Of a DNA stretch of 64,000 nt, positions 1-64,000 are shown piece by piece; the stretch's first letter is position 1, and each line of letters begins with the position of its first letter. The stretch covers positions 1 to 64,000 of the forward strand of contig JAKPEG010000117.1 in the NCBI GenBank assembly GCA_029552065.1, given 5' to 3'. This DNA is from Actinomycetes bacterium. Lineage in GTDB: Bacteria; Actinomycetota; Actinomycetes; Actinomycetales; Dermatophilaceae. The position numbers were made by a program, and so were the translations under genes. Below the pieces are notes generated by a model. The model did no database searches. It was not told the origin of the DNA and saw nothing but the letters and a program-made list of their open reading frames with translations.

Positions 1-336
1 GTTGATCTCATCGGCGAGGACGAGTCCGGCGAACACGGGGCCTCGTCGAAACGCGAACTCACGCTCGCGCTGATCGAAGTAGACCGCCCCCGTGACATCA
101 CTGGGCAGCATGTCCGGCGTGAATTGGATCCGCGCAAAGGACAGACCAAGGCGAGCGGCAATGGCCTTTGCTGCGAGGGTCTTGCCCACGCCAGGCACAT
201 CTTCGATCAGGACATGTCCGCCGGCGAGAATGGCCGCGAGGACGACCTGCAGCTCCGGGCCCTTGCCGACTACCACTCGATCCAAGTGCTCGACGAGCTC
301 GGCCAGCCCGGACGCTTGCGACTGCTCAATGGTCAT
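1..336 (-). CDS. MoxR-family AAA+ ATPase, 3' part cut by window edge
   Basis: The ATG at 336 opens a reading frame that runs off the left edge, so about 112 N-terminal residues are visible. A Walker A motif (VPGVGKT) lies near residue 48, followed by the MoxR-typical FTPDMLPSDVTG stretch and the start of the Walker B region (LADEIN) at the edge. MoxR ATPases act as chaperone-like partners of DUF58 and VWA proteins, often with DUF4129 membrane proteins. The start overlaps the end of the upstream small membrane gene by 11 bases, so it is the third visible gene of a minus-strand operon. A DUF58 gene would be expected beyond the edge. It is a different copy from the complete MoxR at 21337-22317. 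Confidence 0.9.
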   Translation of the reverse strand, partial: MTIEQSQASGLAELVEHLDRVVVGKGPELQVVLAAILAGGHVLIEDVPGVGKTLAAKAIAARLGLSFARIQFTPDMLPSDVTGAVYFDQREREFAFRRGPVFAGLVLADEIN

Positions 337-712
337 GGCCCAGGGCCTCCCTGATCTGGACGGCGAGGTCATCGACGGAAGCCGGCCCACGCATCGGCAC
401 TTGTGAAGCCAAAGCCGACAGACGGTCAGGGTCAGCGACCGCCCACGGCGGCAATAGCCGCGCCATGGCTACCACACGGCTCAGCCGCAGCTGCCGCATG
501 CTGTCGTCAGGCGGGGCCAAGACCTCCGGCACCGCGGCGGGTGGCGACGGCACGCCGACTCCGTCGTGCCCGCACGCTCTGACGACCAGGTAGGCCGCAA
601 GGACCACACCTCCGAGCGTCACCACAGGCAGGAGAACGCCGGTCACCTGCAGTGCACCCGCCGTCACCAGTAGTGCGGCTGCTCGCGTTGTGCCCCTCAT
701 TCGGGGAGTCAC
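326..712 (-). CDS. small membrane protein in MoxR operon
   Basis: This is a 128-residue protein of unknown function. I chose the GTG at 712 because it overlaps the upstream TGA in a GTGA arrangement; an ATG 12 bases further in is an alternative. Residues about 9-44 are hydrophobic and could form one or two membrane helices. The remainder is polar and proline-rich with a charged C-terminus (residues about 60-128) that probably faces the cytoplasm. It sits between a DUF4129-like gene and MoxR, so it is probably a membrane accessory of that module. I recognise no named domain. Confidence 0.7.
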   Translation of the reverse strand: MTPRMRGTTRAAALLVTAGALQVTGVLLPVVTLGGVVLAAYLVVRACGHDGVGVPSPPAAVPEVLAPPDDSMRQLRLSRVVAMARLLPPWAVADPDRLSALASQVPMRGPASVDDLAVQIREALGHDH

Positions 713-1335
713 CGCCCCATCACCGCACAAATCTGTTCGGACAGGGCCGCGGCTCGTGCGCGGTCGGCATCGGCGGTCGCCAAGCCCGAATAGCGACATT
801 GGTCGTAGATGTCGGCAAGCTCGAGAACTACCCCTCGGGAAGCTCCAGCTTCTACGGCCGCGCGCAGCACCGACCGAGAGGTCCGCGACGCCTCAAGTGG
901 GTGTCTCGCCTCCTCCAGTGCCACCTCGACTGCACGCCACGCGCGCACAATCTCCTCACCGTTGGGGACGGCTTCGACACCGGGTGACGCCGCTGAGTGG
1001 TCGTCGGGAGCTGGGGCCGCGTCGTCGGGGTCCTGACGAACTTCGTTGCCCTCGTTGCGACCGCGCGGCCATCGAGTGATCACGACCGTCACCCCGAGGA
1101 CGATCACGAGACCAAGCCCCACCATGAGCACGACGATTACCCAGGCCGGCAACAGACCTCCGGGAGCGTTGTCGGCGACCACACCCGCATATCGCGGGTA
1201 GCTTCCGACGCCACCGATGCCGAGGCCCCTGCTCTGCGGGAACAGGACGTAGTCAGTCCTCGTCAGCCAGACCCCGAGCGCAACGGCGGCAACGGCCCAC
1301 AGCTCAGGGAAGCCGGGGCGCGCGCGTCGTCGCAT
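709..1335 (-). CDS. DUF4129-like membrane protein
   Basis: This is a 208-residue protein. I took the ATG at 1335 because a TAnnnT hexamer lies 6 bases upstream; the longer ORF in the track runs into the oppositely oriented mutase gene. There are two hydrophobic segments (about residues 10-30 and 50-75), a charged acidic linker, then a C-terminal helical region with the pattern of DUF4129 (VRAWRAVEVALEEA, then LADIYDQCRYSG). DUF4129 proteins accompany MoxR and DUF58 genes in actinobacterial operons, which fits the next two genes. The biochemical role is unknown. It is the first gene of the minus-strand unit that runs off the left edge. Confidence 0.75.
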   Translation of the reverse strand: MRRRARPGFPELWAVAAVALGVWLTRTDYVLFPQSRGLGIGGVGSYPRYAGVVADNAPGGLLPAWVIVVLMVGLGLVIVLGVTVVITRWPRGRNEGNEVRQDPDDAAPAPDDHSAASPGVEAVPNGEEIVRAWRAVEVALEEARHPLEASRTSRSVLRAAVEAGASRGVVLELADIYDQCRYSGLATADADRARAAALSEQICAVMGR

Positions 1336-1341
1336 GCCAGA

Positions 1342-1347
1342 ACTGTA
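1342..1347 (-). promoter_or_regulatory. putative leaderless -10 for DUF4129-like gene
   Basis: On the minus strand TACAGT lies 6 bases before the ATG at 1335. This fits the TAnnnT-N6-7-start pattern seen at many genes in this window. Confidence 0.55.
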
Positions 1348-1476
1348 GGCCGCCGACCGGCGCGAAGCTGGGTCACGAGCAGGCACCCGCCCTCGGGCCT
1401 CGTTTGGTGAACGGGAGGCGCGCTGACGGCATACGGGAGTGACGTCTGTCCCATGCCCGCGGTGGTGAGGCGCGAC

Positions 1477-1482
1477 TACGCT
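1477..1482 (+). promoter_or_regulatory. putative leaderless -10 for acyl-CoA mutase
   Basis: TACGCT ends 7 bases before the ATG at 1490, and no clear Shine-Dalgarno sequence is present. The same ACTACGCTGG string precedes the M20 gene at 6482. Confidence 0.5.
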
Positions 1483-1489
1483 GGAACGC

Positions 1490-3073
<1,584 letters not shown>

Positions 3074-3194
3074 TCTGTCCAGAGGTGCTCACTGATCCGT
3101 AGGCGGCAAACACCCAACTGCTGCGCGAGAGCGTGCCCCGACGAGGCTGGCGGCCGCAGCGCCGGCTGGCCACCCGCGATCACGAGGAGATGTG

Positions 3195-4532
3195 ATGAAC
3201 GCCTTTGCCGTCATCGACCCGACGACGGGTGAGTCAGGCCCCAGCTACCCAACTGCCACCGACGCGCAGCTCGCCGACGCCGTGGCACGCACGGCTGCCG
3301 CGTATGCCGGTTGGTCGGCGCGGTCGGTGGGCGAGCGCGCCGCCGTCGTGCGCCGGGTGGCCGCGCTGCATGTCGAACGGGCCGAGGCGCTCGCCGAGAT
3401 CATCCACCGCGAGATGGGCAAGCCGGTGGGCGACGCCGTCGGCGAGGTGCGTTTCAGCGCCGCCATCTACCGCTACTACGCCGACCACGCCGAGCAGCTG
3501 CTCGCCGACCGTCCCATCACCCTGCTGCGCGGCGGTGGCTCGGCCTTCATCCGCCCATCGTCGGTGGGGGTGATCCTCGGGATCATGCCGTGGAACTACC
3601 CCTCCTACCAGGTGGCGCGGTTCGCCGGCCCGAACCTCGTGGCGGGCAACACGGTGCTGCTCAAACCCGCGCCGCAGTGCCCCGAATCGGCGCTCGCGAT
3701 GGCGGCCGTCTTCGAGGAAGCGGGGGCGGGGGCGGCATACACGAACGTCTTCGCCGACGTCGACCAGATCGAGCCGATCATCGCCGACCCCCGGGTGCGT
3801 GGCGTCTCGCTGACCGGGTCCGAGCGGGCCGGCGCCGCGGTGGCGCAGCTGGCGGGCAAGCACCTCAAGAAGGTCGTGCTCGAGCTGGGCGGCTCGGACC
3901 CGTTCATCGTCATGAGCACCGACGACATGGACTCCCTCGTCGACCTGGCCGTCGCCGGTCGGCTGGAGAACACCGGCCAGGCGTGCAACGCGGCCAAGCG
4001 CTTCGTCGTCGTCGACGGCCTCTTCGACGAGTTCTCCAGCCGGTTGCTCACCGCCATGGTGGGGGCCTCGTCCGGCGCACCGCTGTCGTCGCAGCGTGCG
4101 GCCGAGGTACTCGACGACCAGGTGCAACGCGCGGTCGCCGGTGGAGCCGAGCTCGCCTCGGCGGGCGAGCGGCACGGTGCCTTCTTCCCGCCCGGTGTGC
4201 TGACCGGGGTCACACCGGACAACCCGGTCTATCGCGAGGAACTGTTCGGACCCGTCGCCCAGGTCTATCGCGTGAAGGACGAGGCGGAGGCCATCGCGGT
4301 GGCGAATGACACGCCCTATGGCCTCGGCTCGTACGTCTTCACGACCGATCCCGCTCAGGCGCTGCGCCTGGCCGACGCGCTCGACACCGGCATGGTGTTC
4401 ATCAACGGCGTCGGCGCCGAGGGCGCCGAACTGCCGTTCGGGGGGACCAAACGCTCGGGCTTCGGCCGCGAGCTCGGCAGCCTGGGAATCGAGGAGTTCC
4501 TCAACAAGAAGCTCATCCGCGTCGTCGGCTGA
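3195..4532 (+). CDS. NAD(P)-dependent aldehyde dehydrogenase, succinate-semialdehyde type
   Basis: This is a 445-residue aldehyde dehydrogenase. I start it at ATG 3195 because GAGGAG at 3184-3189 is spaced 5 bases from it; the GTG at 3192 would be only 2 bases away. The order is a cofactor-binding core (IMPWNYPSYQ), the catalytic Glu in LELGGSDP, the nucleophile Cys at about residue 264 in NTGQACNAAK, and the usual C-terminal PFGGTKRSG. The closest pattern is the short GabD/SAD type of succinate-semialdehyde dehydrogenase, which feeds succinate into the TCA cycle. It follows the mutase by about 120 bases on the same strand and is convergent with psuK. Substrate is not proven by sequence. Confidence 0.85.
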   Translation: MNAFAVIDPTTGESGPSYPTATDAQLADAVARTAAAYAGWSARSVGERAAVVRRVAALHVERAEALAEIIHREMGKPVGDAVGEVRFSAAIYRYYADHAEQLLADRPITLLRGGGSAFIRPSSVGVILGIMPWNYPSYQVARFAGPNLVAGNTVLLKPAPQCPESALAMAAVFEEAGAGAAYTNVFADVDQIEPIIADPRVRGVSLTGSERAGAAVAQLAGKHLKKVVLELGGSDPFIVMSTDDMDSLVDLAVAGRLENTGQACNAAKRFVVVDGLFDEFSSRLLTAMVGASSGAPLSSQRAAEVLDDQVQRAVAGGAELASAGERHGAFFPPGVLTGVTPDNPVYREELFGPVAQVYRVKDEAEAIAVANDTPYGLGSYVFTTDPAQALRLADALDTGMVFINGVGAEGAELPFGGTKRSGFGRELGSLGIEEFLNKKLIRVVG

Positions 4533-4538
4533 GGCGCA

Positions 4539-5450
4539 CTAACTGGCATGGTCGTGGTCCGCGACCGCGATCTCGACCGCAGCCGACCCGGCGGCGACGC
4601 CGGCCGCCAGCGCCTCAGCTGCGCCTACGCCGCGCAGCCACGCGGCGAGGAAGCCCGCGTCGAAGGCGTCGCCCGCCCCGGTCGTGTCGGTCGCGTCGAC
4701 CGGCTCGGCGGTCACGACGACGTCGGCGCCGTCCTGCCCCCACCAGTGCGCTCCGCGGGCCCCGTCGGTGACGGCCACCCCGCCCCCGGGTGCAACGGCA
4801 GCGAGCATGGCGGCGCGTCCGCCGAGCGCCCGCGCCTCGTCGGCGTTGGGCAGCAGCAGGTCGACCCCGTGCACCCACGCGAGGAAGGCCTCGGCCCCGA
4901 CGGCGGCGACTAATGCCGCGGCCTGTGGGTCGACCGAGGTGGACCATCCGCGGGCGCGGGCCTGTGCGAGCGCCTCGAGCCCGGCCGGCCGCGAGCCGGG
5001 GTCGAGCAGGACGTAGCCGGACAGATGCAGGTGCGGCATACCGGCGCCGAAGGCGTCGAGCACCTCGATCGCGCCGCGCACGTCGTCGGCCCGCAGGGCA
5101 CCGTTGGCGCCCCGGCCCGGCAGCATCGTGCGCTCCCCGGTTGGGTCGACGAGCACGACGACCATGCCGGTGGGCAGCACGCGGTCCGTGGACCACACGC
5201 ACCGCACCCCGGCGTCCTCGAGCCGGGCCCGGCACTCACGCGCGGCCAAGTCGTCGCCGACCCGGGCGAGCAGGGTGACTTCGAGCCCGTATGCCGCGAG
5301 CGCAGCGGCCGTGTTGGCGCCGGCTCCGGCGGGCCGCATCGTCACCCGAGCCGGGGTGTCGGTGCCGTAGGAGATCGGGCCGGCTGGCCTCGCGACGACG
5401 TCCGTTCCGACATCGCCGACGACGACGACCGGTCGGCCGGGCCTCGTCAC
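4539..5450 (-). CDS. psuK: PfkB-family carbohydrate kinase, probable pseudouridine kinase
   Basis: This is a 303-residue ribokinase-like kinase. The GTG at 5450 overlaps the TGA of psuG (GTGA), so the 532-residue ORF in the track is an artificial extension. N-terminal substrate residues follow [15 protein letters not shown], and the C-terminal PfkB signature [13 protein letters not shown] holds the catalytic Asp near residue 255. PfkB kinases paired with PsuG phosphorylate pseudouridine to its 5'-phosphate; ribokinase or adenosine kinase are the alternatives. Assignment rests on the operon with psuG. The 3' end converges on the aldehyde dehydrogenase with 6 bases between. Confidence 0.8.
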
Positions 5451-6367
5451 CCGATCACGGGGCTGGCCAGGGCGACCGCGACCTCGGCGGCCAGCCGGGC
5501 GTTGGCGAGGACGAGTTCCACGTTGGCGCGCAGCGATTCGCCGGCCGAGGCTTCGTGGAAGTGGGCGAGGAGCGCAGGGGTGACGTCCTTGCCCGCGATC
5601 GCCTCGCGGGCCACGAGCGCAAGTCCCTCGGCGAGCAGCCGGTCGTGCAGGCCGGGGTCGAGCTGGCGGTCGCGAGGGAGCGGGTTGGCCAGGACCATGC
5701 CGCCTGCGTCGGTGCCGAGCGCGGCTCGCGCGCGCCACACGGCGGCCGCCTCGGTCGGTGAGTCGACCCGCCAGGGCACCGCGTGCCCTGAGTCGGCGAG
5801 GTAGAAGCCGGGGAAGGCGTCGGTGCGGAAGCCGAGCACCGGCACGGACAGGGTCTCCAGCCGCTCGAGGGTCGCGGGGACGTCGAGGATCGACTTCACC
5901 CCGGCGCAGACGACGAGCACCGGTGTGCGGGCGATCACGTCGAGGTCGGCCGAGACGTCGAAGCTCTCGGCCGCCCCGCGGTGGACTCCGCCGAGACCCC
6001 CGGTCGCGAAGACCGTGATGCCGGCCGCGTGGGCAAGCACGCTCGTCGAGGCCACCGTCGTCGCCCCGGTGCGGCCGGACGCCACGGCGACGCCCAGATC
6101 GCGCGCGGAGAGCTTCGCGACGTCGTCGGCCTTGCACAAGTGCCGGAGCTCGTCGTCGGTGAGGCCCACCCGCACCGATCCGTCGAGGACGGCGATGGTC
6201 GCCGGGATGGCTCCGGCGGCCCGCACCGTCGCCTCCAGTTGCCGCCCCACGTGCAGGTTGTCCCCTCGGGGAAGGCCGTGGGCGAGGATCGTGCTCTCGA
6301 GGGCGACGAGGGGGGCGCCGAGTTCGCGGGCGGCGGCGACTTCGGGGTGTAGGACGAGGGCCGACAT
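5447..6367 (-). CDS. psuG: pseudouridine-5'-phosphate glycosidase
   Basis: This 306-residue protein cleaves the C-glycosidic bond of pseudouridine-5'-phosphate to uracil and ribose-5-phosphate. Family motifs are clear along the whole length: [14 protein letters not shown] near residue 23, [11 protein letters not shown] near 135, [14 protein letters not shown] near 160 and the GMVLANPLP segment near 235. Length is normal for PsuG. It is the first gene of a two-gene unit with the kinase, 4-base overlap, and starts at ATG 6367 with TAGGCT 7 bases upstream. It lies next to the nucleoside salvage block, which fits a shared job in RNA-derived nucleoside use. Confidence 0.95.
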
Positions 6368-6374
6368 GGGCGAC

Positions 6375-6380
6375 AGCCTA
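6375..6380 (-). promoter_or_regulatory. putative leaderless -10 for psuGK
   Basis: TAGGCT on the minus strand lies 7 bases before the psuG ATG. Confidence 0.6.
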
Positions 6381-6481
6381 GGTGCGCGTGCGGATCGGGC
6401 GACCTGTGCCGCCCGACCGGGCAGCGGCCGACGCGAGGGTGCCTCTCGCGGGTTGCCGTGCGGACTACGCTGGCGCCCACC

Positions 6482-7702
6482 ATGACACCCCTCGCCCGCG
6501 CCGTGCAGGCGGAGCTCGCCGAGCTGGATCCGCAGCTCGTCGCGATCCGCCGGGACATCCACGCCCACCCCGAGCTGTCCTGGCACGAGAGCCGCACGAC
6601 GCAGGTCGTCGGGGAGCGGCTCGCCGAGGCCGGGTGGAACGTGCGCGCCATGCCCGGCACCGGTCTGCTCGCCGACATCGGGCCTAGCGACGCGGCATAC
6701 CGGGTGGCGCTGCGGGCGGACCTCGACGCGCTGCCGGTGGTCGAGCGCACCGGCCTGCCGTGGGCGAGCACCGTCGACGGCGTCGCGCACGCGTGCGGCC
6801 ACGACGTCCACACGGCCGCCGCGCTCGGGGCCGGGCTCGCGCTCGGCCGGTATGCCGCGCGGCTCACCGACGCCGGTGCCGCGGTCCGGCTGCTCTTCCA
6901 ACCCGCCGAGGAGACCGTGCCCGGGGGAGCCCTGCAGGTCATCGAGGCCGGTGGGCTCGAGGGAGTCGACCTCGTCTTCGGCGTCCACTGCGAGCCGACC
7001 CTCGACGTGGGGACCGTGGGCCTGCGAGTCGGGCCGATCACCGCGGCGACCGACGGGATCGAGATCACCCTGCACGGCACCGGCGGTCACACCTCCCGGC
7101 CGCACCTCACCCAGGACCTCACCTTCGCCCTCGCCAAGGTCGTCGCCGAGGTGCCGGCCATCCTCTCGCGCCGGGTCGATCCCCGGGCCGGACTCTCGGT
7201 CGTCTGGGGGTCCCTCCACGCCGGCGGCGCGCTCAACGTCATCCCCGCGACCGGTCTGCTCGGCGGCACCCTGCGGGTCCTCGACGCCGACGTGTGGGAG
7301 GAGGCCGGCGGCCTCGTGCGGGAGGCGGTCGGGCAGATCGTCGAGCCCTACGGTGTCCGCTACGAGGTGACCTACACCCAGGGGGTGCCCCCCGTCGTCA
7401 ACACGGCCGAAGGGGTCGAGCTGCTCGAGGAGGCGGTCCTGGCCTCCGGTGCCCTCTCCACCGTCGTGCCCCAGTCGCTCGGGGGCGAGGACTTCGCGTG
7501 GTACCTCACGAAGGTGCCCGGTGCCCTTGCCCGGCTGGGCACCCGGAAGCCCGGTGGACCCACCTTCGACCTGCACCAGGGCGACTTCACCGTCGACGAG
7601 CGGGCTGTGGTCGGTGGGGCGCGAGTGCTCGCTGGAGCTGTCGTGGCGGGAGTGGCGCGGGCGACCGAGCTGCGGGGCACTCCCGACATGTCGCTTCGGT
7701 AA
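6482..7702 (+). CDS. M20-family amidohydrolase
   Basis: This is a 406-residue metal-dependent amidohydrolase of the M20D type (hippurate, N-acyl-amino-acid or auxin-conjugate hydrolases). Visible metal and catalytic elements are [10 protein letters not shown] (about residue 98), the PAEETVPGG segment with the general-base Glu (about 140), GVHCEP, and [11 protein letters not shown] (about 335). The dimerisation lid lies between. ATG 6482 is preferred over 6458 because TACGCT ends 10 bases before it, giving a very short or absent leader. The substrate cannot be told from sequence. It is divergent from psuG and stands in front of the nucleoside transporter genes without obvious functional link. 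Confidence 0.85.
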
Positions 7703-7745
7703 CGGTTGGCGCGCCACGTCGAGCGGGAACCGGTGTCGCCAGCTT

Positions 7746-7759
7746 GACAAACTATTGTC
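7746..7759. promoter_or_regulatory. candidate operator (GACAA-N4-TTGTC)
   Basis: A 5-base inverted repeat, GACAA-acta-TTGTC, overlaps the proposed -35 of the BMP lipoprotein promoter. No regulator gene is nearby; this is a weak candidate site. Confidence 0.3.
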
Positions 7760-7783
7760 GAAGCCGCTGTGCGCGCGTACATT
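7755..7783 (+). promoter_or_regulatory. promoter of BMP lipoprotein gene
   Basis: TTGTCG at 7755-7760 and TACATT at 7778-7783 are separated by 17 bases, a good sigma-70-type pair. The resulting leader would be about 25 bases and contains AAAGGAG. The region is visibly richer in A and T than its surroundings. Confidence 0.55.
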
Positions 7784-7815
7784 TGCGCGCCTGTCGAACT
7801 ACAAAGGAGACCACC

Positions 7816-8868
7816 TTGCGTCAGGTGATGAAGTACGCGGCCGCTGGCGCGGTCGCAACCCTCGCCCTGGCTGCGTGCGGGAGCAGCAGCAGCGGCACCA
7901 CGTCCACGAGCGGGTCCACCGGCGCAGCCGGCGGGTCGGGCATCAAGGTGGGTATGGCCTACGACGTCGGCGGCCGTGGCGACCAGTCCTTCAACGACGC
8001 TGCCGCGGCGGGCCTCGACAAGGCCGCCAAGGAGCTCGGCATCACGAGCAAGGAGGCGTCGGCGACCAACGGCGAGGCCGAATCGGCCCGCACCGAGCGA
8101 CTCAAGCAGCTCATCGACGCCGGCTACACCAACATCGTCGCGGTCGGCTTCGCCTACGCCAAGGCCGTCGGCACGGTCGCCAAGGCCAACCCCAACGTGA
8201 AGTTCGCCATCGTCGACGACGCCTCGCCCGACTCCGCGGGCACGAACGTCGAGCAGATGACCTTCGCCGAGCACGAGGGCTCCTTCCTCGTCGGCGCGGC
8301 CGCGGCGCTCAAGTCCAAGGCCAACCACATCGGCTTCGTCGGTGGCGTCGAGGTCGACCTCATCAAGAAGTTCGCCGCCGGCTATGCCGCGGGTGCCAAG
8401 GCGGTCAACCCGAGCATCGTCATCGACGTCAAGTACCTCACCCAGCCGCCGGACTTCTCCGGCTTCGGCTCGGTCGACAAGGGCAAGGCGGCCGCCGAGG
8501 GCATGTACCAGGCCGGCGCCGACGTCGTCTACCAGGCCGCCGGTGGGTCCGGTGGTGGCGTCTTCACCGCCGCCAAGGCTGCCGGCAAGATGGCCATCGG
8601 TGTCGACTCCGACCAGGCCAAGACCGCCGCGGCGGACGTCCGCGACGTCATCATCACCTCGATGCTCAAGAAGGTCGACGTCGGCGTCTACGACTTCATC
8701 AAGTCGGTGAAGGACGGCACCTTCAAGGCCGGCAACAAGGTCTTCGACCTCAAGGCAGGCGGTGTCGACTACTCGACGACCGGCGGCAAGATCGACGACA
8801 TCAAGGCCAAGCTCGACGACTACAAGGCCAAGATCATCGCGGGCACCATCACGGTCCCGAGCAAGTGA
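7816..8868 (+). CDS. BMP-family nucleoside-binding lipoprotein
   Basis: This 350-residue secreted lipoprotein is the substrate-binding part of a nucleoside ABC importer (BmpA/Med family). The TTG at 7816 is chosen because AAAGGAG at 7803-7809 is spaced 6 bases from it; the in-frame ATG at 7828 would be 18 away. The signal peptide ends in the lipobox LALAACGSS (Cys about residue 21), then a Ser/Thr/Gly linker. The mature domain begins KVGMAYDVGGRGDQSFNDAA and includes FVGGVEVDLIKKF, typical of the family. The matching ATPase and permeases start at 10701, after an unrelated DUF885 gene. It has its own promoter and is followed by two strong hairpins. Confidence 0.92.
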   Translation: MRQVMKYAAAGAVATLALAACGSSSSGTTSTSGSTGAAGGSGIKVGMAYDVGGRGDQSFNDAAAAGLDKAAKELGITSKEASATNGEAESARTERLKQLIDAGYTNIVAVGFAYAKAVGTVAKANPNVKFAIVDDASPDSAGTNVEQMTFAEHEGSFLVGAAAALKSKANHIGFVGGVEVDLIKKFAAGYAAGAKAVNPSIVIDVKYLTQPPDFSGFGSVDKGKAAAEGMYQAGADVVYQAAGGSGGGVFTAAKAAGKMAIGVDSDQAKTAAADVRDVIITSMLKKVDVGVYDFIKSVKDGTFKAGNKVFDLKAGGVDYSTTGGKIDDIKAKLDDYKAKIIAGTITVPSK

Positions 8869-8873
8869 CGTGC

Positions 8874-8904
8874 AGCCGGTCGGCGCCGAGGGCGCCGACC
8901 GGCT
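8874..8904 (+). terminator. hairpin after BMP lipoprotein gene
   Basis: AGCCGGTCGGCGCC pairs perfectly with GGCGCCGACCGGCT across a 3-base loop (14-bp stem), starting 6 bases after the stop codon. There is no U tract, as is common in high-GC actinobacteria. It could terminate or protect the mRNA end. Confidence 0.7.
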
Positions 8905-8921
8905 CGCTCGCCTTGTCGCAT

Positions 8922-8965
8922 CTCGGCCCGGTCGGCATCCAGTCCAGGATGCCGACCGGGCCGAG
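8922..8965 (+). terminator. second perfect hairpin, 19-bp stem
   Basis: CTCGGCCCGGTCGGCATCC pairs with its exact complement across the loop AGTCCA. It stands 17 bases after the first hairpin and shares CCGGTCGGC with it. The pair isolates the lipoprotein transcript from the next gene. Confidence 0.7.
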
Positions 8966-9019
8966 TGCGTTGACCTTCCGCTCGACCCGACCACCGGAAT
9001 TCCCGAGGAGTGACGACAA

Positions 9020-10672
9020 GTGACTTCGATCGACTTGCTCGCCCACGACTACTGGCAGGCGCGACTGGACGCCTCGCCCACCGAGCGGCACCTGCTCGGC
9101 GATTACCGCGATGTCGGGCACTTCGAGGACGCTTCCCGGGCCGCCGAAGACCGGCTCGTCGCCACGCTGCGGGAGTTCGCCGCCCGAGCCGAGGCGGTGG
9201 ACCCCACCGGGCTCGACGTACAACAGGGCCTCACCCGCCGGCTCATCGCCGATGCGGCCCGCTCGCTCGCCGATCTGCTCGACACGCCGCTCGCGGACCT
9301 CGTCGCCGACCCGGTCCACGGGCCCCAGGTGTCCTGGGCGATCGTCCTGCCGATGCTCACCATCCCTGACGCGCAGGCGGCGGCCGCGATGCCCGCCAAA
9401 CTCGACGGCATGGGCGATCACCTGCACGCGCTCGCCCAGCGCGCGCGCGAGGGCCTGGCGCGCGGCTGGACCCCCCCTCGGTTCGCGGTCGAGGGCACCA
9501 TCGACCAGATCGACGCGCTCCTTGCCTTGCCGCTCGAGCAGGACCCGTTGCTGCGCACGGCCGCGCTGCCGGACGGCGTGGACGAGGAAGGCTTCCGTGC
9601 CCGGATCTCCTGCGTCCTCGCCGAGCGCCTGCGCCCGGGCTGGGCCACCCTGCGCGACGTCCTGCGTGAGGAGGTGCTGCCCGCGTCCCGTCCCGACGAA
9701 CTGCCCGGCCTCGTCCACCTCCCGGGAGGGGAGGACGCCTACGCCCGGTGCCTGCGCTTCTACACGACGACGACACTCACCGCCCAGCAGATCCACGACC
9801 TCGGGTTGGCCCAGGTCGCCGCCCTGGCCGAGGAATACCGCGCCCTCGGCCCCGAGGTCGTGGGGAGCGACGACCTCGAGCGCATCTTCGCCGCCATGCG
9901 CGAGGATCCGGCGCTGCACTTCACCACAGGCGAGGAGCTGGTCGAGCGGTCTCGCACCGCCCTCTCCCGGGCCGAGTCGGTCGCACCGGAGTGGTTCCGC
10001 CGGGTCAACCAGGCACCGTGCGTCGTGGAGGGCACCCTCGCCGGACCCAAGGCCTTCTACTATCCGCCGGCGGCGGACGGCAGCCGCGGCGGCACGTTCT
10101 TCGTCAACATCGCCGACCCCACGTCCTGGGGGCGCTTCGAACTCGAGGCGATGGCCTACCACGAGGGAGTCCCCGGCCATCACCTCCAGCTCGCCCTGGC
10201 CGCGGAGCTGCCCGACACCTTCCCGGAGTTCCGTCGGCACGACCACCACACGGCATACGCGGAGGGGTGGGGGCTCTACAGCGAGCGGCTGTCCGACGAG
10301 ATGGGGCTCTACAGCGAGCCGATCGACCGGCTCGGGATGCTCAGCGCCGACTCGATGCGGGCCTGCCGACTCGTCGTCGACACCGGACTGCACGCCCTGG
10401 GCTGGACCCGCCAGGAGGCGGTCGACTACATGCTGGCCAATTCCCCGCTCACCGAGGGCGTCGTGCGCCCGGAGATCGACCGCTACATCTGCACCCCCGG
10501 GCAGGCGACCTCCTACATGGTCGGCCGGTTGGAGATCCAGCGGATCCGGCGCGAGGCGCAGGCGCGGCTCGGCGACCGGTTCGACGTGCGCGACTTCCAC
10601 GCTGCGGTGCTCGAGTCGGGCTCCCTGCCCTTGGGGATCCTCGACGAACACGTCCGGGCCGCTCTGCCGTGA
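9020..10672 (+). CDS. DUF885 family protein, probable zinc metallopeptidase
   Basis: This 550-residue protein belongs to DUF885, a family with thermolysin-like zinc motifs. HEGVPGHHLQ near residue 380 supplies two His ligands and the catalytic Glu, and AYAEGWGLYSERL about 35 residues later supplies the third ligand. No signal peptide is visible, so it is probably cytoplasmic. The GTG at 9020 follows GAGGAG by 9 bases. It lies between the BMP lipoprotein and its presumed ABC partners, but nothing in it points to nucleosides; peptide hydrolysis is the cautious guess. A second DUF885 protein is at 50622-52334. Confidence 0.85.
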   Translation: MTSIDLLAHDYWQARLDASPTERHLLGDYRDVGHFEDASRAAEDRLVATLREFAARAEAVDPTGLDVQQGLTRRLIADAARSLADLLDTPLADLVADPVHGPQVSWAIVLPMLTIPDAQAAAAMPAKLDGMGDHLHALAQRAREGLARGWTPPRFAVEGTIDQIDALLALPLEQDPLLRTAALPDGVDEEGFRARISCVLAERLRPGWATLRDVLREEVLPASRPDELPGLVHLPGGEDAYARCLRFYTTTTLTAQQIHDLGLAQVAALAEEYRALGPEVVGSDDLERIFAAMREDPALHFTTGEELVERSRTALSRAESVAPEWFRRVNQAPCVVEGTLAGPKAFYYPPAADGSRGGTFFVNIADPTSWGRFELEAMAYHEGVPGHHLQLALAAELPDTFPEFRRHDHHTAYAEGWGLYSERLSDEMGLYSEPIDRLGMLSADSMRACRLVVDTGLHALGWTRQEAVDYMLANSPLTEGVVRPEIDRYICTPGQATSYMVGRLEIQRIRREAQARLGDRFDVRDFHAAVLESGSLPLGILDEHVRAALP

Positions 10673-10688
10673 TTGAACACCGCACCAC

Positions 10689-10694
10689 TAGGTT
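10689..10694 (+). promoter_or_regulatory. putative leaderless -10 for ABC operon
   Basis: TAGGTT ends 6 bases before the GTG at 10701, suggesting that the ATPase and permeases have their own promoter independent of the lipoprotein. Confidence 0.55.
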
Positions 10695-10700
10695 GACCCC

Positions 10701-12329
10701 GTGACCGCCGCATCGTCGCCCGTATCACCGGCTCCCGCCACCCCAGCCGACTTCGCCGTCGAGCTGCACGGGATCACCAAGCGCTTCCCCGGGGTGGTGG
10801 CCAACAAGGACATCGAACTGTCCGTGCGCAGGGGCACGGTGCACGCGATCGTCGGCGAGAACGGTGCGGGCAAGTCCACCCTCATGAAGATCCTCTATGG
10901 CGTGCAACAGCCCGACGAGGGCACGATCTCGGTCAACGGCCGCCAGCTCGTCCTCAAGAGTCCGACCGACGCGATCAACGCCGGGATCGGCATGGTCTTC
11001 CAGCACTTCATGCTCGCCGACAACTTCACCGTCCTCGAGAACGTCGTGCTCGGCGCCGAGAAGCTCCACGGCATCGGCGACGACGCGCGGGCCGAGATCC
11101 GGCGGATCTCCGACGCCTACGGCCTGGACGTCGAACCCGACGACCTCGTCGCCGATCTCGGCGTGGGTGCGCGACAGCGGATCGAGATCCTCAAGGTGCT
11201 CTACCGCGGCGCGAAGATCCTCATCCTCGACGAGCCGACGGCAGTCCTGGTCCCGCAGGAGGTCACCGAGCTCTTCGACAACCTGCGCGACCTCAAGGCC
11301 GAGGGACTCACGGTGATGTTCATCTCGCACAAGCTCGACGAGGTGCTGTCGGTCGCCGACGAGATCACCGTCATCCGGCGTGGCACGACCGTCGCAGCCG
11401 TCGACCCGGCGACGGTCAACGCCCGCCAGCTCGCCGAGCTCATGGTCGGTTCGGCGCTGCCCTCCCCGCAGACCGAGGAGTCGACGGTCACCGACCGGCC
11501 GCTGCTCACGATCACCGGGGTCGACCTGTCCGGTGGCCCGGGTCGGCGCAAGGTCCTCGACGGCATCGACCTCACCATCCACGCGGGCGAGATCGTCGGG
11601 ATCGCGGGGGTCGAGGGCAACGGCCAGGCCGAGCTCGTCGAGGTCGTCATGGGGATGCGCGAGCCGACCGCAGGCCTGGTCTTCCTCGGCGACACCGACA
11701 TCTCCGACTGGCAGGTGCGCGAGATCCGCGAGGCCGGAGTCGGCTACATCCCCGAGGACCGGCACCGCCACGGTCTGCTGCTCGAGGCGCCGCTCTGGGA
11801 GAACCGGATCCTCGGCCACCAGACCGAGCCGCCCAACGTCAAGGGACCGCTCATCGACGCGAAGGCGGCCAAGGCCGACACCCAGCGCATCGTCGGGGCC
11901 TACGACGTACGCACGCCGTCGATCTTCGTCACCGCCGGCTCGCTCTCCGGCGGCAACCAGCAGAAGCTCATCATCGGTCGCGAGATGAGTCATTCCCCCA
12001 AGGTCCTCGTCGCCGCCCACCCGACCCGAGGCGTCGACGTCGGTGCCCAGGCGGCGATCTGGGACCTCATCAAGCAGGCGCGGCGCGGGGGACTGGCCGT
12101 GCTGCTCATCTCGGCCGACCTCGAAGAGCTCGTCGGCCTGTCCGACACCATCCGGGTCATCCTGCGCGGCAAGCTGTCCGGCGACTTCGACCCCGACACC
12201 GTCACCCGCGAGGAACTCGGTTCGGCGATGACGGGTGCGGCCGGCGCGAGCGGTGACGCCGGTGCCGCACCCCGGGCCTCGGCCGCACGGCATACCGGCT
12301 CGACGAGCGGTGAGGAGAACCCCGCATGA
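10701..12329 (+). CDS. nucleoside ABC importer, double ATPase subunit
   Basis: This 542-residue protein has two fused nucleotide-binding domains, as in the NupO/RbsA type. Domain 1 has Walker A GENGAGKST (about residue 55), signature LGVGARQR and Walker B LILDEPTAVL. Domain 2 has a degenerate Walker A (GVEGNGQAE, no GKS), signature LSGGNQQK and Walker B VLVAAHPTRGVD, so ATP hydrolysis should be asymmetric, which is usual for this family. The Thr/Ser/Ala-rich tail is unstructured. It overlaps the first permease by 4 bases and is followed by both permeases and salvage enzymes, so nucleosides are the likely substrate together with the BMP lipoprotein. Confidence 0.92.
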   Translation: MTAASSPVSPAPATPADFAVELHGITKRFPGVVANKDIELSVRRGTVHAIVGENGAGKSTLMKILYGVQQPDEGTISVNGRQLVLKSPTDAINAGIGMVFQHFMLADNFTVLENVVLGAEKLHGIGDDARAEIRRISDAYGLDVEPDDLVADLGVGARQRIEILKVLYRGAKILILDEPTAVLVPQEVTELFDNLRDLKAEGLTVMFISHKLDEVLSVADEITVIRRGTTVAAVDPATVNARQLAELMVGSALPSPQTEESTVTDRPLLTITGVDLSGGPGRRKVLDGIDLTIHAGEIVGIAGVEGNGQAELVEVVMGMREPTAGLVFLGDTDISDWQVREIREAGVGYIPEDRHRHGLLLEAPLWENRILGHQTEPPNVKGPLIDAKAAKADTQRIVGAYDVRTPSIFVTAGSLSGGNQQKLIIGREMSHSPKVLVAAHPTRGVDVGAQAAIWDLIKQARRGGLAVLLISADLEELVGLSDTIRVILRGKLSGDFDPDTVTREELGSAMTGAAGASGDAGAAPRASAARHTGSTSGEENPA

Positions 12330-13447
12330 AACGCCTCGACGTGAGGCGGCTCGCCCTCGGTGCCGCAGCCCCGGTCATTGCGATCGTGGTCTCCCTGCTC
12401 ATCACCTCGGTGATCCTCCTGCTTGCCGGAGACCCCGTGGGCGCCGTCTGGGCCCAGTTCTTCAAGGCACCGCTGCCACGCCAGGTCGTCGCGATCGTCA
12501 ACGAGGCGACCGTGCTCTACCTGTCGGCCATCGCGGTGGCGATCGGTTTCAAGATGAACCTGTTCAACATCGGTGTGGACGGGCAATACCGGGTGGCCTC
12601 CTTCGCCGCTGCCGTCTTCGCCGGTCAGCACTGGTTGCCCGGCTGGCTCAACATCCTCGTCTCGATCGTCATCGCGATGCTCTCCGGTGCGATCTGGGCC
12701 GGCATCGCCGGGCTGCTCAAGGTCGGTCGCGGGGTGTCGGAGGTGATCTCGACGATCATGCTCAACTACATCGCGACCTATCTTGTCGCCTATCTCCTCA
12801 AAGGTGCCGCAGTCAAGGTCGAGGGCAGTAATGCGACGAGTACCCGTGTCCTGCAAGAGGATTCGCGCGTCCCAGGCATCTCGCTCGACGGCGTGATCGC
12901 TACCCCCGACAAGATCTACGGGCTCGTCCTGCTGGCCATCCTCGTCGGCTTCCTCTACTGGTTCATCCTCGGCAAGACCCGTTTCGGCTTCGACCTGCGG
13001 GCCACCGGGCGCTCGGAGACGGCCGCCGTCGCCAGCGGCGTCAAGGTCAAGCGGATGGTCCTCTACTCGATGCTCCTGTCCGGTGCGGCGGCAGGCCTGG
13101 TCGGCATGCCGCTGCTCTTCGGCCAGGACTACGCCTACGGCGACACCGTGCAGGCGGGCCTGGGTTTCGCCGGCATCGCCGTGGCGCTGCTCGGGCGCAA
13201 CAATCCCGTAGGCATCGCCTTCGCCGCCTTGCTCTGGGGCTACCTCAACCAGCTGTCCAACGGCCTGCAGATCAGCGCCGGGGTGTCCGACCGGCTTGTC
13301 CTCATCATCCAGGGGATCATCGTGCTCTCGGTGGTCATCGCCTACGAGCTCGTGCGCCGGGCCGGGCTGCGGATGGAGCAGCGTCGCGTGGCCGCGCAGT
13401 TGGCCGCTCAACGAACCAGCCACCAGCCCAAGGAGGTGGCGGCATGA
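12326..13447 (+). CDS. nucleoside ABC importer permease 1
   Basis: This 373-residue polytopic protein belongs to the BPD_transp_2 permease family (NupP-like). Eight or more hydrophobic segments are visible, with the family motifs FKMNLFNIGVDGQY near residue 73 and AVALLGRNNPVG near 290. The ATG overlaps the ATPase stop (ATGA), and its own stop overlaps permease 2, which points to translational coupling and a 1:1 heterodimer. The C-terminus is a charged cytoplasmic tail. It acts in the cell membrane with the double ATPase and the lipoprotein. Confidence 0.92.
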   Translation: MKRLDVRRLALGAAAPVIAIVVSLLITSVILLLAGDPVGAVWAQFFKAPLPRQVVAIVNEATVLYLSAIAVAIGFKMNLFNIGVDGQYRVASFAAAVFAGQHWLPGWLNILVSIVIAMLSGAIWAGIAGLLKVGRGVSEVISTIMLNYIATYLVAYLLKGAAVKVEGSNATSTRVLQEDSRVPGISLDGVIATPDKIYGLVLLAILVGFLYWFILGKTRFGFDLRATGRSETAAVASGVKVKRMVLYSMLLSGAAAGLVGMPLLFGQDYAYGDTVQAGLGFAGIAVALLGRNNPVGIAFAALLWGYLNQLSNGLQISAGVSDRLVLIIQGIIVLSVVIAYELVRRAGLRMEQRRVAAQLAAQRTSHQPKEVAA

Positions 13448-14718
13448 GCGCCGTCGCGCAGCAGGCCGCCCCCGCGGCCGGGCCGAGCACGTCGCCCACG
13501 CGGCGGCGGCCGGCGTGGTTCTGGTATGCCGTCCTCGGCGGGGCGCTGCTCGTCCTGGCCACCGTGCGTGTCATCACGGGTGCCCACGACATCGACAGCT
13601 CCGGAGCCCTCGCGGCAGCGATCGGGCTGGCGATGCCGTTGGCCCTCGCGGGGCTCGGCGGCTTGTGGTCGGAGCGTGCCGGCGTGGTCAACATCGGGCT
13701 CGAGGGGATGATGATCCTCGGCACCTGGGGTGGGGCGTTCTTCGGCTATCACTTCGGGCCGTGGGCGGGCATCCTCGGTGCCGTCCTCATGGGCGTCGTC
13801 GCGGGCGCGATCCATGCGCTCGCGACGGTGATCTTCGGGGTCGACCACATCGTGAGCGGCGTGGCCGTCAACCTGCTCGGCGCGGGGGCCGGCGCCTACC
13901 TCGCCGTCCGCACCTTCACCAATCTGCCCGGCGGCGGTCCCACCCAGTCGCCGCCGCTGCAGCAGTTGCCCTTCCTCAGCGTGCCCGGCATCGGCGACGG
14001 CTTGCTGAGCCTCGAACAGTCCCACACGTGGCTGCTCGCCGACCTCGCCGGCATCCTGCGGGCAGTGACGACCAACGTGAGCGTCCTCACGATCCTCGCC
14101 GTCGGCCTGCTCGTGCTCTCCTGGTGGGTCCTTTGGCGCACACCCTTCGGCCTGCGCCTGCGCTCGTGTGGCGAGGCCCCGCAGGCCGCGGAGACCCTCG
14201 GCGTCGACGTCATCCGGTACAAGTTCCTCGCCGTCCTCATCTCCGGAGGGCTCGCCGGCCTCGCCGGTGGCTTCCTCGTGCTCGTCGCCTCCAACCTCTA
14301 CCGGGAGGGCCAGACCGCCGGACGTGGCTACATCGGCCTGGCCGCGATGATCTTCGGCAACTGGCGCCCCGGGGGCCTGGCCGGCGGTGCCGGCCTGTTC
14401 GGCTATGCCGACGCCATCCAGTTGCGCGGGCGGGGCGACGTCATCCACGCCTATCTGCTGCCGCTCGGCGTCCTGTTGATCGCATGGGCGATCTGGCAGT
14501 TCGTCCGGCGCCGGCAGGGCAAGCCGGTCGTCGGCCTCGTCCGGGTCGTCATCGGCGTCCTCGTCCTCGTGTGGTTCGCCTTCACCAACGAGGTCCCCGC
14601 CGAGTTCACGAGCATGACCCCCTACATCGCGACCCTCGTCGTCCTCGTCTTCGCCGCCCAGCGACTGCGGATGCCCGCCGCGGACGGGCAGGTCTACCGC
14701 AAGGGCGAGGCGAAGTAG
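13444..14718 (+). CDS. nucleoside ABC importer permease 2
   Basis: This 424-residue polytopic BPD_transp_2 permease (NupQ-like) shows the motif ERAGVVNIGLEGMM near residue 75 and AAMIFGNWRPGG near 300. Its ATG overlaps permease 1 by 4 bases. It is longer than many relatives because it has an N-terminal polar leader and two extra C-terminal hydrophobic stretches (about residues 340-410). Only 2 bases separate it from cdd, so transport and deamination are probably one transcript. Confidence 0.92.
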   Translation: MSAVAQQAAPAAGPSTSPTRRRPAWFWYAVLGGALLVLATVRVITGAHDIDSSGALAAAIGLAMPLALAGLGGLWSERAGVVNIGLEGMMILGTWGGAFFGYHFGPWAGILGAVLMGVVAGAIHALATVIFGVDHIVSGVAVNLLGAGAGAYLAVRTFTNLPGGGPTQSPPLQQLPFLSVPGIGDGLLSLEQSHTWLLADLAGILRAVTTNVSVLTILAVGLLVLSWWVLWRTPFGLRLRSCGEAPQAAETLGVDVIRYKFLAVLISGGLAGLAGGFLVLVASNLYREGQTAGRGYIGLAAMIFGNWRPGGLAGGAGLFGYADAIQLRGRGDVIHAYLLPLGVLLIAWAIWQFVRRRQGKPVVGLVRVVIGVLVLVWFAFTNEVPAEFTSMTPYIATLVVLVFAAQRLRMPAADGQVYRKGEAK

Positions 14719-14720
14719 CG

Positions 14721-15128
14721 ATGGCCCCGCCCCAGGTCGACTGGGAGGCACTGCGACGGGAGGCACGCGGCATACTCGCGCGGGCCTATGCACCCTATTC
14801 GGGCTTCCCCGTGGGGGTGGCGGGGCTCGTCGACAACGGCCGGATCGTCACGGGGTGCAATGTCGAGAATGCCTCCTACGGTGTGGGCCTGTGCGCCGAA
14901 TGCGGCCTCGTGAGCGAGCTCGCGGCCACCGGCGGCGGGCGGTTGGTCGCCGTGGCCTGCGTCGGCGCCGACGGGCTGCCACTCATGCCGTGTGGGCGAT
15001 GCCGGCAGTTGCTCTGGGAGCACGGCGGGGCGCACTGCCTCGTCCTTGCCGAGGACGGCCCGGTCCCGCTGTCCGAATTGCTCCCGCATGCCTTCGGTCC
15101 CGACGACCTCGGCCGACACGGCGCCTGA
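14721..15128 (+). CDS. cdd: cytidine deaminase
   Basis: This 135-residue enzyme converts cytidine and deoxycytidine to uridine and deoxyuridine. The zinc site is complete: CAE in LCAECGL near residue 55 gives one Cys and the proton-shuttling Glu, and PCGRC near 90 gives two Cys. The N-terminal YAPYSGFPVG is typical of the small tetrameric class. It starts 2 bases after the permease stop. The track shows it only as the tail of a frame-shadow ORF. The hairpin at 15142-15171 separates it from deoA. Confidence 0.95.
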   Translation: MAPPQVDWEALRREARGILARAYAPYSGFPVGVAGLVDNGRIVTGCNVENASYGVGLCAECGLVSELAATGGGRLVAVACVGADGLPLMPCGRCRQLLWEHGGAHCLVLAEDGPVPLSELLPHAFGPDDLGRHGA

Positions 15129-15141
15129 CGCGGCGTCCGCT

Positions 15142-15171
15142 CACGGCATACGGCGCACGCGGTATGCCGTG
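15142..15171. terminator. hairpin made of inverted GTATGCCG octamers
   Basis: CACGGCATAC and GTATGCCGTG form a perfect 10-bp stem with a 10-base loop, 13 bases after the cdd stop. It may attenuate transcription between cdd and deoA. It is symmetric, so it could act on either strand. Confidence 0.5.
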
Positions 15172-15197
15172 TGGCCGGGTGCGCAATGATGGCGCAC

Positions 15198-16493
15198 ATG
15201 GCCAGCCCCGAGGCATTCGACGCGGTCGAGGTGATCGTCGCCAAGCGCGACCGGCACGAGCTCACCGACCCTCAGATCGACTGGGTGATCGACGCCTACA
15301 CCCGCGGTGTGGTGGCCGACGAGCAGATGTCGGCGCTCGCGATGGCCGTCCTGCTCAACGGGATGAATCGCCGGGAGATCGGCCGGTGGACCGCGGCGAT
15401 GATCGCCTCGGGCGAGCGGATGGACTTCTCGACCCTGTCCCGGCCGACCGCCGACAAACACTCGACGGGTGGTGTGGGCGACATGATCACCCTGCCGCTG
15501 GCGCCGCTCGTCGCCGCGTGCGGCCTCGCCGTCCCGCAGCTGTCCGGACGCGGTCTCGGCCACACCGGCGGCACGCTCGACAAGCTCGAGTCGATCCCCG
15601 GCTGGCGTGCCTCGCTCAGCAGCGAGGAGATGCTGCGCCAGCTCGACGAGGTCGGCGCAGTCATCTGTGCGGCCGGTGCCGGGCTCGCGCCGGCGGACAA
15701 GAAGCTCTACGCCCTGCGCGACGTCACGGGCACCGTCGAGGCGATCCCGCTCATCGCTAGCTCGATCATGAGCAAGAAGATCGCCGAGGGCACCGGCGCG
15801 CTCGTCCTCGACGTCAAGGTGGGTTCGGGCGCCTTCATGAAGGACGTCGCGAGGGCGCGCGAACTCGCCTCGACGATGGTCGCGCTCGGCACCGACGCAG
15901 GCGTGCGCACGGTGGCACTGCTCACGAACATGCAGACCCCGCTCGGGCTCGCGGCGGGCAACGCGATCGAGGTGGCGCAAGCCGTCGACGTGCTCGCCGG
16001 CGGCGGCCCGCCCGACGTCGTCGAGCTCACCCTCACCCTCGCCCGCGAGATGCTCGCGGCCGCCGGCCGCGAGGGCGAGGATCCGGCCGACGCCCTCGCC
16101 GACGGTCGGGCGATGGACGTGTGGCGGCGGATGATCCTGGCCCAGGGCGGCGACCCCGACGCACCCCTGCCGGTGGCCCGGCACCGCCACGAGGTGCTCG
16201 CCCCGGCCGACGGCGTGCTCACGCAGCTCGACGCCCTCGCCGTCGGGATCGCCGCCTGGCGGCTCGGTGCCGGCCGCGCGCGCAAGGAGGACCCGGTCCA
16301 GGCCGGAGCCGGCGTCCTCATCCACGCCAAGCCGGGCGCCGTCGTCCGCGGTGGCGAGCCGCTGCTCACCCTGCTCACCGACACCCCCGAGCGATTCCCG
16401 CGGGCGCTCGACGCACTCGAGGGCGGCTACTTCGTCGCGCCGCACGGCTCTCGGCCCGATCTGCTCCCGCTCGTCGTCGACCGGATCGCCTGA
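15198..16493 (+). CDS. deoA: thymidine phosphorylase
   Basis: This 431-residue enzyme splits thymidine and deoxyuridine with phosphate into base and deoxyribose-1-phosphate. Clear motifs are KHSTGGVGD (phosphate site, about residue 85), the SGRGLGHTGGTLDKLES signature (about 115) and LDVKVGSGAFM (about 205). Length matches the family. The start is uncertain: ATG codons at 15186, 15189 and 15198 are in frame and none has a good ribosome site; I prefer 15198 because relatives begin at this point. It follows cdd after a hairpin and precedes the cupin and add genes. Confidence 0.93.
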   Translation: MASPEAFDAVEVIVAKRDRHELTDPQIDWVIDAYTRGVVADEQMSALAMAVLLNGMNRREIGRWTAAMIASGERMDFSTLSRPTADKHSTGGVGDMITLPLAPLVAACGLAVPQLSGRGLGHTGGTLDKLESIPGWRASLSSEEMLRQLDEVGAVICAAGAGLAPADKKLYALRDVTGTVEAIPLIASSIMSKKIAEGTGALVLDVKVGSGAFMKDVARARELASTMVALGTDAGVRTVALLTNMQTPLGLAAGNAIEVAQAVDVLAGGGPPDVVELTLTLAREMLAAAGREGEDPADALADGRAMDVWRRMILAQGGDPDAPLPVARHRHEVLAPADGVLTQLDALAVGIAAWRLGAGRARKEDPVQAGAGVLIHAKPGAVVRGGEPLLTLLTDTPERFPRALDALEGGYFVAPHGSRPDLLPLVVDRIA

Positions 16494-16540
16494 CGCGCGC
16501 GGGAGCCGGCGCAACGGCATACCGGAAGGGCCGCGAGGTC

Positions 16541-16546
16541 TAGGCT
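16541..16546 (+). promoter_or_regulatory. putative leaderless -10 for cupin gene
   Basis: TAGGCT ends 6 bases before the ATG at 16553, so the cupin and add genes may form a separate transcript. Confidence 0.55.
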
Positions 16547-16552
16547 GCGAGG

Positions 16553-16906
16553 ATGCCGCACGTCAACACCGCCCCCGTGCGTATCCCGGTGCCCGGAGGC
16601 AAGGTCATCGAGGAGCACGTGGGCGTCGTCGCCACGCACACGCGTGACGTCTCGGTCGCCCACATGATTGCCCCGCCCGGCTGGGAAGAGCCTTACCAGA
16701 CGCCGGAATTCGACGAGATCACCGTGGTGGTCCGTGGCTTCCTCGTCGTCGAAGCCGGCGGCGAGCGCCACGAGGTCCGTGAGGGCCAGTCGATCCTCAC
16801 CCGAGCCGGCGAGCGGATCCGCTACACCACCGGCCCGCTCGGTGCGGAGTACGTCGCCGTGTGCCTGCCGGCGTTCACCCCCGAGAGCGCCCACCGCGAG
16901 GACTGA
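16553..16906 (+). CDS. cupin-domain protein
   Basis: This is a 117-residue single-domain cupin. The beta-barrel pattern is visible ([21 protein letters not shown], then [15 protein letters not shown]), but the first metal motif lacks the usual paired His residues, so it may be a binding rather than a catalytic protein. It is only 8 bases upstream of add and has its own leaderless-type promoter. A role in nucleoside use is guessed from position only. Confidence 0.75.
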
Positions 16907-16914
16907 CCGCCACG

Positions 16915-18096
16915 ATGACCCCATCCGCCCAGCGCCCGGATCGCGCCACCCTCGTCGCAGCCCCCAAGGTGCTCCTGCACGACCACCTCGACGGTGGCTT
17001 GCGTCCGCAGACGATCATCGAGCTCGCCGACGAGATCGGCTACACCGGCCTCCCGTCCGCCGCGACGGCGGGCGCCGAGGCCCTGGGGGACTGGTTCCGG
17101 GAGGCGGCCGACTCGGGGTCGCTCGTGCGCTATCTCGAGACCTTCGACCACACCGTGGCCGTCATGCAGACCGAGGCAGGGCTGCACCGGGTCGCCAAGG
17201 AGTGCGTGCTCGACCTCGCGGCCGACGGGGTGGTCTATGCCGAGAGCCGGTTCGCCCCCGAGCAGCACCTCGCGGACGGACTGTCCCTCGACCAGGTCGT
17301 CGAAGCGGTCAACGCGGGATTTCGTGAAGGCGAGGCAGAAGCGGCAGCGGCCGGCCAGCCGATCCGGGTGGCGGCCTTGCTCACGGCGATGCGCCATGCG
17401 GCGCGCGGCATCGAGATCGCCGAACTCGTCGTGCGCTATCGCGACGCGGGCGTGGCCGGTTTCGACATCGCCGGCGCCGAGGCGGGCTTCCCTCCCACGC
17501 GTCACCTCGACGCCTTCGAATACCTGCGTCGGGAGAACGCCCACTTCACCATCCATGCGGGCGAGGCCTTCGGCCTGCCGAGCATCTGGGAGGCCATCCA
17601 GTACTGCGGTGCCGACCGGCTCGGTCACGGGGTGCGGATCATCGACGACATCGCCATCGGCGGGGTAGCCGCCCCGCTGTGGATCCGGATGGCGGAGAAG
17701 AACGGCGTGCGCAACTTCGCGGACGTCGACCTGTCGAGTGTGCGCTTGGGTCGGCTCGCGGCATACGTGCGGGATGCCCGCATCCCCCTCGAGATGTGCC
17801 CGTCGAGCAACCTGCAGACCGACGCGGCGGCGACCATCGGGTTGCATCCCATCTCGTTGCTCACCCGCCTGCGCTTCCGGGTGACCCTCAACACCGACAA
17901 CCGACTGATGAGCGACACCTCGATGTCCAACGAGGCCGCGCTGCTCGTCGAGCAGGCCGATTGGGGCCTGGGCGATCTGCGCTGGGCGACGATCAACGCG
18001 ATGAAGTCGGCCTTCCACCCGTTCGACGAGCGGCTGGCGATCATCGAGGAGGTCGTCAAACCCGGGTATGCCGCCCTCGGGGTGGGCACGGCCTAG
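16915..18096 (+). CDS. add: adenosine deaminase
   Basis: This 393-residue enzyme converts adenosine and deoxyadenosine to inosine forms. The zinc and catalytic residues are present: HDHLDGG near residue 20 (HxH), HAGE near 217 (catalytic Glu), GHGVRI near 238, and NTDN near 323 (the Asp that activates water). It is somewhat longer than E. coli Add, as usual for actinobacterial forms. ATG 16915 lies 8 bases after the cupin stop, with GAGGA inside the end of the cupin gene. It is the last gene of the uptake and salvage block. Confidence 0.94.
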
Positions 18097-18112
18097 CTGT
18101 TCGACCGAGGAC

Positions 18113-18940
18113 TCAGCCCTCGACCGAGTCCGGCGGGATGAGGCTGTCCCGCAGCCGGGCGTCGCGGATGAGCCGGTCGAGATCGCGACGGCGGCGGTCG
18201 GCGATCACCGCCGCGAGGACATATTCGGGGTGGTTGCCGGGCGGGGGCGGCGGCGAGACGTAGTGGAGGACCTCCTCGAGCAGGAGAACCCCCATGTCGG
18301 CGCGTGCCTGCGGGGTCATCGCAAAGGCTGCGGGGAGGAACTGGCGCACCTGCATGGCCAGGCCGTCGGGCAGCGACACGATGTCGGCCGCTTGGGCCCA
18401 CCCGGCCAGGTGCGGCGGCATCGGCACCGGCGGGGGCAGGCTCGCCCGCACCCGCTCGCGCACGACATAGGTGCCGGCGGCCATGTCGCCGAGCCGCTTG
18501 CTCCGGGAACTCATCACGGCCGCGATGGTCGCGGGCACGCCCCAGAGGGCGTAGACCTCCACCGCGCCGATGAGGCCGCGGGTGAGCGCGTGCCGGAAGG
18601 TGATCGGGCCCGCGTCGTCGCGCACGGTGCGCAGTCCGGCGGCGATCTTGCCCACCGAGCGGCCCCGGGTGAGGGTCTCGATGGTCACCGGATAGCCGAC
18701 CATCGCCGCGACGGTCGCGAGCAGCGTCGATGCCGCAACCACCGCGTCGTCGAAGTGCGCGGAAAGCATGACGGCAAGGGTGAGCAGGAGATATGCGAGG
18801 GTCATGACGATGACGTAGTCGAGCAGGCCGGAAAGCACCCGCAACCCGATCGACGCCGGTGGCAGGTCGAGGGCCACCGCCTCGCCGGTGACGAGGTCGT
18901 CCTCGGTGACCCCGACGGTCGCGATCGTGCGCTCGCTCAC
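18113..18940 (-). CDS. RDD-family membrane protein
   Basis: This 275-residue protein has an RDD domain: ASIGLRVLSGLLDYVIV near residue 30 carries the Arg and Asp of the family name, followed by three or four hydrophobic helices to about residue 150 and the conserved GRSVGKIAAGLRTV. The C-terminal 120 residues are soluble and unassigned, with a polyproline run. GTG 18940 is chosen because TACTGT lies 7 bases upstream. It is divergent from the SpoIIM-like gene, and such pairs are common in actinobacteria. Some RDD proteins are Na+/H+ antiporters; that cannot be claimed here. Confidence 0.85.
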   Translation of the reverse strand: MSERTIATVGVTEDDLVTGEAVALDLPPASIGLRVLSGLLDYVIVMTLAYLLLTLAVMLSAHFDDAVVAASTLLATVAAMVGYPVTIETLTRGRSVGKIAAGLRTVRDDAGPITFRHALTRGLIGAVEVYALWGVPATIAAVMSSRSKRLGDMAAGTYVVRERVRASLPPPVPMPPHLAGWAQAADIVSLPDGLAMQVRQFLPAAFAMTPQARADMGVLLLEEVLHYVSPPPPPGNHPEYVLAAVIADRRRRDLDRLIRDARLRDSLIPPDSVEG

Positions 18941-18961
18941 ACGGCATACAGTAACGGCGTG
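18938..18961. promoter_or_regulatory. bidirectional promoter with overlapping -10 elements
   Basis: TACAGT (plus, 18947-18952) lies 6 bases before the GTG at 18959. TACTGT (minus, 18953-18948) lies 7 bases before the GTG at 18940. The two hexamers share five base pairs inside the symmetric string TACAGTA. A CGGCATAC octamer (18942-18949) also overlaps them. Confidence 0.6.
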
Positions 18962-19957
18962 GACCTCGACGCCTACGTCGCCGCGCACTCGCACGAGTGG
19001 ACGCGGCTCGAGGTGCTGGTGACCCGGCGGGGGACGCTCGACGGTGCCGAGGCCGACGAACTGCTCGACCTATACCAGCGCGTCGCCACCCACCTGTCGG
19101 AGATCCGCTCCACCTCGCCGGAGCCGACCGCGGTCGCCTACCTGTCCTCGCTGCTCGCCCGGGCGCGTTCTCGCGCGGTCGGCACCCGCTCGACCTCGTG
19201 GCAGGACGTCCGGCGCTTCCTCGTCGAGACCTTCCCGGCCGCGCTCTACCGCAACCGTCGGTGGTGGGGGATCACTGCGGCGGTCAACGTCGTCGTGGCG
19301 GCGGTCATCGGGTGGTGGTTCTACGTCAACCCGCAGTTCGAGAGCGCCCTGGCAAGTCCGGCGGAGATCGAGCAACTCGTGAGCCACGACTTCGCCGACT
19401 ACTACAGCGAGTATGCCGCCTCGTCCTTCGCCTTCAGGGTGTGGACGAACAATGCGTGGGTCTGCGCGCTGTGCATCTCGCTCGGGGTCCTCGGTGTCCC
19501 CGTCGTCCTCGTCCTGTGGCAGAACATCCTCAACCTCGGGGTGATCGGCGCCCTCATGGCGCGCTACGACCGGGCGGGGCTCTTCTTCGGGCTCATCCTC
19601 CCGCACGGCCTGCTCGAGCTCACCGCGGTCTTCGTCGCTGCGGGGGTCGGGCTGCGCATCTTCTGGTCGTGGATCGAACCCGGCCCGAGGTCACGGATGA
19701 CCGCGCTCGCCGAGGAGGCGCGGGCCGCGATGGCGGTTGCCCTCGGGCTCGTCCTCGTGCTGTTCGTCTCCGGGGTCATCGAGGCATTCGTCACCCCGTC
19801 GCCGCTGCCGACCTGGGCCCGGATCGGGGTCGGTGTGCTCGCCGAGGTGGCCTTCCTCACCTACGTTTTCACCCTCGGCCGACAGGCCGCGCGCCGTGGC
19901 CTCCGCGGCGACGTCGCAGCGATCGACCAGGGCGACTCCGCCCCCGTCGTGGGCTGA
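18959..19957 (+). CDS. SpoIIM-like (stage II sporulation M family) membrane protein
   Basis: This is a 332-residue integral membrane protein. The N-terminal 100 residues are soluble and helical (VDLDAYVAAHSHEWTRL). At least five hydrophobic helices follow from about residue 105. The segment NILNLGVIGALMARYDR and the LPHGLLELTAVFVAAGVGL motif near residue 220 are typical of the SpoIIM/DUF95 family. Non-spore-forming actinobacteria carry it beside RDD and MoxR/DUF58 genes, as here, so a sporulation role is unlikely. The GTG at 18959 is leaderless-type. The 71 bases to the convergent DUF58 gene show no feature. Confidence 0.85.
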   Translation: MDLDAYVAAHSHEWTRLEVLVTRRGTLDGAEADELLDLYQRVATHLSEIRSTSPEPTAVAYLSSLLARARSRAVGTRSTSWQDVRRFLVETFPAALYRNRRWWGITAAVNVVVAAVIGWWFYVNPQFESALASPAEIEQLVSHDFADYYSEYAASSFAFRVWTNNAWVCALCISLGVLGVPVVLVLWQNILNLGVIGALMARYDRAGLFFGLILPHGLLELTAVFVAAGVGLRIFWSWIEPGPRSRMTALAEEARAAMAVALGLVLVLFVSGVIEAFVTPSPLPTWARIGVGVLAEVAFLTYVFTLGRQAARRGLRGDVAAIDQGDSAPVVG

Positions 19958-20028
19958 CCCACCGGGAAAGCCTCTGGGAACGCCCAAAGCAGCGGTCGGC
20001 AGGCCGGTCGTGAGGGCACGGGGTGAGC

Positions 20029-21324
20029 TCAGAGCAAGCCCTGGGCCTTGAGCATGAGGTAATGGTCGGCCAGGCGCGGAGGCAACTGGTCGGGCGGGGC
20101 GTCGATGACCGCCACACCCATCCTGCCCAGCAGCGCCGCCGTCCGGTCGCGCAGGGCGAGGGTGCGCTCGGCCGCTGCCGCGGCATAGGCCTCGACCGTC
20201 GTCGAGCGGGCGGCCGCCATGGCGGGCAACGCGGGATCGGCCACGGACGCGACGACGACCCGGTGGTGGCGGGTGAGCGTGGCGAGGGTGGGCAGCAGCG
20301 ACTCGTGGATCGCCGCCGGCTCGAGCGCAGTGAGCAGGACGACGAGGGAGCGCCGCCGGGACACGTCGGTGATCGCGCTCGCGAGGGTTGTCCACGAGGC
20401 CTCGAGCAGGGCCGGGTCGAGCGGGGCCATCGCCTGGACGAGCTCGCCGAGCAGCGTCGTGCGGTTGGCCGAGGCCGCGACCCGCGCGCGGATCCACCGG
20501 TCGCCGGCGAGGAAGTCGACCCGGTCGCCGGCACGCGACGCGAGGGCCGCGAGCAGCAGGGTCGCGTCCATGGCTGCGTCGAGGCGTGGCATGTCGCCGA
20601 TCCGGCCGGCGGAGGTCCGCGAGGTGTCGAGCATGAGGATGACCCGTCGGTCGCGCTCGGGCTGCCAGGTCCGCACGACGACGCTGCGCCTGCGGGCGGT
20701 GGCCCGCCAGTCGATCGAGCGCACGTCGTCACCGTCGACGTAGTCGCGCAGCGAGTCGAACTCCGTCCCCTGTCCTCGCGTGCGCACGGCCGAGCGGCCG
20801 TCGAGCTGGCGCAGCGAGGCCAACCGTGAGGGCAGGTGTTTGCGCGAGTCGAAGGGCGGCAGGGCGCGCACCGCTCCCGGAACCTCGAAGGCGCGCTGTC
20901 GCGCAGCCAGGCGCAGCGGGCCGAAGGAACGGACCGTCACCCGGTCGGCGAGCCGGTCGCCACGGCGAGTGGGCCGCAAGCGGGTCGTGAGCCGACGCCG
21001 CTCGCCGCCGGGGATGCGGACGGTATGCCGGTCTCCCGCCGGCCCCGCCGACGGTTGCCAGGCGTCGCGCAGGGCCCCGCGCAGGGTGCGTCCCGTGGGG
21101 TTGGTCACGAGGACCTGGGAGACCGTCGATTCCCCGAGCCGGATCGGTGCGATGGGGGAGCGCTCGAGGACGAGTCGCCCCGGCGGCAGGGCGAGGGCGA
21201 GGTCGAGCAGGACCAGGCCGAGGCAGACGAGCAGCCAGAGGAGCACGGTCCGTCGGGTCGGGTCCAGGACGACCGCGACCGCCCCCAGCCCGACGAGAAG
21301 GGGAAGACGCCCGGTCACCGCCAT
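20029..21324 (-). CDS. DUF58 family protein
   Basis: This 431-residue protein has two N-terminal hydrophobic helices (about residues 8-48), an immunoglobulin-like beta region, then the DUF58 core with the signature GTEFDSLRDYVDGDDVRSIDWRA near residue 195. A VWA-like fold follows (ILMLDTSRTS near 235, a metal-site-like DxS). DUF58 proteins work with MoxR ATPases. It is the last gene of the minus-strand operon 25152 to 20029. GGAG lies 6 bases before the ATG, and 12 bases separate it from MoxR. Confidence 0.9.
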   Translation of the reverse strand: MAVTGRLPLLVGLGAVAVVLDPTRRTVLLWLLVCLGLVLLDLALALPPGRLVLERSPIAPIRLGESTVSQVLVTNPTGRTLRGALRDAWQPSAGPAGDRHTVRIPGGERRRLTTRLRPTRRGDRLADRVTVRSFGPLRLAARQRAFEVPGAVRALPPFDSRKHLPSRLASLRQLDGRSAVRTRGQGTEFDSLRDYVDGDDVRSIDWRATARRRSVVVRTWQPERDRRVILMLDTSRTSAGRIGDMPRLDAAMDATLLLAALASRAGDRVDFLAGDRWIRARVAASANRTTLLGELVQAMAPLDPALLEASWTTLASAITDVSRRRSLVVLLTALEPAAIHESLLPTLATLTRHHRVVVASVADPALPAMAAARSTTVEAYAAAAAERTLALRDRTAALLGRMGVAVIDAPPDQLPPRLADHYLMLKAQGLL

Positions 21325-21336
21325 CGCGGGCTCCGA

Positions 21337-22313
<977 letters not shown>

Positions 22314-22317
<4 letters not shown>

Positions 22318-23438
22318 GTGCGGCGGATCTCCTTCTCCAGGGCCGCGAGGGTCGCGGCCAGGCCGAGCAGGTCTGCGTCGTTGCCGATCGGTGGCCCGTC
22401 GAGCAGCCACCCGACGTCGCCGACGGGGCGTCCGGTCGCGTGGGACACCGCGTCGACGAGCGCGACGGCGGGTGTGCCGGGTGGCAGCCCGAGGTATGCC
22501 GTGAGCCGCTTGCGGGTGGCGGCGCGCAGCACGGCGCCGGCCCGATGGGTGTCGCGGGCCTTGCGGTAGAGCCGCCCGCGGCTCTCGGTCGTCTCGGTCG
22601 CGCGGACGACGACGGGCAGCGGCTCGACGACGAGGCGGCCGAAACGGCGGGCCCGCCACCAGATGACCGCGGCCATGGTGAAGCCGCCCAGGACGAGCAT
22701 CGAGCCCCACCACACGGGGGTGAACGACTCGCGCTGCTGCGCGGCCGTCGGTGGGACGTCGCGCAGGTCGGGGACGTACCACACGAGCCGGCTCGAGTGG
22801 CCGACGGTGCGCAGGGCGACGGCGGCGTTGTCGGCCTCGTCGATGTGCTCGTTCGTCACGACGTCGGTGGACCCCACGAGCACGACCTCGCGCAGGCCGG
22901 GGGCCGAGGTGTCCAGGTGCACGGCGAAGCCGTCCGTGACGAAGCACTGGCTCGTCGACCGGGGGTCCCGATACTCGGACTGGGAACGGGACAGGTGCTC
23001 GCCGGCGCGGACGTCGGCGCTCGCGCACCCGCTCGTGAGGGTGTCCTGGGCACGCGCGGCGTCGCGGACGGTGACACCGGGGGTGAGCGTGCGCACGACG
23101 CGGCGGTCCGGGCGCACGAGCACGAGCCGCTGAGCCTCGCCCGCGAGGGTGCGCAGGGTGAGCAGGGTGGGGTCGCGCAGGTCCGAGGTATTGGTGACGA
23201 GCACGGTCGTGTCCGCGTCGATCGTGGTGCGTTCCAGGGCCGATTCGCCCTCGGCGACGATGACGTCCACGCCGTGCGTCGCGAGTACCCGGGCGAGAAC
23301 CTGTGCGCCGTTGAAGGTCGGGTTGGCCGGATGGTATGCCGCGGAGCTGCTCGGCGCCGGACCGCTCCACGTGAGCAGGGCGGCGGCACCGAGGACCGCT
23401 GCGACGACGGCGATCCACTGCCACACGCGCGGCTTCAC
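22314..23438 (-). CDS. DUF4350 domain membrane protein
   Basis: This 374-residue protein has an N-terminal helix (about residues 7-25), an extracytoplasmic domain of about 230 residues with the DUF4350 pattern (NPTFNGAQVLARVLATHGVDV near 38, TTVLVTNTSDL near 80), a second helix near residue 245-262, and a cytoplasmic tail. Both Cys-containing segments (GCAS, QCFV) lie outside the membrane and could form a disulphide. The GTG at 23438 overlaps the upstream DUF4129 stop. It is part of the MoxR operon; biochemical role unknown. Confidence 0.8.
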
Positions 23439-24085
23439 GGAGTGACCCCGGTGAGCACCGGCTTCGCGGACCGCAGTGCCGTGGCGAGCGCGGCGACCTC
23501 GCGCGCGTCGGCCTCGCTCGCGGCATACCGGCCGTAGCGGACCGCGTCGAACAGGTCCATCGCCGGGGCGATGCGTGCGGCGTGGTCGGGGAACACCGGG
23601 GCGAGCTGTCCACCGACCTCGTGTGCGGTAAGGGATGGGGCCTCGGTGAGCAGCGTGCGGTCGGCCGCCTCGCGGGCGATCGCCCGGGTGAACTCGACGA
23701 CGGCGTCACCCCAGCGGCGCTCCCGCAGGGCCGCCTCCCCACGGTCGCGGAACTGCACGGCCGACAGGTCGAGGTCGCCGAGCACGGACTCACCGCTCTG
23801 GACCGTATGCCGTTCGGCCCGGATCCGGGTGAGCAGGAGGGCGAGCAGCCCCAGGACGAGGGCGACGACGAGCGCGGTGACGATCGGGCTCACGCCGGGG
23901 ACGGAACCCGCGGACGGGCCGCCGCCGAAGAGCCGCTGGAAGAGATCCTCGAGCCACTGCATGATCCGCTGGAACAGCGAACGCCCGTCGTAGTAGTCGT
24001 CCTTGCCGAGTTCCTCGCTCACCCAACGGCGGGCCGTCTCGCCGTCGGGGTCCAGGTCGACCGGTAGCCGCACGGGCCAGGTCAT
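23435..24085 (-). CDS. DUF4129 membrane protein
   Basis: This 216-residue protein has a soluble N-terminus with LDPDGETARRWVSEELGKDDY near residue 10, one strong helix near residues 72-92, then the DUF4129 domain (FRDRGEAALRERRWGDAVVEFTRAIAREAADR near 120). The same domain is seen in the operon at the left edge. ATG 24085 overlaps the previous gene's stop (ATGA), so the longer ORF in the track is an artefact. It is probably the membrane partner of the MoxR/DUF58 pair. Confidence 0.85.
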   Translation of the reverse strand: MTWPVRLPVDLDPDGETARRWVSEELGKDDYYDGRSLFQRIMQWLEDLFQRLFGGGPSAGSVPGVSPIVTALVVALVLGLLALLLTRIRAERHTVQSGESVLGDLDLSAVQFRDRGEAALRERRWGDAVVEFTRAIAREAADRTLLTEAPSLTAHEVGGQLAPVFPDHAARIAPAMDLFDAVRYGRYAASEADAREVAALATALRSAKPVLTGVTP

Positions 24086-25152
24086 GAGCCCACCTGGGTC
24101 TCGGAGGCGGCCGACCGCAGCAGGACGAGGTCGAAGCCCTCGGCGCGCATCCGTGCGTCGATGTGGCGCAGCACGGCGACGCCGGCGACGACGGGAGTGA
24201 CGAGGATCGCCGAGCCGAGCGAGGCGAGGGTGAAGTCGAAGGTCGAGGCGATGTCGCGCACGACTCGGCTCGGCTCGAAGAGGCCGACGAGCAGGTTGTA
24301 GGCGAGCCACTGGGGCAGTTGGAGGACCCAGAAGACGACGACCCCGATGACCGAGGCGAGGGCGAAGGTGCCTCCCGTGCTCCAGGCGCGCCCACGCGAG
24401 AGGGCCCAGGAGCGGCGCAGCGCGGCGACCGGGCCGAGGTTTTCGACGACCGCCGCGGGCCCGCTGAGCAGCCAGCGGGGCAGCAGGACGAGGTCGACGG
24501 CCACCGCGACGAGGGTGAGCAGCGCCCCGGCGATGAGGATGGCCGGGACCGGTGCCCGGTTGAGCGCGGCGAGAACGCCGACGAGGACGAGCCACGGGAG
24601 CACGAGCGCGGTGAGCAGCAGCGCCTGCGAACCGGCCAGGGCCCAGAATCGTGGCCGGACCACCGCCCACACGTGGGCGAGGTCGGGCCGGTGGCCGAGC
24701 AGCGCTTGCGCACCGAGCGGGGCGAGCACCCCGGCGAGCAGGAGCACCGCGTATGCCGTGCCCCCCACCCCGAGCAGCGCCGCCCACGAGCGGGCGTCGA
24801 TGACGGTGGCGACGCCGGTCGAACGCATCCAGGATCCGGCTGCGGACAGCGAGACGAGGAGCACCGCAGGGACGGCCGTGGCCGCGTTGACGAGGGCCGA
24901 GGCTCCCAGGGCGGTGCGGGCGTTGCGGCGGACGAGCTTCGCGGCCCCGTCGAGGACGTCGGACACCCCGAGCGGGTGCAGCGGGACGATCCCGGGCCGG
25001 GCGGAGCGGGTGACGGCATACCGACGCCGGTCGGGCTGCCCGGGTGTGCTGGCGAGCCCGCGGACGGAGCCGAGGCCGCCGGGAGGCAGGTAGCTGGCGC
25101 GCCGGCGCGGCAGGCCCTCGGGCGCGCCCGGCGGCGGTCCGAAGTCGCTCAC
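24082..25152 (-). CDS. polytopic membrane protein, GDPD-membrane-domain-like
   Basis: This 356-residue protein has a proline- and arginine-rich soluble N-terminus of about 55 residues, then about six hydrophobic helices. The pattern RPGIVPLHPLGVSDVLDGAAKLVRRNARTAL resembles the membrane domain found on some glycerophosphodiester phosphodiesterases; no catalytic phosphodiesterase domain is present. The GTG at 25152 follows AGGGGG by about 6 bases and is the first gene of the MoxR operon. TAGCGT about 40 bases upstream is a possible -10. Confidence 0.75.
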   Translation of the reverse strand: MSDFGPPPGAPEGLPRRRASYLPPGGLGSVRGLASTPGQPDRRRYAVTRSARPGIVPLHPLGVSDVLDGAAKLVRRNARTALGASALVNAATAVPAVLLVSLSAAGSWMRSTGVATVIDARSWAALLGVGGTAYAVLLLAGVLAPLGAQALLGHRPDLAHVWAVVRPRFWALAGSQALLLTALVLPWLVLVGVLAALNRAPVPAILIAGALLTLVAVAVDLVLLPRWLLSGPAAVVENLGPVAALRRSWALSRGRAWSTGGTFALASVIGVVVFWVLQLPQWLAYNLLVGLFEPSRVVRDIASTFDFTLASLGSAILVTPVVAGVAVLRHIDARMRAEGFDLVLLRSAASETQVGS

Positions 25153-25171
25153 GTGTGCCCCCTGTCGCGCG

Positions 25172-25798
25172 TCAGGCTGGTCCCGACGCTATCAGGCGAG
25201 CCGCGGCGCGCTCGGCCGTCCGCGGGTGCCGACACGGGGCGCCGAGCGACGCGGCCCGCGCGACGATGGCCGGTTCGCGCCGGGCGAGCTCCCAGCCGCG
25301 GCGCAGCAGCACCCGCGGGGGTTTGCGCCGCTCGCGCAGGTCCCGGGCGAGTCGTCGGACGAAGGTGCGCCACCGTCCCTGGCTCACGCAGAAGGCCGCG
25401 GCGAGCAAACCCCGGGTGGCGAGGGCGGGGACGATCTCGGCACCGAAGATGCCCTCGGCCACGACGAGGTCGCCCGGGCGCGCCGTGACGACCGACGTGC
25501 CGGTCGCCCGCGAGAGCCCGATGTCATAGCTCGGGACCGCGGTCTGCCCGGCCGTGACGAGTTCGGCGAGTGCCTGGAGCGCGGCCTCGGCGCGCCACGA
25601 GCGCGGGTCGTCCCAGTCGGGCAACCGGTGACCTCCGCCGAGGTCGACGATCGGCAGGTCCGGGTCGCCCGCGTCGCGGTAGAAGTCGTCCAGGCGCACC
25701 ACCGGCCAGCCGTATGCCGTGTGCAGTCGATGCGCCAACCGCGACTTGCCCGCCCCGGAGGGCCCGGCGAGGACGACGACCCGCCCGTCCGTGGTCAC
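25172..25798 (-). CDS. uridine-kinase-like P-loop protein
   Basis: This 208-residue P-loop kinase has Walker A GPSGAGKSRLAHRL near residue 12 and the uridine/cytidine-kinase-like VVRLDDFYRDAGDPDLP near 35, followed by WDDPRSW and VVAEGIFGAE. Uridine kinase makes UMP from uridine. The GTG at 25798 is 2 bases beyond the stop of the short aldehyde dehydrogenase gene, so it is the last gene of that operon; the surrounding nucleoside genes support the assignment. The C-terminal 60 residues are Arg/Ala-rich and not conserved in my memory of Udk. Another small-molecule kinase is possible. Confidence 0.75.
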   Translation of the reverse strand: MTTDGRVVVLAGPSGAGKSRLAHRLHTAYGWPVVRLDDFYRDAGDPDLPIVDLGGGHRLPDWDDPRSWRAEAALQALAELVTAGQTAVPSYDIGLSRATGTSVVTARPGDLVVAEGIFGAEIVPALATRGLLAAAFCVSQGRWRTFVRRLARDLRERRKPPRVLLRRGWELARREPAIVARAASLGAPCRHPRTAERAAARLIASGPA

Positions 25799-25800
25799 CC

Positions 25801-26739
25801 TCAGATGCCCTTGGGATGCCAGACGGTCTTGGTCTCGAGGAAGGCAGTCATCCGGCCCAGGCCCGGCTCGGCGGTCCAGTCGGGCTCGATCGCGGCCGGG
25901 CCCGTGCCGGCGGGGCGCAACACCCGGGTCACCGAGTCGGCCGCCGCGCGTTCGAGCGCCCCCCAGTCGACGCCTGGCGCGTCGGCGGCACCGGTGAGGT
26001 CGAGCGCGTCGACGTCGCGGTGGGAGGCGAGCCACGGGGCGACCTCGGCGGTGCGGGCGGTGAGCAGGTTGACGACGCCGCCGGGTAGGTCGGAGGTGGC
26101 CAGGCATTCGGCGAGGTCGACCGCGGGCAGGGGGCGGCGCTCGCTCGCGAGGACGACGCACGTGTTGCCCGAGACGATGACCGGGGCGATGACCGACGCG
26201 AGGCCGAGCAGCGAACTGCCTTGCGGGGCAAGGACGGCCACGACACCGGTCGGTTCGGGCACGGACAGGTCGAAATAGGGCCCGGCCACGGGGTTGAGCC
26301 CACCCAGGACCTGGGGGAGCTTGTCGGACCACCCGGCATACCAGACCCAGCGGTCGATGGTGGCCTCGACCACCCGGCGCGCCTGCGCGGTGGTGAGCCC
26401 CTCGGCGGCGGCCACGCCGTCGGCGAACTGGGCGGCCCGGCCCTGCATGACCTCGGCGACGCGGTAGAGGACCTGCCCCCGGTTGTATGCCGTCGCCCCG
26501 CTCCACCCGGCGACGGCGGCACGCGCCGCGACGACGGCGTCCCGGGCGTCCTTGCGGGAAGCCTGGGCCACGTTGGCGAGGAAGTCCCCGACAGTGTCGC
26601 CGGTGGCTGTGGATCCACGGCGGGGGGCCGTGCCGGCGTGAGGTGCTGCGTGCACGGCATACACCCGGCCGGACTCGCTGCGCGGGAATTTGCCGCCCAC
26701 GTAGAGCTTGGCGGTCTTGCGGACCTCGAGGTGGCTCAC
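25801..26739 (-). CDS. short aldehyde dehydrogenase homologue without catalytic half
   Basis: This 312-residue protein aligns with the N-terminal, cofactor-binding half of aldehyde dehydrogenases (KLYVGGKFPRSESGRVY near residue 12, GVVAVLAPQGSSLLGLA near 165, SGNTCVVLASERRPLP near 190). It then ends in LETKTVWHPKGI. The region holding the catalytic Glu (LGGK) and nucleophile Cys is absent. The GTG at 26739 overlaps the stop of the full-length enzyme by 4 bases. The frame is clean, with normal codon use, so this looks like a stable short form rather than a recent break. I infer a regulatory or structural partner of the upstream enzyme. Confidence 0.8.
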   Translation of the reverse strand: MSHLEVRKTAKLYVGGKFPRSESGRVYAVHAAPHAGTAPRRGSTATGDTVGDFLANVAQASRKDARDAVVAARAAVAGWSGATAYNRGQVLYRVAEVMQGRAAQFADGVAAAEGLTTAQARRVVEATIDRWVWYAGWSDKLPQVLGGLNPVAGPYFDLSVPEPTGVVAVLAPQGSSLLGLASVIAPVIVSGNTCVVLASERRPLPAVDLAECLATSDLPGGVVNLLTARTAEVAPWLASHRDVDALDLTGAADAPGVDWGALERAAADSVTRVLRPAGTGPAAIEPDWTAEPGLGRMTAFLETKTVWHPKGI

Positions 26740-28193
26740 GCGCCCACCTCGCTCGCGACATAGGCGGCGAGGCCGTGGCGGCCGCCCTCCCGGCCGTAGC
26801 CGGACTCCTTGTAGCCCCCGAACGGCGAGGTGGGGTCGAACCGGTTGAAGGTATTGGCCCAGACGACCCCGGCGCGCAGTCGGTCGGCCGTCCACAGCAC
26901 GCGAGAGCCCTTCTCCGACCAGATGCCGGCCGAGAGACCGTAGGGGGTGTTGTTGGCCTTGGCGACCGCCTCGGCGGGGGTGCGGAAGGTGAGCACGGAC
27001 AGCACCGGTCCGAAGACCTCCTCCTGGGCGATCCGGTGGCTCTGGGCGACACCGGTGAAGACCGTCGGCGGGAACCAATAGCCGCGAGAAGACAATTCGC
27101 AGGCCGGCGACCATCGGTTGGCGCCCTCCGCCTCGCCGGCGTCGGCGAGCTCGCGGATCTTCTCGAGCTGGGCGGCCGAGTTGATCGCGCCGAGGTCGGT
27201 GTTCTTGTCCATCGGGTCGCCGACCCGCAGGGTCGCGAGACGGCGCTGCAGCCGGCGGACGAGGTCGTCGTGGATCGACTCCTGCACGAGCAACCGGGAG
27301 CCGGCGCAGCATACGTGCCCCTGGTTGAAGAAGATCCCGTCGACGATTCCCTCGACGGCCTGGTCGAGGGCGGCGTCCGCGTAGACGATGTTGGCGGCCT
27401 TGCCGCCGAGCTCGAGGGTGAGCCGGGTGCGCGTGCCGGCGACGGCTCGGGCGATGAGCTTGCCGACCTCGGTCGAGCCGGTGAAGGCGATCTTGTCGAC
27501 ACCGGGATGCTCGACGAGCGCCTGCCCGGTCGGGCCGGCGCCGGTGACGATGTTGACGACCCCCGGGGGCAGCCCGGCCTGTTCGCATACCTCGGCGAAG
27601 AGCAGCGCCGTGAGCGGCGTGGTCTCGGCGGGCTTGAGGACGACGGTGTTGCCGCAGGCGAGGGCGGGGGCGATCTTCCAGGCGAGCATGAGCAGCGGGA
27701 AGTTCCACGGGATGATCTGGCCGACCACCCCGAGCGGGCGCGGCGGGTCGGCGGGGGAGCCGCCGAGGCCGGCATAGCCGAGCTTGTCCGCCCACCCCGC
27801 GTGGTAGAAGAAGTGCGCGGCCGCGAGCGGCACGTCGACGTCGCGGCTCTCCTTGATCGGCTTGCCGTTGTCGAGGGTCTCGAGCACGGCGAACTCGCGG
27901 GAGCGCTCCTGGAGGATTCGGGCGATGCGGAAGAGCCACTTGCCCCGGTCGCGTCCCGAGGTGCGGCTCCACACCCGGGTGTATGCCGTGCGCGCCGCCT
28001 TCACCGCCCGGTCGACGTCGGCGGCGTCGGCCTCGGCGACCTCGGCGAGGACCTCCTCGGTGGCCGGGTTGACCGTCTTGAACGGTGTGCCGTGGCCCTC
28101 GACGAAGGCGCCGCCCACGAACAGCCCGTAGCTCGGCCGGATGTCGACGATCGCTCGCGACTCAGGGGCCGGTGCGTAGTCGAACCGTGGCAT
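26736..28193 (-). CDS. aldehyde dehydrogenase, full length
   Basis: This 485-residue NAD-dependent enzyme has all family elements: GQIIPWNFPLLMLAWK near residue 158, KPAETTPL, FTGSTEVG, the general-base Glu in LELGGKAANIV near 260, and the nucleophile Cys 295 in GHVCCAGSR. It is the first gene of a three-gene minus-strand unit with the short homologue and the uridine-kinase-like gene. Strong GGAGAGGAAG precedes the ATG. deoC lies about 1.2 kb away on the same strand and yields acetaldehyde, so acetaldehyde oxidation is a sensible but untested guess; betaine aldehyde or other substrates are possible. Confidence 0.9.
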   Translation of the reverse strand: MPRFDYAPAPESRAIVDIRPSYGLFVGGAFVEGHGTPFKTVNPATEEVLAEVAEADAADVDRAVKAARTAYTRVWSRTSGRDRGKWLFRIARILQERSREFAVLETLDNGKPIKESRDVDVPLAAAHFFYHAGWADKLGYAGLGGSPADPPRPLGVVGQIIPWNFPLLMLAWKIAPALACGNTVVLKPAETTPLTALLFAEVCEQAGLPPGVVNIVTGAGPTGQALVEHPGVDKIAFTGSTEVGKLIARAVAGTRTRLTLELGGKAANIVYADAALDQAVEGIVDGIFFNQGHVCCAGSRLLVQESIHDDLVRRLQRRLATLRVGDPMDKNTDLGAINSAAQLEKIRELADAGEAEGANRWSPACELSSRGYWFPPTVFTGVAQSHRIAQEEVFGPVLSVLTFRTPAEAVAKANNTPYGLSAGIWSEKGSRVLWTADRLRAGVVWANTFNRFDPTSPFGGYKESGYGREGGRHGLAAYVASEVGA

Positions 28194-28304
28194 GTCTTCC
28201 TCTCCGCTGGGGACTGTTCGTCGCCACCCGGGTCCCTGTCCGCGCCGACCGGTGGCCGCTGACCGATCATGCTACGGCTGTGGGGTCGGCACGCGACGAC
28301 GCCG

Positions 28305-28322
28305 GGTCCGATTGGTCCGATT
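28305..28322. repeat. 9-bp tandem direct repeat GGTCCGATT x2
   Basis: GGTCCGATTGGTCCGATT lies in the 231-base gap between the aldehyde dehydrogenase (minus) and the ParB-like gene (plus). TAGCAT on the minus strand (28274-28269) may be a -10 for the former. The repeat could be an operator. Confidence 0.4.
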
Positions 28323-28424
28323 CCGCCCATCCGGGGCCCTCGTCGTGCGACGCTGGTGATTCGTTCGCCGGTGCTCGACCCCCCGTGCGCCGGATCAGGG
28401 GCCGATCCGCAAGGGAGTGCTCTC

Positions 28425-29192
28425 GTGCCATTGGAGTTCCTGCCCAGTCTCGACACCGACAGCCCGCAGGGGACTATCGGGCGGCTCACCCTCGCCCAAC
28501 TCAAGCCGACCCAGAACGCCGTCGGCATGGACGAGGTCCGCGCCAAGGCCGACAAGATCGCCGCGATGGACGACAAGAAGCTGTCGGACTACCTGCTCCA
28601 ACGCGCGATCCCGGTCGTCATCGGCAACCCACCCGACGACTCGACTCCGGATGTCGATGCCTCGACGACCACCGGAGCCGCCGCGCCGGCGTGCTTCTAC
28701 CTCGTGGACCACCACCATCTCGCCGCTGCGCTGTGGATGGCCTTCGGGGACCTGTCCACGTCGGTCTTCGCCGAGGTCCGGCGCAACTGGCTGCCGCTCA
28801 CCGGGAAGCGCTTCTGGAAGGCGCTGGTGAACAACGCCTGGCTCTATCCCTTCGACGGTCTGGGCGCCGGCCCGCTTCCCCCCGACGTTCTGGCGCCGTC
28901 GGTGACCGACCTGCAGAACGATCTCTACCGCAGCCTCGCCTGGGTCGTGCGGGAGGAATACGGCTTCGTCAAGGACCCGCAGAACCCGACCTTCGCCGAA
29001 TTCCGCTGGGCGGCCTTCTTCCGCGAGCGGGTCCTCTTCGACGCCCAGCTCGCCGCGAGCAAGGACCCGATGGCGCTCACCCTCGCCGACATCGAACGCG
29101 ACGACCCGGACGACTATGCCGCGCAGCTCGCCTTCGCCCGGTTCCTCGCCACGAGCCCAGCGGCGGCCGGCCTGCCGGGCTTCGTCGGCTGA
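28425..29192 (+). CDS. ParB-like nuclease-domain protein (ParBc_2 type)
   Basis: This 255-residue protein matches the family of solitary ParB/Srx-like proteins: RLTLAQLKPTQNAVGMDEV near residue 20, AIPVVIG near 63, and FYLVDHHHLAAALWMAF near 93. Unlike plasmid or chromosome ParB, it has no ParA partner and no recognisable HTH domain. Function is unknown. The GTG at 28425 follows AAGGGAG by 7 bases, a strong ribosome site, and the track start at 28269 is too early. Its stop codon abuts a 17-bp tandem repeat and a palindromic array. Isolated between divergent and convergent metabolic genes, it may be a transferred gene. Confidence 0.8.
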   Translation: MPLEFLPSLDTDSPQGTIGRLTLAQLKPTQNAVGMDEVRAKADKIAAMDDKKLSDYLLQRAIPVVIGNPPDDSTPDVDASTTTGAAAPACFYLVDHHHLAAALWMAFGDLSTSVFAEVRRNWLPLTGKRFWKALVNNAWLYPFDGLGAGPLPPDVLAPSVTDLQNDLYRSLAWVVREEYGFVKDPQNPTFAEFRWAAFFRERVLFDAQLAASKDPMALTLADIERDDPDDYAAQLAFARFLATSPAAAGLPGFVG

Positions 29193-29238
29193 ACCCTCCT
29201 CCCCGCCGAACCCTCCTCCCCGCCGAACCCTCCCTCCC
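29191..29238. repeat. 17-bp tandem repeat, 2.8 copies
   Basis: GAACCCTCCTCCCCGCC occurs at 29191-29207 and 29208-29224, with a partial third copy at 29225-29238. The array begins inside the TGA stop codon of the ParB-like gene. It is a possible VNTR. Confidence 0.85.
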
Positions 29239-29243
29239 TTGGT

Positions 29244-29324
29244 GGAGTAAGCGCTTGAGTGTGCAGTTTTCGCGCAACTCAAGGCCTTGATCACGGTATT
29301 TCTGACCACTCAAGCGCTTACTCC
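29244..29324. repeat. 81-bp palindromic element with three phased boxes
   Basis: GGAGTAAGCGCTTGAGTG at 29244-29261 is repeated in exact inverse at 29307-29324. The central palindrome TCAAGGCCTTGA (29279-29290) sits midway. All three carry ACTCAAGSSCTT, with box centres at 29252.5, 29284.5 and 29315.5. The element is much richer in A and T than its flanks and lies between convergent 3' ends. Confidence 0.85.
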
Positions 29325-29415
29325 GGTGAGGGGGTGGAGGGTGGGGGTCCTGCCGGCGCCGGGAGATCGCCGCCTGGGGACACCGTGACCCGCTCGCACG
29401 TGGGCCGGGTTCCGG

Positions 29416-30417
29416 TCAGTAGAGGCTGGGTGCGTCGTCCGCGACGTAGTTCGCCCCCGAATAGGCCCCGATGCGGATCCGCTGCCGCTGGAGCACGAGG
29501 TCGCCCAGCAGGCTGGATGCACCGAACCGGAACCAGTGCGGGTCCAGCCAGTCGGGCCCGGCCACCTCGTTGACCGTGACGAGGAACTTCACCGCGTCCT
29601 TGCTCGTGCGGATCCCCCCGGCGGGCTTCACGCCGACCTGATCTCCGGTCCACTCGCGCCAGTCGCGCACGGCCTCCAGCATGACGAGGGTGACCGGCAG
29701 CGTCGCGGCTGGCGAGATCTTGCCGGTGCTCGTCTTGACGAAGTCGGCTCCGGCGAGCATCGCCAGCCACGAGGCCCGCCGGACGTTGTCATAGGTGACC
29801 AACTCGCCGGTCTCGAGGATGACCTTGAGCCGGGCGCGCGAACCGTCGGGGCGCACGCAGGCCGCCTTCACCGCGGCGATCTGCTCGAAGACCGTGAGGT
29901 GCCGCCCGGCGAGGAACGCCCCGCGGTCGATCACCATGTCGATCTCGTCGGCTCCGGCCGCGACGGCGTCGCGGGTGTCGGCGAGCTTCACCGGCATACT
30001 CGCTCGTCCCGAGGGAAAGGCGGTGGCCACTGCGGCGACGCGAACTGCGCTGTCTCCCAAGGCTTCCCGCGCTGTCGCGACCATGTCGCCGTAGACGCAG
30101 ACGGCGGCCGGACGCGGCGTGGTGGGGTCGCTGGGGTCGGGCACGAGCGCGCGCGCGGCCAGCCCCCGGACCTTGCCAGGGGTGTCCGAACCCTCGAGGG
30201 TCGTGAGGTCGATCATCGAGATGGCCAGGTCGACCGCCCATGCCTTGGCATCGGCCTTGATCGAGCGGGTGGACAGGCTCGCGGCCCGGGCGTCGGCACC
30301 GACCTGGTCGACACCGGGCAGCCCGTGCAGCCAGCGACCGAGCGCCGACTCGGTGAGTCGGGAGACGCCGAGCAGGTCACGGGCGCGGGCGGCGGCGTCG
30401 CCGGACGTGGTGCTCAC
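29416..30417 (-). CDS. deoC: deoxyribose-phosphate aldolase
   Basis: This 333-residue class I aldolase splits 2-deoxyribose-5-phosphate to acetaldehyde and glyceraldehyde-3-phosphate. The Schiff-base Lys is in DFVKTSTGK near residue 222, the second Lys in GVKPAGGIR near 262, and EIDMVIDRGAF near 157 holds the proton-relay Asp. It is longer than the 220-residue E. coli form and matches the long actinobacterial form with an added helical N-terminus. The GTG at 30417 is leaderless-type. It connects nucleoside breakdown to central metabolism in this region. Confidence 0.95.
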   Translation of the reverse strand: MSTTSGDAAARARDLLGVSRLTESALGRWLHGLPGVDQVGADARAASLSTRSIKADAKAWAVDLAISMIDLTTLEGSDTPGKVRGLAARALVPDPSDPTTPRPAAVCVYGDMVATAREALGDSAVRVAAVATAFPSGRASMPVKLADTRDAVAAGADEIDMVIDRGAFLAGRHLTVFEQIAAVKAACVRPDGSRARLKVILETGELVTYDNVRRASWLAMLAGADFVKTSTGKISPAATLPVTLVMLEAVRDWREWTGDQVGVKPAGGIRTSKDAVKFLVTVNEVAGPDWLDPHWFRFGASSLLGDLVLQRQRIRIGAYSGANYVADDAPSLY

Positions 30418-30423
30418 CGGGCG

Positions 30424-30429
30424 AGTCTA
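30424..30429 (-). promoter_or_regulatory. putative leaderless -10 for deoC
   Basis: TAGACT on the minus strand is 6 bases before the GTG at 30417. Confidence 0.55.
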
Positions 30430-30468
30430 GGCCCTGGCGGCTTCCCGGCTGGGTGAGAGGATGACCGG

Positions 30469-31134
30469 ATGAGCGCGCTGCCCGAGCCCGCCCCGACGTC
30501 GGCGTCGGAGCACCACGTCCACGTCTTGCGCTCGCGTGGCTCGGTCCTGCTCGGCGGTGTCGGCGCGATCGGATGCCTCGTCCTGCTGTTCGCGTCGATG
30601 GGCGCCGGCCTCGTCTACGTCGCCGCCGTCGCCCTCGGCGGCGTCCTGTGCGTCGTGCTCCTCGTCCGGCCGTGTGTGCGTGTGTCGATCGAGGGCGTGT
30701 CCGTCCACAACCCCTTCCGGCGCACCTTCGTGCCGTGGCAGCTCGTCGAGGACGTCACCTCGCGCTGGAACCTCCAGCTGTATGCCGGAGCGCAGGTGAT
30801 CAGCGCATGGGCCATCTCCGCGCACATCGACCGTCCGAGCAGCCTCACTCCCTTCGGCTTGGGGGAGTCCCTCGCCAACCGGTCCGGCGCGGGCACAAGC
30901 CGCACCGTCCCGGGCTCGGCCCACGCTCCCGCCCCTGCGGGGGAAGGGCGGATGACGGCGGCCCGGGCAGCCCGGCTCATCGAGACCGCTCGGGAGGAGT
31001 GGGCCGACGCGGTCGCCGACGGCGTGGTCGTCGCACCATCCGATCCGCAGGTCGCGCGAAGTTGGGAGTGGCTCGACCTCGTCCTCGTCGCCGTCCCCGC
31101 GGCCCTGCTCGCCTTCGGTCTGTTCATGCGCTGA
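30469..31134 (+). CDS. membrane-anchored PH-domain-like protein
   Basis: This is a 221-residue protein with two adjacent helices near residues 25-68, a short bacterial PH-like segment (VRVSIEGVSVHNPFRRTFVPWQLVEDV near 70), a disordered loop, and a C-terminal helix near 203-221. This layout matches small actinobacterial PH-domain proteins of unknown role. ATG 30469 follows GAGAGG by about 8 bases. It is divergent from deoC and convergent with the next membrane protein, 14 bases apart. Confidence 0.65.
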   Translation: MSALPEPAPTSASEHHVHVLRSRGSVLLGGVGAIGCLVLLFASMGAGLVYVAAVALGGVLCVVLLVRPCVRVSIEGVSVHNPFRRTFVPWQLVEDVTSRWNLQLYAGAQVISAWAISAHIDRPSSLTPFGLGESLANRSGAGTSRTVPGSAHAPAPAGEGRMTAARAARLIETAREEWADAVADGVVVAPSDPQVARSWEWLDLVLVAVPAALLAFGLFMR

Positions 31135-31148
31135 CCCGGTCGAGGAGG

Positions 31149-32057
31149 TCAGCCCGTCGTGGCCGCCTGCTTGGCCTCCCGGTCGCGGAAGTCCCACAGC
31201 TCGATCGTCTGGGTGAGCCAGAAGAGGGCGAATGCCGTGATGACCGTCACCTCTGCCCAGAACACGTCGGGATCCGCCGCGCCGGACTCGGTCTTGCGGC
31301 GCAGGGTGATCCACAGGCCGACGACCATGCCGAGTCCACTCACGGCATAGAGGACGGTCGCTGCGAGGGTCCTGCGCCGCTGCGCCGTTCCTCCGAGCAG
31401 CTCGCGGACGGCGCCGAACGCGTTGCTCGCGATGAGCAGGATGATCCCGCCGAACATCGAGATCGCCGACCAGTCGTGGGCGTTGTGCAAGAACCACGGG
31501 TCGAAGGCGGTGAGATAGCGCCAGCCGAGGAAGACGACCAGGACGTAGCCCACGACTCCGGCGAGCAGGACGTGCCATTGGCGGTAGCCCGAGTCGGCGG
31601 GCAACTGCCAGAACTTGCGGACGAGCAGCCACCGGACGAGTTCGGCGGCGATGCCCGCGAGGAAGACCGCCGCGACGTTGAGTTGGATCGGCCCTGGGGT
31701 CGGCAGGATGACGGGAGCGCCGCGGCATACCGACGGAACGGCCTCGTAGGTGGGCACCATCGCCACCAGGAAGGCGAGGAAGCCCGAGATGTTGAGGACG
31801 ACGTCCTCGAACGGCGAACTGCCCTGGTAGACGATGAGGCACACGCCGATCGCGCAGAGGGCCGCGACGAAGACCGCATGGGCCGAGGTGTAGTAGAAGG
31901 CGCTGATCGAGGCTTCCTTGCAATCGGCGGTGTTCCACTGGAACACGACGCCGAGGGCGAGGAACAGAGCGACGACGAGGGGTGCGGCTCGCAGGTAGCG
32001 ATAGGTATTGCGAGCGTCGACGTCCTGGGGCGGACCAGACCCGGGGAGAGTGGCCAT
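31149..32057 (-). CDS. polytopic membrane protein of unknown function
   Basis: This 302-residue protein has about eight hydrophobic segments evenly spread from residue 25 to 295, with no soluble domain. I start it at ATG 32057 (MATLPGSG); the track's extra 46 residues read back into the mutase gene. I do not recognise the family. Trp/Arg-rich loops and Cys in TADCKEAS and SVCRGAP are visible. It is 17 bases downstream of the phosphohexomutase stop on the same strand, so it may be read as the third gene of that transcript. Confidence 0.7.
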   Translation of the reverse strand: MATLPGSGPPQDVDARNTYRYLRAAPLVVALFLALGVVFQWNTADCKEASISAFYYTSAHAVFVAALCAIGVCLIVYQGSSPFEDVVLNISGFLAFLVAMVPTYEAVPSVCRGAPVILPTPGPIQLNVAAVFLAGIAAELVRWLLVRKFWQLPADSGYRQWHVLLAGVVGYVLVVFLGWRYLTAFDPWFLHNAHDWSAISMFGGIILLIASNAFGAVRELLGGTAQRRRTLAATVLYAVSGLGMVVGLWITLRRKTESGAADPDVFWAEVTVITAFALFWLTQTIELWDFRDREAKQAATTG

Positions 32058-32074
32058 GCCCCAGAGTGTGCCGG

Positions 32075-33790
32075 TCAGCTCCCCATCGCGTCCTGCATAT
32101 CGGCGCGGATGGCGGTCAACCGATCCTGCGCCCGGGCACGCGCGGGGCCCAGGTCGGCCCGGCCGGCGACCGGCTCGATCACCTCGAGGTAGCACTTCAC
32201 CTTGGGTTCGGTGCCCGAGGGTCGCACGATCACCCGGGATTCGTCGGCGAGCAGATAGCGCAGCCCGTCGGTGGGCGGCAGGCCGCCGTCGCCGCGCGCG
32301 AGGTCGTCGATCCGGGCGATGGACACCCCGCCGACGGTCCGGGGCGGCGCGCCCCGCAGCCGCTCCATGAGGGCCGGCATGAGGGCGACGTCGGACACCC
32401 GCACGGAGAACGAGTCGGTCGCATGCACACCGTGCGCGACCGCGAGCTCGTCGAGCAGGCCGAGCAGCGAGCGGCCCTGTGCGCGAAGCCCGGCCGCGAG
32501 CTCGGCGACGAGCAGCGCCGCCGTCACGCCGTCCTTGTCGCGCACGACGTGCGGCGCGACGCAGTAACCGAGCGCCTCCTCATAGCCGTAGGCGATCCCC
32601 GGCACGCGCGCGATCCACTTGAAGCCGGTGAGCGTCTCCTCATGGGCCACCCCCGCCGCGCGGGCCATCGCGGCGAGCAGGCGGGAGGACACGATCGAGT
32701 TCGCGAACACCCCACCGGCGGGTATGCCGCGCGCGAGCAGGTGTGCTCCGAGCAGCGCGCCGACCTCGTCGCCGCGGAGCATCCGCCAGCCGGCGGGGGT
32801 GTCGGCGGGTCCGCGGACCGGGTCGGGCACGGCGACCGCGCACCGGTCGGCGTCGGGGTCGTTGGCGACCACGAGATCCGGGCCGACCTGCGCAGCGAGC
32901 GCGAGGGCCGCGTCGATGGCGCCCGGCTCCTCCGGATTGGGGAAGGAGACGGTGGGGAACTCCGGGTCGGGCTCGGACTGGGTTGGGACCGCTCGCGGGG
33001 CAGCGAACCCGGCTCGCTCGAAAGCCGCTGCGAGAGTGTCATTTCCGACGCCGTGCAGCGACGTGTGGACGACCGAAAGCTCTCGGGGGGACTCCGGGGG
33101 GACCAGGGCGGCGGCCGCGTCGAGATAGGCATCGAGGACGTCGTCGCCGAGGGTCTCCCAGCCGTCTTCCGCGAGCGGTACGTCCGCCACGGCGCAGACG
33201 GCGGCGATCCGTGCGGCAATGAGTACGTCGGCCGGCGGCACGATCTGGGAGCCGTCGCCGAGGTAGACCTTGTAGCCGTTGTCCTGCGGTGGGTTGTGGC
33301 TCGCGGTGACCATCACCCCGGCGTCGGCACCCAGGTGGCGGATCGCGAAGGCGAGCACCGGGGTCGGCAACGGGTGCGGCAGCACCGCCGCGCGCCCTCC
33401 GGCGGCCGTGACGACCGCCGCGGTGTCGCGGGCGAAGACATCCGAGTTGTGCCGGGCGTCGAAGCCGACGACGACATAGGGCTCGGGCCGCGGGTGCTCG
33501 GCGTCCTCCTGCAGGTATGCCGTGAGCCCGGCTGCCGCGCGGATGACCACCGCGCGGTTCATCCGGTTCGGACCGGCGCCGAGGCGTCCACGCAGCCCGG
33601 CCGTGCCGAATTCGAGCAGCCCTGTGAAGCGGTCGTCGAGGTCCGCCTGGGCGGCCTCCTCGCCGATCTCGGCCGCCTCGATGACCGCTTCGAGCTCGGC
33701 CCGGGTCACCGGGTCGGGATCGTCTGCCAGCCAGGCGCGCGCCGCGTCGAGCGTCGCCGCGAGGCCCTCGGGGACGGCATACCCGCTCAT
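32075..33790 (-). CDS. phosphohexomutase family enzyme, probable phosphopentomutase
   Basis: This 571-residue alpha-D-phosphohexomutase has the phosphoserine loop VTASHNPPQDNGYK near residue 163, the metal loop NDPDADRCAV near 315, the sugar-binding loop GYEEALGYC near 412 and the phosphate-binding RPSGTEPK near 535. Such proteins are named phosphomannomutase or phosphoglucomutase, but this long form beside purine nucleoside phosphorylase is better explained as interconverting ribose-1- and ribose-5-phosphate. That is inference from the 4-base overlap with the phosphorylase gene and the nearby deoC. Length matches the PGM2-like subgroup. Confidence 0.88.
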   Translation of the reverse strand: MSGYAVPEGLAATLDAARAWLADDPDPVTRAELEAVIEAAEIGEEAAQADLDDRFTGLLEFGTAGLRGRLGAGPNRMNRAVVIRAAAGLTAYLQEDAEHPRPEPYVVVGFDARHNSDVFARDTAAVVTAAGGRAAVLPHPLPTPVLAFAIRHLGADAGVMVTASHNPPQDNGYKVYLGDGSQIVPPADVLIAARIAAVCAVADVPLAEDGWETLGDDVLDAYLDAAAALVPPESPRELSVVHTSLHGVGNDTLAAAFERAGFAAPRAVPTQSEPDPEFPTVSFPNPEEPGAIDAALALAAQVGPDLVVANDPDADRCAVAVPDPVRGPADTPAGWRMLRGDEVGALLGAHLLARGIPAGGVFANSIVSSRLLAAMARAAGVAHEETLTGFKWIARVPGIAYGYEEALGYCVAPHVVRDKDGVTAALLVAELAAGLRAQGRSLLGLLDELAVAHGVHATDSFSVRVSDVALMPALMERLRGAPPRTVGGVSIARIDDLARGDGGLPPTDGLRYLLADESRVIVRPSGTEPKVKCYLEVIEPVAGRADLGPARARAQDRLTAIRADMQDAMGS

Positions 33791-34632
33791 CGGGCACCTT
33801 CGGCGATGCGGGTGACCACCGCCGCGAGCAACGAGCCACAGCGGCCGGCGGCTGCGCGGCCGGCCTCGAGCACCTCCTCGTGCGACAACGGCGTGGCCGA
33901 GATCCCGGCGGCGAGGTTGGTGACGAGTGAGATGCCGAGCACCTCGAGGCCGGCCTCGCGGGCGGCGATCGCCTCGAGGGCCGTCGACATCCCCACGAGG
34001 TCGCCGCCGAGGATCCGCGCCATCGCCACCTCCGCCGGGGTCTCGTAGTGCGGCCCGCGGAACTGCACGTAGACGCCCTCGTCGAGGCCCGGGTCGACCC
34101 GTCGGGCGATCGCTCGCAGCCGAGCCGAGTAGAGGTCGGTGAGGTCGACGAAGTGGGCCCCCTCGATGGGGGAGTTGGCGGTGAGGTTGAGGTGGTCACG
34201 GATGAGCACCGGCGTGCCGGGCCCCCACGCCGGGTTGAGCCCACCGCAGCCGTTGGTGAGCACGAGCGTCGTGCACCCGGCGGCCCGCGCGGTGCGCACC
34301 CCGTGGACGACCGCCCGCACGCCGTGCCCCTCGTAGAAGTGGGTGCGGGTGCCGAAGACGAGCGCCCGCTTGCCCGTCGAGCCGATCGCCACCGACCGCA
34401 TCGACCCTGCGTGCCCTTCGACGGCCGGCTTGCGGAAGCCTGGCACGAGCGAATTGTCCACTGTGGCAACGGTCGTCCCGATGAGATCGGCGGTCCGTGC
34501 CCACCCCGAGCCGAGGACGAGCGCCACGTCGTGATGGTCGGCCCCGGTCTGTTCGGCGATGACGGCGGCAGCCGCCTCGGCCACCTCGGTCGGGTCGGTG
34601 CAGGGATCGGCGAGGTCGGGCCACGAGGTCAT
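33787..34632 (-). CDS. purine nucleoside phosphorylase
   Basis: This 281-residue enzyme is a trimeric-type PNP for inosine and guanosine. Motifs: VLGSGWA near residue 39, GTRTHFYEGH near 93 (phosphate site), LTNGCGGLN near 124, VQFRGPHYETPAE near 188, and GMSTALEAIAARE near 213. It supplies ribose-1-phosphate to the mutase encoded next, with an ATGA overlap. ATG 34632 has TAGAGT 6 bases upstream, so the pair starts a minus-strand transcript. It is divergent from lpdA. Confidence 0.94.
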   Translation of the reverse strand: MTSWPDLADPCTDPTEVAEAAAAVIAEQTGADHHDVALVLGSGWARTADLIGTTVATVDNSLVPGFRKPAVEGHAGSMRSVAIGSTGKRALVFGTRTHFYEGHGVRAVVHGVRTARAAGCTTLVLTNGCGGLNPAWGPGTPVLIRDHLNLTANSPIEGAHFVDLTDLYSARLRAIARRVDPGLDEGVYVQFRGPHYETPAEVAMARILGGDLVGMSTALEAIAAREAGLEVLGISLVTNLAAGISATPLSHEEVLEAGRAAAGRCGSLLAAVVTRIAEGAR

Positions 34633-34638
34633 CGCCCG

Positions 34639-34644
34639 ACTCTA
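34639..34644 (-). promoter_or_regulatory. putative leaderless -10 for PNP-mutase unit
   Basis: TAGAGT on the minus strand is 6 bases before the ATG at 34632. Confidence 0.55.
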
Positions 34645-34695
34645 GCCCCGGCCTGTCGTGCCGAGGAGAGCACGCCGCGCGGAGGGTGGTTGGAT

Positions 34696-36108
34696 GTGCA
34701 GGTGATTGCGCGGACTCTCTCGGTCGTCGTCGTCGGCGGTGGGCCCGGTGGCTACGAAGCCGCCCTCGTCGCCGCCCGGTCGGGGGCGGAGGTGACGGTC
34801 GTCGACCGCGACGGTCTCGGCGGCTCCTGTGTGCTCACCGACTGCGTGCCGAGCAAGAGCCTCGTGGCGACCGCCCACGTCCTGCGACGTCTCGACGTGG
34901 TCCGCGAGCACGGCATACATCTGCCTGGCGCGGCTGGACGTCCGGCCGCGACCGACCTCGGCGCGGTCAATGCGCGGATCCTCGCGCTCGCCGCCGCCCA
35001 GAGCGAGGACATCCGTGAGCGGCTCGTCGCCGACGGCGTGCGGGTATGCCGCGGCACCGGCCACCTGCTCGCCGCGGACCGCGTTCGGATCGACCACGCC
35101 GACGGCGGATCCGACGAAGTCTCCGCGGACGTCGTCCTCGTCGCGACCGGGGCGACCCCGCGGATCATGGACTCCGCCCGGCCCGACGGGGAGCGGATCC
35201 TCACGTGGACCCAGATCTGGGGGCTGCAGTCGGTCCCGGAGCGGCTCGTCGTCGTCGGTTCCGGAGTCACCGGGGCCGAGCTCGCCCAGGCCTATCTCGG
35301 GCTCGGCAGCGAGGTCGTCCTCGTGTCTTCTCGCGATCAGGTGCTCCCCGGCGAGGATGCGGACGCCGCCCGGGTCATCGAGGACGTCTTCCGGCGCGAG
35401 GGGATGCAGGTGCTGTCCCGCTCCCGGATGAGCGGCGTCCGGCGCACCGCCGACGGCGTCCTCGTCGAGCTCGAGGACGGCCGCACCGTCGAGGGCAGCC
35501 ACGCCCTCCTCGCGGTCGGTTCGGTGCCGGCCACGCGTGGGATCGGCCTCGAGGAACTCGGCGTCGAGCTCGGCCCGGGTGGGCACGTCCTGGTCGACGG
35601 GGTGTCCCGCACGTCCGTCCGCGGGGTCTATGCCGCGGGCGACTGCACGGGAGTCCTCCCGCTCGCCTCGGTCGCAGCCATGCAGGGCCGGATCGCCATG
35701 TGGCACTCCCTCGGCGATGCGGTCCACCCGCTGCGGCTGGACGTCGTGTCCGCAAACGTCTTCACCGACCCCGAGATCGCGACAGTCGGGGTGTCCCAGA
35801 ACGATGTCGACAGCGGTCGGGTCGACGCGGTGACGGTCACCCTGCCGCTGTCGACCAACGCCCGGGCCAAGATGGACAGCTTCCACGACGGCTTCGTCAA
35901 GGTCTTCGCCCGGCCCGGCCAGGGCAGTGTGCTCGGTGGGGTCGTCGTCGCGCCCCGGGCCTCCGAGCTCATCTACCCGCTCACCCTCGCGGTGGAGAAC
36001 GGCCTCACCGCCGACCACGTGTCGAACGCGTTCACGGTCTATCCGTCGATGAGTGGTTCGATCGGCGAGGCGGCCCGCCGGTTGCATGCAGCGGCGCGGC
36101 TCGCCTGA
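34696..36108 (+). CDS. lpdA: LpdA-type NAD(P)H-quinone dehydrogenase (flavoprotein disulfide reductase family)
   Basis: This 470-residue FAD protein has the FAD motif VVVGGGPGGYEAAL near residue 8, NAD motif VVVGSGVTGAELAQ near 183, AGDCTGVLPLASVAAMQGRIAM near 315 and NARAKM near 395. The overall pattern matches mycobacterial LpdA (Rv3303c type), a quinone reductase rather than a lipoamide dehydrogenase. The C-terminal His-Glu pair of true disulfide reductases is absent (VYPSMSGSIGEAARR). Unusually, the flavin-side segment GGSCVLTDCVPSK has both Cys of a CX4C pair. The GTG at 34696 is 9 bases after GGAGGG. It is not obviously linked to its neighbours. Confidence 0.88.
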   Translation: MQVIARTLSVVVVGGGPGGYEAALVAARSGAEVTVVDRDGLGGSCVLTDCVPSKSLVATAHVLRRLDVVREHGIHLPGAAGRPAATDLGAVNARILALAAAQSEDIRERLVADGVRVCRGTGHLLAADRVRIDHADGGSDEVSADVVLVATGATPRIMDSARPDGERILTWTQIWGLQSVPERLVVVGSGVTGAELAQAYLGLGSEVVLVSSRDQVLPGEDADAARVIEDVFRREGMQVLSRSRMSGVRRTADGVLVELEDGRTVEGSHALLAVGSVPATRGIGLEELGVELGPGGHVLVDGVSRTSVRGVYAAGDCTGVLPLASVAAMQGRIAMWHSLGDAVHPLRLDVVSANVFTDPEIATVGVSQNDVDSGRVDAVTVTLPLSTNARAKMDSFHDGFVKVFARPGQGSVLGGVVVAPRASELIYPLTLAVENGLTADHVSNAFTVYPSMSGSIGEAARRLHAAARLA

Positions 36109-36125
36109 CGGGCGTGCCCGCGGCA

Positions 36126-36131
36126 TAGCCT
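36126..36131 (+). promoter_or_regulatory. putative leaderless -10 for DUF6541-like gene
   Basis: TAGCCT ends 7 bases before the ATG at 36139 and is embedded in CGGCATAGCCT, a near-copy of the dispersed octamer. Confidence 0.55.
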
Positions 36132-36138
36132 GCTCACG

Positions 36139-38076
36139 ATGGACACCTGGCCGAGCCTGCTGCCGACGATCCTGCTCGCGACCGCCCTCCTCGTCGCGCC
36201 GGGGGTCCTCGTGCTGCGCGCCGCGGGTGTGCGAGCGAGCATGGCGACGCTGTTCGCCGCCCCGCTGAGCGTCGCCCTCGTCGTCGTAGCAGGTCTTGCG
36301 CTCGCCCTCGTGGGTGCCCGATGGTCGCTTGCCTCGGGTGTAGCCGCGCTCGGGCTGTGCACCCTCCTCGCCGTCGGCGTCGCCCGCTTCGTGGCCTCGC
36401 GCACCGACGGTGGCACGCTCGACGACCAGCCATTCCCCTGGACCGTCGCCGGCGCAGCCGCCCTCGTCGGCACCGCCTCGGCCTGGCTCACCCTCGCGGC
36501 CGCGGCCGAGCGCCCCGCCTCCATCCCGCAGATGCCCGACGTCGTCTTCCATCTCGGGGCCCCGGAGTGGATGGTCCGGCACGGCAGTGCCTCGCTGCTC
36601 GACGTCACCAGCTATGCACAGTTCGACAACCCCCTCTCCTATCCGGGCGGCTGGCACGTGCTCGTCGCCGCGCTCGCCGGCTGGACCGGCCAACCGGTCG
36701 TCGTCGTCTCGCACGCCCTGCTCATCTCGGTCGTGGGGGTCGTATGGCCGCTCTCGGTGATCGCCCTCGCCCGGGTCGTGCTCGGGTCGGGCGTCGGGCT
36801 CGCCCTGGCTGCGGGGCTGCTCGCGCCGCTGTTCTCCTCGTTCCCGTGGCGCTTCCTCGCCTGGGGTCCGCTGTGGCCAAACCTGCTGTCGCTGTCGATG
36901 TTCCCCGCCGTGACGGCGGTCGCACTCTGCGCAGTCGCCCCGGCCGAACTGCTCGCGGACCGACCCTTGCCGCCTGCCCGGGCTCGACTGTTGGCGGCCG
37001 TCTGTCTCGTCGTGCTCGCGGTGGCCCAGCCCAACGCCGTCGCGACCGGGCTGGTCGCGGCGGTCTGCGTGTCCTGGTGGGCGATTCCCGTGTGGCGACG
37101 CGGGCTCACCGGCCGTTGGCGCCGCCGGCTCGTCTCCCGCCCGGCACTCGTGCTCGCCCTCGTCGCGCTCGTGGCCGCCTGGACGCCCGTCATCCCCCCG
37201 AACATGTTCATCACCAACTGGCAGGTCCAGGTCGGGGTGGGGGAGGCGCTCGTGTCGCTCGTCACCCCCGTCGACGAGTCGCCCGGATCGGCGACCCTCC
37301 TCGGCTTGCTCGTCCTTGTCGGGCTGGTCGTCCTCGCGCGCAGCCGGCCGACCCGGTGGGTGGCCGCCTTCTTCGTCGTGGGTGCCGCCCTCTTCGTCGC
37401 CCTCTACGGCGTCAACGGCGGGTGGATCCGGTTGGTGACCTGGCTGTGGTGGAACGACCAGGTCCGGCTGCGGGCGGCGATCGTCCTTCCCGCCCTGCTC
37501 GCCGCTGTGGCGGCCACCCGGTGGCTGGGAGGTGTCCTCGCACGGCATACTCGCGGTCGACCTGGGACCTGGACGGTGGCCATCGCCGCCGCGGTCGCCG
37601 TCGCTCTCGGGGTCGGCGTGCCCGCCAACGCCGTGGCCATGCGGGTGACCTACCACGAGAGCAGTGCCTCGTGGTCGTGGCTTCGTCCGGGCGAACAGCA
37701 GGCGCTCGTCGAACTCGCCGCCCACGTGCCCGCCGGAGCGGTCGTGGCAGCAAACCCATGGCGCGGGGCGATGTTCCTCTATCCGGTGAGCGGCGTCGAG
37801 ATGCTCTACCCGACGAACTACTCGCTCGCGCTTCCCGATCGCCGGCTGCTCGGAGCCAGGATCGACCGGATCCAGGCGGATCCGGCCGTCTGCGCGGCGG
37901 CCGCCCGCCAGCGCCTGCGGTTCGTCGTCACCGGGGGGGATGCCCATATCTGGGGCTATTACGAGAACCCCGCCTACGCGGGCATCGACGCCACCGTGCT
38001 CAACGGCACGTTCACCCCGGTCGCGGCGGCCGGACCCTACGTGCTGCGGGCCGTCCCCGCCTGCGTGCCGGGCTGA
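36139..38076 (+). CDS. large polytopic membrane protein, DUF6541-like
   Basis: This 645-residue protein has 11-13 hydrophobic segments over residues 8-500 and a C-terminal extracytoplasmic region of about 130 residues (VGANPWRGAMFLYP-like region, PVSGVEMLYPTNYSLALPDRRL). The layout and motifs such as PDVVFHLGAPEWM and SYPGGWHVLVAAL resemble actinobacterial DUF6541 proteins and GT-C-type glycosyltransferases of the cell envelope. No sure catalytic residue can be named; the first loop has a DVVFH acidic motif. It has its own leaderless promoter and converges with the small membrane gene 12 bases away. Confidence 0.7.
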   Translation: MDTWPSLLPTILLATALLVAPGVLVLRAAGVRASMATLFAAPLSVALVVVAGLALALVGARWSLASGVAALGLCTLLAVGVARFVASRTDGGTLDDQPFPWTVAGAAALVGTASAWLTLAAAAERPASIPQMPDVVFHLGAPEWMVRHGSASLLDVTSYAQFDNPLSYPGGWHVLVAALAGWTGQPVVVVSHALLISVVGVVWPLSVIALARVVLGSGVGLALAAGLLAPLFSSFPWRFLAWGPLWPNLLSLSMFPAVTAVALCAVAPAELLADRPLPPARARLLAAVCLVVLAVAQPNAVATGLVAAVCVSWWAIPVWRRGLTGRWRRRLVSRPALVLALVALVAAWTPVIPPNMFITNWQVQVGVGEALVSLVTPVDESPGSATLLGLLVLVGLVVLARSRPTRWVAAFFVVGAALFVALYGVNGGWIRLVTWLWWNDQVRLRAAIVLPALLAAVAATRWLGGVLARHTRGRPGTWTVAIAAAVAVALGVGVPANAVAMRVTYHESSASWSWLRPGEQQALVELAAHVPAGAVVAANPWRGAMFLYPVSGVEMLYPTNYSLALPDRRLLGARIDRIQADPAVCAAAARQRLRFVVTGGDAHIWGYYENPAYAGIDATVLNGTFTPVAAAGPYVLRAVPACVPG

Positions 38077-38088
38077 GCCGCGCCGAGA

Positions 38089-38301
38089 TCAGTCCGCTTC
38101 GGGGCCGGGGCCGTCCCGGTCGCCGCCGTCGGTGCCCTCGACCTGCGCCCGGTATGCCGCGTCCTCCCGGGCCCAGCGCGCCCGCCGGTCGCGGGAGATG
38201 CGGCGTCGCAGCAGCCGCATCGCCGGCCAGACGACCCCCACGACGACCACGAGGACGAGGAGGTTGACGAGGAAGGACCCCGCCGAGGCACCGGAGGACA
38301 C
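38089..38301 (-). CDS. small single-helix membrane protein
   Basis: This is a 70-residue protein with one helix (SFLVNLLVLVVVVGVVWPAM, about residues 9-28) followed by an Arg-rich then acidic cytoplasmic tail. The GTG at 38301 follows GGAG by 5 bases and lies 10 bases after the carboxylase alpha-chain stop, so both are probably cotranscribed. Function unknown. Small membrane proteins downstream of acc genes occur in other actinobacteria, but I cannot name a family. Confidence 0.65.
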   Translation of the reverse strand: MSSGASAGSFLVNLLVLVVVVGVVWPAMRLLRRRISRDRRARWAREDAAYRAQVEGTDGGDRDGPGPEAD

Positions 38302-38311
38302 GAGGCTCCGT

Positions 38312-40093
38312 TCAGCCCTCGGGGCTGGTGATCTCGGCGAGCACGGTGCCGCTGGCCACGGTCTCGCCGACCACGGCCTTGAGGCCGGAGATCACGCCGT
38401 CCTTGTGCGCCTTGATCGGCTGCTCCATCTTCATCGCCTCGAGCACGACGACGACGTCGCCGGTCGCGACCGCCTGGCCCTCCTCGACCGCAACCTTGAC
38501 GATCGTCCCCTGCATGGGGGCGGTGACCGCGTCGCCGGAGGCCTCGGCGCCCTTGGCCGCGCCGGCCCGCTTGGGGGCCTTCTTTCGCGCCGCCGGTCCG
38601 GCGGCGGCACCGCCGCCGAGGCTGAGTCCGCCGGGGAGGGTGACCTCGATCCGCTTGCCGCCCACTTCGACGACGACCCGCTGGCGCTCCTCGGCCTCGG
38701 GTGCGTCACCGGGGGACCCGGCATAGGGCGGGATCGTGTTGTCGAACTCGGTCTCGATCCACCGCGTGTGGATCGTGAAGGGTGCGTCGCCCTCGGGGGC
38801 GAAGGCCGGGTCGGAGACGACGGCCCGATGGAATGGGGTGACCGTGGGCATCCCCTCGATGACGAGCTCGTCGAGCGCGCGGCGGGCCCGCTCGAGGGCC
38901 TGGTGCCGGTCGCGGCCGGTGACGATGAGCTTGGCGATCATCGAGTCGAAGGCCCCGGCGACGGTGTCACCCTGGACGATGCCTGCGTCCCAACGCACAC
39001 CGGGGCCCTGGGGGACGACCATCGTCGTCACCGTGCCCGGGGCGGGGAGGAAGCCGCGGCCGGCGTCCTCGCCGTTGATCCGGAACTCGATCGAGTGCGC
39101 ATGCGGTGTCGGGTCGTCGAACGAGAGTGCCTCGCCGTTGGCGATGGTGAACTGTTCGCGGACCAGGTCGATCCCGGTGACCTCCTCGGTCACCGGGTGC
39201 TCGACCTGCAGCCGGGTGTTGACCTCGAGGAAGGAGATGTCTCCGGCCGGGCCGACGAGGAACTCGCAGGTGCCGGCCCCGACGTAGTGGGCCTCGCGGA
39301 GGATCGCCTTGGAGGCACGGACGAGTTCGGCGTGCTGGGCCTCGGTGAGGAAGGGCGCCGGGGCCTCCTCGACGAGCTTCTGGTTGCGTCGCTGGAGCGA
39401 GCAGTCGCGGGTGGAGACGACGACGACGTTGCCGTGGCTGTCGGCGAGGCACTGGGTCTCGACGTGCCGGGGCCGGTCGAGGAAGCGCTCGACGAAGCAT
39501 TCGCCCCGGCCGAAGGCGGTGACCGCCTCGCGGACCGCCGAGTCGTAGAGCTCGGGGATCTCCTCGATGGTCCGGGCCACCTTGAGCCCTCGTCCGCCAC
39601 CGCCGTAGGCCGCCTTGATCGCCACCGGGAGGCCGTGCTCCTGCGCGAAGGCGACGACCTCGTCGGGCCCGCTCACCGGGTCGGAAGTGCCGGGCACGAG
39701 CGGTGCGTCGGCCTTGAGGGCGATGTGTCGAGCCTTGACCTTGTCGCCCAGGGCGTCGATCGCCTCGGGGCCGGGGCCGATCCACACGAGCCCGGCGTCG
39801 ATGACCGCCTGGGCGAAGATCGCGTTCTCGGCGAGGAAGCCGTAGCCGGGGTGCACCGCGTCGGCGCCGGACTGCGCGGCGACGGCGAGCAGCTTGTCCT
39901 GGACGAGGTAACTGTCGCCGGGCGTCGACCCGTTCAAGGCATAGGCCTCGTCGGCCACCTTCACGTGCAGGGAGTCGCGGTCGGGGTCGGCGTAGACGGC
40001 CACGGAGGCGATCCCGGCGTCCTTGCAGGCCCGCGCGATCCGGACCGCGATCTCGCCGCGGTTAGCGATGAGCACCTTGGAGATTCTCGCCAT
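38312..40093 (-). CDS. acyl-CoA carboxylase alpha chain (biotin carboxylase + BCCP)
   Basis: This 593-residue protein has a biotin carboxylase domain ([16 protein letters not shown] at residue 6; ATP-grasp [10 protein letters not shown] near 165; catalytic [15 protein letters not shown] near 290) and a C-terminal biotinyl carrier domain whose EAMKM Lys accepts biotin near residue 560. A linker rich in Ala, Lys and Gly joins them. It carboxylates biotin for a beta subunit such as that at 42994. ATG 40093 has TAGGCT 7 bases upstream. It lies on the opposite strand from the carboxyltransferase, so the two are in separate operons. Acetyl- or propionyl-CoA use cannot be read from this chain. Confidence 0.94.
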
Positions 40094-40100
40094 AGGGCGG

Positions 40101-40106
40101 AGCCTA
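40101..40106 (-). promoter_or_regulatory. putative leaderless -10 for carboxylase alpha chain
   Basis: TAGGCT on the minus strand is 7 bases before the ATG at 40093. Confidence 0.6.
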
Positions 40107-40221
40107 TCGCCCGACCCGCGAGCCGTCAGTGGGCCCGAGAGGGAGTCGTGGCTCACGTCGGCGTGGTCACGTGGGGGTCGGGCGGGGACCGGTAGAGAGG
40201 CGGCCGGGCGACCGCACGGCA

Positions 40222-40227
40222 TACGGT
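40222..40227 (+). promoter_or_regulatory. putative leaderless -10 for aldo/keto reductase
   Basis: TACGGT ends 6 bases before the GTG at 40234. Its first three bases are the end of a CGGCATAC octamer (40217-40224). Confidence 0.55.
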
Positions 40228-40233
40228 GTGGTC

Positions 40234-41064
40234 GTGACCCTTCCACCCGTTCCCGCCCGCGCCCTGCGCGCCGGAGCCGCGACCGTCGAGATTCCCACCC
40301 TCGGATTCGGCACCTGGGAGGTCCCCGACGACCTCGTCGGTGGCGCCCTCGCCGAGGCCTTCGCCGCGGGCTACCGGCACGTCGACACCGCGCGCCTCTA
40401 CCGCAACGAGGAGGGGGTCGGCCGTGCGGTCCGCGACTCGGGTATGCCGCGCGGCGACGTCTTCGTCACGACCAAGGTCTGGCAGACGGACTTCGGTCGG
40501 GTGCGTGCGGCGTTCGAGGGATCGATGGCGCGCCTCGGGCTCGACGTGCTCGACCTCCTGCTGCTGCACTGGCCCGCCCCGGCGCAGGATCGCTACGTCC
40601 AGGCCTGGCGCGACCTGCTCGCGCTGCGCGAGGAGGGTCGGGTCCGCGCCGTCGGGGTCTGCAACTTCCAGATCCCGCACCTGCAGCGTCTGGCCGACGA
40701 GACCGGTGAACTGCCGGCGATCAACCAGGTCGAGTTGCATCCGCTGTTCCAGCAGGGAGCACTTCGCGATTTCCACGCGCGCCACGGCATCGTCACCGAA
40801 TCGTGGAGTCCGCTCGCCCGGGGCCACCTCGTCGACGACCCGATCGTGGCCGCCGTCGCCGCCAAGCATCGGGTGACCTGGGCGCAGGTCGTCCTGCGCT
40901 GGCACCTGCAACTCGGCCTCGTCGTCATCCCGCGGTCGGTGACGCCGTCCCGGATCCGGGAGAACATCGACCTGTTCGGTTTCGCGCTCGACGAGTCCGA
41001 CATGTCCGCGCTCGCCGCCCTCGATCGCGACCTGCGCACCGGACCGGACCCCGACACGTTCTGA
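40234..41064 (+). CDS. aldo/keto reductase
   Basis: This 276-residue NADPH-dependent reductase resembles the AKR5 (2,5-diketo-D-gluconate reductase) group. The catalytic tetrad is visible: Asp and Tyr in [11 protein letters not shown] near residue 45-50, Lys in VTTKVWQ near 77, and His in LLLHWPAP near 110. The cofactor-binding end [16 protein letters not shown] is near 230. The substrate is unknown. It is divergent from the carboxylase alpha gene and convergent with the MerR regulator; the 83 bases between show no clear terminator. Confidence 0.88.
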
Positions 41065-41147
41065 ACCCAGGGTCCGCTCGGGCGGCGAGTCGACGCCGGG
41101 TGTGGCGGGGAACGGACGGACCCGCCGCTCCGTGGGATTCCCGCGTC

Positions 41148-41540
41148 TCAGCTGTGTCGTTCGAGGTCTTCGCGGCAGGACGCTTCGAAGGCCGTCAACT
41201 CGGCGAGCGATTCGTCGATGTCCCGGCGTCGGGCCTCCAGCTCGGCACGTCGCACCTGGGCCTGGCCGATCGCATATTCGAGTTGGCTGGCCTTGCCCCG
41301 GGGGGCGTCGTAGAGGTCGACGATCGTGCGGATCTCCTCGAGGGGGAACCCCAGGCGCTTGCCGCGCAGGACGAGCGCGAGGCGGGTGCGGTCACGTCGG
41401 TGGTAGACCCGCTGGGTCCCACGACGCTCGGGGGTGACCAGCCCGAGTTCCTCGTAGTGACGCACGGTGCGGTGGGTGACCCCGAACTCCTGGGCGATCT
41501 CGCGGATCGTCCAGGTGCGGGGAGGGCCGCTCGTGCTCAC
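41148..41540 (-). CDS. MerR-family regulator, LiuR-like
   Basis: This 130-residue regulator has the MerR winged HTH (WTIREIAQEFGVTHRTVRHYEELGLV at residue 10), the GKRLGFPLEEIR segment and a coiled-coil with LYDAPRGKASQLEYAI near 80. No metal-binding Cys cluster is present. The pattern matches LiuR, which controls branched-chain amino acid and acyl-CoA degradation. The GTG at 41540 was chosen because the HTH follows closely and CACACT is 6 bases upstream. It is divergent from the acyl-CoA dehydrogenase and carboxyltransferase genes, with a LiuR-like site between. Confidence 0.85.
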   Translation of the reverse strand: MSTSGPPRTWTIREIAQEFGVTHRTVRHYEELGLVTPERRGTQRVYHRRDRTRLALVLRGKRLGFPLEEIRTIVDLYDAPRGKASQLEYAIGQAQVRRAELEARRRDIDESLAELTAFEASCREDLERHS

Positions 41541-41648
41541 CGGGCCAGTGTGCTGTGAGTTGGGTCGCATCGCACGCAGGGACACGGCCGCGCCTCCCCG
41601 GAACTCGCTCGCCGGGGTCTCGCGCGCTTGCCATGGGGCGGAGCATGC

Positions 41649-41673
41649 TTTACGTTAACGTCAACGTCAACTT
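41649..41673. promoter_or_regulatory. LiuR-like MerR operator
   Basis: TTTACGTTAACGTCAACGTC contains the perfect palindrome ACGTTAACGT (41652-41661) and three in-phase ACGTYA repeats. It resembles the LiuR consensus of TTTACGT and ACGTCAA arms as I remember it, and lies between the MerR gene and the acyl-CoA dehydrogenase. Confidence 0.7.
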
Positions 41674-41719
41674 GTCGGGGACGTGCGACGCCTCCCCGGT
41701 ATGCCGTCGGGAGGCTGTC

Positions 41720-42931
41720 ATGTTCGAGCTGAGCGCCGACCACGAGGAGTTCCGCGCCCTCGTCCGTGAGTTCGCCGAGGCGGAGATCGAACCGCGGGTG
41801 GCGCAGTGGGACCGGGATTCCCACTTCCCCGTCGAGCTGATCCCCAAACTGGGGGAGCTGGGGCTGTTCGGGCTCACCGTGCCCGAGGAGTACGGCGGCA
41901 CCCGCAAGGCCGCGGGTTCGGGCGCGCATGCGGGCGAATCCGGCGGCGACTTCACCATGCTGTGCGTGGCCATCGAGGAGCTCGGCCGGGTCGACCAGGC
42001 GCTCGGGATCACGCTCGAGGCCGGGGTCGGGCTGGGCATCAACCCCATCCTCACTTTCGGCTCGGACGAGCAGAAGGCTCGGTGGCTCCCGGACCTCGCG
42101 GCCGGCCGCACGCTGGCCGGTTTCGGCCTCACCGAGCCCGACGCGGGCTCGGACGCGGGCGGCACGAGGACCAAGGCGACCCTGTCCGACGGGCATTGGA
42201 CGGTCAACGGGGCCAAGTCCTTCATCACGAACTCCGGATCCGAGATCACCTCCGTCGTGACGGTCACCGCTCGCACGGGCACCCGTGAGGACGGCAGCGC
42301 CGAGATCAGCGCCATCATGATCCCTTCGGGGACAACGGGTTTCACGGTGGCGCCCCCCTACCACAAGCTCGGCTGGCACATCTCGGACACGCACGGACTG
42401 TCCTTCGAGGACTGCCGGGTGCCCGAGGCCAACCTCCTGGGCAGGCGCGGCAAGGGTTTCGCCCAGTTCCTCGCCACCCTCGACGACGGCCGGATCGCCA
42501 TCGCCGCGCTCGCCACCGGGTGCGTCCAGCGGATGCTCGAGGAGGCCACGGCATACAGCAAGGCACGGTTGGCCTTCGGCAAGCCGATCGCCACCTACCA
42601 GGGGGTCTCCTTCCAGGTGGCCGACCTCGCGGTGATGGCGCAGGCGTGCCGACTGCTCACCTACCAGGCGGCTTGGCTCAAGGACGAGTTCGATGCCGGG
42701 CGCCGGACCATGGCCGAGGTCAAGCAGGCCGCCTCGATCGCCAAGCTCTACACGAGCGAGGCCGCCGTCAGCGCCACCCGGATCGCCACGCAGGTCTTCG
42801 GCGGCAACGGCTTCATGGAGGAATACCCGGTCGCGCGGTTCTACCGCGATGCCAAGATCCTCGAGATCGGCGAGGGCACGTCCGAGGTCCAGCGGATGCT
42901 CATCGCCCGCGGCCTCGGTCTGCCCTCGTGA
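41720..42931 (+). CDS. acyl-CoA dehydrogenase
   Basis: This 403-residue FAD enzyme oxidises an acyl-CoA to the enoyl-CoA. Signature 1 is FGLTEPDAGSDAGG near residue 135. The C-terminal region QVFGGNGFMEEYPVARFYRDAKILEIGEGTSEVQ near 355-390 is the classical signature 2, and its Glu in EIGEGTSE is the candidate catalytic base for short-chain types; isovaleryl-CoA types place it elsewhere. GAGG precedes the ATG at 41720 by 5 bases. It stands first in a unit with the carboxyltransferase behind a LiuR-like site, so a branched-chain acyl-CoA is likely. Confidence 0.92.
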   Translation: MFELSADHEEFRALVREFAEAEIEPRVAQWDRDSHFPVELIPKLGELGLFGLTVPEEYGGTRKAAGSGAHAGESGGDFTMLCVAIEELGRVDQALGITLEAGVGLGINPILTFGSDEQKARWLPDLAAGRTLAGFGLTEPDAGSDAGGTRTKATLSDGHWTVNGAKSFITNSGSEITSVVTVTARTGTREDGSAEISAIMIPSGTTGFTVAPPYHKLGWHISDTHGLSFEDCRVPEANLLGRRGKGFAQFLATLDDGRIAIAALATGCVQRMLEEATAYSKARLAFGKPIATYQGVSFQVADLAVMAQACRLLTYQAAWLKDEFDAGRRTMAEVKQAASIAKLYTSEAAVSATRIATQVFGGNGFMEEYPVARFYRDAKILEIGEGTSEVQRMLIARGLGLPS

Positions 42932-42993
42932 GCGCTCCGCGCCGCTGCGCCCCGACAGTCGCCCCCGCGCCGACCCCCGCGAGAGGATGAGGT

Positions 42994-44598
42994 ATGCCGC
43001 CCAGCAGCGACCCGACCCGACTCACCGAGGCGCCCTTCGCCGGTCCCACCGAGGGCGGCGACCCCGCAGTCGACGACCTCCGCGAACGCTTCGCGGCGGC
43101 ATACCGGGCGAGCGCGGCGCCGCTCACCGCCGGGCTCGGGGCCAAGCTGGCCCAGCAGGGGAAGATGTACGTCCGCGACCGGATCGCGGCGCTCTTCGAC
43201 GAGGGGTCCTTCGTCGAGGACGGGCGCTATGCCAACGCCCTCGCCGGTGACCTGCCCGCGGACGGGGTCGTCACGGGGCGCGGGCTGGTCGACGGCCGGC
43301 CGGCCGTGGTCATCGCAAACGACCCCACCGTGAAGGCGGGGTCGTGGGGTGCTCGGACGGTCGAGAAGATCGTCCGCGCGACCGAACTGGCCCTGCGCGA
43401 GGAACTGCCGGTCTTCTGGTTCGTCGACTCCGCAGGCGCGCGGATCACCGACCAGGTGGAGATGTTCCCCGGACGTCGCGGGGCGGGGCGGATCTTCCAC
43501 AACCAGGTGATGCTCTCGGGCAAGGTGCCGCAGATCTGCTGCCTGTTCGGACCGAGCGCGGCGGGCGGCGCCTACATCCCCAGCTTCTGCGACATCATCG
43601 TCATGGTCGAAGGCAATGCCTCGATGTACCTCGGGAGCCCCCGGATGGCCGAGATGGTCGTGGGGGAGAAGGTCACCCTCGAGGAGATGGGCGGGGCGCG
43701 GATGCACTGCACCGTGTCCGGCGTCGGCGACATCCTCGCCCAGGACGACCTCGAGGCCATCGAGATCGCCACGCACTACTTCTCCTACGTCCCGAGCAAC
43801 TGGCGGGAGAACCCGCCGGTCTACCACCCGGAGGAGCCCACGGCCCCGCTCACGCGGCATACCGTCCCCGAGCGGGAGAGCGAACCGTTCGACATCCACA
43901 CCGTCATCGACGGGCTCGTCGACGACGACTCGTTCTTCGAGATCAAGCCCCTGTTCGCCGCCGAACTCGTCGTCGGCTTCGGCCGGATGAACGGCGAGAC
44001 GGTGGGCATCCTCGCCAACAACTCTGCGGTCAAGGGCGGGGTGTTGTTCACCGACTCGGCCGACAAGGCGGCGCGGTTCATCTGGCTCTGCGACGCCTTC
44101 TCGATCCCGATCGTCTATCTCGCCGACGTGCCCGGCTTCATGATCGGCTCCGAGGTCGAGCGCGGGGGAATCATCCGCCACGGCGCGAAGATGGTGTCGG
44201 CGGTGTCCGAGGCCACCGTGCCGCAGTTCTGCGTCGTCGTCCGCAAGGCCTACGGCGCGGGGCTCTACGCGATGGGCGGGCCGGGTTTCGGGCCGGACGC
44301 GACGCTCGCACTGCCGACCGCCAAGATCGCCGTCATGGGTCCCGAGGCCGCCGTCAACGCGGTCTACGCCAACAAGATCGCCTCGATCGCCGACCCCGAC
44401 GCGCGCGCGGCCTACGTGGCCGAGAGACGGGCCGAATACGAGCAGGACGTCGACCTCGAACGGCTCGCCGCCGACCTCGTCGTCGACCAGGTGCTCGAGG
44501 CCGATGTGCTGCGCGAGGAGCTTCTCCTGCGGCTGCGCTATGCCGCGCGCCGCGACCGGCACTTCAGTGAGCGGCGCCGCTCGGTCCCGCCCGTCTGA
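42994..44598 (+). CDS. acyl-CoA carboxylase carboxyltransferase (beta) subunit
   Basis: This 534-residue crotonase-fold protein transfers CO2 from biotin to an acyl-CoA. Oxyanion-hole segments are visible: FGPSAAGGAYIPSF near residue 185 and VPGFMIGSEVERGGIIRHGAKM near 380. DSAGARITDQVEMFPGRRGAGRIFHNQV near 145 is closer to the methylcrotonyl/geranyl-CoA type than to PccB (SGGARIQEG). With the dehydrogenase and LiuR-like regulator it may act in leucine degradation; the partner alpha chain is probably the one at 38312-40093. GAGAGGATGAGG precedes the ATG. The start codon lies inside a GTATGCCG octamer. Confidence 0.92.
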   Translation: MPPSSDPTRLTEAPFAGPTEGGDPAVDDLRERFAAAYRASAAPLTAGLGAKLAQQGKMYVRDRIAALFDEGSFVEDGRYANALAGDLPADGVVTGRGLVDGRPAVVIANDPTVKAGSWGARTVEKIVRATELALREELPVFWFVDSAGARITDQVEMFPGRRGAGRIFHNQVMLSGKVPQICCLFGPSAAGGAYIPSFCDIIVMVEGNASMYLGSPRMAEMVVGEKVTLEEMGGARMHCTVSGVGDILAQDDLEAIEIATHYFSYVPSNWRENPPVYHPEEPTAPLTRHTVPERESEPFDIHTVIDGLVDDDSFFEIKPLFAAELVVGFGRMNGETVGILANNSAVKGGVLFTDSADKAARFIWLCDAFSIPIVYLADVPGFMIGSEVERGGIIRHGAKMVSAVSEATVPQFCVVVRKAYGAGLYAMGGPGFGPDATLALPTAKIAVMGPEAAVNAVYANKIASIADPDARAAYVAERRAEYEQDVDLERLAADLVVDQVLEADVLREELLLRLRYAARRDRHFSERRRSVPPV

Positions 44599-44716
44599 GA
44601 CTTTCGACCCAACGGAGCAGGTGGCCGGGGCACCTTCCGGACACGACTCGACCACCGGCGCCACCCCCCCGTGCGCAGCGTGCGAGCGCCTTGCGAGCCA
44701 TGCGGCATACCGGCCC

Positions 44717-44722
44717 TAGAGT
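44717..44722 (+). promoter_or_regulatory. putative leaderless -10 for GT-C-like gene
   Basis: TAGAGT ends 7 bases before the ATG at 44730. Confidence 0.55.
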
Positions 44723-44729
44723 GACCGCC

Positions 44730-46049
44730 ATGAACGAGCGACGCGGCGAGGCGATCGCGCGCGCGTTCACCGCACCTGCACCGCCCGACGAGCAGGTCGA
44801 CCTGCCCGCGCGGCTCGAAGATCCGGTCGCGGCCCCGTGGTGGCGTCGGTTCGCAGTCTGGTTCCCACTCGCCGTGTATGCCGCCACGCGGCTCGTCGAC
44901 GCCGTCTACTTCGCGGTCATGCAGCGCGCGCAGATCGCCATGTATCCCGGCAACGGTGCCGCCCGGGTCCTCTTCCCCGAACCTGCCGCCCCGGGCTACT
45001 GGCCGGTCATGGCCAACTGGGACGGGCAGTGGTATCACGAGATCGCGAGGTTCGGCTATCCGGACCCGCTCCCGCTGGATCCGGAGACCGGCCGGGTGGC
45101 GCAGAATCCGTGGGCCTTCTACCCGGTCTTCCCCATGACGACCCGCGCCGTCATGTGGCTCACCCACGGCGACTTCTACGTCGTCGGCTCGACCCTGTCC
45201 CTCCTGGTCGGCGCGGTCGCCGTCGTGCTGCTCTTCCGACTGGTCGACCGAGCCGCCGGACGATGGTCGGCGATCGTCGGGACCGTCGCCACCACGACGT
45301 GGGTGGCCGCCCCGGTCCTGCAGACGTGTTACACCGAGTCCTGGGCGCTGCTGGTCATCGTCCTGCTCCTCACCGCGCTGCGGGCACGCCGCTACGGCTG
45401 GGTGGCCGTGCTGCTCGTCGTGCTGGCCCTCACCCGCAACCTCGTGCTCATCGCGGCGCCGGTGCTGCTCGTCCACGGGCTCGTGCGCTGGCTGCGCCGC
45501 GACCGTGACCCCTTTCCGGTCCGGCACCGTGTCGCCGTCCCCGTCCTCGCCGCCTTCGCGGGCGTGCTCACCCTGCTGTGGCCGACGATCTGCCGCCTGG
45601 TCACGGGCGACCAGGACGGCTATGCCAAGACGATGGCGGCCTGGGGGGTCGACGCCTTCGAGATCAAGCTGCACACGTGGATCGACTACGTGCGCTACGA
45701 CTACGGGTATACCGGTTGGGCGGTCTGCGTGCTGGGCCTCGGTTGGTTCGTCCGCTGCATGCTCTCCGAACGCACCGCCCGCTGGGGCCCGGAGCTGTGG
45801 GCGTGGGCCGGCGCCTACCCGGCATACGTCATCCTCGTCACGGGGGTCGGGCCGTCGCGGATCCGCTACGCACTGCTCGCCTGGCCGGTCTTCCTCCTGC
45901 TCGCGTGGATCCTCGACCGGCCTCGGTTGCGCCCTCGTCGAGCGTGGTGGCTCGGGGGTTACGCCCTCGTGCTCGTCTCGCTGCAGGGCTGGTGGGTGTG
46001 GAATTACTGGGTGATCCAGTACCTCGGCCCGGACGTCCAGTTCCCGTGA
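44730..46049 (+). CDS. GT-C-type glycosyltransferase, PIG-V-like
   Basis: This 439-residue protein has about ten hydrophobic helices. After the first helix, the extracytoplasmic loop contains MANWDGQWYHEIARFGYPDP near residue 95, the WDxxWYxxIAxxGY-like motif of PIG-V and related mannosyltransferases, whose Asp is thought to be catalytic. YPVFP and the later SRIRYALLAWP also fit. It probably adds a sugar from a polyprenyl carrier to an envelope molecule. Its stop overlaps the next membrane gene by 4 bases, so they are coupled. Confidence 0.78.
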   Translation: MNERRGEAIARAFTAPAPPDEQVDLPARLEDPVAAPWWRRFAVWFPLAVYAATRLVDAVYFAVMQRAQIAMYPGNGAARVLFPEPAAPGYWPVMANWDGQWYHEIARFGYPDPLPLDPETGRVAQNPWAFYPVFPMTTRAVMWLTHGDFYVVGSTLSLLVGAVAVVLLFRLVDRAAGRWSAIVGTVATTTWVAAPVLQTCYTESWALLVIVLLLTALRARRYGWVAVLLVVLALTRNLVLIAAPVLLVHGLVRWLRRDRDPFPVRHRVAVPVLAAFAGVLTLLWPTICRLVTGDQDGYAKTMAAWGVDAFEIKLHTWIDYVRYDYGYTGWAVCVLGLGWFVRCMLSERTARWGPELWAWAGAYPAYVILVTGVGPSRIRYALLAWPVFLLLAWILDRPRLRPRRAWWLGGYALVLVSLQGWWVWNYWVIQYLGPDVQFP

Positions 46050-47968
46050 GCGCCGCGCCCTCGCCGTGGAGGGTGAGAGGATCCCTGGCGGACCGACTCG
46101 AGGTGGTCCTGCCGCTCGTCGCCTACGCGGTCGTCGTCCTCAGCCGTGCGACCACATCGTCCCTCGGCTATCCCACGCTGCGGGAGAACGGCGACTGGCC
46201 CACGGCGTCGATCTGGGGCAAGCCACAGTTCATCCGGATGGACGAATACGCGACCTACACGCCGGTCGAGCTCGGCTACCTTGCCGGTGCGCGCTCGGCG
46301 AGCCCTCTGGGTGAGGCGTCGGATCTGTTCGACCGGCTGCCGCGCTCGCCGTCGACGAGCCTGCTCCTGCTGGACTCCGACCTTCTCCGCCTCGGCGCCT
46401 GGCTCCCGCACGACCTCCTGTTCGCCGCCCATCTCGCGTTGCCCGTCCTGCTCACCCTGTGGTGTCTGCCGCCACTGCTACGGCGGCTGGGTGCCGATCG
46501 ACCGTTCTCCTGGCTGGCGACGGCACTGTGCCTGCTGGCCCCGTCGGCGGCGTGGTGGTCCTTCCTCCCCATCCGCGACGTGGCTGCCGCGGCTTGTGGT
46601 GGGTGGCTGCTGCTCCTCGGCCGAGATCGTTGGTCCGAGGGGGCCAGGTACCGAGCGGTGGGTGCCGGGGTCCTGGGCGGGGTCGTGCTGGCCAACCTGG
46701 CAACCGGCTACCCCATTTGGGGTCTCACGATCGGCCTGCCCGTGACCGCCGCCGTCGTGCTGACGATGGTGGTCGAACGGGAAGGTCGGCGCGCGGGTGT
46801 CCTCGTCCTGGGCATCGGGGCCGTGGCGGGAGCCATGGTCCTGGGGGCCGGCATGCTGTCGGATCTCGACGCCTTCCGGGCGCAGGTCGGGACGGTCTAT
46901 CCGGGTTCGCGACGGAGTTCGGGCGGTGGCCTCGGCGTCTTCCAACTGTTCGGTGCGCCCGGCCTCGTCGCCGCCGTTCCCGGGCCCCCCACTGCCCTCA
47001 ACCAGAGTGAGATCTCCTCGGCCTACACGGTCACCGCGGTCCTGGCCTTCGCGCTGGCACCGTTCGCCTGGCGTCGGATGACTGGGTCGGAGCGTGCGGC
47101 TGGAGGGACACTCCTCGTGGCGACCGGACTCCTGCTCGCCTGGGCGGCGGTCGACTGGGGCCCGTCGGGGACCCTCCTGCCCGTGTTGAATCTCGTCCCG
47201 CCAGCCCGGGCGGCCCAGACCGTCGGATTCGTGTCCACCCTCGCCGTCGGTCTGGTCGCGTCCAAGGCCAGAGGCGTGTCCACCCCCTGGCGGCTGTTCT
47301 CCGCGCTCGCTTGTGCGGCGATCACCGTGTGGGGCGTCGCGGACCTTGGCAACGTCCTCCCGCGTGTCGGCGTGACGGCTGTCCTGACCGCCGGACTGGT
47401 TGTCGGCCTGATTGCTTTCCGATTGTCCTCGGGTCGGGCCGACCCGGTCTCGACGGCAGCGGCGATATCGGGCGCGGCTCTCGTGGTCGTCTTCGTCAAC
47501 CCCGTCCAGTTCGGGCTCGGGGATCTCCGGGAGAGCGCTGCAGCAGGAATGGCCCAGGGCCTCGCGCGCACGCGGGCCACGACGGGTGGTCTCGTCGTGA
47601 GCGACACGCCCTCGTTGGACGCCCTCCTCACCGCGAACGGGGTGCCCCTATTGAGCGGCTTCCAGACCGCGGGACCGTCGCGGGCCGCGTGGGCGCAGTT
47701 GGACCCGGACGGTCGCTATGTCAACGAGTGGAACCGTGGAGTCAGTCGGCTGCAATTCTCGTTCCGGGGCGCCGGCGACACCGTCGTCTCCAGCCCGCTC
47801 CCGGACAGCATCAGGATCCTCACTGATCCGTGCCGACTCGTGTCAAGCGGTCTGGATGTCCGTCAGGCGGTGACCTCGCAGACGCTGACCTCGGCCTGTG
47901 CGACGTTATCCGGTCGTTTCACCTGGGACGGCCGCGTCACCTACGTCTACGACCTGCACCCGGGGTAG
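46046..47968 (+). CDS. large polytopic membrane protein, putative envelope glycan protein
   Basis: This is a 640-residue protein with about 12 hydrophobic helices up to residue 500 and a C-terminal extracytoplasmic domain of about 130 residues (NGVPLLSGFQTAGPSRAAWAQL near 545). It resembles uncharacterised actinobacterial membrane proteins with GT-C-like topology. The GTG at 46046 overlaps the GT-C gene stop (GTGA). Codon use looks somewhat less biased than in neighbours, and this gene has no GTATGCCG octamer. Function unknown. Confidence 0.65.
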   Translation: MSAAPSPWRVRGSLADRLEVVLPLVAYAVVVLSRATTSSLGYPTLRENGDWPTASIWGKPQFIRMDEYATYTPVELGYLAGARSASPLGEASDLFDRLPRSPSTSLLLLDSDLLRLGAWLPHDLLFAAHLALPVLLTLWCLPPLLRRLGADRPFSWLATALCLLAPSAAWWSFLPIRDVAAAACGGWLLLLGRDRWSEGARYRAVGAGVLGGVVLANLATGYPIWGLTIGLPVTAAVVLTMVVEREGRRAGVLVLGIGAVAGAMVLGAGMLSDLDAFRAQVGTVYPGSRRSSGGGLGVFQLFGAPGLVAAVPGPPTALNQSEISSAYTVTAVLAFALAPFAWRRMTGSERAAGGTLLVATGLLLAWAAVDWGPSGTLLPVLNLVPPARAAQTVGFVSTLAVGLVASKARGVSTPWRLFSALACAAITVWGVADLGNVLPRVGVTAVLTAGLVVGLIAFRLSSGRADPVSTAAAISGAALVVVFVNPVQFGLGDLRESAAAGMAQGLARTRATTGGLVVSDTPSLDALLTANGVPLLSGFQTAGPSRAAWAQLDPDGRYVNEWNRGVSRLQFSFRGAGDTVVSSPLPDSIRILTDPCRLVSSGLDVRQAVTSQTLTSACATLSGRFTWDGRVTYVYDLHPG

Positions 47969-47979
47969 CGCCGATCGAC

Positions 47980-48636
47980 TCAGCGCACGTGCGGGGTCAC
48001 CACGTCGAACCAACCGACTCCCACGTCGGCGAGCAACTCGCGCACGAGTGGGAGGGAGATACCCACGACATTGTGGTGGTCGCCCTCGATGCCGGTGACG
48101 AAGGCCCCGCCCAGCCCGTCGACGGTGAACGCGCCGGCGACCCGCAGCGGCTCCCCGGTGGCGACGTAGGCCTCGATCTCCGCATCGCTCAGGGCCGCGA
48201 AGTGCACGACGGTCGAAGCGGTCGCCCCCACCGAAGCCCGGCTGCCCCCGTGCGCGTCGTCGCGCTCGTCGACCAGCCAGTGGCCGGTGTGCAGGACGCC
48301 CCGCCTGCCGCGCATCGCGCGCCACCGCAGCGTCGCCTCGGGGGCGTCGAGCGGCTTGCCGTGCACCTCGCCGTCGAGTTCGAGCACCGAGTCGCAGCCG
48401 AGCACGAGGTCGCCGACCCGCTCGCCGTAGGCGACCGCCTCGGCCTTGGCACGCGCGAGCAACAGGGCCGTGTCGACGGGCTCGAGCGGGCCGTACCGGT
48501 CGAGGGCCTCGGCGAGGACCCGGTCCTCGTCGACCTCGCTCACGACGACGATGGGCTCCACCCCCGCGTGTTGGAGGGTGTTCAGCCGCGCGGGAGAGGC
48601 CGACGCAAGGACGAGCCGGACGCGCGGGGTGGTCAT
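47980..48636 (-). CDS. Maf-like nucleoside triphosphate pyrophosphatase
   Basis: This 218-residue Maf protein hydrolyses non-canonical or modified nucleotides (dTTP, UTP or m7GTP by subgroup). Motifs: LASASPARLNTLQHAG near residue 10, SEVDED near 33, GCDSVLELDGEVHGKP near 80 and the VAGAFTVDGLGG end near 170. GKPLDAPEATLRW fits the YhdE-like subgroup. The gene has TACTGT 4 bases before ATG 48636. It converges with the membrane gene with 11 bases between. Maf next to carboxylase genes is also seen in Streptomyces as I recall. Confidence 0.92.
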   Translation of the reverse strand: MTTPRVRLVLASASPARLNTLQHAGVEPIVVVSEVDEDRVLAEALDRYGPLEPVDTALLLARAKAEAVAYGERVGDLVLGCDSVLELDGEVHGKPLDAPEATLRWRAMRGRRGVLHTGHWLVDERDDAHGGSRASVGATASTVVHFAALSDAEIEAYVATGEPLRVAGAFTVDGLGGAFVTGIEGDHHNVVGISLPLVRELLADVGVGWFDVVTPHVR

Positions 48637-48640
48637 CCCG

Positions 48641-48646
48641 ACAGTA
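48641..48646 (-). promoter_or_regulatory. putative leaderless -10 for maf
   Basis: TACTGT on the minus strand is 4 bases before the ATG and overlaps a GTATGCCG octamer (48644-48651). Confidence 0.4.
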
Positions 48647-48676
48647 TGCCGCGCAAGGGCGGCTACGCCGATGGGC

Positions 48677-50617
48677 TCACCCGAGAACCTCGTCGAGGTA
48701 GCACCAGCGCCACGCCTCGCCGGGCTCGAAACTGCGCATGACCGGGTGGTCCGTGGCGTGGAAGTGGGCGGTGGCGTGCCGTCGTGGCGAGCTGTCGCAG
48801 CAGCCGACGGTGCCGCAGGTGAGACACAGCCGAAGGTGGACCCACGAGGTCGTGCCCTCCTCGAGGCATGCCTGGCATCCCTGGGGCGTGCGTGGGGTCA
48901 CCGCGGCGTCGGCCTCGCGCAGGTGCACACAGTCGCCCCGGGAGCGTTCCGGCGCGAGGACCAGCCGTTCGTCGAGGACGGCCTCGCGGTGGGCGAGCGT
49001 CGCGAGCAGGGATTCCTCGAGGTCGAGCATCCCGAGGACTTCGCGGAGCACCTCGCGGTCGACCGCTCCCGCGTCCCGCATCCGCAGCACCTCGGCGCGC
49101 TCGACCTGCAGGACCGAACGACGGATCCGCTTGAAGGTCTCGGCCGGTGTCTCCGCCACCGCCACCACCGTGGGCAACGCCTCCGTGGACAACTTCTCCG
49201 TGGACACCGAGACCTCCGTGGCCACCGCCCCGCGCGGGCGCAACCGCCCCAACTGCTCCCAGAACGCCAATGCCCGACGGTCGGACTGCTCGGACAGAAT
49301 GCGGACGACCTCGTCCGACAGGGACTCCTTCTGGGCGATCCGCTGGAGCTCCGCCTGGCCGGCCTGGACCGCCCGCTGCATGACCCCCGCCGCCTGGAGC
49401 ACGTCCTCACGCGGGTCGGGTCCGTGCAGCTGCAGCCGTCGGGCCAGCCAGGGCAGCGAGAAGCCCTGCAGCACGAGGGTTCCGGCGACGACGACGAGCG
49501 CGAGCAGCACGAGGACCGGGCGCTGTGGGGCGTCCTCGGGCAGGGTGAACGCCGCGGCGAGGGTGACCACCCCGCGCATGCCCGCCCACGACGCGAGGGT
49601 GCCCGCTCGCATCCGGTCAGCCAGCGGGCCGCTGTGCCGCGCGAGGAGCAGCATCCCTAGGATGACGACCGGCCGCACGAGGATCACCGTGGACAGCACG
49701 GCGGCGCCGAGGGCCAGGAGAGCGCCCACGCCCAGGTTGCCGTCGGCGACGGCGGCGAGGATCCCGCGTGCCTGCAGGCCGATGAGGAGGAACACGAGGT
49801 TCTCGAGCAGGAAGGAGACCGAGCGCCAGGTGATCCGCTCGGCCATCCGGGAGACTGCCGACTGCACGACCGGTGAACTGTGCCCGAGGAGCACTCCCGT
49901 GACGACGACCGCGAGCACGCCCGAGCAGTGCAGCGACTCGGCCGGCAGATAGGCCAACCACGGGACGAGGAAGCTGAGCGAGGTGTCCGAGACGCTGTCG
50001 GGCAACAACCGGCGCACCCGCACGACGAGGAGCTTGGTGACGATCCCCACGGCGATCCCGCCGACCGAGGCCCACACGAACTGCCCCGCCACCTCGAGGG
50101 CACCCACCGCCGTCGCGGCGGCGAGCAGCCCCATCCGCACGACGACGAGCGCCGTCGCGTCGTTGAACAAGGACTCGCCCTCGAGGATCGTGACGATCTG
50201 TCGCGGGAGCCCGATCCGACGGGCCACCGCGGTCGCGGCCACCGCATCCGGCGGGGCAACGATGCCGCCGAAGGCCAGGGCAATGGGCAGCGGCACGCCG
50301 AGCAGCCGCCACACGACCAGGCCGACGCAGACCGCCGTCACGAGGACGAGGACGACCGACAGGACGGCGATGTTGCGCTTGTTGGCGCCGAGGTCCACGA
50401 GCGAGGTCTGGATGGCAGCGGCATACAGCAGCGGCGGGAGCAACCCGAGCAGGACGACCTCGCTCGGCACGTGCACCTCGGGCACGCCCGGCAGGTAGCC
50501 GCCCGCGATGCCCACGAGGGTGAGTAACAGCGGCGCGGACCATCCCCGGCGTTCGGCGACGGTCGTCACGGCGAGCACGACGGCCACGAGGCACACCGCG
50601 ACGGCGGCGACGCCCAT
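48677..50617 (-). CDS. CPA1 Na+/H+ antiporter with C-terminal UBP-type zinc finger
   Basis: This 646-residue protein begins with about 12 helices of a monovalent cation/proton antiporter. GGIVAPPDAVAATAVARR near residue 118 and GESLFNDATALVVVR near 150 hold the transport Asp residues. A long cytoplasmic helical region follows (about 400-580). The last 75 residues form a ubiquitin-protease-type zinc finger (GCQACLEEGTTSWVHLRLC, TCGTVGCC, then HATAHFHATDHPVM). It exchanges Na+ or K+ for H+ at the cell membrane. ATG 50617 lies 4 bases after the DUF885 stop, so it is cotranscribed with that gene. Confidence 0.9.
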   Translation of the reverse strand: MGVAAVAVCLVAVVLAVTTVAERRGWSAPLLLTLVGIAGGYLPGVPEVHVPSEVVLLGLLPPLLYAAAIQTSLVDLGANKRNIAVLSVVLVLVTAVCVGLVVWRLLGVPLPIALAFGGIVAPPDAVAATAVARRIGLPRQIVTILEGESLFNDATALVVVRMGLLAAATAVGALEVAGQFVWASVGGIAVGIVTKLLVVRVRRLLPDSVSDTSLSFLVPWLAYLPAESLHCSGVLAVVVTGVLLGHSSPVVQSAVSRMAERITWRSVSFLLENLVFLLIGLQARGILAAVADGNLGVGALLALGAAVLSTVILVRPVVILGMLLLARHSGPLADRMRAGTLASWAGMRGVVTLAAAFTLPEDAPQRPVLVLLALVVVAGTLVLQGFSLPWLARRLQLHGPDPREDVLQAAGVMQRAVQAGQAELQRIAQKESLSDEVVRILSEQSDRRALAFWEQLGRLRPRGAVATEVSVSTEKLSTEALPTVVAVAETPAETFKRIRRSVLQVERAEVLRMRDAGAVDREVLREVLGMLDLEESLLATLAHREAVLDERLVLAPERSRGDCVHLREADAAVTPRTPQGCQACLEEGTTSWVHLRLCLTCGTVGCCDSSPRRHATAHFHATDHPVMRSFEPGEAWRWCYLDEVLG

Positions 50618-50621
50618 GGGC

Positions 50622-52334
50622 TCAGAGTTCGTCGAGCACGGCGGCGCGCAGGGTGTCCAGTCCGACGCTGCCGACGTCGAGGGCCTTGCGGTGGAAGGCC
50701 TTGAGGTCGAAGGCGTCGCCCTCCCTCGCACGCATCTCCTCGCGCAGGGCCAGCCACAGCCGCTCGCCGATCTTGTAGCTGGGCGCCTGCCCGGGCCAAC
50801 CGAGGTAGCGGTCCAGCTCGAAGCGCAGCTTGCCCTCGGAGTCGACCGCGTGGGCGCGCAGGAAGGCCCAGGCCTTGTCGTAGTCCCAGGCGCCGCCGCC
50901 GACCTCGGCCGGTGCCTCGAAGCCGCAGTGCACCCCGATGTCCAGGACGACGCGGGCCGCACGCAAGGATTGCATGCCCAGCCAGCCCATCCGGTCTCCC
51001 GGGTCGTCCATGTAGCCCAACTCGGTCATCAGCCGCTCGGCATAGAGCGCCCAGCCCTCGCCGTGGCCCGACGTCCAGCAGGCCAACCGTCGCCAGACGT
51101 TGAGCAACTCCGAGCGGTATGCCGTCTGCGCGACCTGGAGGTGATGGCCAGGGACCCCCTCGTGGTAGACCGTCGACAGCTCGGCCCACGTGTGGAAGGT
51201 CGTCTCGCCTTTGGGCACCGACCACCACATCCGCCCGGGTCGACTGAAATCCTCGGAGGGGCCCGAGTAGTAGATGCCGCCTGTCTGCGTCGGTGCGATG
51301 CAGCACTCGATCCGGCGCACCGGCCCGGGGATGTCGAAGTGGACGTCCGCGAGGTCGGCGATGACCTGGTCGGCCCGGCTCTGCATCCAGTCGCGCAGCG
51401 CCTCGGTGCCCTCGAGGACATATCGGGGGTCCGCGTTGAGCAGGTCGAGTGCCTCGGCGACGCTCGCGCCGGGACGCACCTGGTCGGCGACCTCCTCCAT
51501 CGCGGCGGTGATCCGGGCCAACTCCTGCTGACCCCACGCATAGGTCTCCTCGAGGTCGACCGCGGCGCCCACCCAGTAGCGGGACAGCAGTGCATAGCGC
51601 TCTCGGCCGCACGCGTCCGCCTCCGGTGCGACCGGCAGCAGCTCCCGCTCGAGGAATTCGCGCAACCGGGTGTATGCCGCCACCCCCGCCTGTGCCCCGG
51701 TCGCCAGCCGCTGTGCGACGGACTCGTCGAGGGGGCCGTCCCCGGCCTTCGCGCCCCGGACGAGGGTCGCGAAGTAGCCCTCGGGGCCGATGAGGTCGGC
51801 GCACTGCTGCATGCCCGCGAGGACCTGCCGCCGCGGGGTGACCAGGCCGCGGTCGCGTGCGGAGGCGAGCGACACGGCATACCCCTCGACCGCGGCGGGC
51901 ATCGCCGCCAGCCTGCCGGCGATCGTCGACCACGCGGCGTCGGAGTCCTGCGGCATGAGGTCGAGGATGTCCCGGATGCCCTGCAGTGGCGAGGCGATGT
52001 TGTTGAGTTCCATCTCGTCCAGGCCCGCCTCGTGCATCTGCTCGGCAAGCTCCAGCCGGTCGCGCATCGCCGCGATCGTCACCTTGTCGATGTCGTCGAC
52101 CGGGGTCGCCGCCTCGATCCGGGCGAGGAACTCCCGGCGCAACGCCGATTTGGCCTCCCAGCCGGCGGGGGAGAAGTCGTCGTATTCCTCGTCGTGCCCG
52201 GGCAGCCCGAGGTAGGTGGCGTCCGTCGGGCTCAACTCGACCGAGCGGGCGAAGTAGTCGGTGGCGATCGCGTCGACCGGGGTGGGCTTGCGTGCGGCGC
52301 TCGTGGCGCCCTCGGTGGTCCGATTCGTAGTCAC
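50622..52334 (-). CDS. DUF885 family protein, probable zinc metallopeptidase
   Basis: This 570-residue paralogue of the gene at 9020 shows HEGVPGHHLQ near residue 385 and GHGEGWALYAERL near 420 as zinc and catalytic elements. The GTG at 52334 is chosen because TAGGTT lies 7 bases upstream, well short of the track's start in the neighbouring gene. No signal peptide is visible. It is first in a two-gene unit with the antiporter. Divergent from the MDR gene with interlocking promoters. Confidence 0.85.
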   Translation of the reverse strand: MTTNRTTEGATSAARKPTPVDAIATDYFARSVELSPTDATYLGLPGHDEEYDDFSPAGWEAKSALRREFLARIEAATPVDDIDKVTIAAMRDRLELAEQMHEAGLDEMELNNIASPLQGIRDILDLMPQDSDAAWSTIAGRLAAMPAAVEGYAVSLASARDRGLVTPRRQVLAGMQQCADLIGPEGYFATLVRGAKAGDGPLDESVAQRLATGAQAGVAAYTRLREFLERELLPVAPEADACGRERYALLSRYWVGAAVDLEETYAWGQQELARITAAMEEVADQVRPGASVAEALDLLNADPRYVLEGTEALRDWMQSRADQVIADLADVHFDIPGPVRRIECCIAPTQTGGIYYSGPSEDFSRPGRMWWSVPKGETTFHTWAELSTVYHEGVPGHHLQVAQTAYRSELLNVWRRLACWTSGHGEGWALYAERLMTELGYMDDPGDRMGWLGMQSLRAARVVLDIGVHCGFEAPAEVGGGAWDYDKAWAFLRAHAVDSEGKLRFELDRYLGWPGQAPSYKIGERLWLALREEMRAREGDAFDLKAFHRKALDVGSVGLDTLRAAVLDEL

Positions 52335-52378
52335 GGCTGGAAACCTACCCGCACCCAGGCCCTCGTAGGCTGGGTTCA
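52334..52378. promoter_or_regulatory. interlocked divergent promoters
   Basis: Minus TAGGTT (52347-52342) serves the DUF885 GTG at 52334. Plus TAGGCT (52366-52371) serves the MDR ATG at 52378. With a 17-base spacer the -35 of each falls on the -10 of the other. Confidence 0.55.
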
Positions 52379-53349
52379 TGCTCGCCGTGTATGCCGCCCG
52401 CCAGGACCGTGCCCGCCCGCTCACCGGCCTCGAGGTGGGCGACCGACCCGCGCCGGAGGATCGGCCCGGCTGGTCGGTCGTGCGCCTGCGCACCGCCGGG
52501 CTCAACCACCACGACCTGTGGTCGCTCATGGGGGTGGGTCTGCCGGCGGACCGCTTGCCGATGATCCTCGGCTGCGACGGCGCGGGGGTCGACGCGCTGG
52601 GACGGGAGGTCATCGTCCACTCGGTCGTCGCGAGCGAAGGTTGGGCCGGTGACGAGACCCTCGACCCGGCGCGGACCCTGCTGTCCGAGCTGCACCAGGG
52701 GACCCTCGCCGAGCTGGTGACGGTGCCCACCGGGAACCTGGTCCCCAAGCCGTCCGGGATGAGCTGGGAGACCGCGGCTTGTCTCTCCACCGCGTGGCTC
52801 ACGGCATACCGGATGTTGTTCGTCAATGGGGGCTGCACGCCGGGCGCGACCGTCCTCGTCCAAGGCGCCGGGGGCGGGGTGGCGACCGCGCTCGTCCAAC
52901 TCGGGGCAGCTGCGGGCTACCGGATGTGGGTGACCTCGCGGGACGAGGCCAAGGGGGCGCACGCCGTGGCGATCGGTGCGGATCGGGCCTTCGGGTCGGG
53001 GGAGCGGCTGCCGGAGAAGGTCGACGCCGTGATGGAGACGGTGGGGGCGGCCACCTGGTCGCACTCGGTCAACTCGCTCAAGCCCGGCGGCTCGATCGTC
53101 ATCTCCGGCGCGACCTCGGGTGACGCGCCGGGCAAGGCCGAGCTCACGAAGATCTTCTTCCGCCAGCTACGGGTGATCGGTTCGACCATGGGCACGCGGG
53201 AGGAACTGGCCCGGCTCGCGCAGTTCGTCCAGCAGCGGGGGATCGAGCCCGCGGTCGACTCGGTGCTGCCGCTTGCACAGGCCCGGGTCGGCTTCGAACG
53301 GATGGCGGCCGGCGACCTGTTCGGCAAGATCCTCTTCGCGGTCTCCTGA
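52378..53349 (+). CDS. zinc-independent MDR oxidoreductase (quinone oxidoreductase-like)
   Basis: This 323-residue MDR protein has the GroES-like N-terminal domain (AGLNHHDLWSLMGVG near residue 40) and a Rossmann domain (VLVQGAGGGVATALVQLGAAAG near 160). The structural zinc Cys cluster of alcohol dehydrogenases is missing, though GCDGAGV near 65 is kept, so quinone or enone reduction is more likely than alcohol oxidation. ETVGAATWSHSVNSLKPGG and LLFGKIL-like C-terminus fit the family. Its ATG has TAGGCT 6 bases upstream. Confidence 0.85.
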   Translation: MLAVYAARQDRARPLTGLEVGDRPAPEDRPGWSVVRLRTAGLNHHDLWSLMGVGLPADRLPMILGCDGAGVDALGREVIVHSVVASEGWAGDETLDPARTLLSELHQGTLAELVTVPTGNLVPKPSGMSWETAACLSTAWLTAYRMLFVNGGCTPGATVLVQGAGGGVATALVQLGAAAGYRMWVTSRDEAKGAHAVAIGADRAFGSGERLPEKVDAVMETVGAATWSHSVNSLKPGGSIVISGATSGDAPGKAELTKIFFRQLRVIGSTMGTREELARLAQFVQQRGIEPAVDSVLPLAQARVGFERMAAGDLFGKILFAVS

Positions 53350-53392
53350 GACGCCGCGGTCTGCTGGCATCCCGCACCTTGGCGGGGCGGCA

Positions 53393-53398
53393 TAGGCT
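53393..53398 (+). promoter_or_regulatory. putative leaderless -10 for GntR gene
   Basis: TAGGCT ends 6 bases before the ATG at 53405, within CGGCATAGGCT. Confidence 0.55.
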
Positions 53399-53404
53399 CC
53401 CGCC

Positions 53405-54127
53405 ATGAGCCGCACGACACCGGCGCGCCCACGGGGTCTGCCACCTCGGCGCCTGGCCGATCCCATCGTCAAGGCCCTCGTCGAACTGCTCGTCGATGGG
53501 GGGCTCGGCCCCGGTGAATTGCTTCCGGTCGAACCCGAATTGGGCGAGGCCTACGGAGTCAGCCGGACGGTCGTGCGCGAGGCGATCAAGACGATGGAGG
53601 CGCTGCGGATGGTCAGCGTGCACCAGGGGCGCGGCACGGCCGCCCGACCGGTCGAGGACTGGGACCTGGCCCACCCTGTCGTCCTGTCCGCACTCCTTCG
53701 CCATGACGATGGGCTGGCCGTTGTCGAGGATCTCGTCGCGGTACGCGCCACGCTCGAAGGCGAGCTGGCGGCCACCGCGGCCCAGCGGGCCACCCCCGCC
53801 CATCGGCTGCGCCTGCTCGACCGCCTCGCGGACCTCCACGCCGCACTGCCCGATCCGGACACGTATGCCGCCGCGGACCTCGCCTTCCACGACGTGATCC
53901 TGTCCGCCTCGGGCAATCGCCTGGGACGGACCATCGTGCACAACCTCAACATCGAGGCCTATCGGAGCGCGCGCTACCTCGGCCAGCCGGATGCCGCGCA
54001 CGTGGCGCTCACCCACGCCGAGCACGAGCGCATTCACGGCGCGGTCTTCGCGGGGGATCCCGCGGGCGCGCGCGAGGCCATGACCGCACACATCCACCAG
54101 TCGTGGGAGCGTCGACGCCCGCGCTGA
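53405..54127 (+). CDS. GntR/FadR-family regulator (FCD domain)
   Basis: This 240-residue regulator has an N-terminal winged HTH (LLPVEPELGEAYGVSRTVVREAIKTMEALRMV near residue 40) and an all-helical FCD ligand domain with the Asp/His metal set (DLAFHDVILSASGN near 155, HERIHGAVFAGD near 205, HIHQSW at the end). It stands immediately upstream of the GH95 gene on the same strand, with a FadR-type palindrome between. It probably represses the glycosidase and perhaps itself in response to a sugar acid or sugar. Confidence 0.88.
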   Translation: MSRTTPARPRGLPPRRLADPIVKALVELLVDGGLGPGELLPVEPELGEAYGVSRTVVREAIKTMEALRMVSVHQGRGTAARPVEDWDLAHPVVLSALLRHDDGLAVVEDLVAVRATLEGELAATAAQRATPAHRLRLLDRLADLHAALPDPDTYAAADLAFHDVILSASGNRLGRTIVHNLNIEAYRSARYLGQPDAAHVALTHAEHERIHGAVFAGDPAGAREAMTAHIHQSWERRRPR

Positions 54128-54178
54128 GCAGACTCCCCAGCATCCTGGCCGAACGACGATCCACACAGTGTCGGGCTA

Positions 54179-54198
54179 CTTGCATACAAGTATGGAAG
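54179..54198. promoter_or_regulatory. FadR-type GntR operator upstream of GH95 gene
   Basis: CTTGCATACAAGTATGGAAG is an inverted repeat with 8 of 9 arm positions matching around a central AA. It overlaps a possible promoter, TTGCAT (54180-54185) and CATGCT (54203-54208), spaced by 17 bases. One of the two local GntR proteins is the likely binder. Confidence 0.6.
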
Positions 54199-54346
54199 AT
54201 GTCATGCTTTGACGAGCCCCGAACGGCCCCGCGGTGGATCCCCGCCCGACGACCGCCCCGACCTCGACCAGGCGCGCCCCGGCGCATGGCCACGCCCAGC
54301 GGGATCGACCGGGGCCACCCCTGCTCTCCTGCCGATCGAGGTGCCC

Positions 54347-56707
54347 ATGACCACCGTCCCGCCCAACCGGCGCCTGGTCTTCGACCATCCCGCAGCCAAC
54401 GTCAACGAGGCACTGCCCGTGGGCAACGGCCGGCTCGGGGCCATGGTCTACGGAGGCGTCCAGGCGGATCGGCTCAGCCTCAACGACGACCGGCTCTGGG
54501 CAGGCGGCACCCCGCCCGCGCCGCACGCGGACGGCCCGGACAGCCTCGCCCGGGCCCGTGACCTCTTCCGGCGCGGCGAGCGTCGCGCGGCTCAGACCCT
54601 GCTCGAGGAACGGTTCACCACACCCTTCAACGAGCCCTATCAGCCCGCCGGGACGCTGCAGTTCCAGTGGGACCGGAGCGGGGACTACGACGACTACGAG
54701 CGCGAATTGGACCTCACTCACGCGATCGTTCGGACCCGGTCCACGGCTGCCGGGCACACGACCCGCGGGGAGTACTTCGTCAGCGCTCCGGCGCAGGTCG
54801 TCGCCGCGCGGTTCACCGCGGACTCGGGCACCCTGCCGGGCCTGCGCCTTCGGCTCGAATCGCTCCTCCGGCATCGGGTGACGGCCCTCGGAGCGGACCT
54901 GGACCTCCAGGGACGCGCGCCGATCCACGTGCGCTGGGACGGCATCGACGACCTCGCCACCCCGGACAACGCCATCACCTATGACGAGGACCTCCCGCGG
55001 CACTTCGCGATCCGCGTGCGAGTCACCGACACCGACGGGACCGTGGGCGTCGTCGACGACGGGCTCGTCGTGCGCGATGCGACGCGCATCGTCGTCCTCG
55101 TCGCGTTGGCAACCGACGCGCGCGGGCCGGACCCGACGGCAGCGGCCCGGGCAGACCTCGACGCGGCGCAGGTGACCGCCTTCGATGCCCTGCGCGCCGC
55201 GCACACCGCGGACCATCGCGCCCTCTTCGATCGGCTCTCCCTGCGCCTGCCTGCTCCCGCCGACGCCGCGGCGACGACCGATCGGCGTCTGGCGGACCAC
55301 CACGCGCGCCGCGTCGACCCCGATCTCATGGGGCTCGTGGCGGACTACGGGCGCTACCTGCTCATCGCCTCGAGTCGCCCCGGGTCGCTCCCGGCGAATC
55401 TGCAGGGCGTGTGGAACGAGAGCCTCACTCCGCCGTGGTGGGACAACTACACCCTGAACATCAACCTGCAGATGAACTACTGGCCGGCCCACCGCACGGG
55501 GCTGCACGAGTGCGCCGAGCCGCTGGCCGACTTCATCGCCGCCCTCGCCGCGGCCGGCGCTGCCACGGCTGCGGTCCAGTACGGCGCCCGTGGCTGGGTG
55601 GCCAACCACCAGACCGACATCCGGCTGCAGACCACGCCCGTCGGCTTCCTCGCCCAGGGCATCCCGACGAATGCCGCGAAGTGGGCCCTGTGGCCGTTCG
55701 GCGGCGCGTGGCTATGCCTGCACCTCTACGAGCAGGGCCTCTACGACGGCGATCTCGATGCCCTGCAACGCCACCTGCCGATCATGCAAGGCGCCGCTCT
55801 GTTCCTCCTCGACTGGCTCATCGACGACCCGGATGATCCGAGGCTGCTCGCGACGATCCCCTCGACCTCGCCGGAGAACACCTACGTCTTCGGCGGCCAG
55901 ACGATCGCGATCTCCAAGAGTTCGACGATGGACATCGCCATCACCCGGGCCCTGTGGGAAGCCTGCGTGGCGGCCTCCGCCCTGCTCACCGCCACCGGCC
56001 GGCCCGGCGCCGATCCGGCCTTCCTCGCCGAGGTCGCCGCCGCCCTGCCCCGGCTGCCGGGCACCCCCGTTTCCACGGACGGACGCATTCTCGAGTTCGA
56101 CGCCGACTGGCCCGAGGGCGAGGCGCCGCACCGCCACATCTCCCACCTGTTCGACCTCTGCCCGGGTGAGGCGATCACCGTGGATGCCACCCCCGAGCTG
56201 GCGGTCGCGGCCAGCCGCGCGCTGGACTACCGCGGCGACGAGGGAGTCGGTTGGTCCCTCGCCTGGAAGGCTCGCTGTTGGGCGCGACTGCACGATGCCG
56301 AGCGCTCGATGGCGTTGCTGCACAACCTGTTCAGCCCGGTGCCCTCGACCGTCCTCGAATGGGCCGACGAAGGAGGCGGGACCTACCCGAACCTGCTCAT
56401 GTGCTGCCCGCCGTTCATGATCGACGCGAACCTCGGTTACACGGCCGCCTTGTTGGAGCTCTTCGTGCAGGACCATGCAGGCCTCATCGACCTCCTGCCG
56501 GCCTGTCCCACCGACCTCGATCGAGGGGATCTCGACGGGCTTCGGCTGCGCGGCGGCCTCATCCTGGACCTGTCCTGGAGCGACGGCCGGGTCACCCGTG
56601 CCCGGCTCGCGAGCCCGGTGGCACAGGAGCGTCGCATCCGCGTCAACGGCACCGTCCACGAAGTCGCGCTCGCCGCAGGGGATACCGACCTGAGCACCAT
56701 TCTCTGA
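54347..56707 (+). CDS. GH95 family glycosidase, probable alpha-L-fucosidase
   Basis: This 786-residue enzyme covers the whole GH95 fold: N-terminal beta domain (EALPVGNGRLGAMVYGG near residue 22), then the (alpha/alpha)6 barrel. Active-site elements are visible: PANLQGVWNESLTPPWW then NINLQMNYWPAH near 365 (the two Asn), the candidate acid Glu in STSPEN near 510, HRHISHLFDLCPG near 595, and GDEGVGWSLAWKA near 632. GH95 enzymes act on alpha-1,2-L-fucosides or alpha-L-galactosides. No signal peptide is seen, so it is probably cytoplasmic, fed by the nearby ABC importer. ATG 54347 follows GAGG; the longer TTG form at 54209 is unlikely. Confidence 0.9.
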   Translation: MTTVPPNRRLVFDHPAANVNEALPVGNGRLGAMVYGGVQADRLSLNDDRLWAGGTPPAPHADGPDSLARARDLFRRGERRAAQTLLEERFTTPFNEPYQPAGTLQFQWDRSGDYDDYERELDLTHAIVRTRSTAAGHTTRGEYFVSAPAQVVAARFTADSGTLPGLRLRLESLLRHRVTALGADLDLQGRAPIHVRWDGIDDLATPDNAITYDEDLPRHFAIRVRVTDTDGTVGVVDDGLVVRDATRIVVLVALATDARGPDPTAAARADLDAAQVTAFDALRAAHTADHRALFDRLSLRLPAPADAAATTDRRLADHHARRVDPDLMGLVADYGRYLLIASSRPGSLPANLQGVWNESLTPPWWDNYTLNINLQMNYWPAHRTGLHECAEPLADFIAALAAAGAATAAVQYGARGWVANHQTDIRLQTTPVGFLAQGIPTNAAKWALWPFGGAWLCLHLYEQGLYDGDLDALQRHLPIMQGAALFLLDWLIDDPDDPRLLATIPSTSPENTYVFGGQTIAISKSSTMDIAITRALWEACVAASALLTATGRPGADPAFLAEVAAALPRLPGTPVSTDGRILEFDADWPEGEAPHRHISHLFDLCPGEAITVDATPELAVAASRALDYRGDEGVGWSLAWKARCWARLHDAERSMALLHNLFSPVPSTVLEWADEGGGTYPNLLMCCPPFMIDANLGYTAALLELFVQDHAGLIDLLPACPTDLDRGDLDGLRLRGGLILDLSWSDGRVTRARLASPVAQERRIRVNGTVHEVALAAGDTDLSTIL

Positions 56708-56708
56708 C

Positions 56709-56742
56709 CCGTATGCCGCGTGCTGCCGCACGCGGCATACGG
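56709..56742. terminator. bidirectional terminator hairpin built from inverted octamers
   Basis: CCGTATGCCGCGTGC and GCACGCGGCATACGG form a perfect 15-bp stem with loop TGCC, 2 bases after the GH95 stop and 26 before the end of the convergent GntR gene. Position and symmetry suit a two-way terminator. Confidence 0.8.
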
Positions 56743-56768
56743 GTGGAACTCGGCCGAACCGCGAGATC

Positions 56769-57506
56769 TCAGGCAGATCGGGCGGGATCCTGGACGAAGT
56801 CCTCGACGCCGAACAGGTGCACCTGCATCTGTGCCCTGGCCCGGTCCGGGTCGTGGGCCCGCATCGCGGCAAGGATCGCGCGGTGTTCTCGGATGCCCAC
56901 CATCCCGGACTCGGGCTCGACCTCGAGGCGCCAGCGGCGCATCCGCCAGGTTTGGCCCGCGAGGACGTCGAGGAGGGCGACACAGACCGAGTTTCCCGAG
57001 GACCGGGCCACGATCCGGTGAAAGTCCCGGTCGAGCTCGAGGAGGGCGGACAACTGTTCCGTTCCTCCCTCCGAGGCGTTGAGGATCTGCTCAGCGGCGG
57101 TGATGGTGAGCTCGGCCTCGTGCAGCTGCTCGGGGGTGATCCGCAGTGCGGCCGTGGCCGCCGCCTCGCATTCGAGGACGCGGCGGACGGCCAGGAAATC
57201 CAGAGCGTCGTGGAGATCGAGATCGGCGATGAAGGCCATCGGCGCGAAGAGGCGGCGCAGGTCGAGATCCGTGACGAACGTGCCGGAACCCTGACGGGCC
57301 TCGAGCACCCCCATGCTGATGAGCGCCCGAACCCCCTCGCGCAGGGACCCCCGCGAGATCCCCAGCTGCGCTGCGAGGTCGGCCTCGACCGGCAGTCGGT
57401 CACCCGCCCGCAGTCGGCCGTCCAGCACCATCTTGCGGATCTCTTCGACGACGGCGTCGGTCCGCGTCACCTTGCCCACACCTTCCGCGGCGATCCGGTG
57501 CCCCAT
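56769..57506 (-). CDS. GntR/FadR-family regulator (FCD domain)
   Basis: This 245-residue regulator has a winged HTH (LPVEADLAAQLGISRGSLREGVRALISMGVL near residue 40) and an FCD domain with metal-binding Asp/His in LELDRDFHRIVARSSGN near 155, REHRAILAAM near 205 and QVHLFGVEDF near 227. It is the last gene of the sugar ABC operon, 6 bases after permease 2, so it is likely its local regulator. It differs strongly from the GntR at 53405, which suggests two inducers or a paired control of uptake and hydrolysis. Confidence 0.88.
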   Translation of the reverse strand: MGHRIAAEGVGKVTRTDAVVEEIRKMVLDGRLRAGDRLPVEADLAAQLGISRGSLREGVRALISMGVLEARQGSGTFVTDLDLRRLFAPMAFIADLDLHDALDFLAVRRVLECEAAATAALRITPEQLHEAELTITAAEQILNASEGGTEQLSALLELDRDFHRIVARSSGNSVCVALLDVLAGQTWRMRRWRLEVEPESGMVGIREHRAILAAMRAHDPDRARAQMQVHLFGVEDFVQDPARSA

Positions 57507-57512
57507 TCCCGG

Positions 57513-58358
57513 CTAGTCCTTCGTTCCACCGGCGGTCACCCCTTTGGCGATCCAGCGCAGACCGACGGTGACGAGCAGGACGGCCGGGAGCGCGAGCAGC
57601 ACCAGCGCAGCGTAGTACTGCGACTGCTGTTGGGGGGTGGCACCGAAGGCGCCGGTAATGAGGCTCACCGCCTGGGCGGATGTCGCCTTCTCGGGGCTGC
57701 GCAGCACGAGGCTGGGGAACAGGTAGTCCTGGAAGGACCACATGATGCTGAGGATGCCTAGGTTCATCAGGGGCGTCCGGATCTGGGGCAGGAAGATGTA
57801 CCGGAACGTCTGGAACACCGAGGCTCGGTCGAGGACCGCGGCCTCGAACATCGTGCCGGGCAGCCCGTCGGCGAAGTTCTTGATGAGCAGCACCCCGAAC
57901 GGCAGCGTGAGGGTCGCCTCGGGGAAGGCCACGGCGGCATACGAATCGAACATCCCCAGCCGACCGGTGATGTAGTAGACGGGGACGAGCAGAGCGGTGG
58001 CGGGGACCGCGAGGAAGACGAGCGCCGCGGTGTAGGCGACGTCCCGGCCGCGCCAGCGCAACCGAGAGAAGGCGTACCCCGACAGCGCGGAACAGACGAC
58101 GACCACCCCGGCATGGATGGCGGCGACGACGGCGCTGTTGACGAAGGTCCGCGGCAGCCACACCCCGGAGATCGGCGCAGTGAGCAGACTCGCGTAGTTG
58201 TCGAAGCCCCCGAAGGCGATGGAAGCACGCACCGCGGTGTAGAGCGGGAACAGCCACCACAGCGCCAGCGCGATGAGGATGATCTGCATGAAGAGCCGGT
58301 CGCGTGGGCGCGAGCCAAGCAATGCCATGGGGCTGCGTTCCGCCCGGGCGGCACTCAT
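57513..58358 (-). CDS. sugar ABC importer permease (MalG type)
   Basis: This 281-residue permease has six hydrophobic helices and the inner-membrane coupling motif in MFEAAVLDRASVFQTFRYIFLPQIRTPL near residue 185. ATG 58358 overlaps the MalF-type permease stop (ATGA). It pairs with that permease; the ATPase is not encoded here and may be a shared MsiK-like protein elsewhere. Substrate is presumably the oligosaccharide released to GH95. Confidence 0.9.
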   Translation of the reverse strand: MSAARAERSPMALLGSRPRDRLFMQIILIALALWWLFPLYTAVRASIAFGGFDNYASLLTAPISGVWLPRTFVNSAVVAAIHAGVVVVCSALSGYAFSRLRWRGRDVAYTAALVFLAVPATALLVPVYYITGRLGMFDSYAAVAFPEATLTLPFGVLLIKNFADGLPGTMFEAAVLDRASVFQTFRYIFLPQIRTPLMNLGILSIMWSFQDYLFPSLVLRSPEKATSAQAVSLITGAFGATPQQQSQYYAALVLLALPAVLLVTVGLRWIAKGVTAGGTKD

Positions 58359-59287
58359 CGCTCGCTCCTTCGTTGCACGACGATCTGGATGACGGAGATG
58401 ACCAACGCGATGAGCAGGGTGATCACGGCGGTGGCCGAGGTGTAGCCGATGACCGGCCCGGCCGCGACGGTCTTGCCGTAGAGGTAGGTGCCGGTGATCG
58501 CGGTCGCGCCCGAGGGTCCTCCGCCGGTGGAGAACCACACGACGTCGAAGGCCCGGAAGCTCGAGAGCAGCACTGCGAGGATCACCGTGCGGTGCGTCGT
58601 CTTGAGCAGGGGGAAGAGCATGGTCCGGAAGATTCGCCAGGGGCCGGCGCCGTCCATGATCGCGGACTCGATGACCGACAGGTCGATCGCCTCGACGTCC
58701 GCGTGGTAGTACATGATCGGCAGCCCCACGAGGTAGACCAGCAGGACGCAGACGGCAGCGTATGCCGTGGGCGCCTGACCCAGCCAGTCCTGCCGTAGCG
58801 ACCCGAGGCCCACGGCGCTGAGCGTCTCGTTGAGGGCGCCGTACTGGGTGCCGAGCATCCGGCCGAAGACCGTGGCGAACAGGGCCAGGGGCAGCAGTGA
58901 GGGCAGCAGGAAGATCACGTAGAGCGTGCGCTTGAGGCGAACCCCGACGGCCAGCAGCATCGCGACGATGAAGCCGACCGTGAGCGAGGCGAGAATCGAG
59001 AAGCCCGCGAAGACCAGGTTGTTCAGCAGGGCGCGCATGAACAGCGGGTCCGTGAGCGTGAGGACGTAGTTGTTCCAGCCGACGTCGATGGCGTCGACGA
59101 AGGACAGCGAGACCTGCTTGGTGGACGTTCCGGCGAGGAACCAGAAGCCGTAACCGAAGTACGTCCCATAGAACAGCAGCAGGGGGACGAGGAAGACCAA
59201 GGCGATGAGGCCCTGGCCTCGGCGGCGGGGACGGGCCTGCGGCGGCCGCTGAACAGCGGCCGCCGCAGGCTGAGGGTGCTGGCTCAA
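58355..59287 (-). CDS. sugar ABC importer permease (MalF type)
   Basis: This 310-residue permease has six helices after a polar Gln/Pro/Arg-rich N-terminus and the coupling motif VIESAIMDGAGPWRIFRTMLFPLL near residue 205. The only sensible start is TTG 59287, 7 bases after the binding-protein stop and without a visible Shine-Dalgarno sequence. A perfect 15-bp hairpin lies in codons 7-17. Poor initiation plus this hairpin would keep permease levels below those of the binding protein. Confidence 0.88.
   Translation of the reverse strand: MSQHPQPAAAAVQRPPQARPRRRGQGLIALVFLVPLLLFYGTYFGYGFWFLAGTSTKQVSLSFVDAIDVGWNNYVLTLTDPLFMRALLNNLVFAGFSILASLTVGFIVAMLLAVGVRLKRTLYVIFLLPSLLPLALFATVFGRMLGTQYGALNETLSAVGLGSLRQDWLGQAPTAYAAVCVLLVYLVGLPIMYYHADVEAIDLSVIESAIMDGAGPWRIFRTMLFPLLKTTHRTVILAVLLSSFRAFDVVWFSTGGGPSGATAITGTYLYGKTVAAGPVIGYTSATAVITLLIALVISVIQIVVQRRSER
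59237..59268. terminator. 15-bp hairpin in 5' coding region of MalF-type permease gene
   Basis: CTGCGGCGGCCGCTG and CAGCGGCCGCCGCAG pair perfectly around two bases. It lies 27-58 bases past the binding-protein stop (minus strand). It may partially terminate or protect the upstream mRNA end. Confidence 0.65.
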
Positions 59288-59294
59288 GTGCGGA

Positions 59295-60665
59295 TCACTT
59301 GGTCAGCGTGTTGTGCGGGTACCGTCCGGACGTCCACTCCTGCTGGAGGTACTTCGCCGCCTCCTCGGGGGTCTGCTCGCCGCGGAGCACCTTGAGGAAG
59401 GTCGGCCCGGAGACGTTGGCGAGGAAGTCCTGCTGGTCGTCGCGGATGGAGCTGGCCTTGGCCGAGACTTCGCCCATCGCCTTGAACCCCTGCTGGGCGG
59501 TCGGGGTGGCCAGGACGGCACCCGAGGGCGTCCAGCCGACCTTGGAGTCGGGGTTGTACTGCAGCGAGGCATTCCACTGGTCGACCCCGGCACCGTAGAC
59601 CATGTAGCTGATGAACTTGGCCGCCTCGGCGACGTGGGTGGAGGACTTGGGGATGCCCAGGCCACCCTCAGCGAGGGCGCGCACCGAGGGGCTCCCACCC
59701 TGCGAGGACAGCGGCGCCGGCACGGCCCCGTAGTCCTTGGCGGTCATCTTGTTGGTTGCCTGGTAGGAGGGCGTCATGACCGACCCGGCCCAGGAGCCGT
59801 TGAAGTAGAAGGCCGCCTTGCCCGAGTTGAAGAGGGCACTGGCGTCGTCGTACTTCAGGCTGAGCACGGAGGTGTCCATGGCTCCGGAGCCGATGAGCTC
59901 CTTGAAGGCCTTGAGGCCGTTGACCACTTCCGGGCTGTCCCACGATGCGGTCCCGTTGATGATCGACTGCGAGAGTCCGGGGGACTTCTGCTCGGCGAAG
60001 CCGAAGTACATCTCCTCCTGCCACCAGCCGTCGCCGGCCATGGCGACGGGGGTGGTCACCTCGGGCTGGGTCGCCTTGATCTTCGCGACCTGCTCGGCCA
60101 GTTCCTTGATCGTCGTGGGCGGCGCCGTGATCCCGGCCTTGGCGAGGATCTCGTTGTTGTAGAAGAGGAACGGGCTGGACACGGCGCCCATCGGCAGACC
60201 GTAGAGCTTGCCGTCGCCGGCCATGAGCTTGGTCTGGTCGAGCATCGAGGAGACCACCGAGGTCTTGTAGTCGCCGTCGAGCTTGTCGGCATACTCGTCG
60301 ACCGGGCGCAGCTGGTCCTTGACGTTCTTCGTCATGGCCGAGACCTGGAAGCCGACGACGTCGAGCGCTTCGCCGCCCTGCAGCTGCAGCGGCAGCTGCT
60401 TCTGGAAGTCCTGGGACTTGAGGATGCGCAGGTTGATCTTGATGTTGGGGTTGGCCTTCTGGAAGGCGTCGATGGCCGGCTGCAGGGTGGCCCCGTCCGG
60501 GAACCACGTCTCGTAGTTCAGGGTCACGGGGCCGTTGCTCGAGGCTGCCTGGGAGGCTGCCGTGGCACCGCCGACGCCTCCGGAGTTCCCGCAGGCCGTC
60601 AGGGCGAGGGATCCCGCTACCAAGGTCGCGCCGAGCAGGGCGACGCGACGTCGTGGTTCGCGCAT
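59295..60665 (-). CDS. sugar ABC importer substrate-binding lipoprotein
   Basis: This 456-residue solute-binding protein of the family 1 (MalE-like) type has an Arg-rich signal peptide ending in lipobox LALTACGNS (Cys about residue 26), a disordered Ser/Gly/Ala linker, and the mature fold with VTLNYETWFPDGATLQPAIDAF near 47 and FYFNGSWAGSV near 280. It is anchored outside the membrane and delivers an oligosaccharide to the two permeases. The ATG at 60665 follows AAAGG by 9 bases. It is first in a four-gene operon ending with a GntR gene. Confidence 0.92.
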   Translation of the reverse strand: MREPRRRVALLGATLVAGSLALTACGNSGGVGGATAASQAASSNGPVTLNYETWFPDGATLQPAIDAFQKANPNIKINLRILKSQDFQKQLPLQLQGGEALDVVGFQVSAMTKNVKDQLRPVDEYADKLDGDYKTSVVSSMLDQTKLMAGDGKLYGLPMGAVSSPFLFYNNEILAKAGITAPPTTIKELAEQVAKIKATQPEVTTPVAMAGDGWWQEEMYFGFAEQKSPGLSQSIINGTASWDSPEVVNGLKAFKELIGSGAMDTSVLSLKYDDASALFNSGKAAFYFNGSWAGSVMTPSYQATNKMTAKDYGAVPAPLSSQGGSPSVRALAEGGLGIPKSSTHVAEAAKFISYMVYGAGVDQWNASLQYNPDSKVGWTPSGAVLATPTAQQGFKAMGEVSAKASSIRDDQQDFLANVSGPTFLKVLRGEQTPEEAAKYLQQEWTSGRYPHNTLTK

Positions 60666-61022
60666 GAACTTCAACCTTTCGTCAGACGACCTCGCCAGGG
60701 GAGCGGATCGCAGGGTCCATGGTGGAGGCGAAGCGGCGAAAGATCCAGTCAATCATCAGACGTTGTTACCGTTTCGTGATGCATCTGAGCGTGGATCGCC
60801 CGTGAAACCGCTCCAGTTCCGCTCGAAGCGAGTCGAAACACCTGATCAATGTTGGATCGGCACCCAGTGGTAGGCCGGTGGACGAGCGCGTGCGGCAGGC
60901 CGCACAACGCCCGGTATGCCGCCCGCGCGGCGCGGCGAACGCGCTCGGCCAGGGCCGAGGGAGAGCGGCTGCCGGAAGGTCGGCGCCGTGCTGGAGACCG
61001 TGCGGTTTGCTGACGCTGCCGG
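60666..61022. other. 357-base intergenic region upstream of sugar ABC operon
   Basis: I see no gene here. The half facing the ABC operon is less GC-rich and contains CGTTGTTACCGTTTCG (from 60761), a possible half of a LacI-type site, and GATCAATGTTGGATC near 60844; neither is a firm operator. No convincing -10/-35 pair is visible. The other half holds hairpins GTGCGG-CAGG-CCGCAC (60890-60905) and CTCGGCC-AG-GGCCGAG (60944-60959), which may terminate the DUF3039 transcript. Confidence 0.5.
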
Positions 61023-61343
61023 TCAGTCGTCCTCGGGCAGCCACCCGGCGTTGTCGTCCTCGAAGATCGCCTTGCACGTCGGGCAGACGGGGAAGCGCTG
61101 CGGATCGCGGCTGGGCACCCAGACCTTGCCGCAGAGTGCGACGACCGGCGTGCCCATGACCATCGCCTCGGTGATCTTGTCCTTGCGGGCGTAGTGGCTG
61201 AACCGCTCGTGGTCGCCGGGCTCCTGCACCTGTGGCTCGACGGCCGGCGCCTCCCGCTCGAGGACGCTGGTCCTCGTGCCCGGCTCGGAGGGCATCGGCT
61301 GGGGCTCGAACGGGTCGGGCGGCATCGAGGAGGCGCGCGGCAT
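61023..61343 (-). CDS. DUF3039 protein
   Basis: This 106-residue protein has a disordered proline-rich N-terminus and the conserved C-terminal domain HERFSHYARKDKITEAMVMGTPVVALCGKVW, followed by the CPTC pair. CGKVW and CPTC Cys residues could bind zinc. The family is widespread in actinobacteria and uncharacterised. ATG 61343 has TACATT 7 bases upstream, and the start overlaps a CGGCATAC octamer. Confidence 0.88.
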   Translation of the reverse strand: MPRASSMPPDPFEPQPMPSEPGTRTSVLEREAPAVEPQVQEPGDHERFSHYARKDKITEAMVMGTPVVALCGKVWVPSRDPQRFPVCPTCKAIFEDDNAGWLPEDD

Positions 61344-61350
61344 ACGGTCG

Positions 61351-61356
61351 AATGTA
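61351..61356 (-). promoter_or_regulatory. putative leaderless -10 for DUF3039 gene
   Basis: TACATT on the minus strand is 7 bases before the ATG at 61343. Confidence 0.55.
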
Positions 61357-61358
61357 AC

Positions 61359-62591
61359 TCAGCCGAGGGTGGCCAGGGCGGCGCCGAGGTCCTCGACCAG
61401 GTCGGCGGGGTCCTCGAGGCCCACCGACAGCCGGATCGTGCCGTCGGTGATCCCCACGGCCGCGCGGGCCTCGGGGGTGAGCCGGCGGTGCGTCGTCGTC
61501 GCCGGATGGGTGACGAGGGACTTGGCGTCGCCGAGGTTGTTGGAGATGTCGACGACCGACAGCGCGTTCATCACCCGGAAGGCATCGGCCTTGGCCCCGT
61601 CGATCGCGAAGGTGACGACGGTGCCGCCGCCGAGCATCTGACGCCGGGCCAGCTCGTGCTGCGGGTGGTCGGTGCGCCACGGGTGCAGCACGCGGGTCAC
61701 CCGGGGATGTCCGGCGAGGTATGCCGCGACGGCCAGCGCGTTGTCGTGCTGGCGCTGCACGCGCAGCGACATCGTCTCCAGGCCCTTGAGCATGACCCAG
61801 GCGTTGAACGGCGAGAGCGCGGGTCCGGTGTGCCGCATGAGGTTCTTCACCGGTCCGTCGACGAACTCGGTCGGCCCGAGGATCGCACCCCCGAGCGCGC
61901 GACCCTGGCCGTCGATGTGCTTGGTCGCCGAATAGACGACGATGTCGGCCCCGTGCTCGAGCGGCTTGGAGAAGACCGGGGTCCCGAAGACGTTGTCGAC
62001 GACGACCCGTGCCCCGACCGCGTGCGCCAAGTCGGACACCGCCCGGATGTCGACGAGTTCCTGCATGGGATTGCTCGGGGTCTCGAAGAAGACTGCGGCA
62101 GTGGGACGTTCGAGCGCCGCACGCCACTGGTCGAGGTCGGAGCCGTCGACGAGGACCCGCTCGACACCCCACCGGGGGAGGATCTCGTCCACGATGACGA
62201 AACAGGAACCAAAGAGTGCCCGGGAGGCGACGATCCGGCTGCCGGCCGGGCACAGCGCCGCGAGCGCGACGAAGACGGCCGCCATCCCGGAGGCCGTGCC
62301 GAAGCAGGCGGGCGCGCCCTCGAGCAGGCGCAGCCGCTCCTCGAACATCGCCACCGTCGGATTGCCGTAGCGGCTGTAGATGAACTTGTCGATCTCGTCC
62401 TTGAAGGCGGCCTCCGCCTGCTCGGCGTTGTCGTAGACGAAGCCGGAGGTGAGGAAGAGGGCCTCGGCGGTCTCGTCGAAGCCGCTGCGGGTGAGCCCGC
62501 CGCGCACGGCCTGGGTGTCGGGGCGCCACCCGCCCGGCGTCGGGGCGCTCGGGACGGCGGGCGCCTCGTCCGGGGAAAGGCTGTCGCTCAC
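61359..62591 (-). CDS. metZ: O-succinylhomoserine sulfhydrylase
   Basis: This 410-residue PLP enzyme makes homocysteine directly from an O-acylhomoserine and sulfide. The PLP Lys is in VVYSATKHIDGQGRALGG near residue 215, whose SATKHIDGQGR form is typical of MetZ rather than cystathionine gamma-synthase. SRYGNPTV near 68 and FFETPSNPMQELVDI near 165 also fit. The GTG at 62591 overlaps the rhodanese stop (GTGA), so a sulfur-handling protein and a sulfhydrylase are cotranscribed. Other members of the Cys/Met PLP family are less likely. Confidence 0.93.
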   Translation of the reverse strand: MSDSLSPDEAPAVPSAPTPGGWRPDTQAVRGGLTRSGFDETAEALFLTSGFVYDNAEQAEAAFKDEIDKFIYSRYGNPTVAMFEERLRLLEGAPACFGTASGMAAVFVALAALCPAGSRIVASRALFGSCFVIVDEILPRWGVERVLVDGSDLDQWRAALERPTAAVFFETPSNPMQELVDIRAVSDLAHAVGARVVVDNVFGTPVFSKPLEHGADIVVYSATKHIDGQGRALGGAILGPTEFVDGPVKNLMRHTGPALSPFNAWVMLKGLETMSLRVQRQHDNALAVAAYLAGHPRVTRVLHPWRTDHPQHELARRQMLGGGTVVTFAIDGAKADAFRVMNALSVVDISNNLGDAKSLVTHPATTTHRRLTPEARAAVGITDGTIRLSVGLEDPADLVEDLGAALATLG

Positions 62592-63001
62592 GCCTGCCGC
62601 CAGGGCAGCCCGCAGGCCTTCCAGCCGCCGACGCCGCGGTGGTGGGTCGCGTCGAGCTGCCCCTCGAAGCCGTCGGTGATGTTGTATGCCGGACCGAGCC
62701 CGGCCGCCGTCGCCGCGTCGGCCGCGTGCCTGGAGCGCACGCCCGAGCGGCAGAGGAAGTAGATCGGCTGGCCCGGGGCGATCCCCGCCTCGCGTAGCTC
62801 GTCGACGAAGCCGTCGTTGAGCGCGCCCCCCGGCCAGGTCGTCCACTCGGTGAGGACGACCTGCTTGCCGGCCCGGTCGAGATCGGGCACGCCGACATAG
62901 GTCCATTCGGCCTTCGTCCGCACGTCGACGAGCACCGCCTCGGGTTCCGCCTGGACGGCGGAGAAGGCGTCGACGGGGCTCACGTCACCGGCATACGTCA
63001 T
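62588..63001 (-). CDS. rhodanese-domain protein
   Basis: This 137-residue single-domain rhodanese has the active-site loop FLCRSGVRS near residue 97 with its catalytic Cys, and the leading AEPEAVLVDVRTKAEWTYVGVPD. It probably carries persulfide sulfur. Coupling to metZ by a 4-base overlap suggests sulfide delivery to homocysteine synthesis. ATG 63001 has TACCCT 7 bases upstream; the track's earlier start adds 16 unconserved residues. Confidence 0.9.
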   Translation of the reverse strand: MTYAGDVSPVDAFSAVQAEPEAVLVDVRTKAEWTYVGVPDLDRAGKQVVLTEWTTWPGGALNDGFVDELREAGIAPGQPIYFLCRSGVRSRHAADAATAAGLGPAYNITDGFEGQLDATHHRGVGGWKACGLPWRQA

Positions 63002-63008
63002 GGGCGCA

Positions 63009-63014
63009 AGGGTA
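63009..63014 (-). promoter_or_regulatory. putative leaderless -10 for rhodanese-metZ unit
   Basis: TACCCT on the minus strand is 7 bases before the ATG at 63001. Confidence 0.5.
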
Positions 63015-63079
63015 ACGAGCGGGTGCCGCGCGTCGGCGCGCCCTTCCATTCCTCGGCCACCCCGGGGGACGATGGCGGG

Positions 63080-63649
63080 TCAGTTCATCGACGGGTCGTC
63101 GGGGAAGCTCGCCACGAGGGCCAGGCTCCCGCGCTGGCGGACGAGCACTCCGACCCACAGCTGGTCCGGCCGGTCGGTGAAGGCGTCACGCGGCTCGGCG
63201 TCGACGACGAACCAGTCGCCCCGCCGGATCTCGCCCTCGAGCTGCCCGCCGGACCACCCGGCATACCCGGCGAAGATCCGCAGCCCGGCGATCTCGGGAG
63301 CCACGAGGACGGGCGGCGCGTCGAGGTCGACCACGCCGATCCGCCGGAACAGTCGATGGATCGCCGGAGTCTCCCCGGTCTCTCCTGGCACGGTGACGAG
63401 CCCGATCGCCGAATCGGTCGCGACCGGGCCGCCCCGGAAGAGCCGTTGCGGCGCAGTAGCGACCGCCTGCCACCCCGGCAGGACCGCGTCGACGACGGCG
63501 TCGAGCGGCTGGTTGAGGACGACTCCCTGAGCCCCGTCGTCGTCGTGATGCAGCATGAGGATGACCGACCGGCGGAAGGCGTCGCCCTCCACTGCGGGGG
63601 TCGCGACGAGCAACCGCCCGGTCGTGTATGCCGTCTCCTCGCTGGGCAC
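63080..63649 (-). CDS. YqgE/AlgH family protein (DUF179)
   Basis: This is a 189-residue protein with the family opening TGRLLVATPAVEGDAFRRSVILMLHHDDDGAQGVVLNQP near residue 10 and RIFAGYAGWSGGQLEGEI near 125. The family is widespread and without a settled biochemical function. The GTG at 63649 lies 4 bases after the helicase TAG, so the two are probably cotranscribed. TAGGGC just upstream is part of that stop region and is not a good -10. Confidence 0.9.
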   Translation of the reverse strand: MPSEETAYTTGRLLVATPAVEGDAFRRSVILMLHHDDDGAQGVVLNQPLDAVVDAVLPGWQAVATAPQRLFRGGPVATDSAIGLVTVPGETGETPAIHRLFRRIGVVDLDAPPVLVAPEIAGLRIFAGYAGWSGGQLEGEIRRGDWFVVDAEPRDAFTDRPDQLWVGVLVRQRGSLALVASFPDDPSMN

Positions 63650-63653
63650 GGCC

Positions 63654-64000
63654 CTAGTCTCGCACCGCCCGGGCCGGTCGGCGCGGACCCGTGCGACGCT
63701 CCGGCGGGCCGCCGCTCCACGAGCGGCCGTGCCGCGGGCCCCGCGCGCCGCCGGGCCCGCGCCGGTGCGCGGGTTCGAGCAGGTGGCGTAGGTCCTCGTC
63801 GGACACCGGCTGCCCCGAGGGAGCGCGGGCGCCCGCGGCCAGGAGGGCGTCGCCGCCGAGCGATGCCTTCGTGAGCGGAGAATCCACCCCGGCCTCGCGC
63901 AGGAGGCGCTCGACGGTTCGACGCTGGTGGGGGAGCACGAGGGTGACGACGGTGCCCTCCTCGCCGGCCCGGGCCGTGCGCCCGGCCCGGTGGACGTAGT
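63654..64000 (-). CDS. DEAD-box RNA helicase, C-terminal part, cut by window edge
   Basis: The visible 115 residues start at the right edge inside helicase motif VI (YVHRAGRTARAG) and continue through GTVVTLVLPHQRRTVERLL to a low-complexity Arg/Gly/Pro-rich tail (about 50 residues) typical of RNA-binding tails. The stop is TAG at 63654. The rest of the helicase core lies outside the window. It is the first visible gene of a minus-strand unit with yqgE. Confidence 0.88.
   Translation of the reverse strand, partial: YVHRAGRTARAGEEGTVVTLVLPHQRRTVERLLREAGVDSPLTKASLGGDALLAAGARAPSGQPVSDEDLRHLLEPAHRRGPGGARGPRHGRSWSGGPPERRTGPRRPARAVRD

Follow-up and report, generated by a model that had tools for sequence, protein, structure and literature searches.

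A genus-restricted intergenic repeat in a Dermatophilaceae genome, probably a pair of protein-binding half-sites

Introduction

What is the palindromic, AT-rich island that lies between the 3' ends of two convergent genes in this actinomycete, and is it a singular site or one of many? The window (i.e., the whole stretch of 64,000 nucleotides of contig JAKPEG010000117.1 that was analysed) contains the island at 29244-29324, next to a ParB-like gene. The original prediction described it as three phased palindromic boxes and offered four possibilities: a protein-binding array, a centromere-like site, a small mobile palindrome or an RNA hairpin. Here, the element is followed through its own genome and those of its relatives.

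Results

The copy in the window

Most of the description of the locus held. The three ACTCAAGSSCTT boxes lie at 29249-29260 (minus strand), 29277-29288 (plus) and 29308-29319 (plus), and the same motif with up to one mismatch occurs six times in the window against 0.35 expected, a number that none of 100 shuffles reached. The exact inverted 18-bp arms (29244-29261 and 29307-29324) were also confirmed, the sole other exact 18-bp inverted pair up to 100 bp apart in the window being a terminator-like hairpin at 8922-8965 (20 shuffles gave none). That hairpin, a perfect 19-bp inverted repeat with a 6-bp loop (CTCGGCCCGGTCGGCATCC...), is unrelated to the repeat family described below. The core centres are at 29252.5, 29284.5 and 29315.5, which gives the predicted spacing of 32 and 31 bp, and the low-GC island is real, with 51.9% GC over the 81 bp, 75-78% in the flanks and 71% over the window, where 0.04% of all 81-bp segments are equally AT-rich. 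The two 3' ends around the element belong to a gene for a ParBc_2 putative ParB-like nuclease (PF08857; 28269..29192, plus strand, with an uncertain start codon at 28269 or 28431 and the stop at 29192) and to a convergent gene for a DeoC/LacD-family aldolase (deoC; 29416..30417, minus strand, stop at 29416).

What did not survive was the three-box architecture: only the two outer boxes are conserved in the repeat family, the central one being particular to the window copy, and a genome-wide 13-mer scan found no second copy carrying a box at its centre. The left box 1 (GGAGTAAGCGCTTGAGTG, 29244..29261, plus strand), of the subfamily that we call A, opens a 40-bp arm at 29244-29283 (match to the arm model R1 over 29244-29283, plus strand, E 8.8e-12). 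The right box 1 (29307..29324, minus strand), its exact reverse complement, opens the arm 29324-29286 (R1 match over 29286-29324, minus strand, E 1.7e-8). In the interior of the element (29262..29306) the arms go on as TGTGCAGTTTTCGCGCAACTC on the left and GGTCAGAAATACCGTGATC on the right (minus strand), both of them recurrent arm variants of subfamily A, and the central TCAAGGCCTTGA (29279..29290) is the variable tip of a large palindrome and no third conserved box. Outside the boxes, a C-rich tract on the left (29188..29243, plus strand) includes three 17-bp tandem copies of GCCGAACCCTCCTCCCC at 29188-29238, and the right outer tract (29325..29345, minus strand), G-rich on the plus strand and C-rich on the minus strand, is imperfectly complementary to 29223-29243. 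Short tandem duplications also occur beside other copies of the element (L003, L005 and L131), as if the elements provoked slippage.

A dispersed family within one genus

When the box was searched for in the genome and its relatives, the window element turned out to be one copy of a dispersed intergenic repeat family. A census made with two sequence-only models, of the 40-bp A arm (R1) and of the 35-bp arm of a second subfamily, B (R2), gives about 43 copies in the window's own genome, G000 (a draft of 239 contigs, 88% complete and 6% contaminated), with about 27 loci of A and about 16 of B. The sole other genome of the genus examined, G001, has 14 A loci and no B copies. In 36 further genomes from the family and order no A was found, and R2 gave just E values of 0.05-0.1, i.e., chance level. 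A DNA search of 58 genomes agrees with this census. In G000, the 161-bp query gave 29 matches, many of them paired on opposite strands of a single locus, as expected of a palindrome, and a 13-mer scan with one mismatch allowed gave 46 matches, compared with 11 for the reversed control. A plasmid or phage origin was rejected, as the element matched nothing in the plasmid and phage collections or in IMG/VR. The same applies to a wider spread (a strict two-arm pattern gave two matches in GTDB contigs, from unrelated phyla and taken as chance) and to a known RNA family, for which Rfam gave only chance matches below threshold. As far as sequence comparison goes, the repeat is interspersed, non-coding and restricted to the genus.

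Two boxes at near-fixed distances

Subfamilies A and B have unrelated interiors and share the terminal box GTAAGCGCTTGASTG. The conserved columns of the arm, which runs inwards, stand at its start (box 1) and read GAGTAASCGCTTGASTG in subfamily A and GTAAGCGCTTGAGTGTTGCC in subfamily B. Conservation is limited to two boxes per element, which form either an inverted pair, with 63-64 bp from core to core, or a direct pair at 51-52 bp, both arrangements being about equally common. In each of the 17 complete inverted copies the cores lie 63 or 64 bp from one another, across the unrelated interiors of A and B. The 34 other copies were self-aligned at 85 offsets; 24 gave a good match, and 19 of these matched best at a direct offset of 51 or 52, in both species and both subfamilies. 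Four B copies even have two box 1 sequences exactly 52 apart, and one locus of the sister species (G001) has three boxes, at 52 and 104. The second box of the direct copies is a changed form, CGCGCTCA..TGTGC in G000 and GACTCGCCGCACGACTGTGC in G001, so that each species has its own version. Throughout the family, the tracts outside box 1 are C-rich (56% C and 18% G, where other 3' flanks have about 38% and 35%).

The idea of a protein-binding array of phased boxes has therefore to be modified: the three-box layout falls, and what stands are two terminal boxes that recur some 43 times at a spacing near whole turns of B-DNA (63 bp makes roughly six helical turns and 52 bp roughly five). This recurrent, near-fixed spacing is better evidence of phasing than the single window copy gave, and the closeness of 51-52 and 63-64 bp to whole turns is in itself no proof of it.

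Folding and genomic context

Strong folding on both strands was found for all 17 inverted copies (z about -3 to -16). Among the direct copies, those of A retain an inner stem (z 0 to -5) and those of B have z between about 0 and -3, as do the five G001 copies that were folded; on either strand, direct copies, above all those of G001, fold no better, or little better, than shuffles. Since most direct copies do not fold as hairpins, RNA structure is not the property that the copies share, and the RNA hairpin of the original prediction is lost as a common denominator: the boxes and their spacing alone are common to all forms of the element. The signature of an intrinsic terminator is lacking too, with no stable hairpin in some copies and no U-run in the sequences inspected.

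Every placed copy lies between genes or overlaps the end of one, in most cases close to the 3' end of a gene. Twelve of the 31 placed copies lie between convergent genes, 16 between tandem and three between divergent ones, the corresponding numbers for other intergenic regions being 7, 18 and 16 (a small background of regions of at least 80 bp, with genes called by a simple codon model). Divergent regions are thus avoided (Fisher p 0.007), and the convergent excess has p 0.06. The three copies between divergent genes, against the trend, are L128 (C108:45206), L014 (C129:27738) and L132 (C86:7002). Element L129 (G000:C230:24537-25212) stands directly upstream of a small pair of minus-strand genes, which may form a toxin-antitoxin operon, to judge from a single protein fragment. 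When copies were mapped onto two complete relatives, about 14 of 19 in one and 10 of 14 in the other, read by hand and in overlapping sets, fell in the terminus half; a clustering towards the terminus was discarded as too weak.

Occupied and empty sites in the sister species

A comparison of flanking proteins puts four of the 14 G001 loci at orthologous places. At the three such sites that were aligned, box 1 is nearly identical and the remaining intergenic DNA does not align. One of them, upstream of a glpK-like gene, is inverted in G000 and direct in G001; the other two, 1.2 kb apart on C233, frame one gene, whose homologue in G001 also lies between two copies. Between atpD and atpC, G001 has a gap of 532 bp with a three-box array, and in G000 a gene cluster of 5.4 kb stands there, bounded by an A copy on one side and a B copy on the other. 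This cluster (L167, G000:C129:20000-30000), on the minus strand, encodes PqqD-like, ABC transporter and methyltransferase proteins and is possibly a RiPP cluster. The idea of an autonomous transposon framed by two copies was dropped, both for the C129 pair, as Pfam found no recombinase in the cluster that it encloses, and for the C233 pair, whose framed gene is flanked by copies in G001 as well. Four B copies have no counterpart in G001, and there is no clean excision footprint, because the flanks differ at the empty sites; at the two cleanest of these, the gap between the convergent genes is 13 and 32 bp in G001, compared with 148 and 149 bp in G000. Occupied and empty orthologous sites together indicate that A predates the species split and is partly constrained, and that B expanded in G000 or was lost in G001.

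Discussion

The repeat is best read as a new, genus-restricted family of the REP/BIME-like kind and is probably a phased pair of half-sites for a putative DNA-binding protein, since two unrelated interiors share the terminal box, the distances are near-fixed in two orientations and the box is conserved. That such a protein reads the pair near gene 3' ends is a proposal to which we would give an even chance; in its favour are the dispersed family, the fixed geometry, the box constraint at orthologous sites, the non-RNA character and the genomic context. The working unit would consist of two half-sites, each comprising box 1 (GAGTAASCGCTTGASTG in A) with some 20 bp of the inner arm, inverted or direct. 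The putative protein would read this pair as double-stranded DNA, touching both half-sites, five or six turns apart, on one helix face; with a footprint centred about 5.5 bp inside the centre of AAGCGCTT, inverted and direct pairs would both be 52 bp apart. By analogy with BIME/REP, complexes at gene 3' ends might act as boundary elements (i.e., as a transcription stop, a supercoil sink or a roadblock), after the copies had spread within the genome by some route and part of them had been kept. Against a boundary role are the three copies between divergent genes and the G001 array between atpD and atpC, where a strong stop would be unexpected.

Could the repeat instead be a miniature transposon of the selfish kind, MITE-like or REP-like, whose ends are recognized by the box and whose location and conservation merely reflect tolerated insertions? 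This is possible, although we lean against it. It would suit a family of about 43 dispersed copies in which B is missing at four orthologous places of G001, as well as the contigs that end inside copies; MITE-type terminal inverted repeats, for their part, are present in the 17 inverted copies and not in the direct ones, whose pairs are not transposon-like. By eye, no consistent flanking target-site duplication was seen in the aligned copies, no longer element with the same ends appeared at the loci read, and the Y1 transposase RAYT (PF01797) had no match in either G000 or G001, both incomplete drafts (88% and 75% complete). Moreover, four of the 14 G001 loci are orthologous, with box 1 conserved at the three aligned. 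The small mobile palindrome of the original prediction thus gains a dispersed family and a subfamily without copies in G001, and neither the transposase nor the target duplication was seen.

A bidirectional transcription terminator or mRNA 3'-end hairpin, spread by its usefulness and forming a long stem in RNA from either side, would explain why all inverted copies fold on both strands, why the window copy sits between convergent genes and divergent regions are avoided, and why outer C-rich and G-rich tracts lengthen the stem. We nonetheless consider it unlikely. The B direct and G001 copies retain the boxes and their spacing while folding about like shuffles, the U-run is absent, the box sequence is more strictly conserved than a stem would require, and G001 carries one array within its atp operon. 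Besides, the arm variants do not preserve pairing: whichever way GTGA and GCAA arms are oriented, G-U pairs join them on just one strand.

The weakest reading, a parS-like site or centromere on which the neighbouring protein would act, has palindromic boxes and an adjacent gene on its side and is, for practical purposes, refuted: the neighbour is a ParBc_2 putative nuclease and not a partition ParB, its gene was not found in G001 (75% complete, 14 element loci) which rules it out as an obligate partner, and the remaining copies that were inspected adjoin unrelated genes, none ParBc_2-like. Among the other relatives searched the gene is missing in all but one, which has two weak matches. Clustering near the origin was looked for as well, and on two complete relatives the copies that were placed are scattered and not close to dnaA.

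How does the paired-half-site repeat compare with known systems? Mycobacterial interspersed repetitive units (MIRU), which form head-to-tail arrays, resemble it by description in being actinobacterial, with a direct period of about 50 bp and about 40 intergenic loci; the present repeat, however, forms pairs with half-sites, inverted or direct, and its direct forms are pairs and one three-box array at 52 bp. ERIC, RUP and Correia-type MITEs have one inverted-repeat form, some of them with target duplications. They share with it imperfect palindromes of about 80-130 bp, conserved ends, an intergenic location and a restriction to lineages, but its boxes occur in direct forms too, and its copies showed no duplication. 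The box core AAGCGCTT resembles the operators of the LacI family, for which pairs on one helix face are known, but the repeat sites lie at 3' ends and not at promoters, in about 43 places.

The nearest known kind are the GTAG- or CGTC-tagged REP/BIME, which are also short, dispersed and intergenic, often inverted pairs, downstream of coding regions and in a mostly convergent or tandem context, as is the repeat. They have been proposed as gyrase targets or hairpins at 3' ends (PMC3733652). The differences are that the repeat has no GTAG/CGTC tag by a stem-loop (20-40 bp), that its half-unit has no conserved stem-loop, that its spacing is near-fixed (51-52 direct or 63-64 inverted) and that it has just about 43 copies. 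A RAYT-mobilised REP was rejected for want of the transposase in G000 and G001, a test that applies to GTAG-type REP only. With neither the tag nor RAYT, the repeat is therefore filed not as REP but as a new interspersed extragenic repeat.

On a wider and more tentative view, which we hold to be less than probable, it might constitute a genus-specific chromosomal boundary system, in which a putative DNA-binding protein would recognize half-sites about five or six turns apart, in either orientation, at dozens of gene 3' ends, with box 2 having diverged together in each species. Such a joint divergence would be expected if the sites track their protein, but the homogenisation within species could come from gene conversion or recent spread instead of protein co-evolution.

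Palindromic interspersed repeats are best known from proteobacteria, where many are tied to RAYT, and this family comes from a high-GC genome in which RAYT was not found. A box pair at near-fixed distance, in two orientations and with two unrelated interiors, separates a site for a protein from an RNA hairpin, a distinction that has proved difficult for REP/BIME and that occupied and empty orthologous sites in two species make testable.
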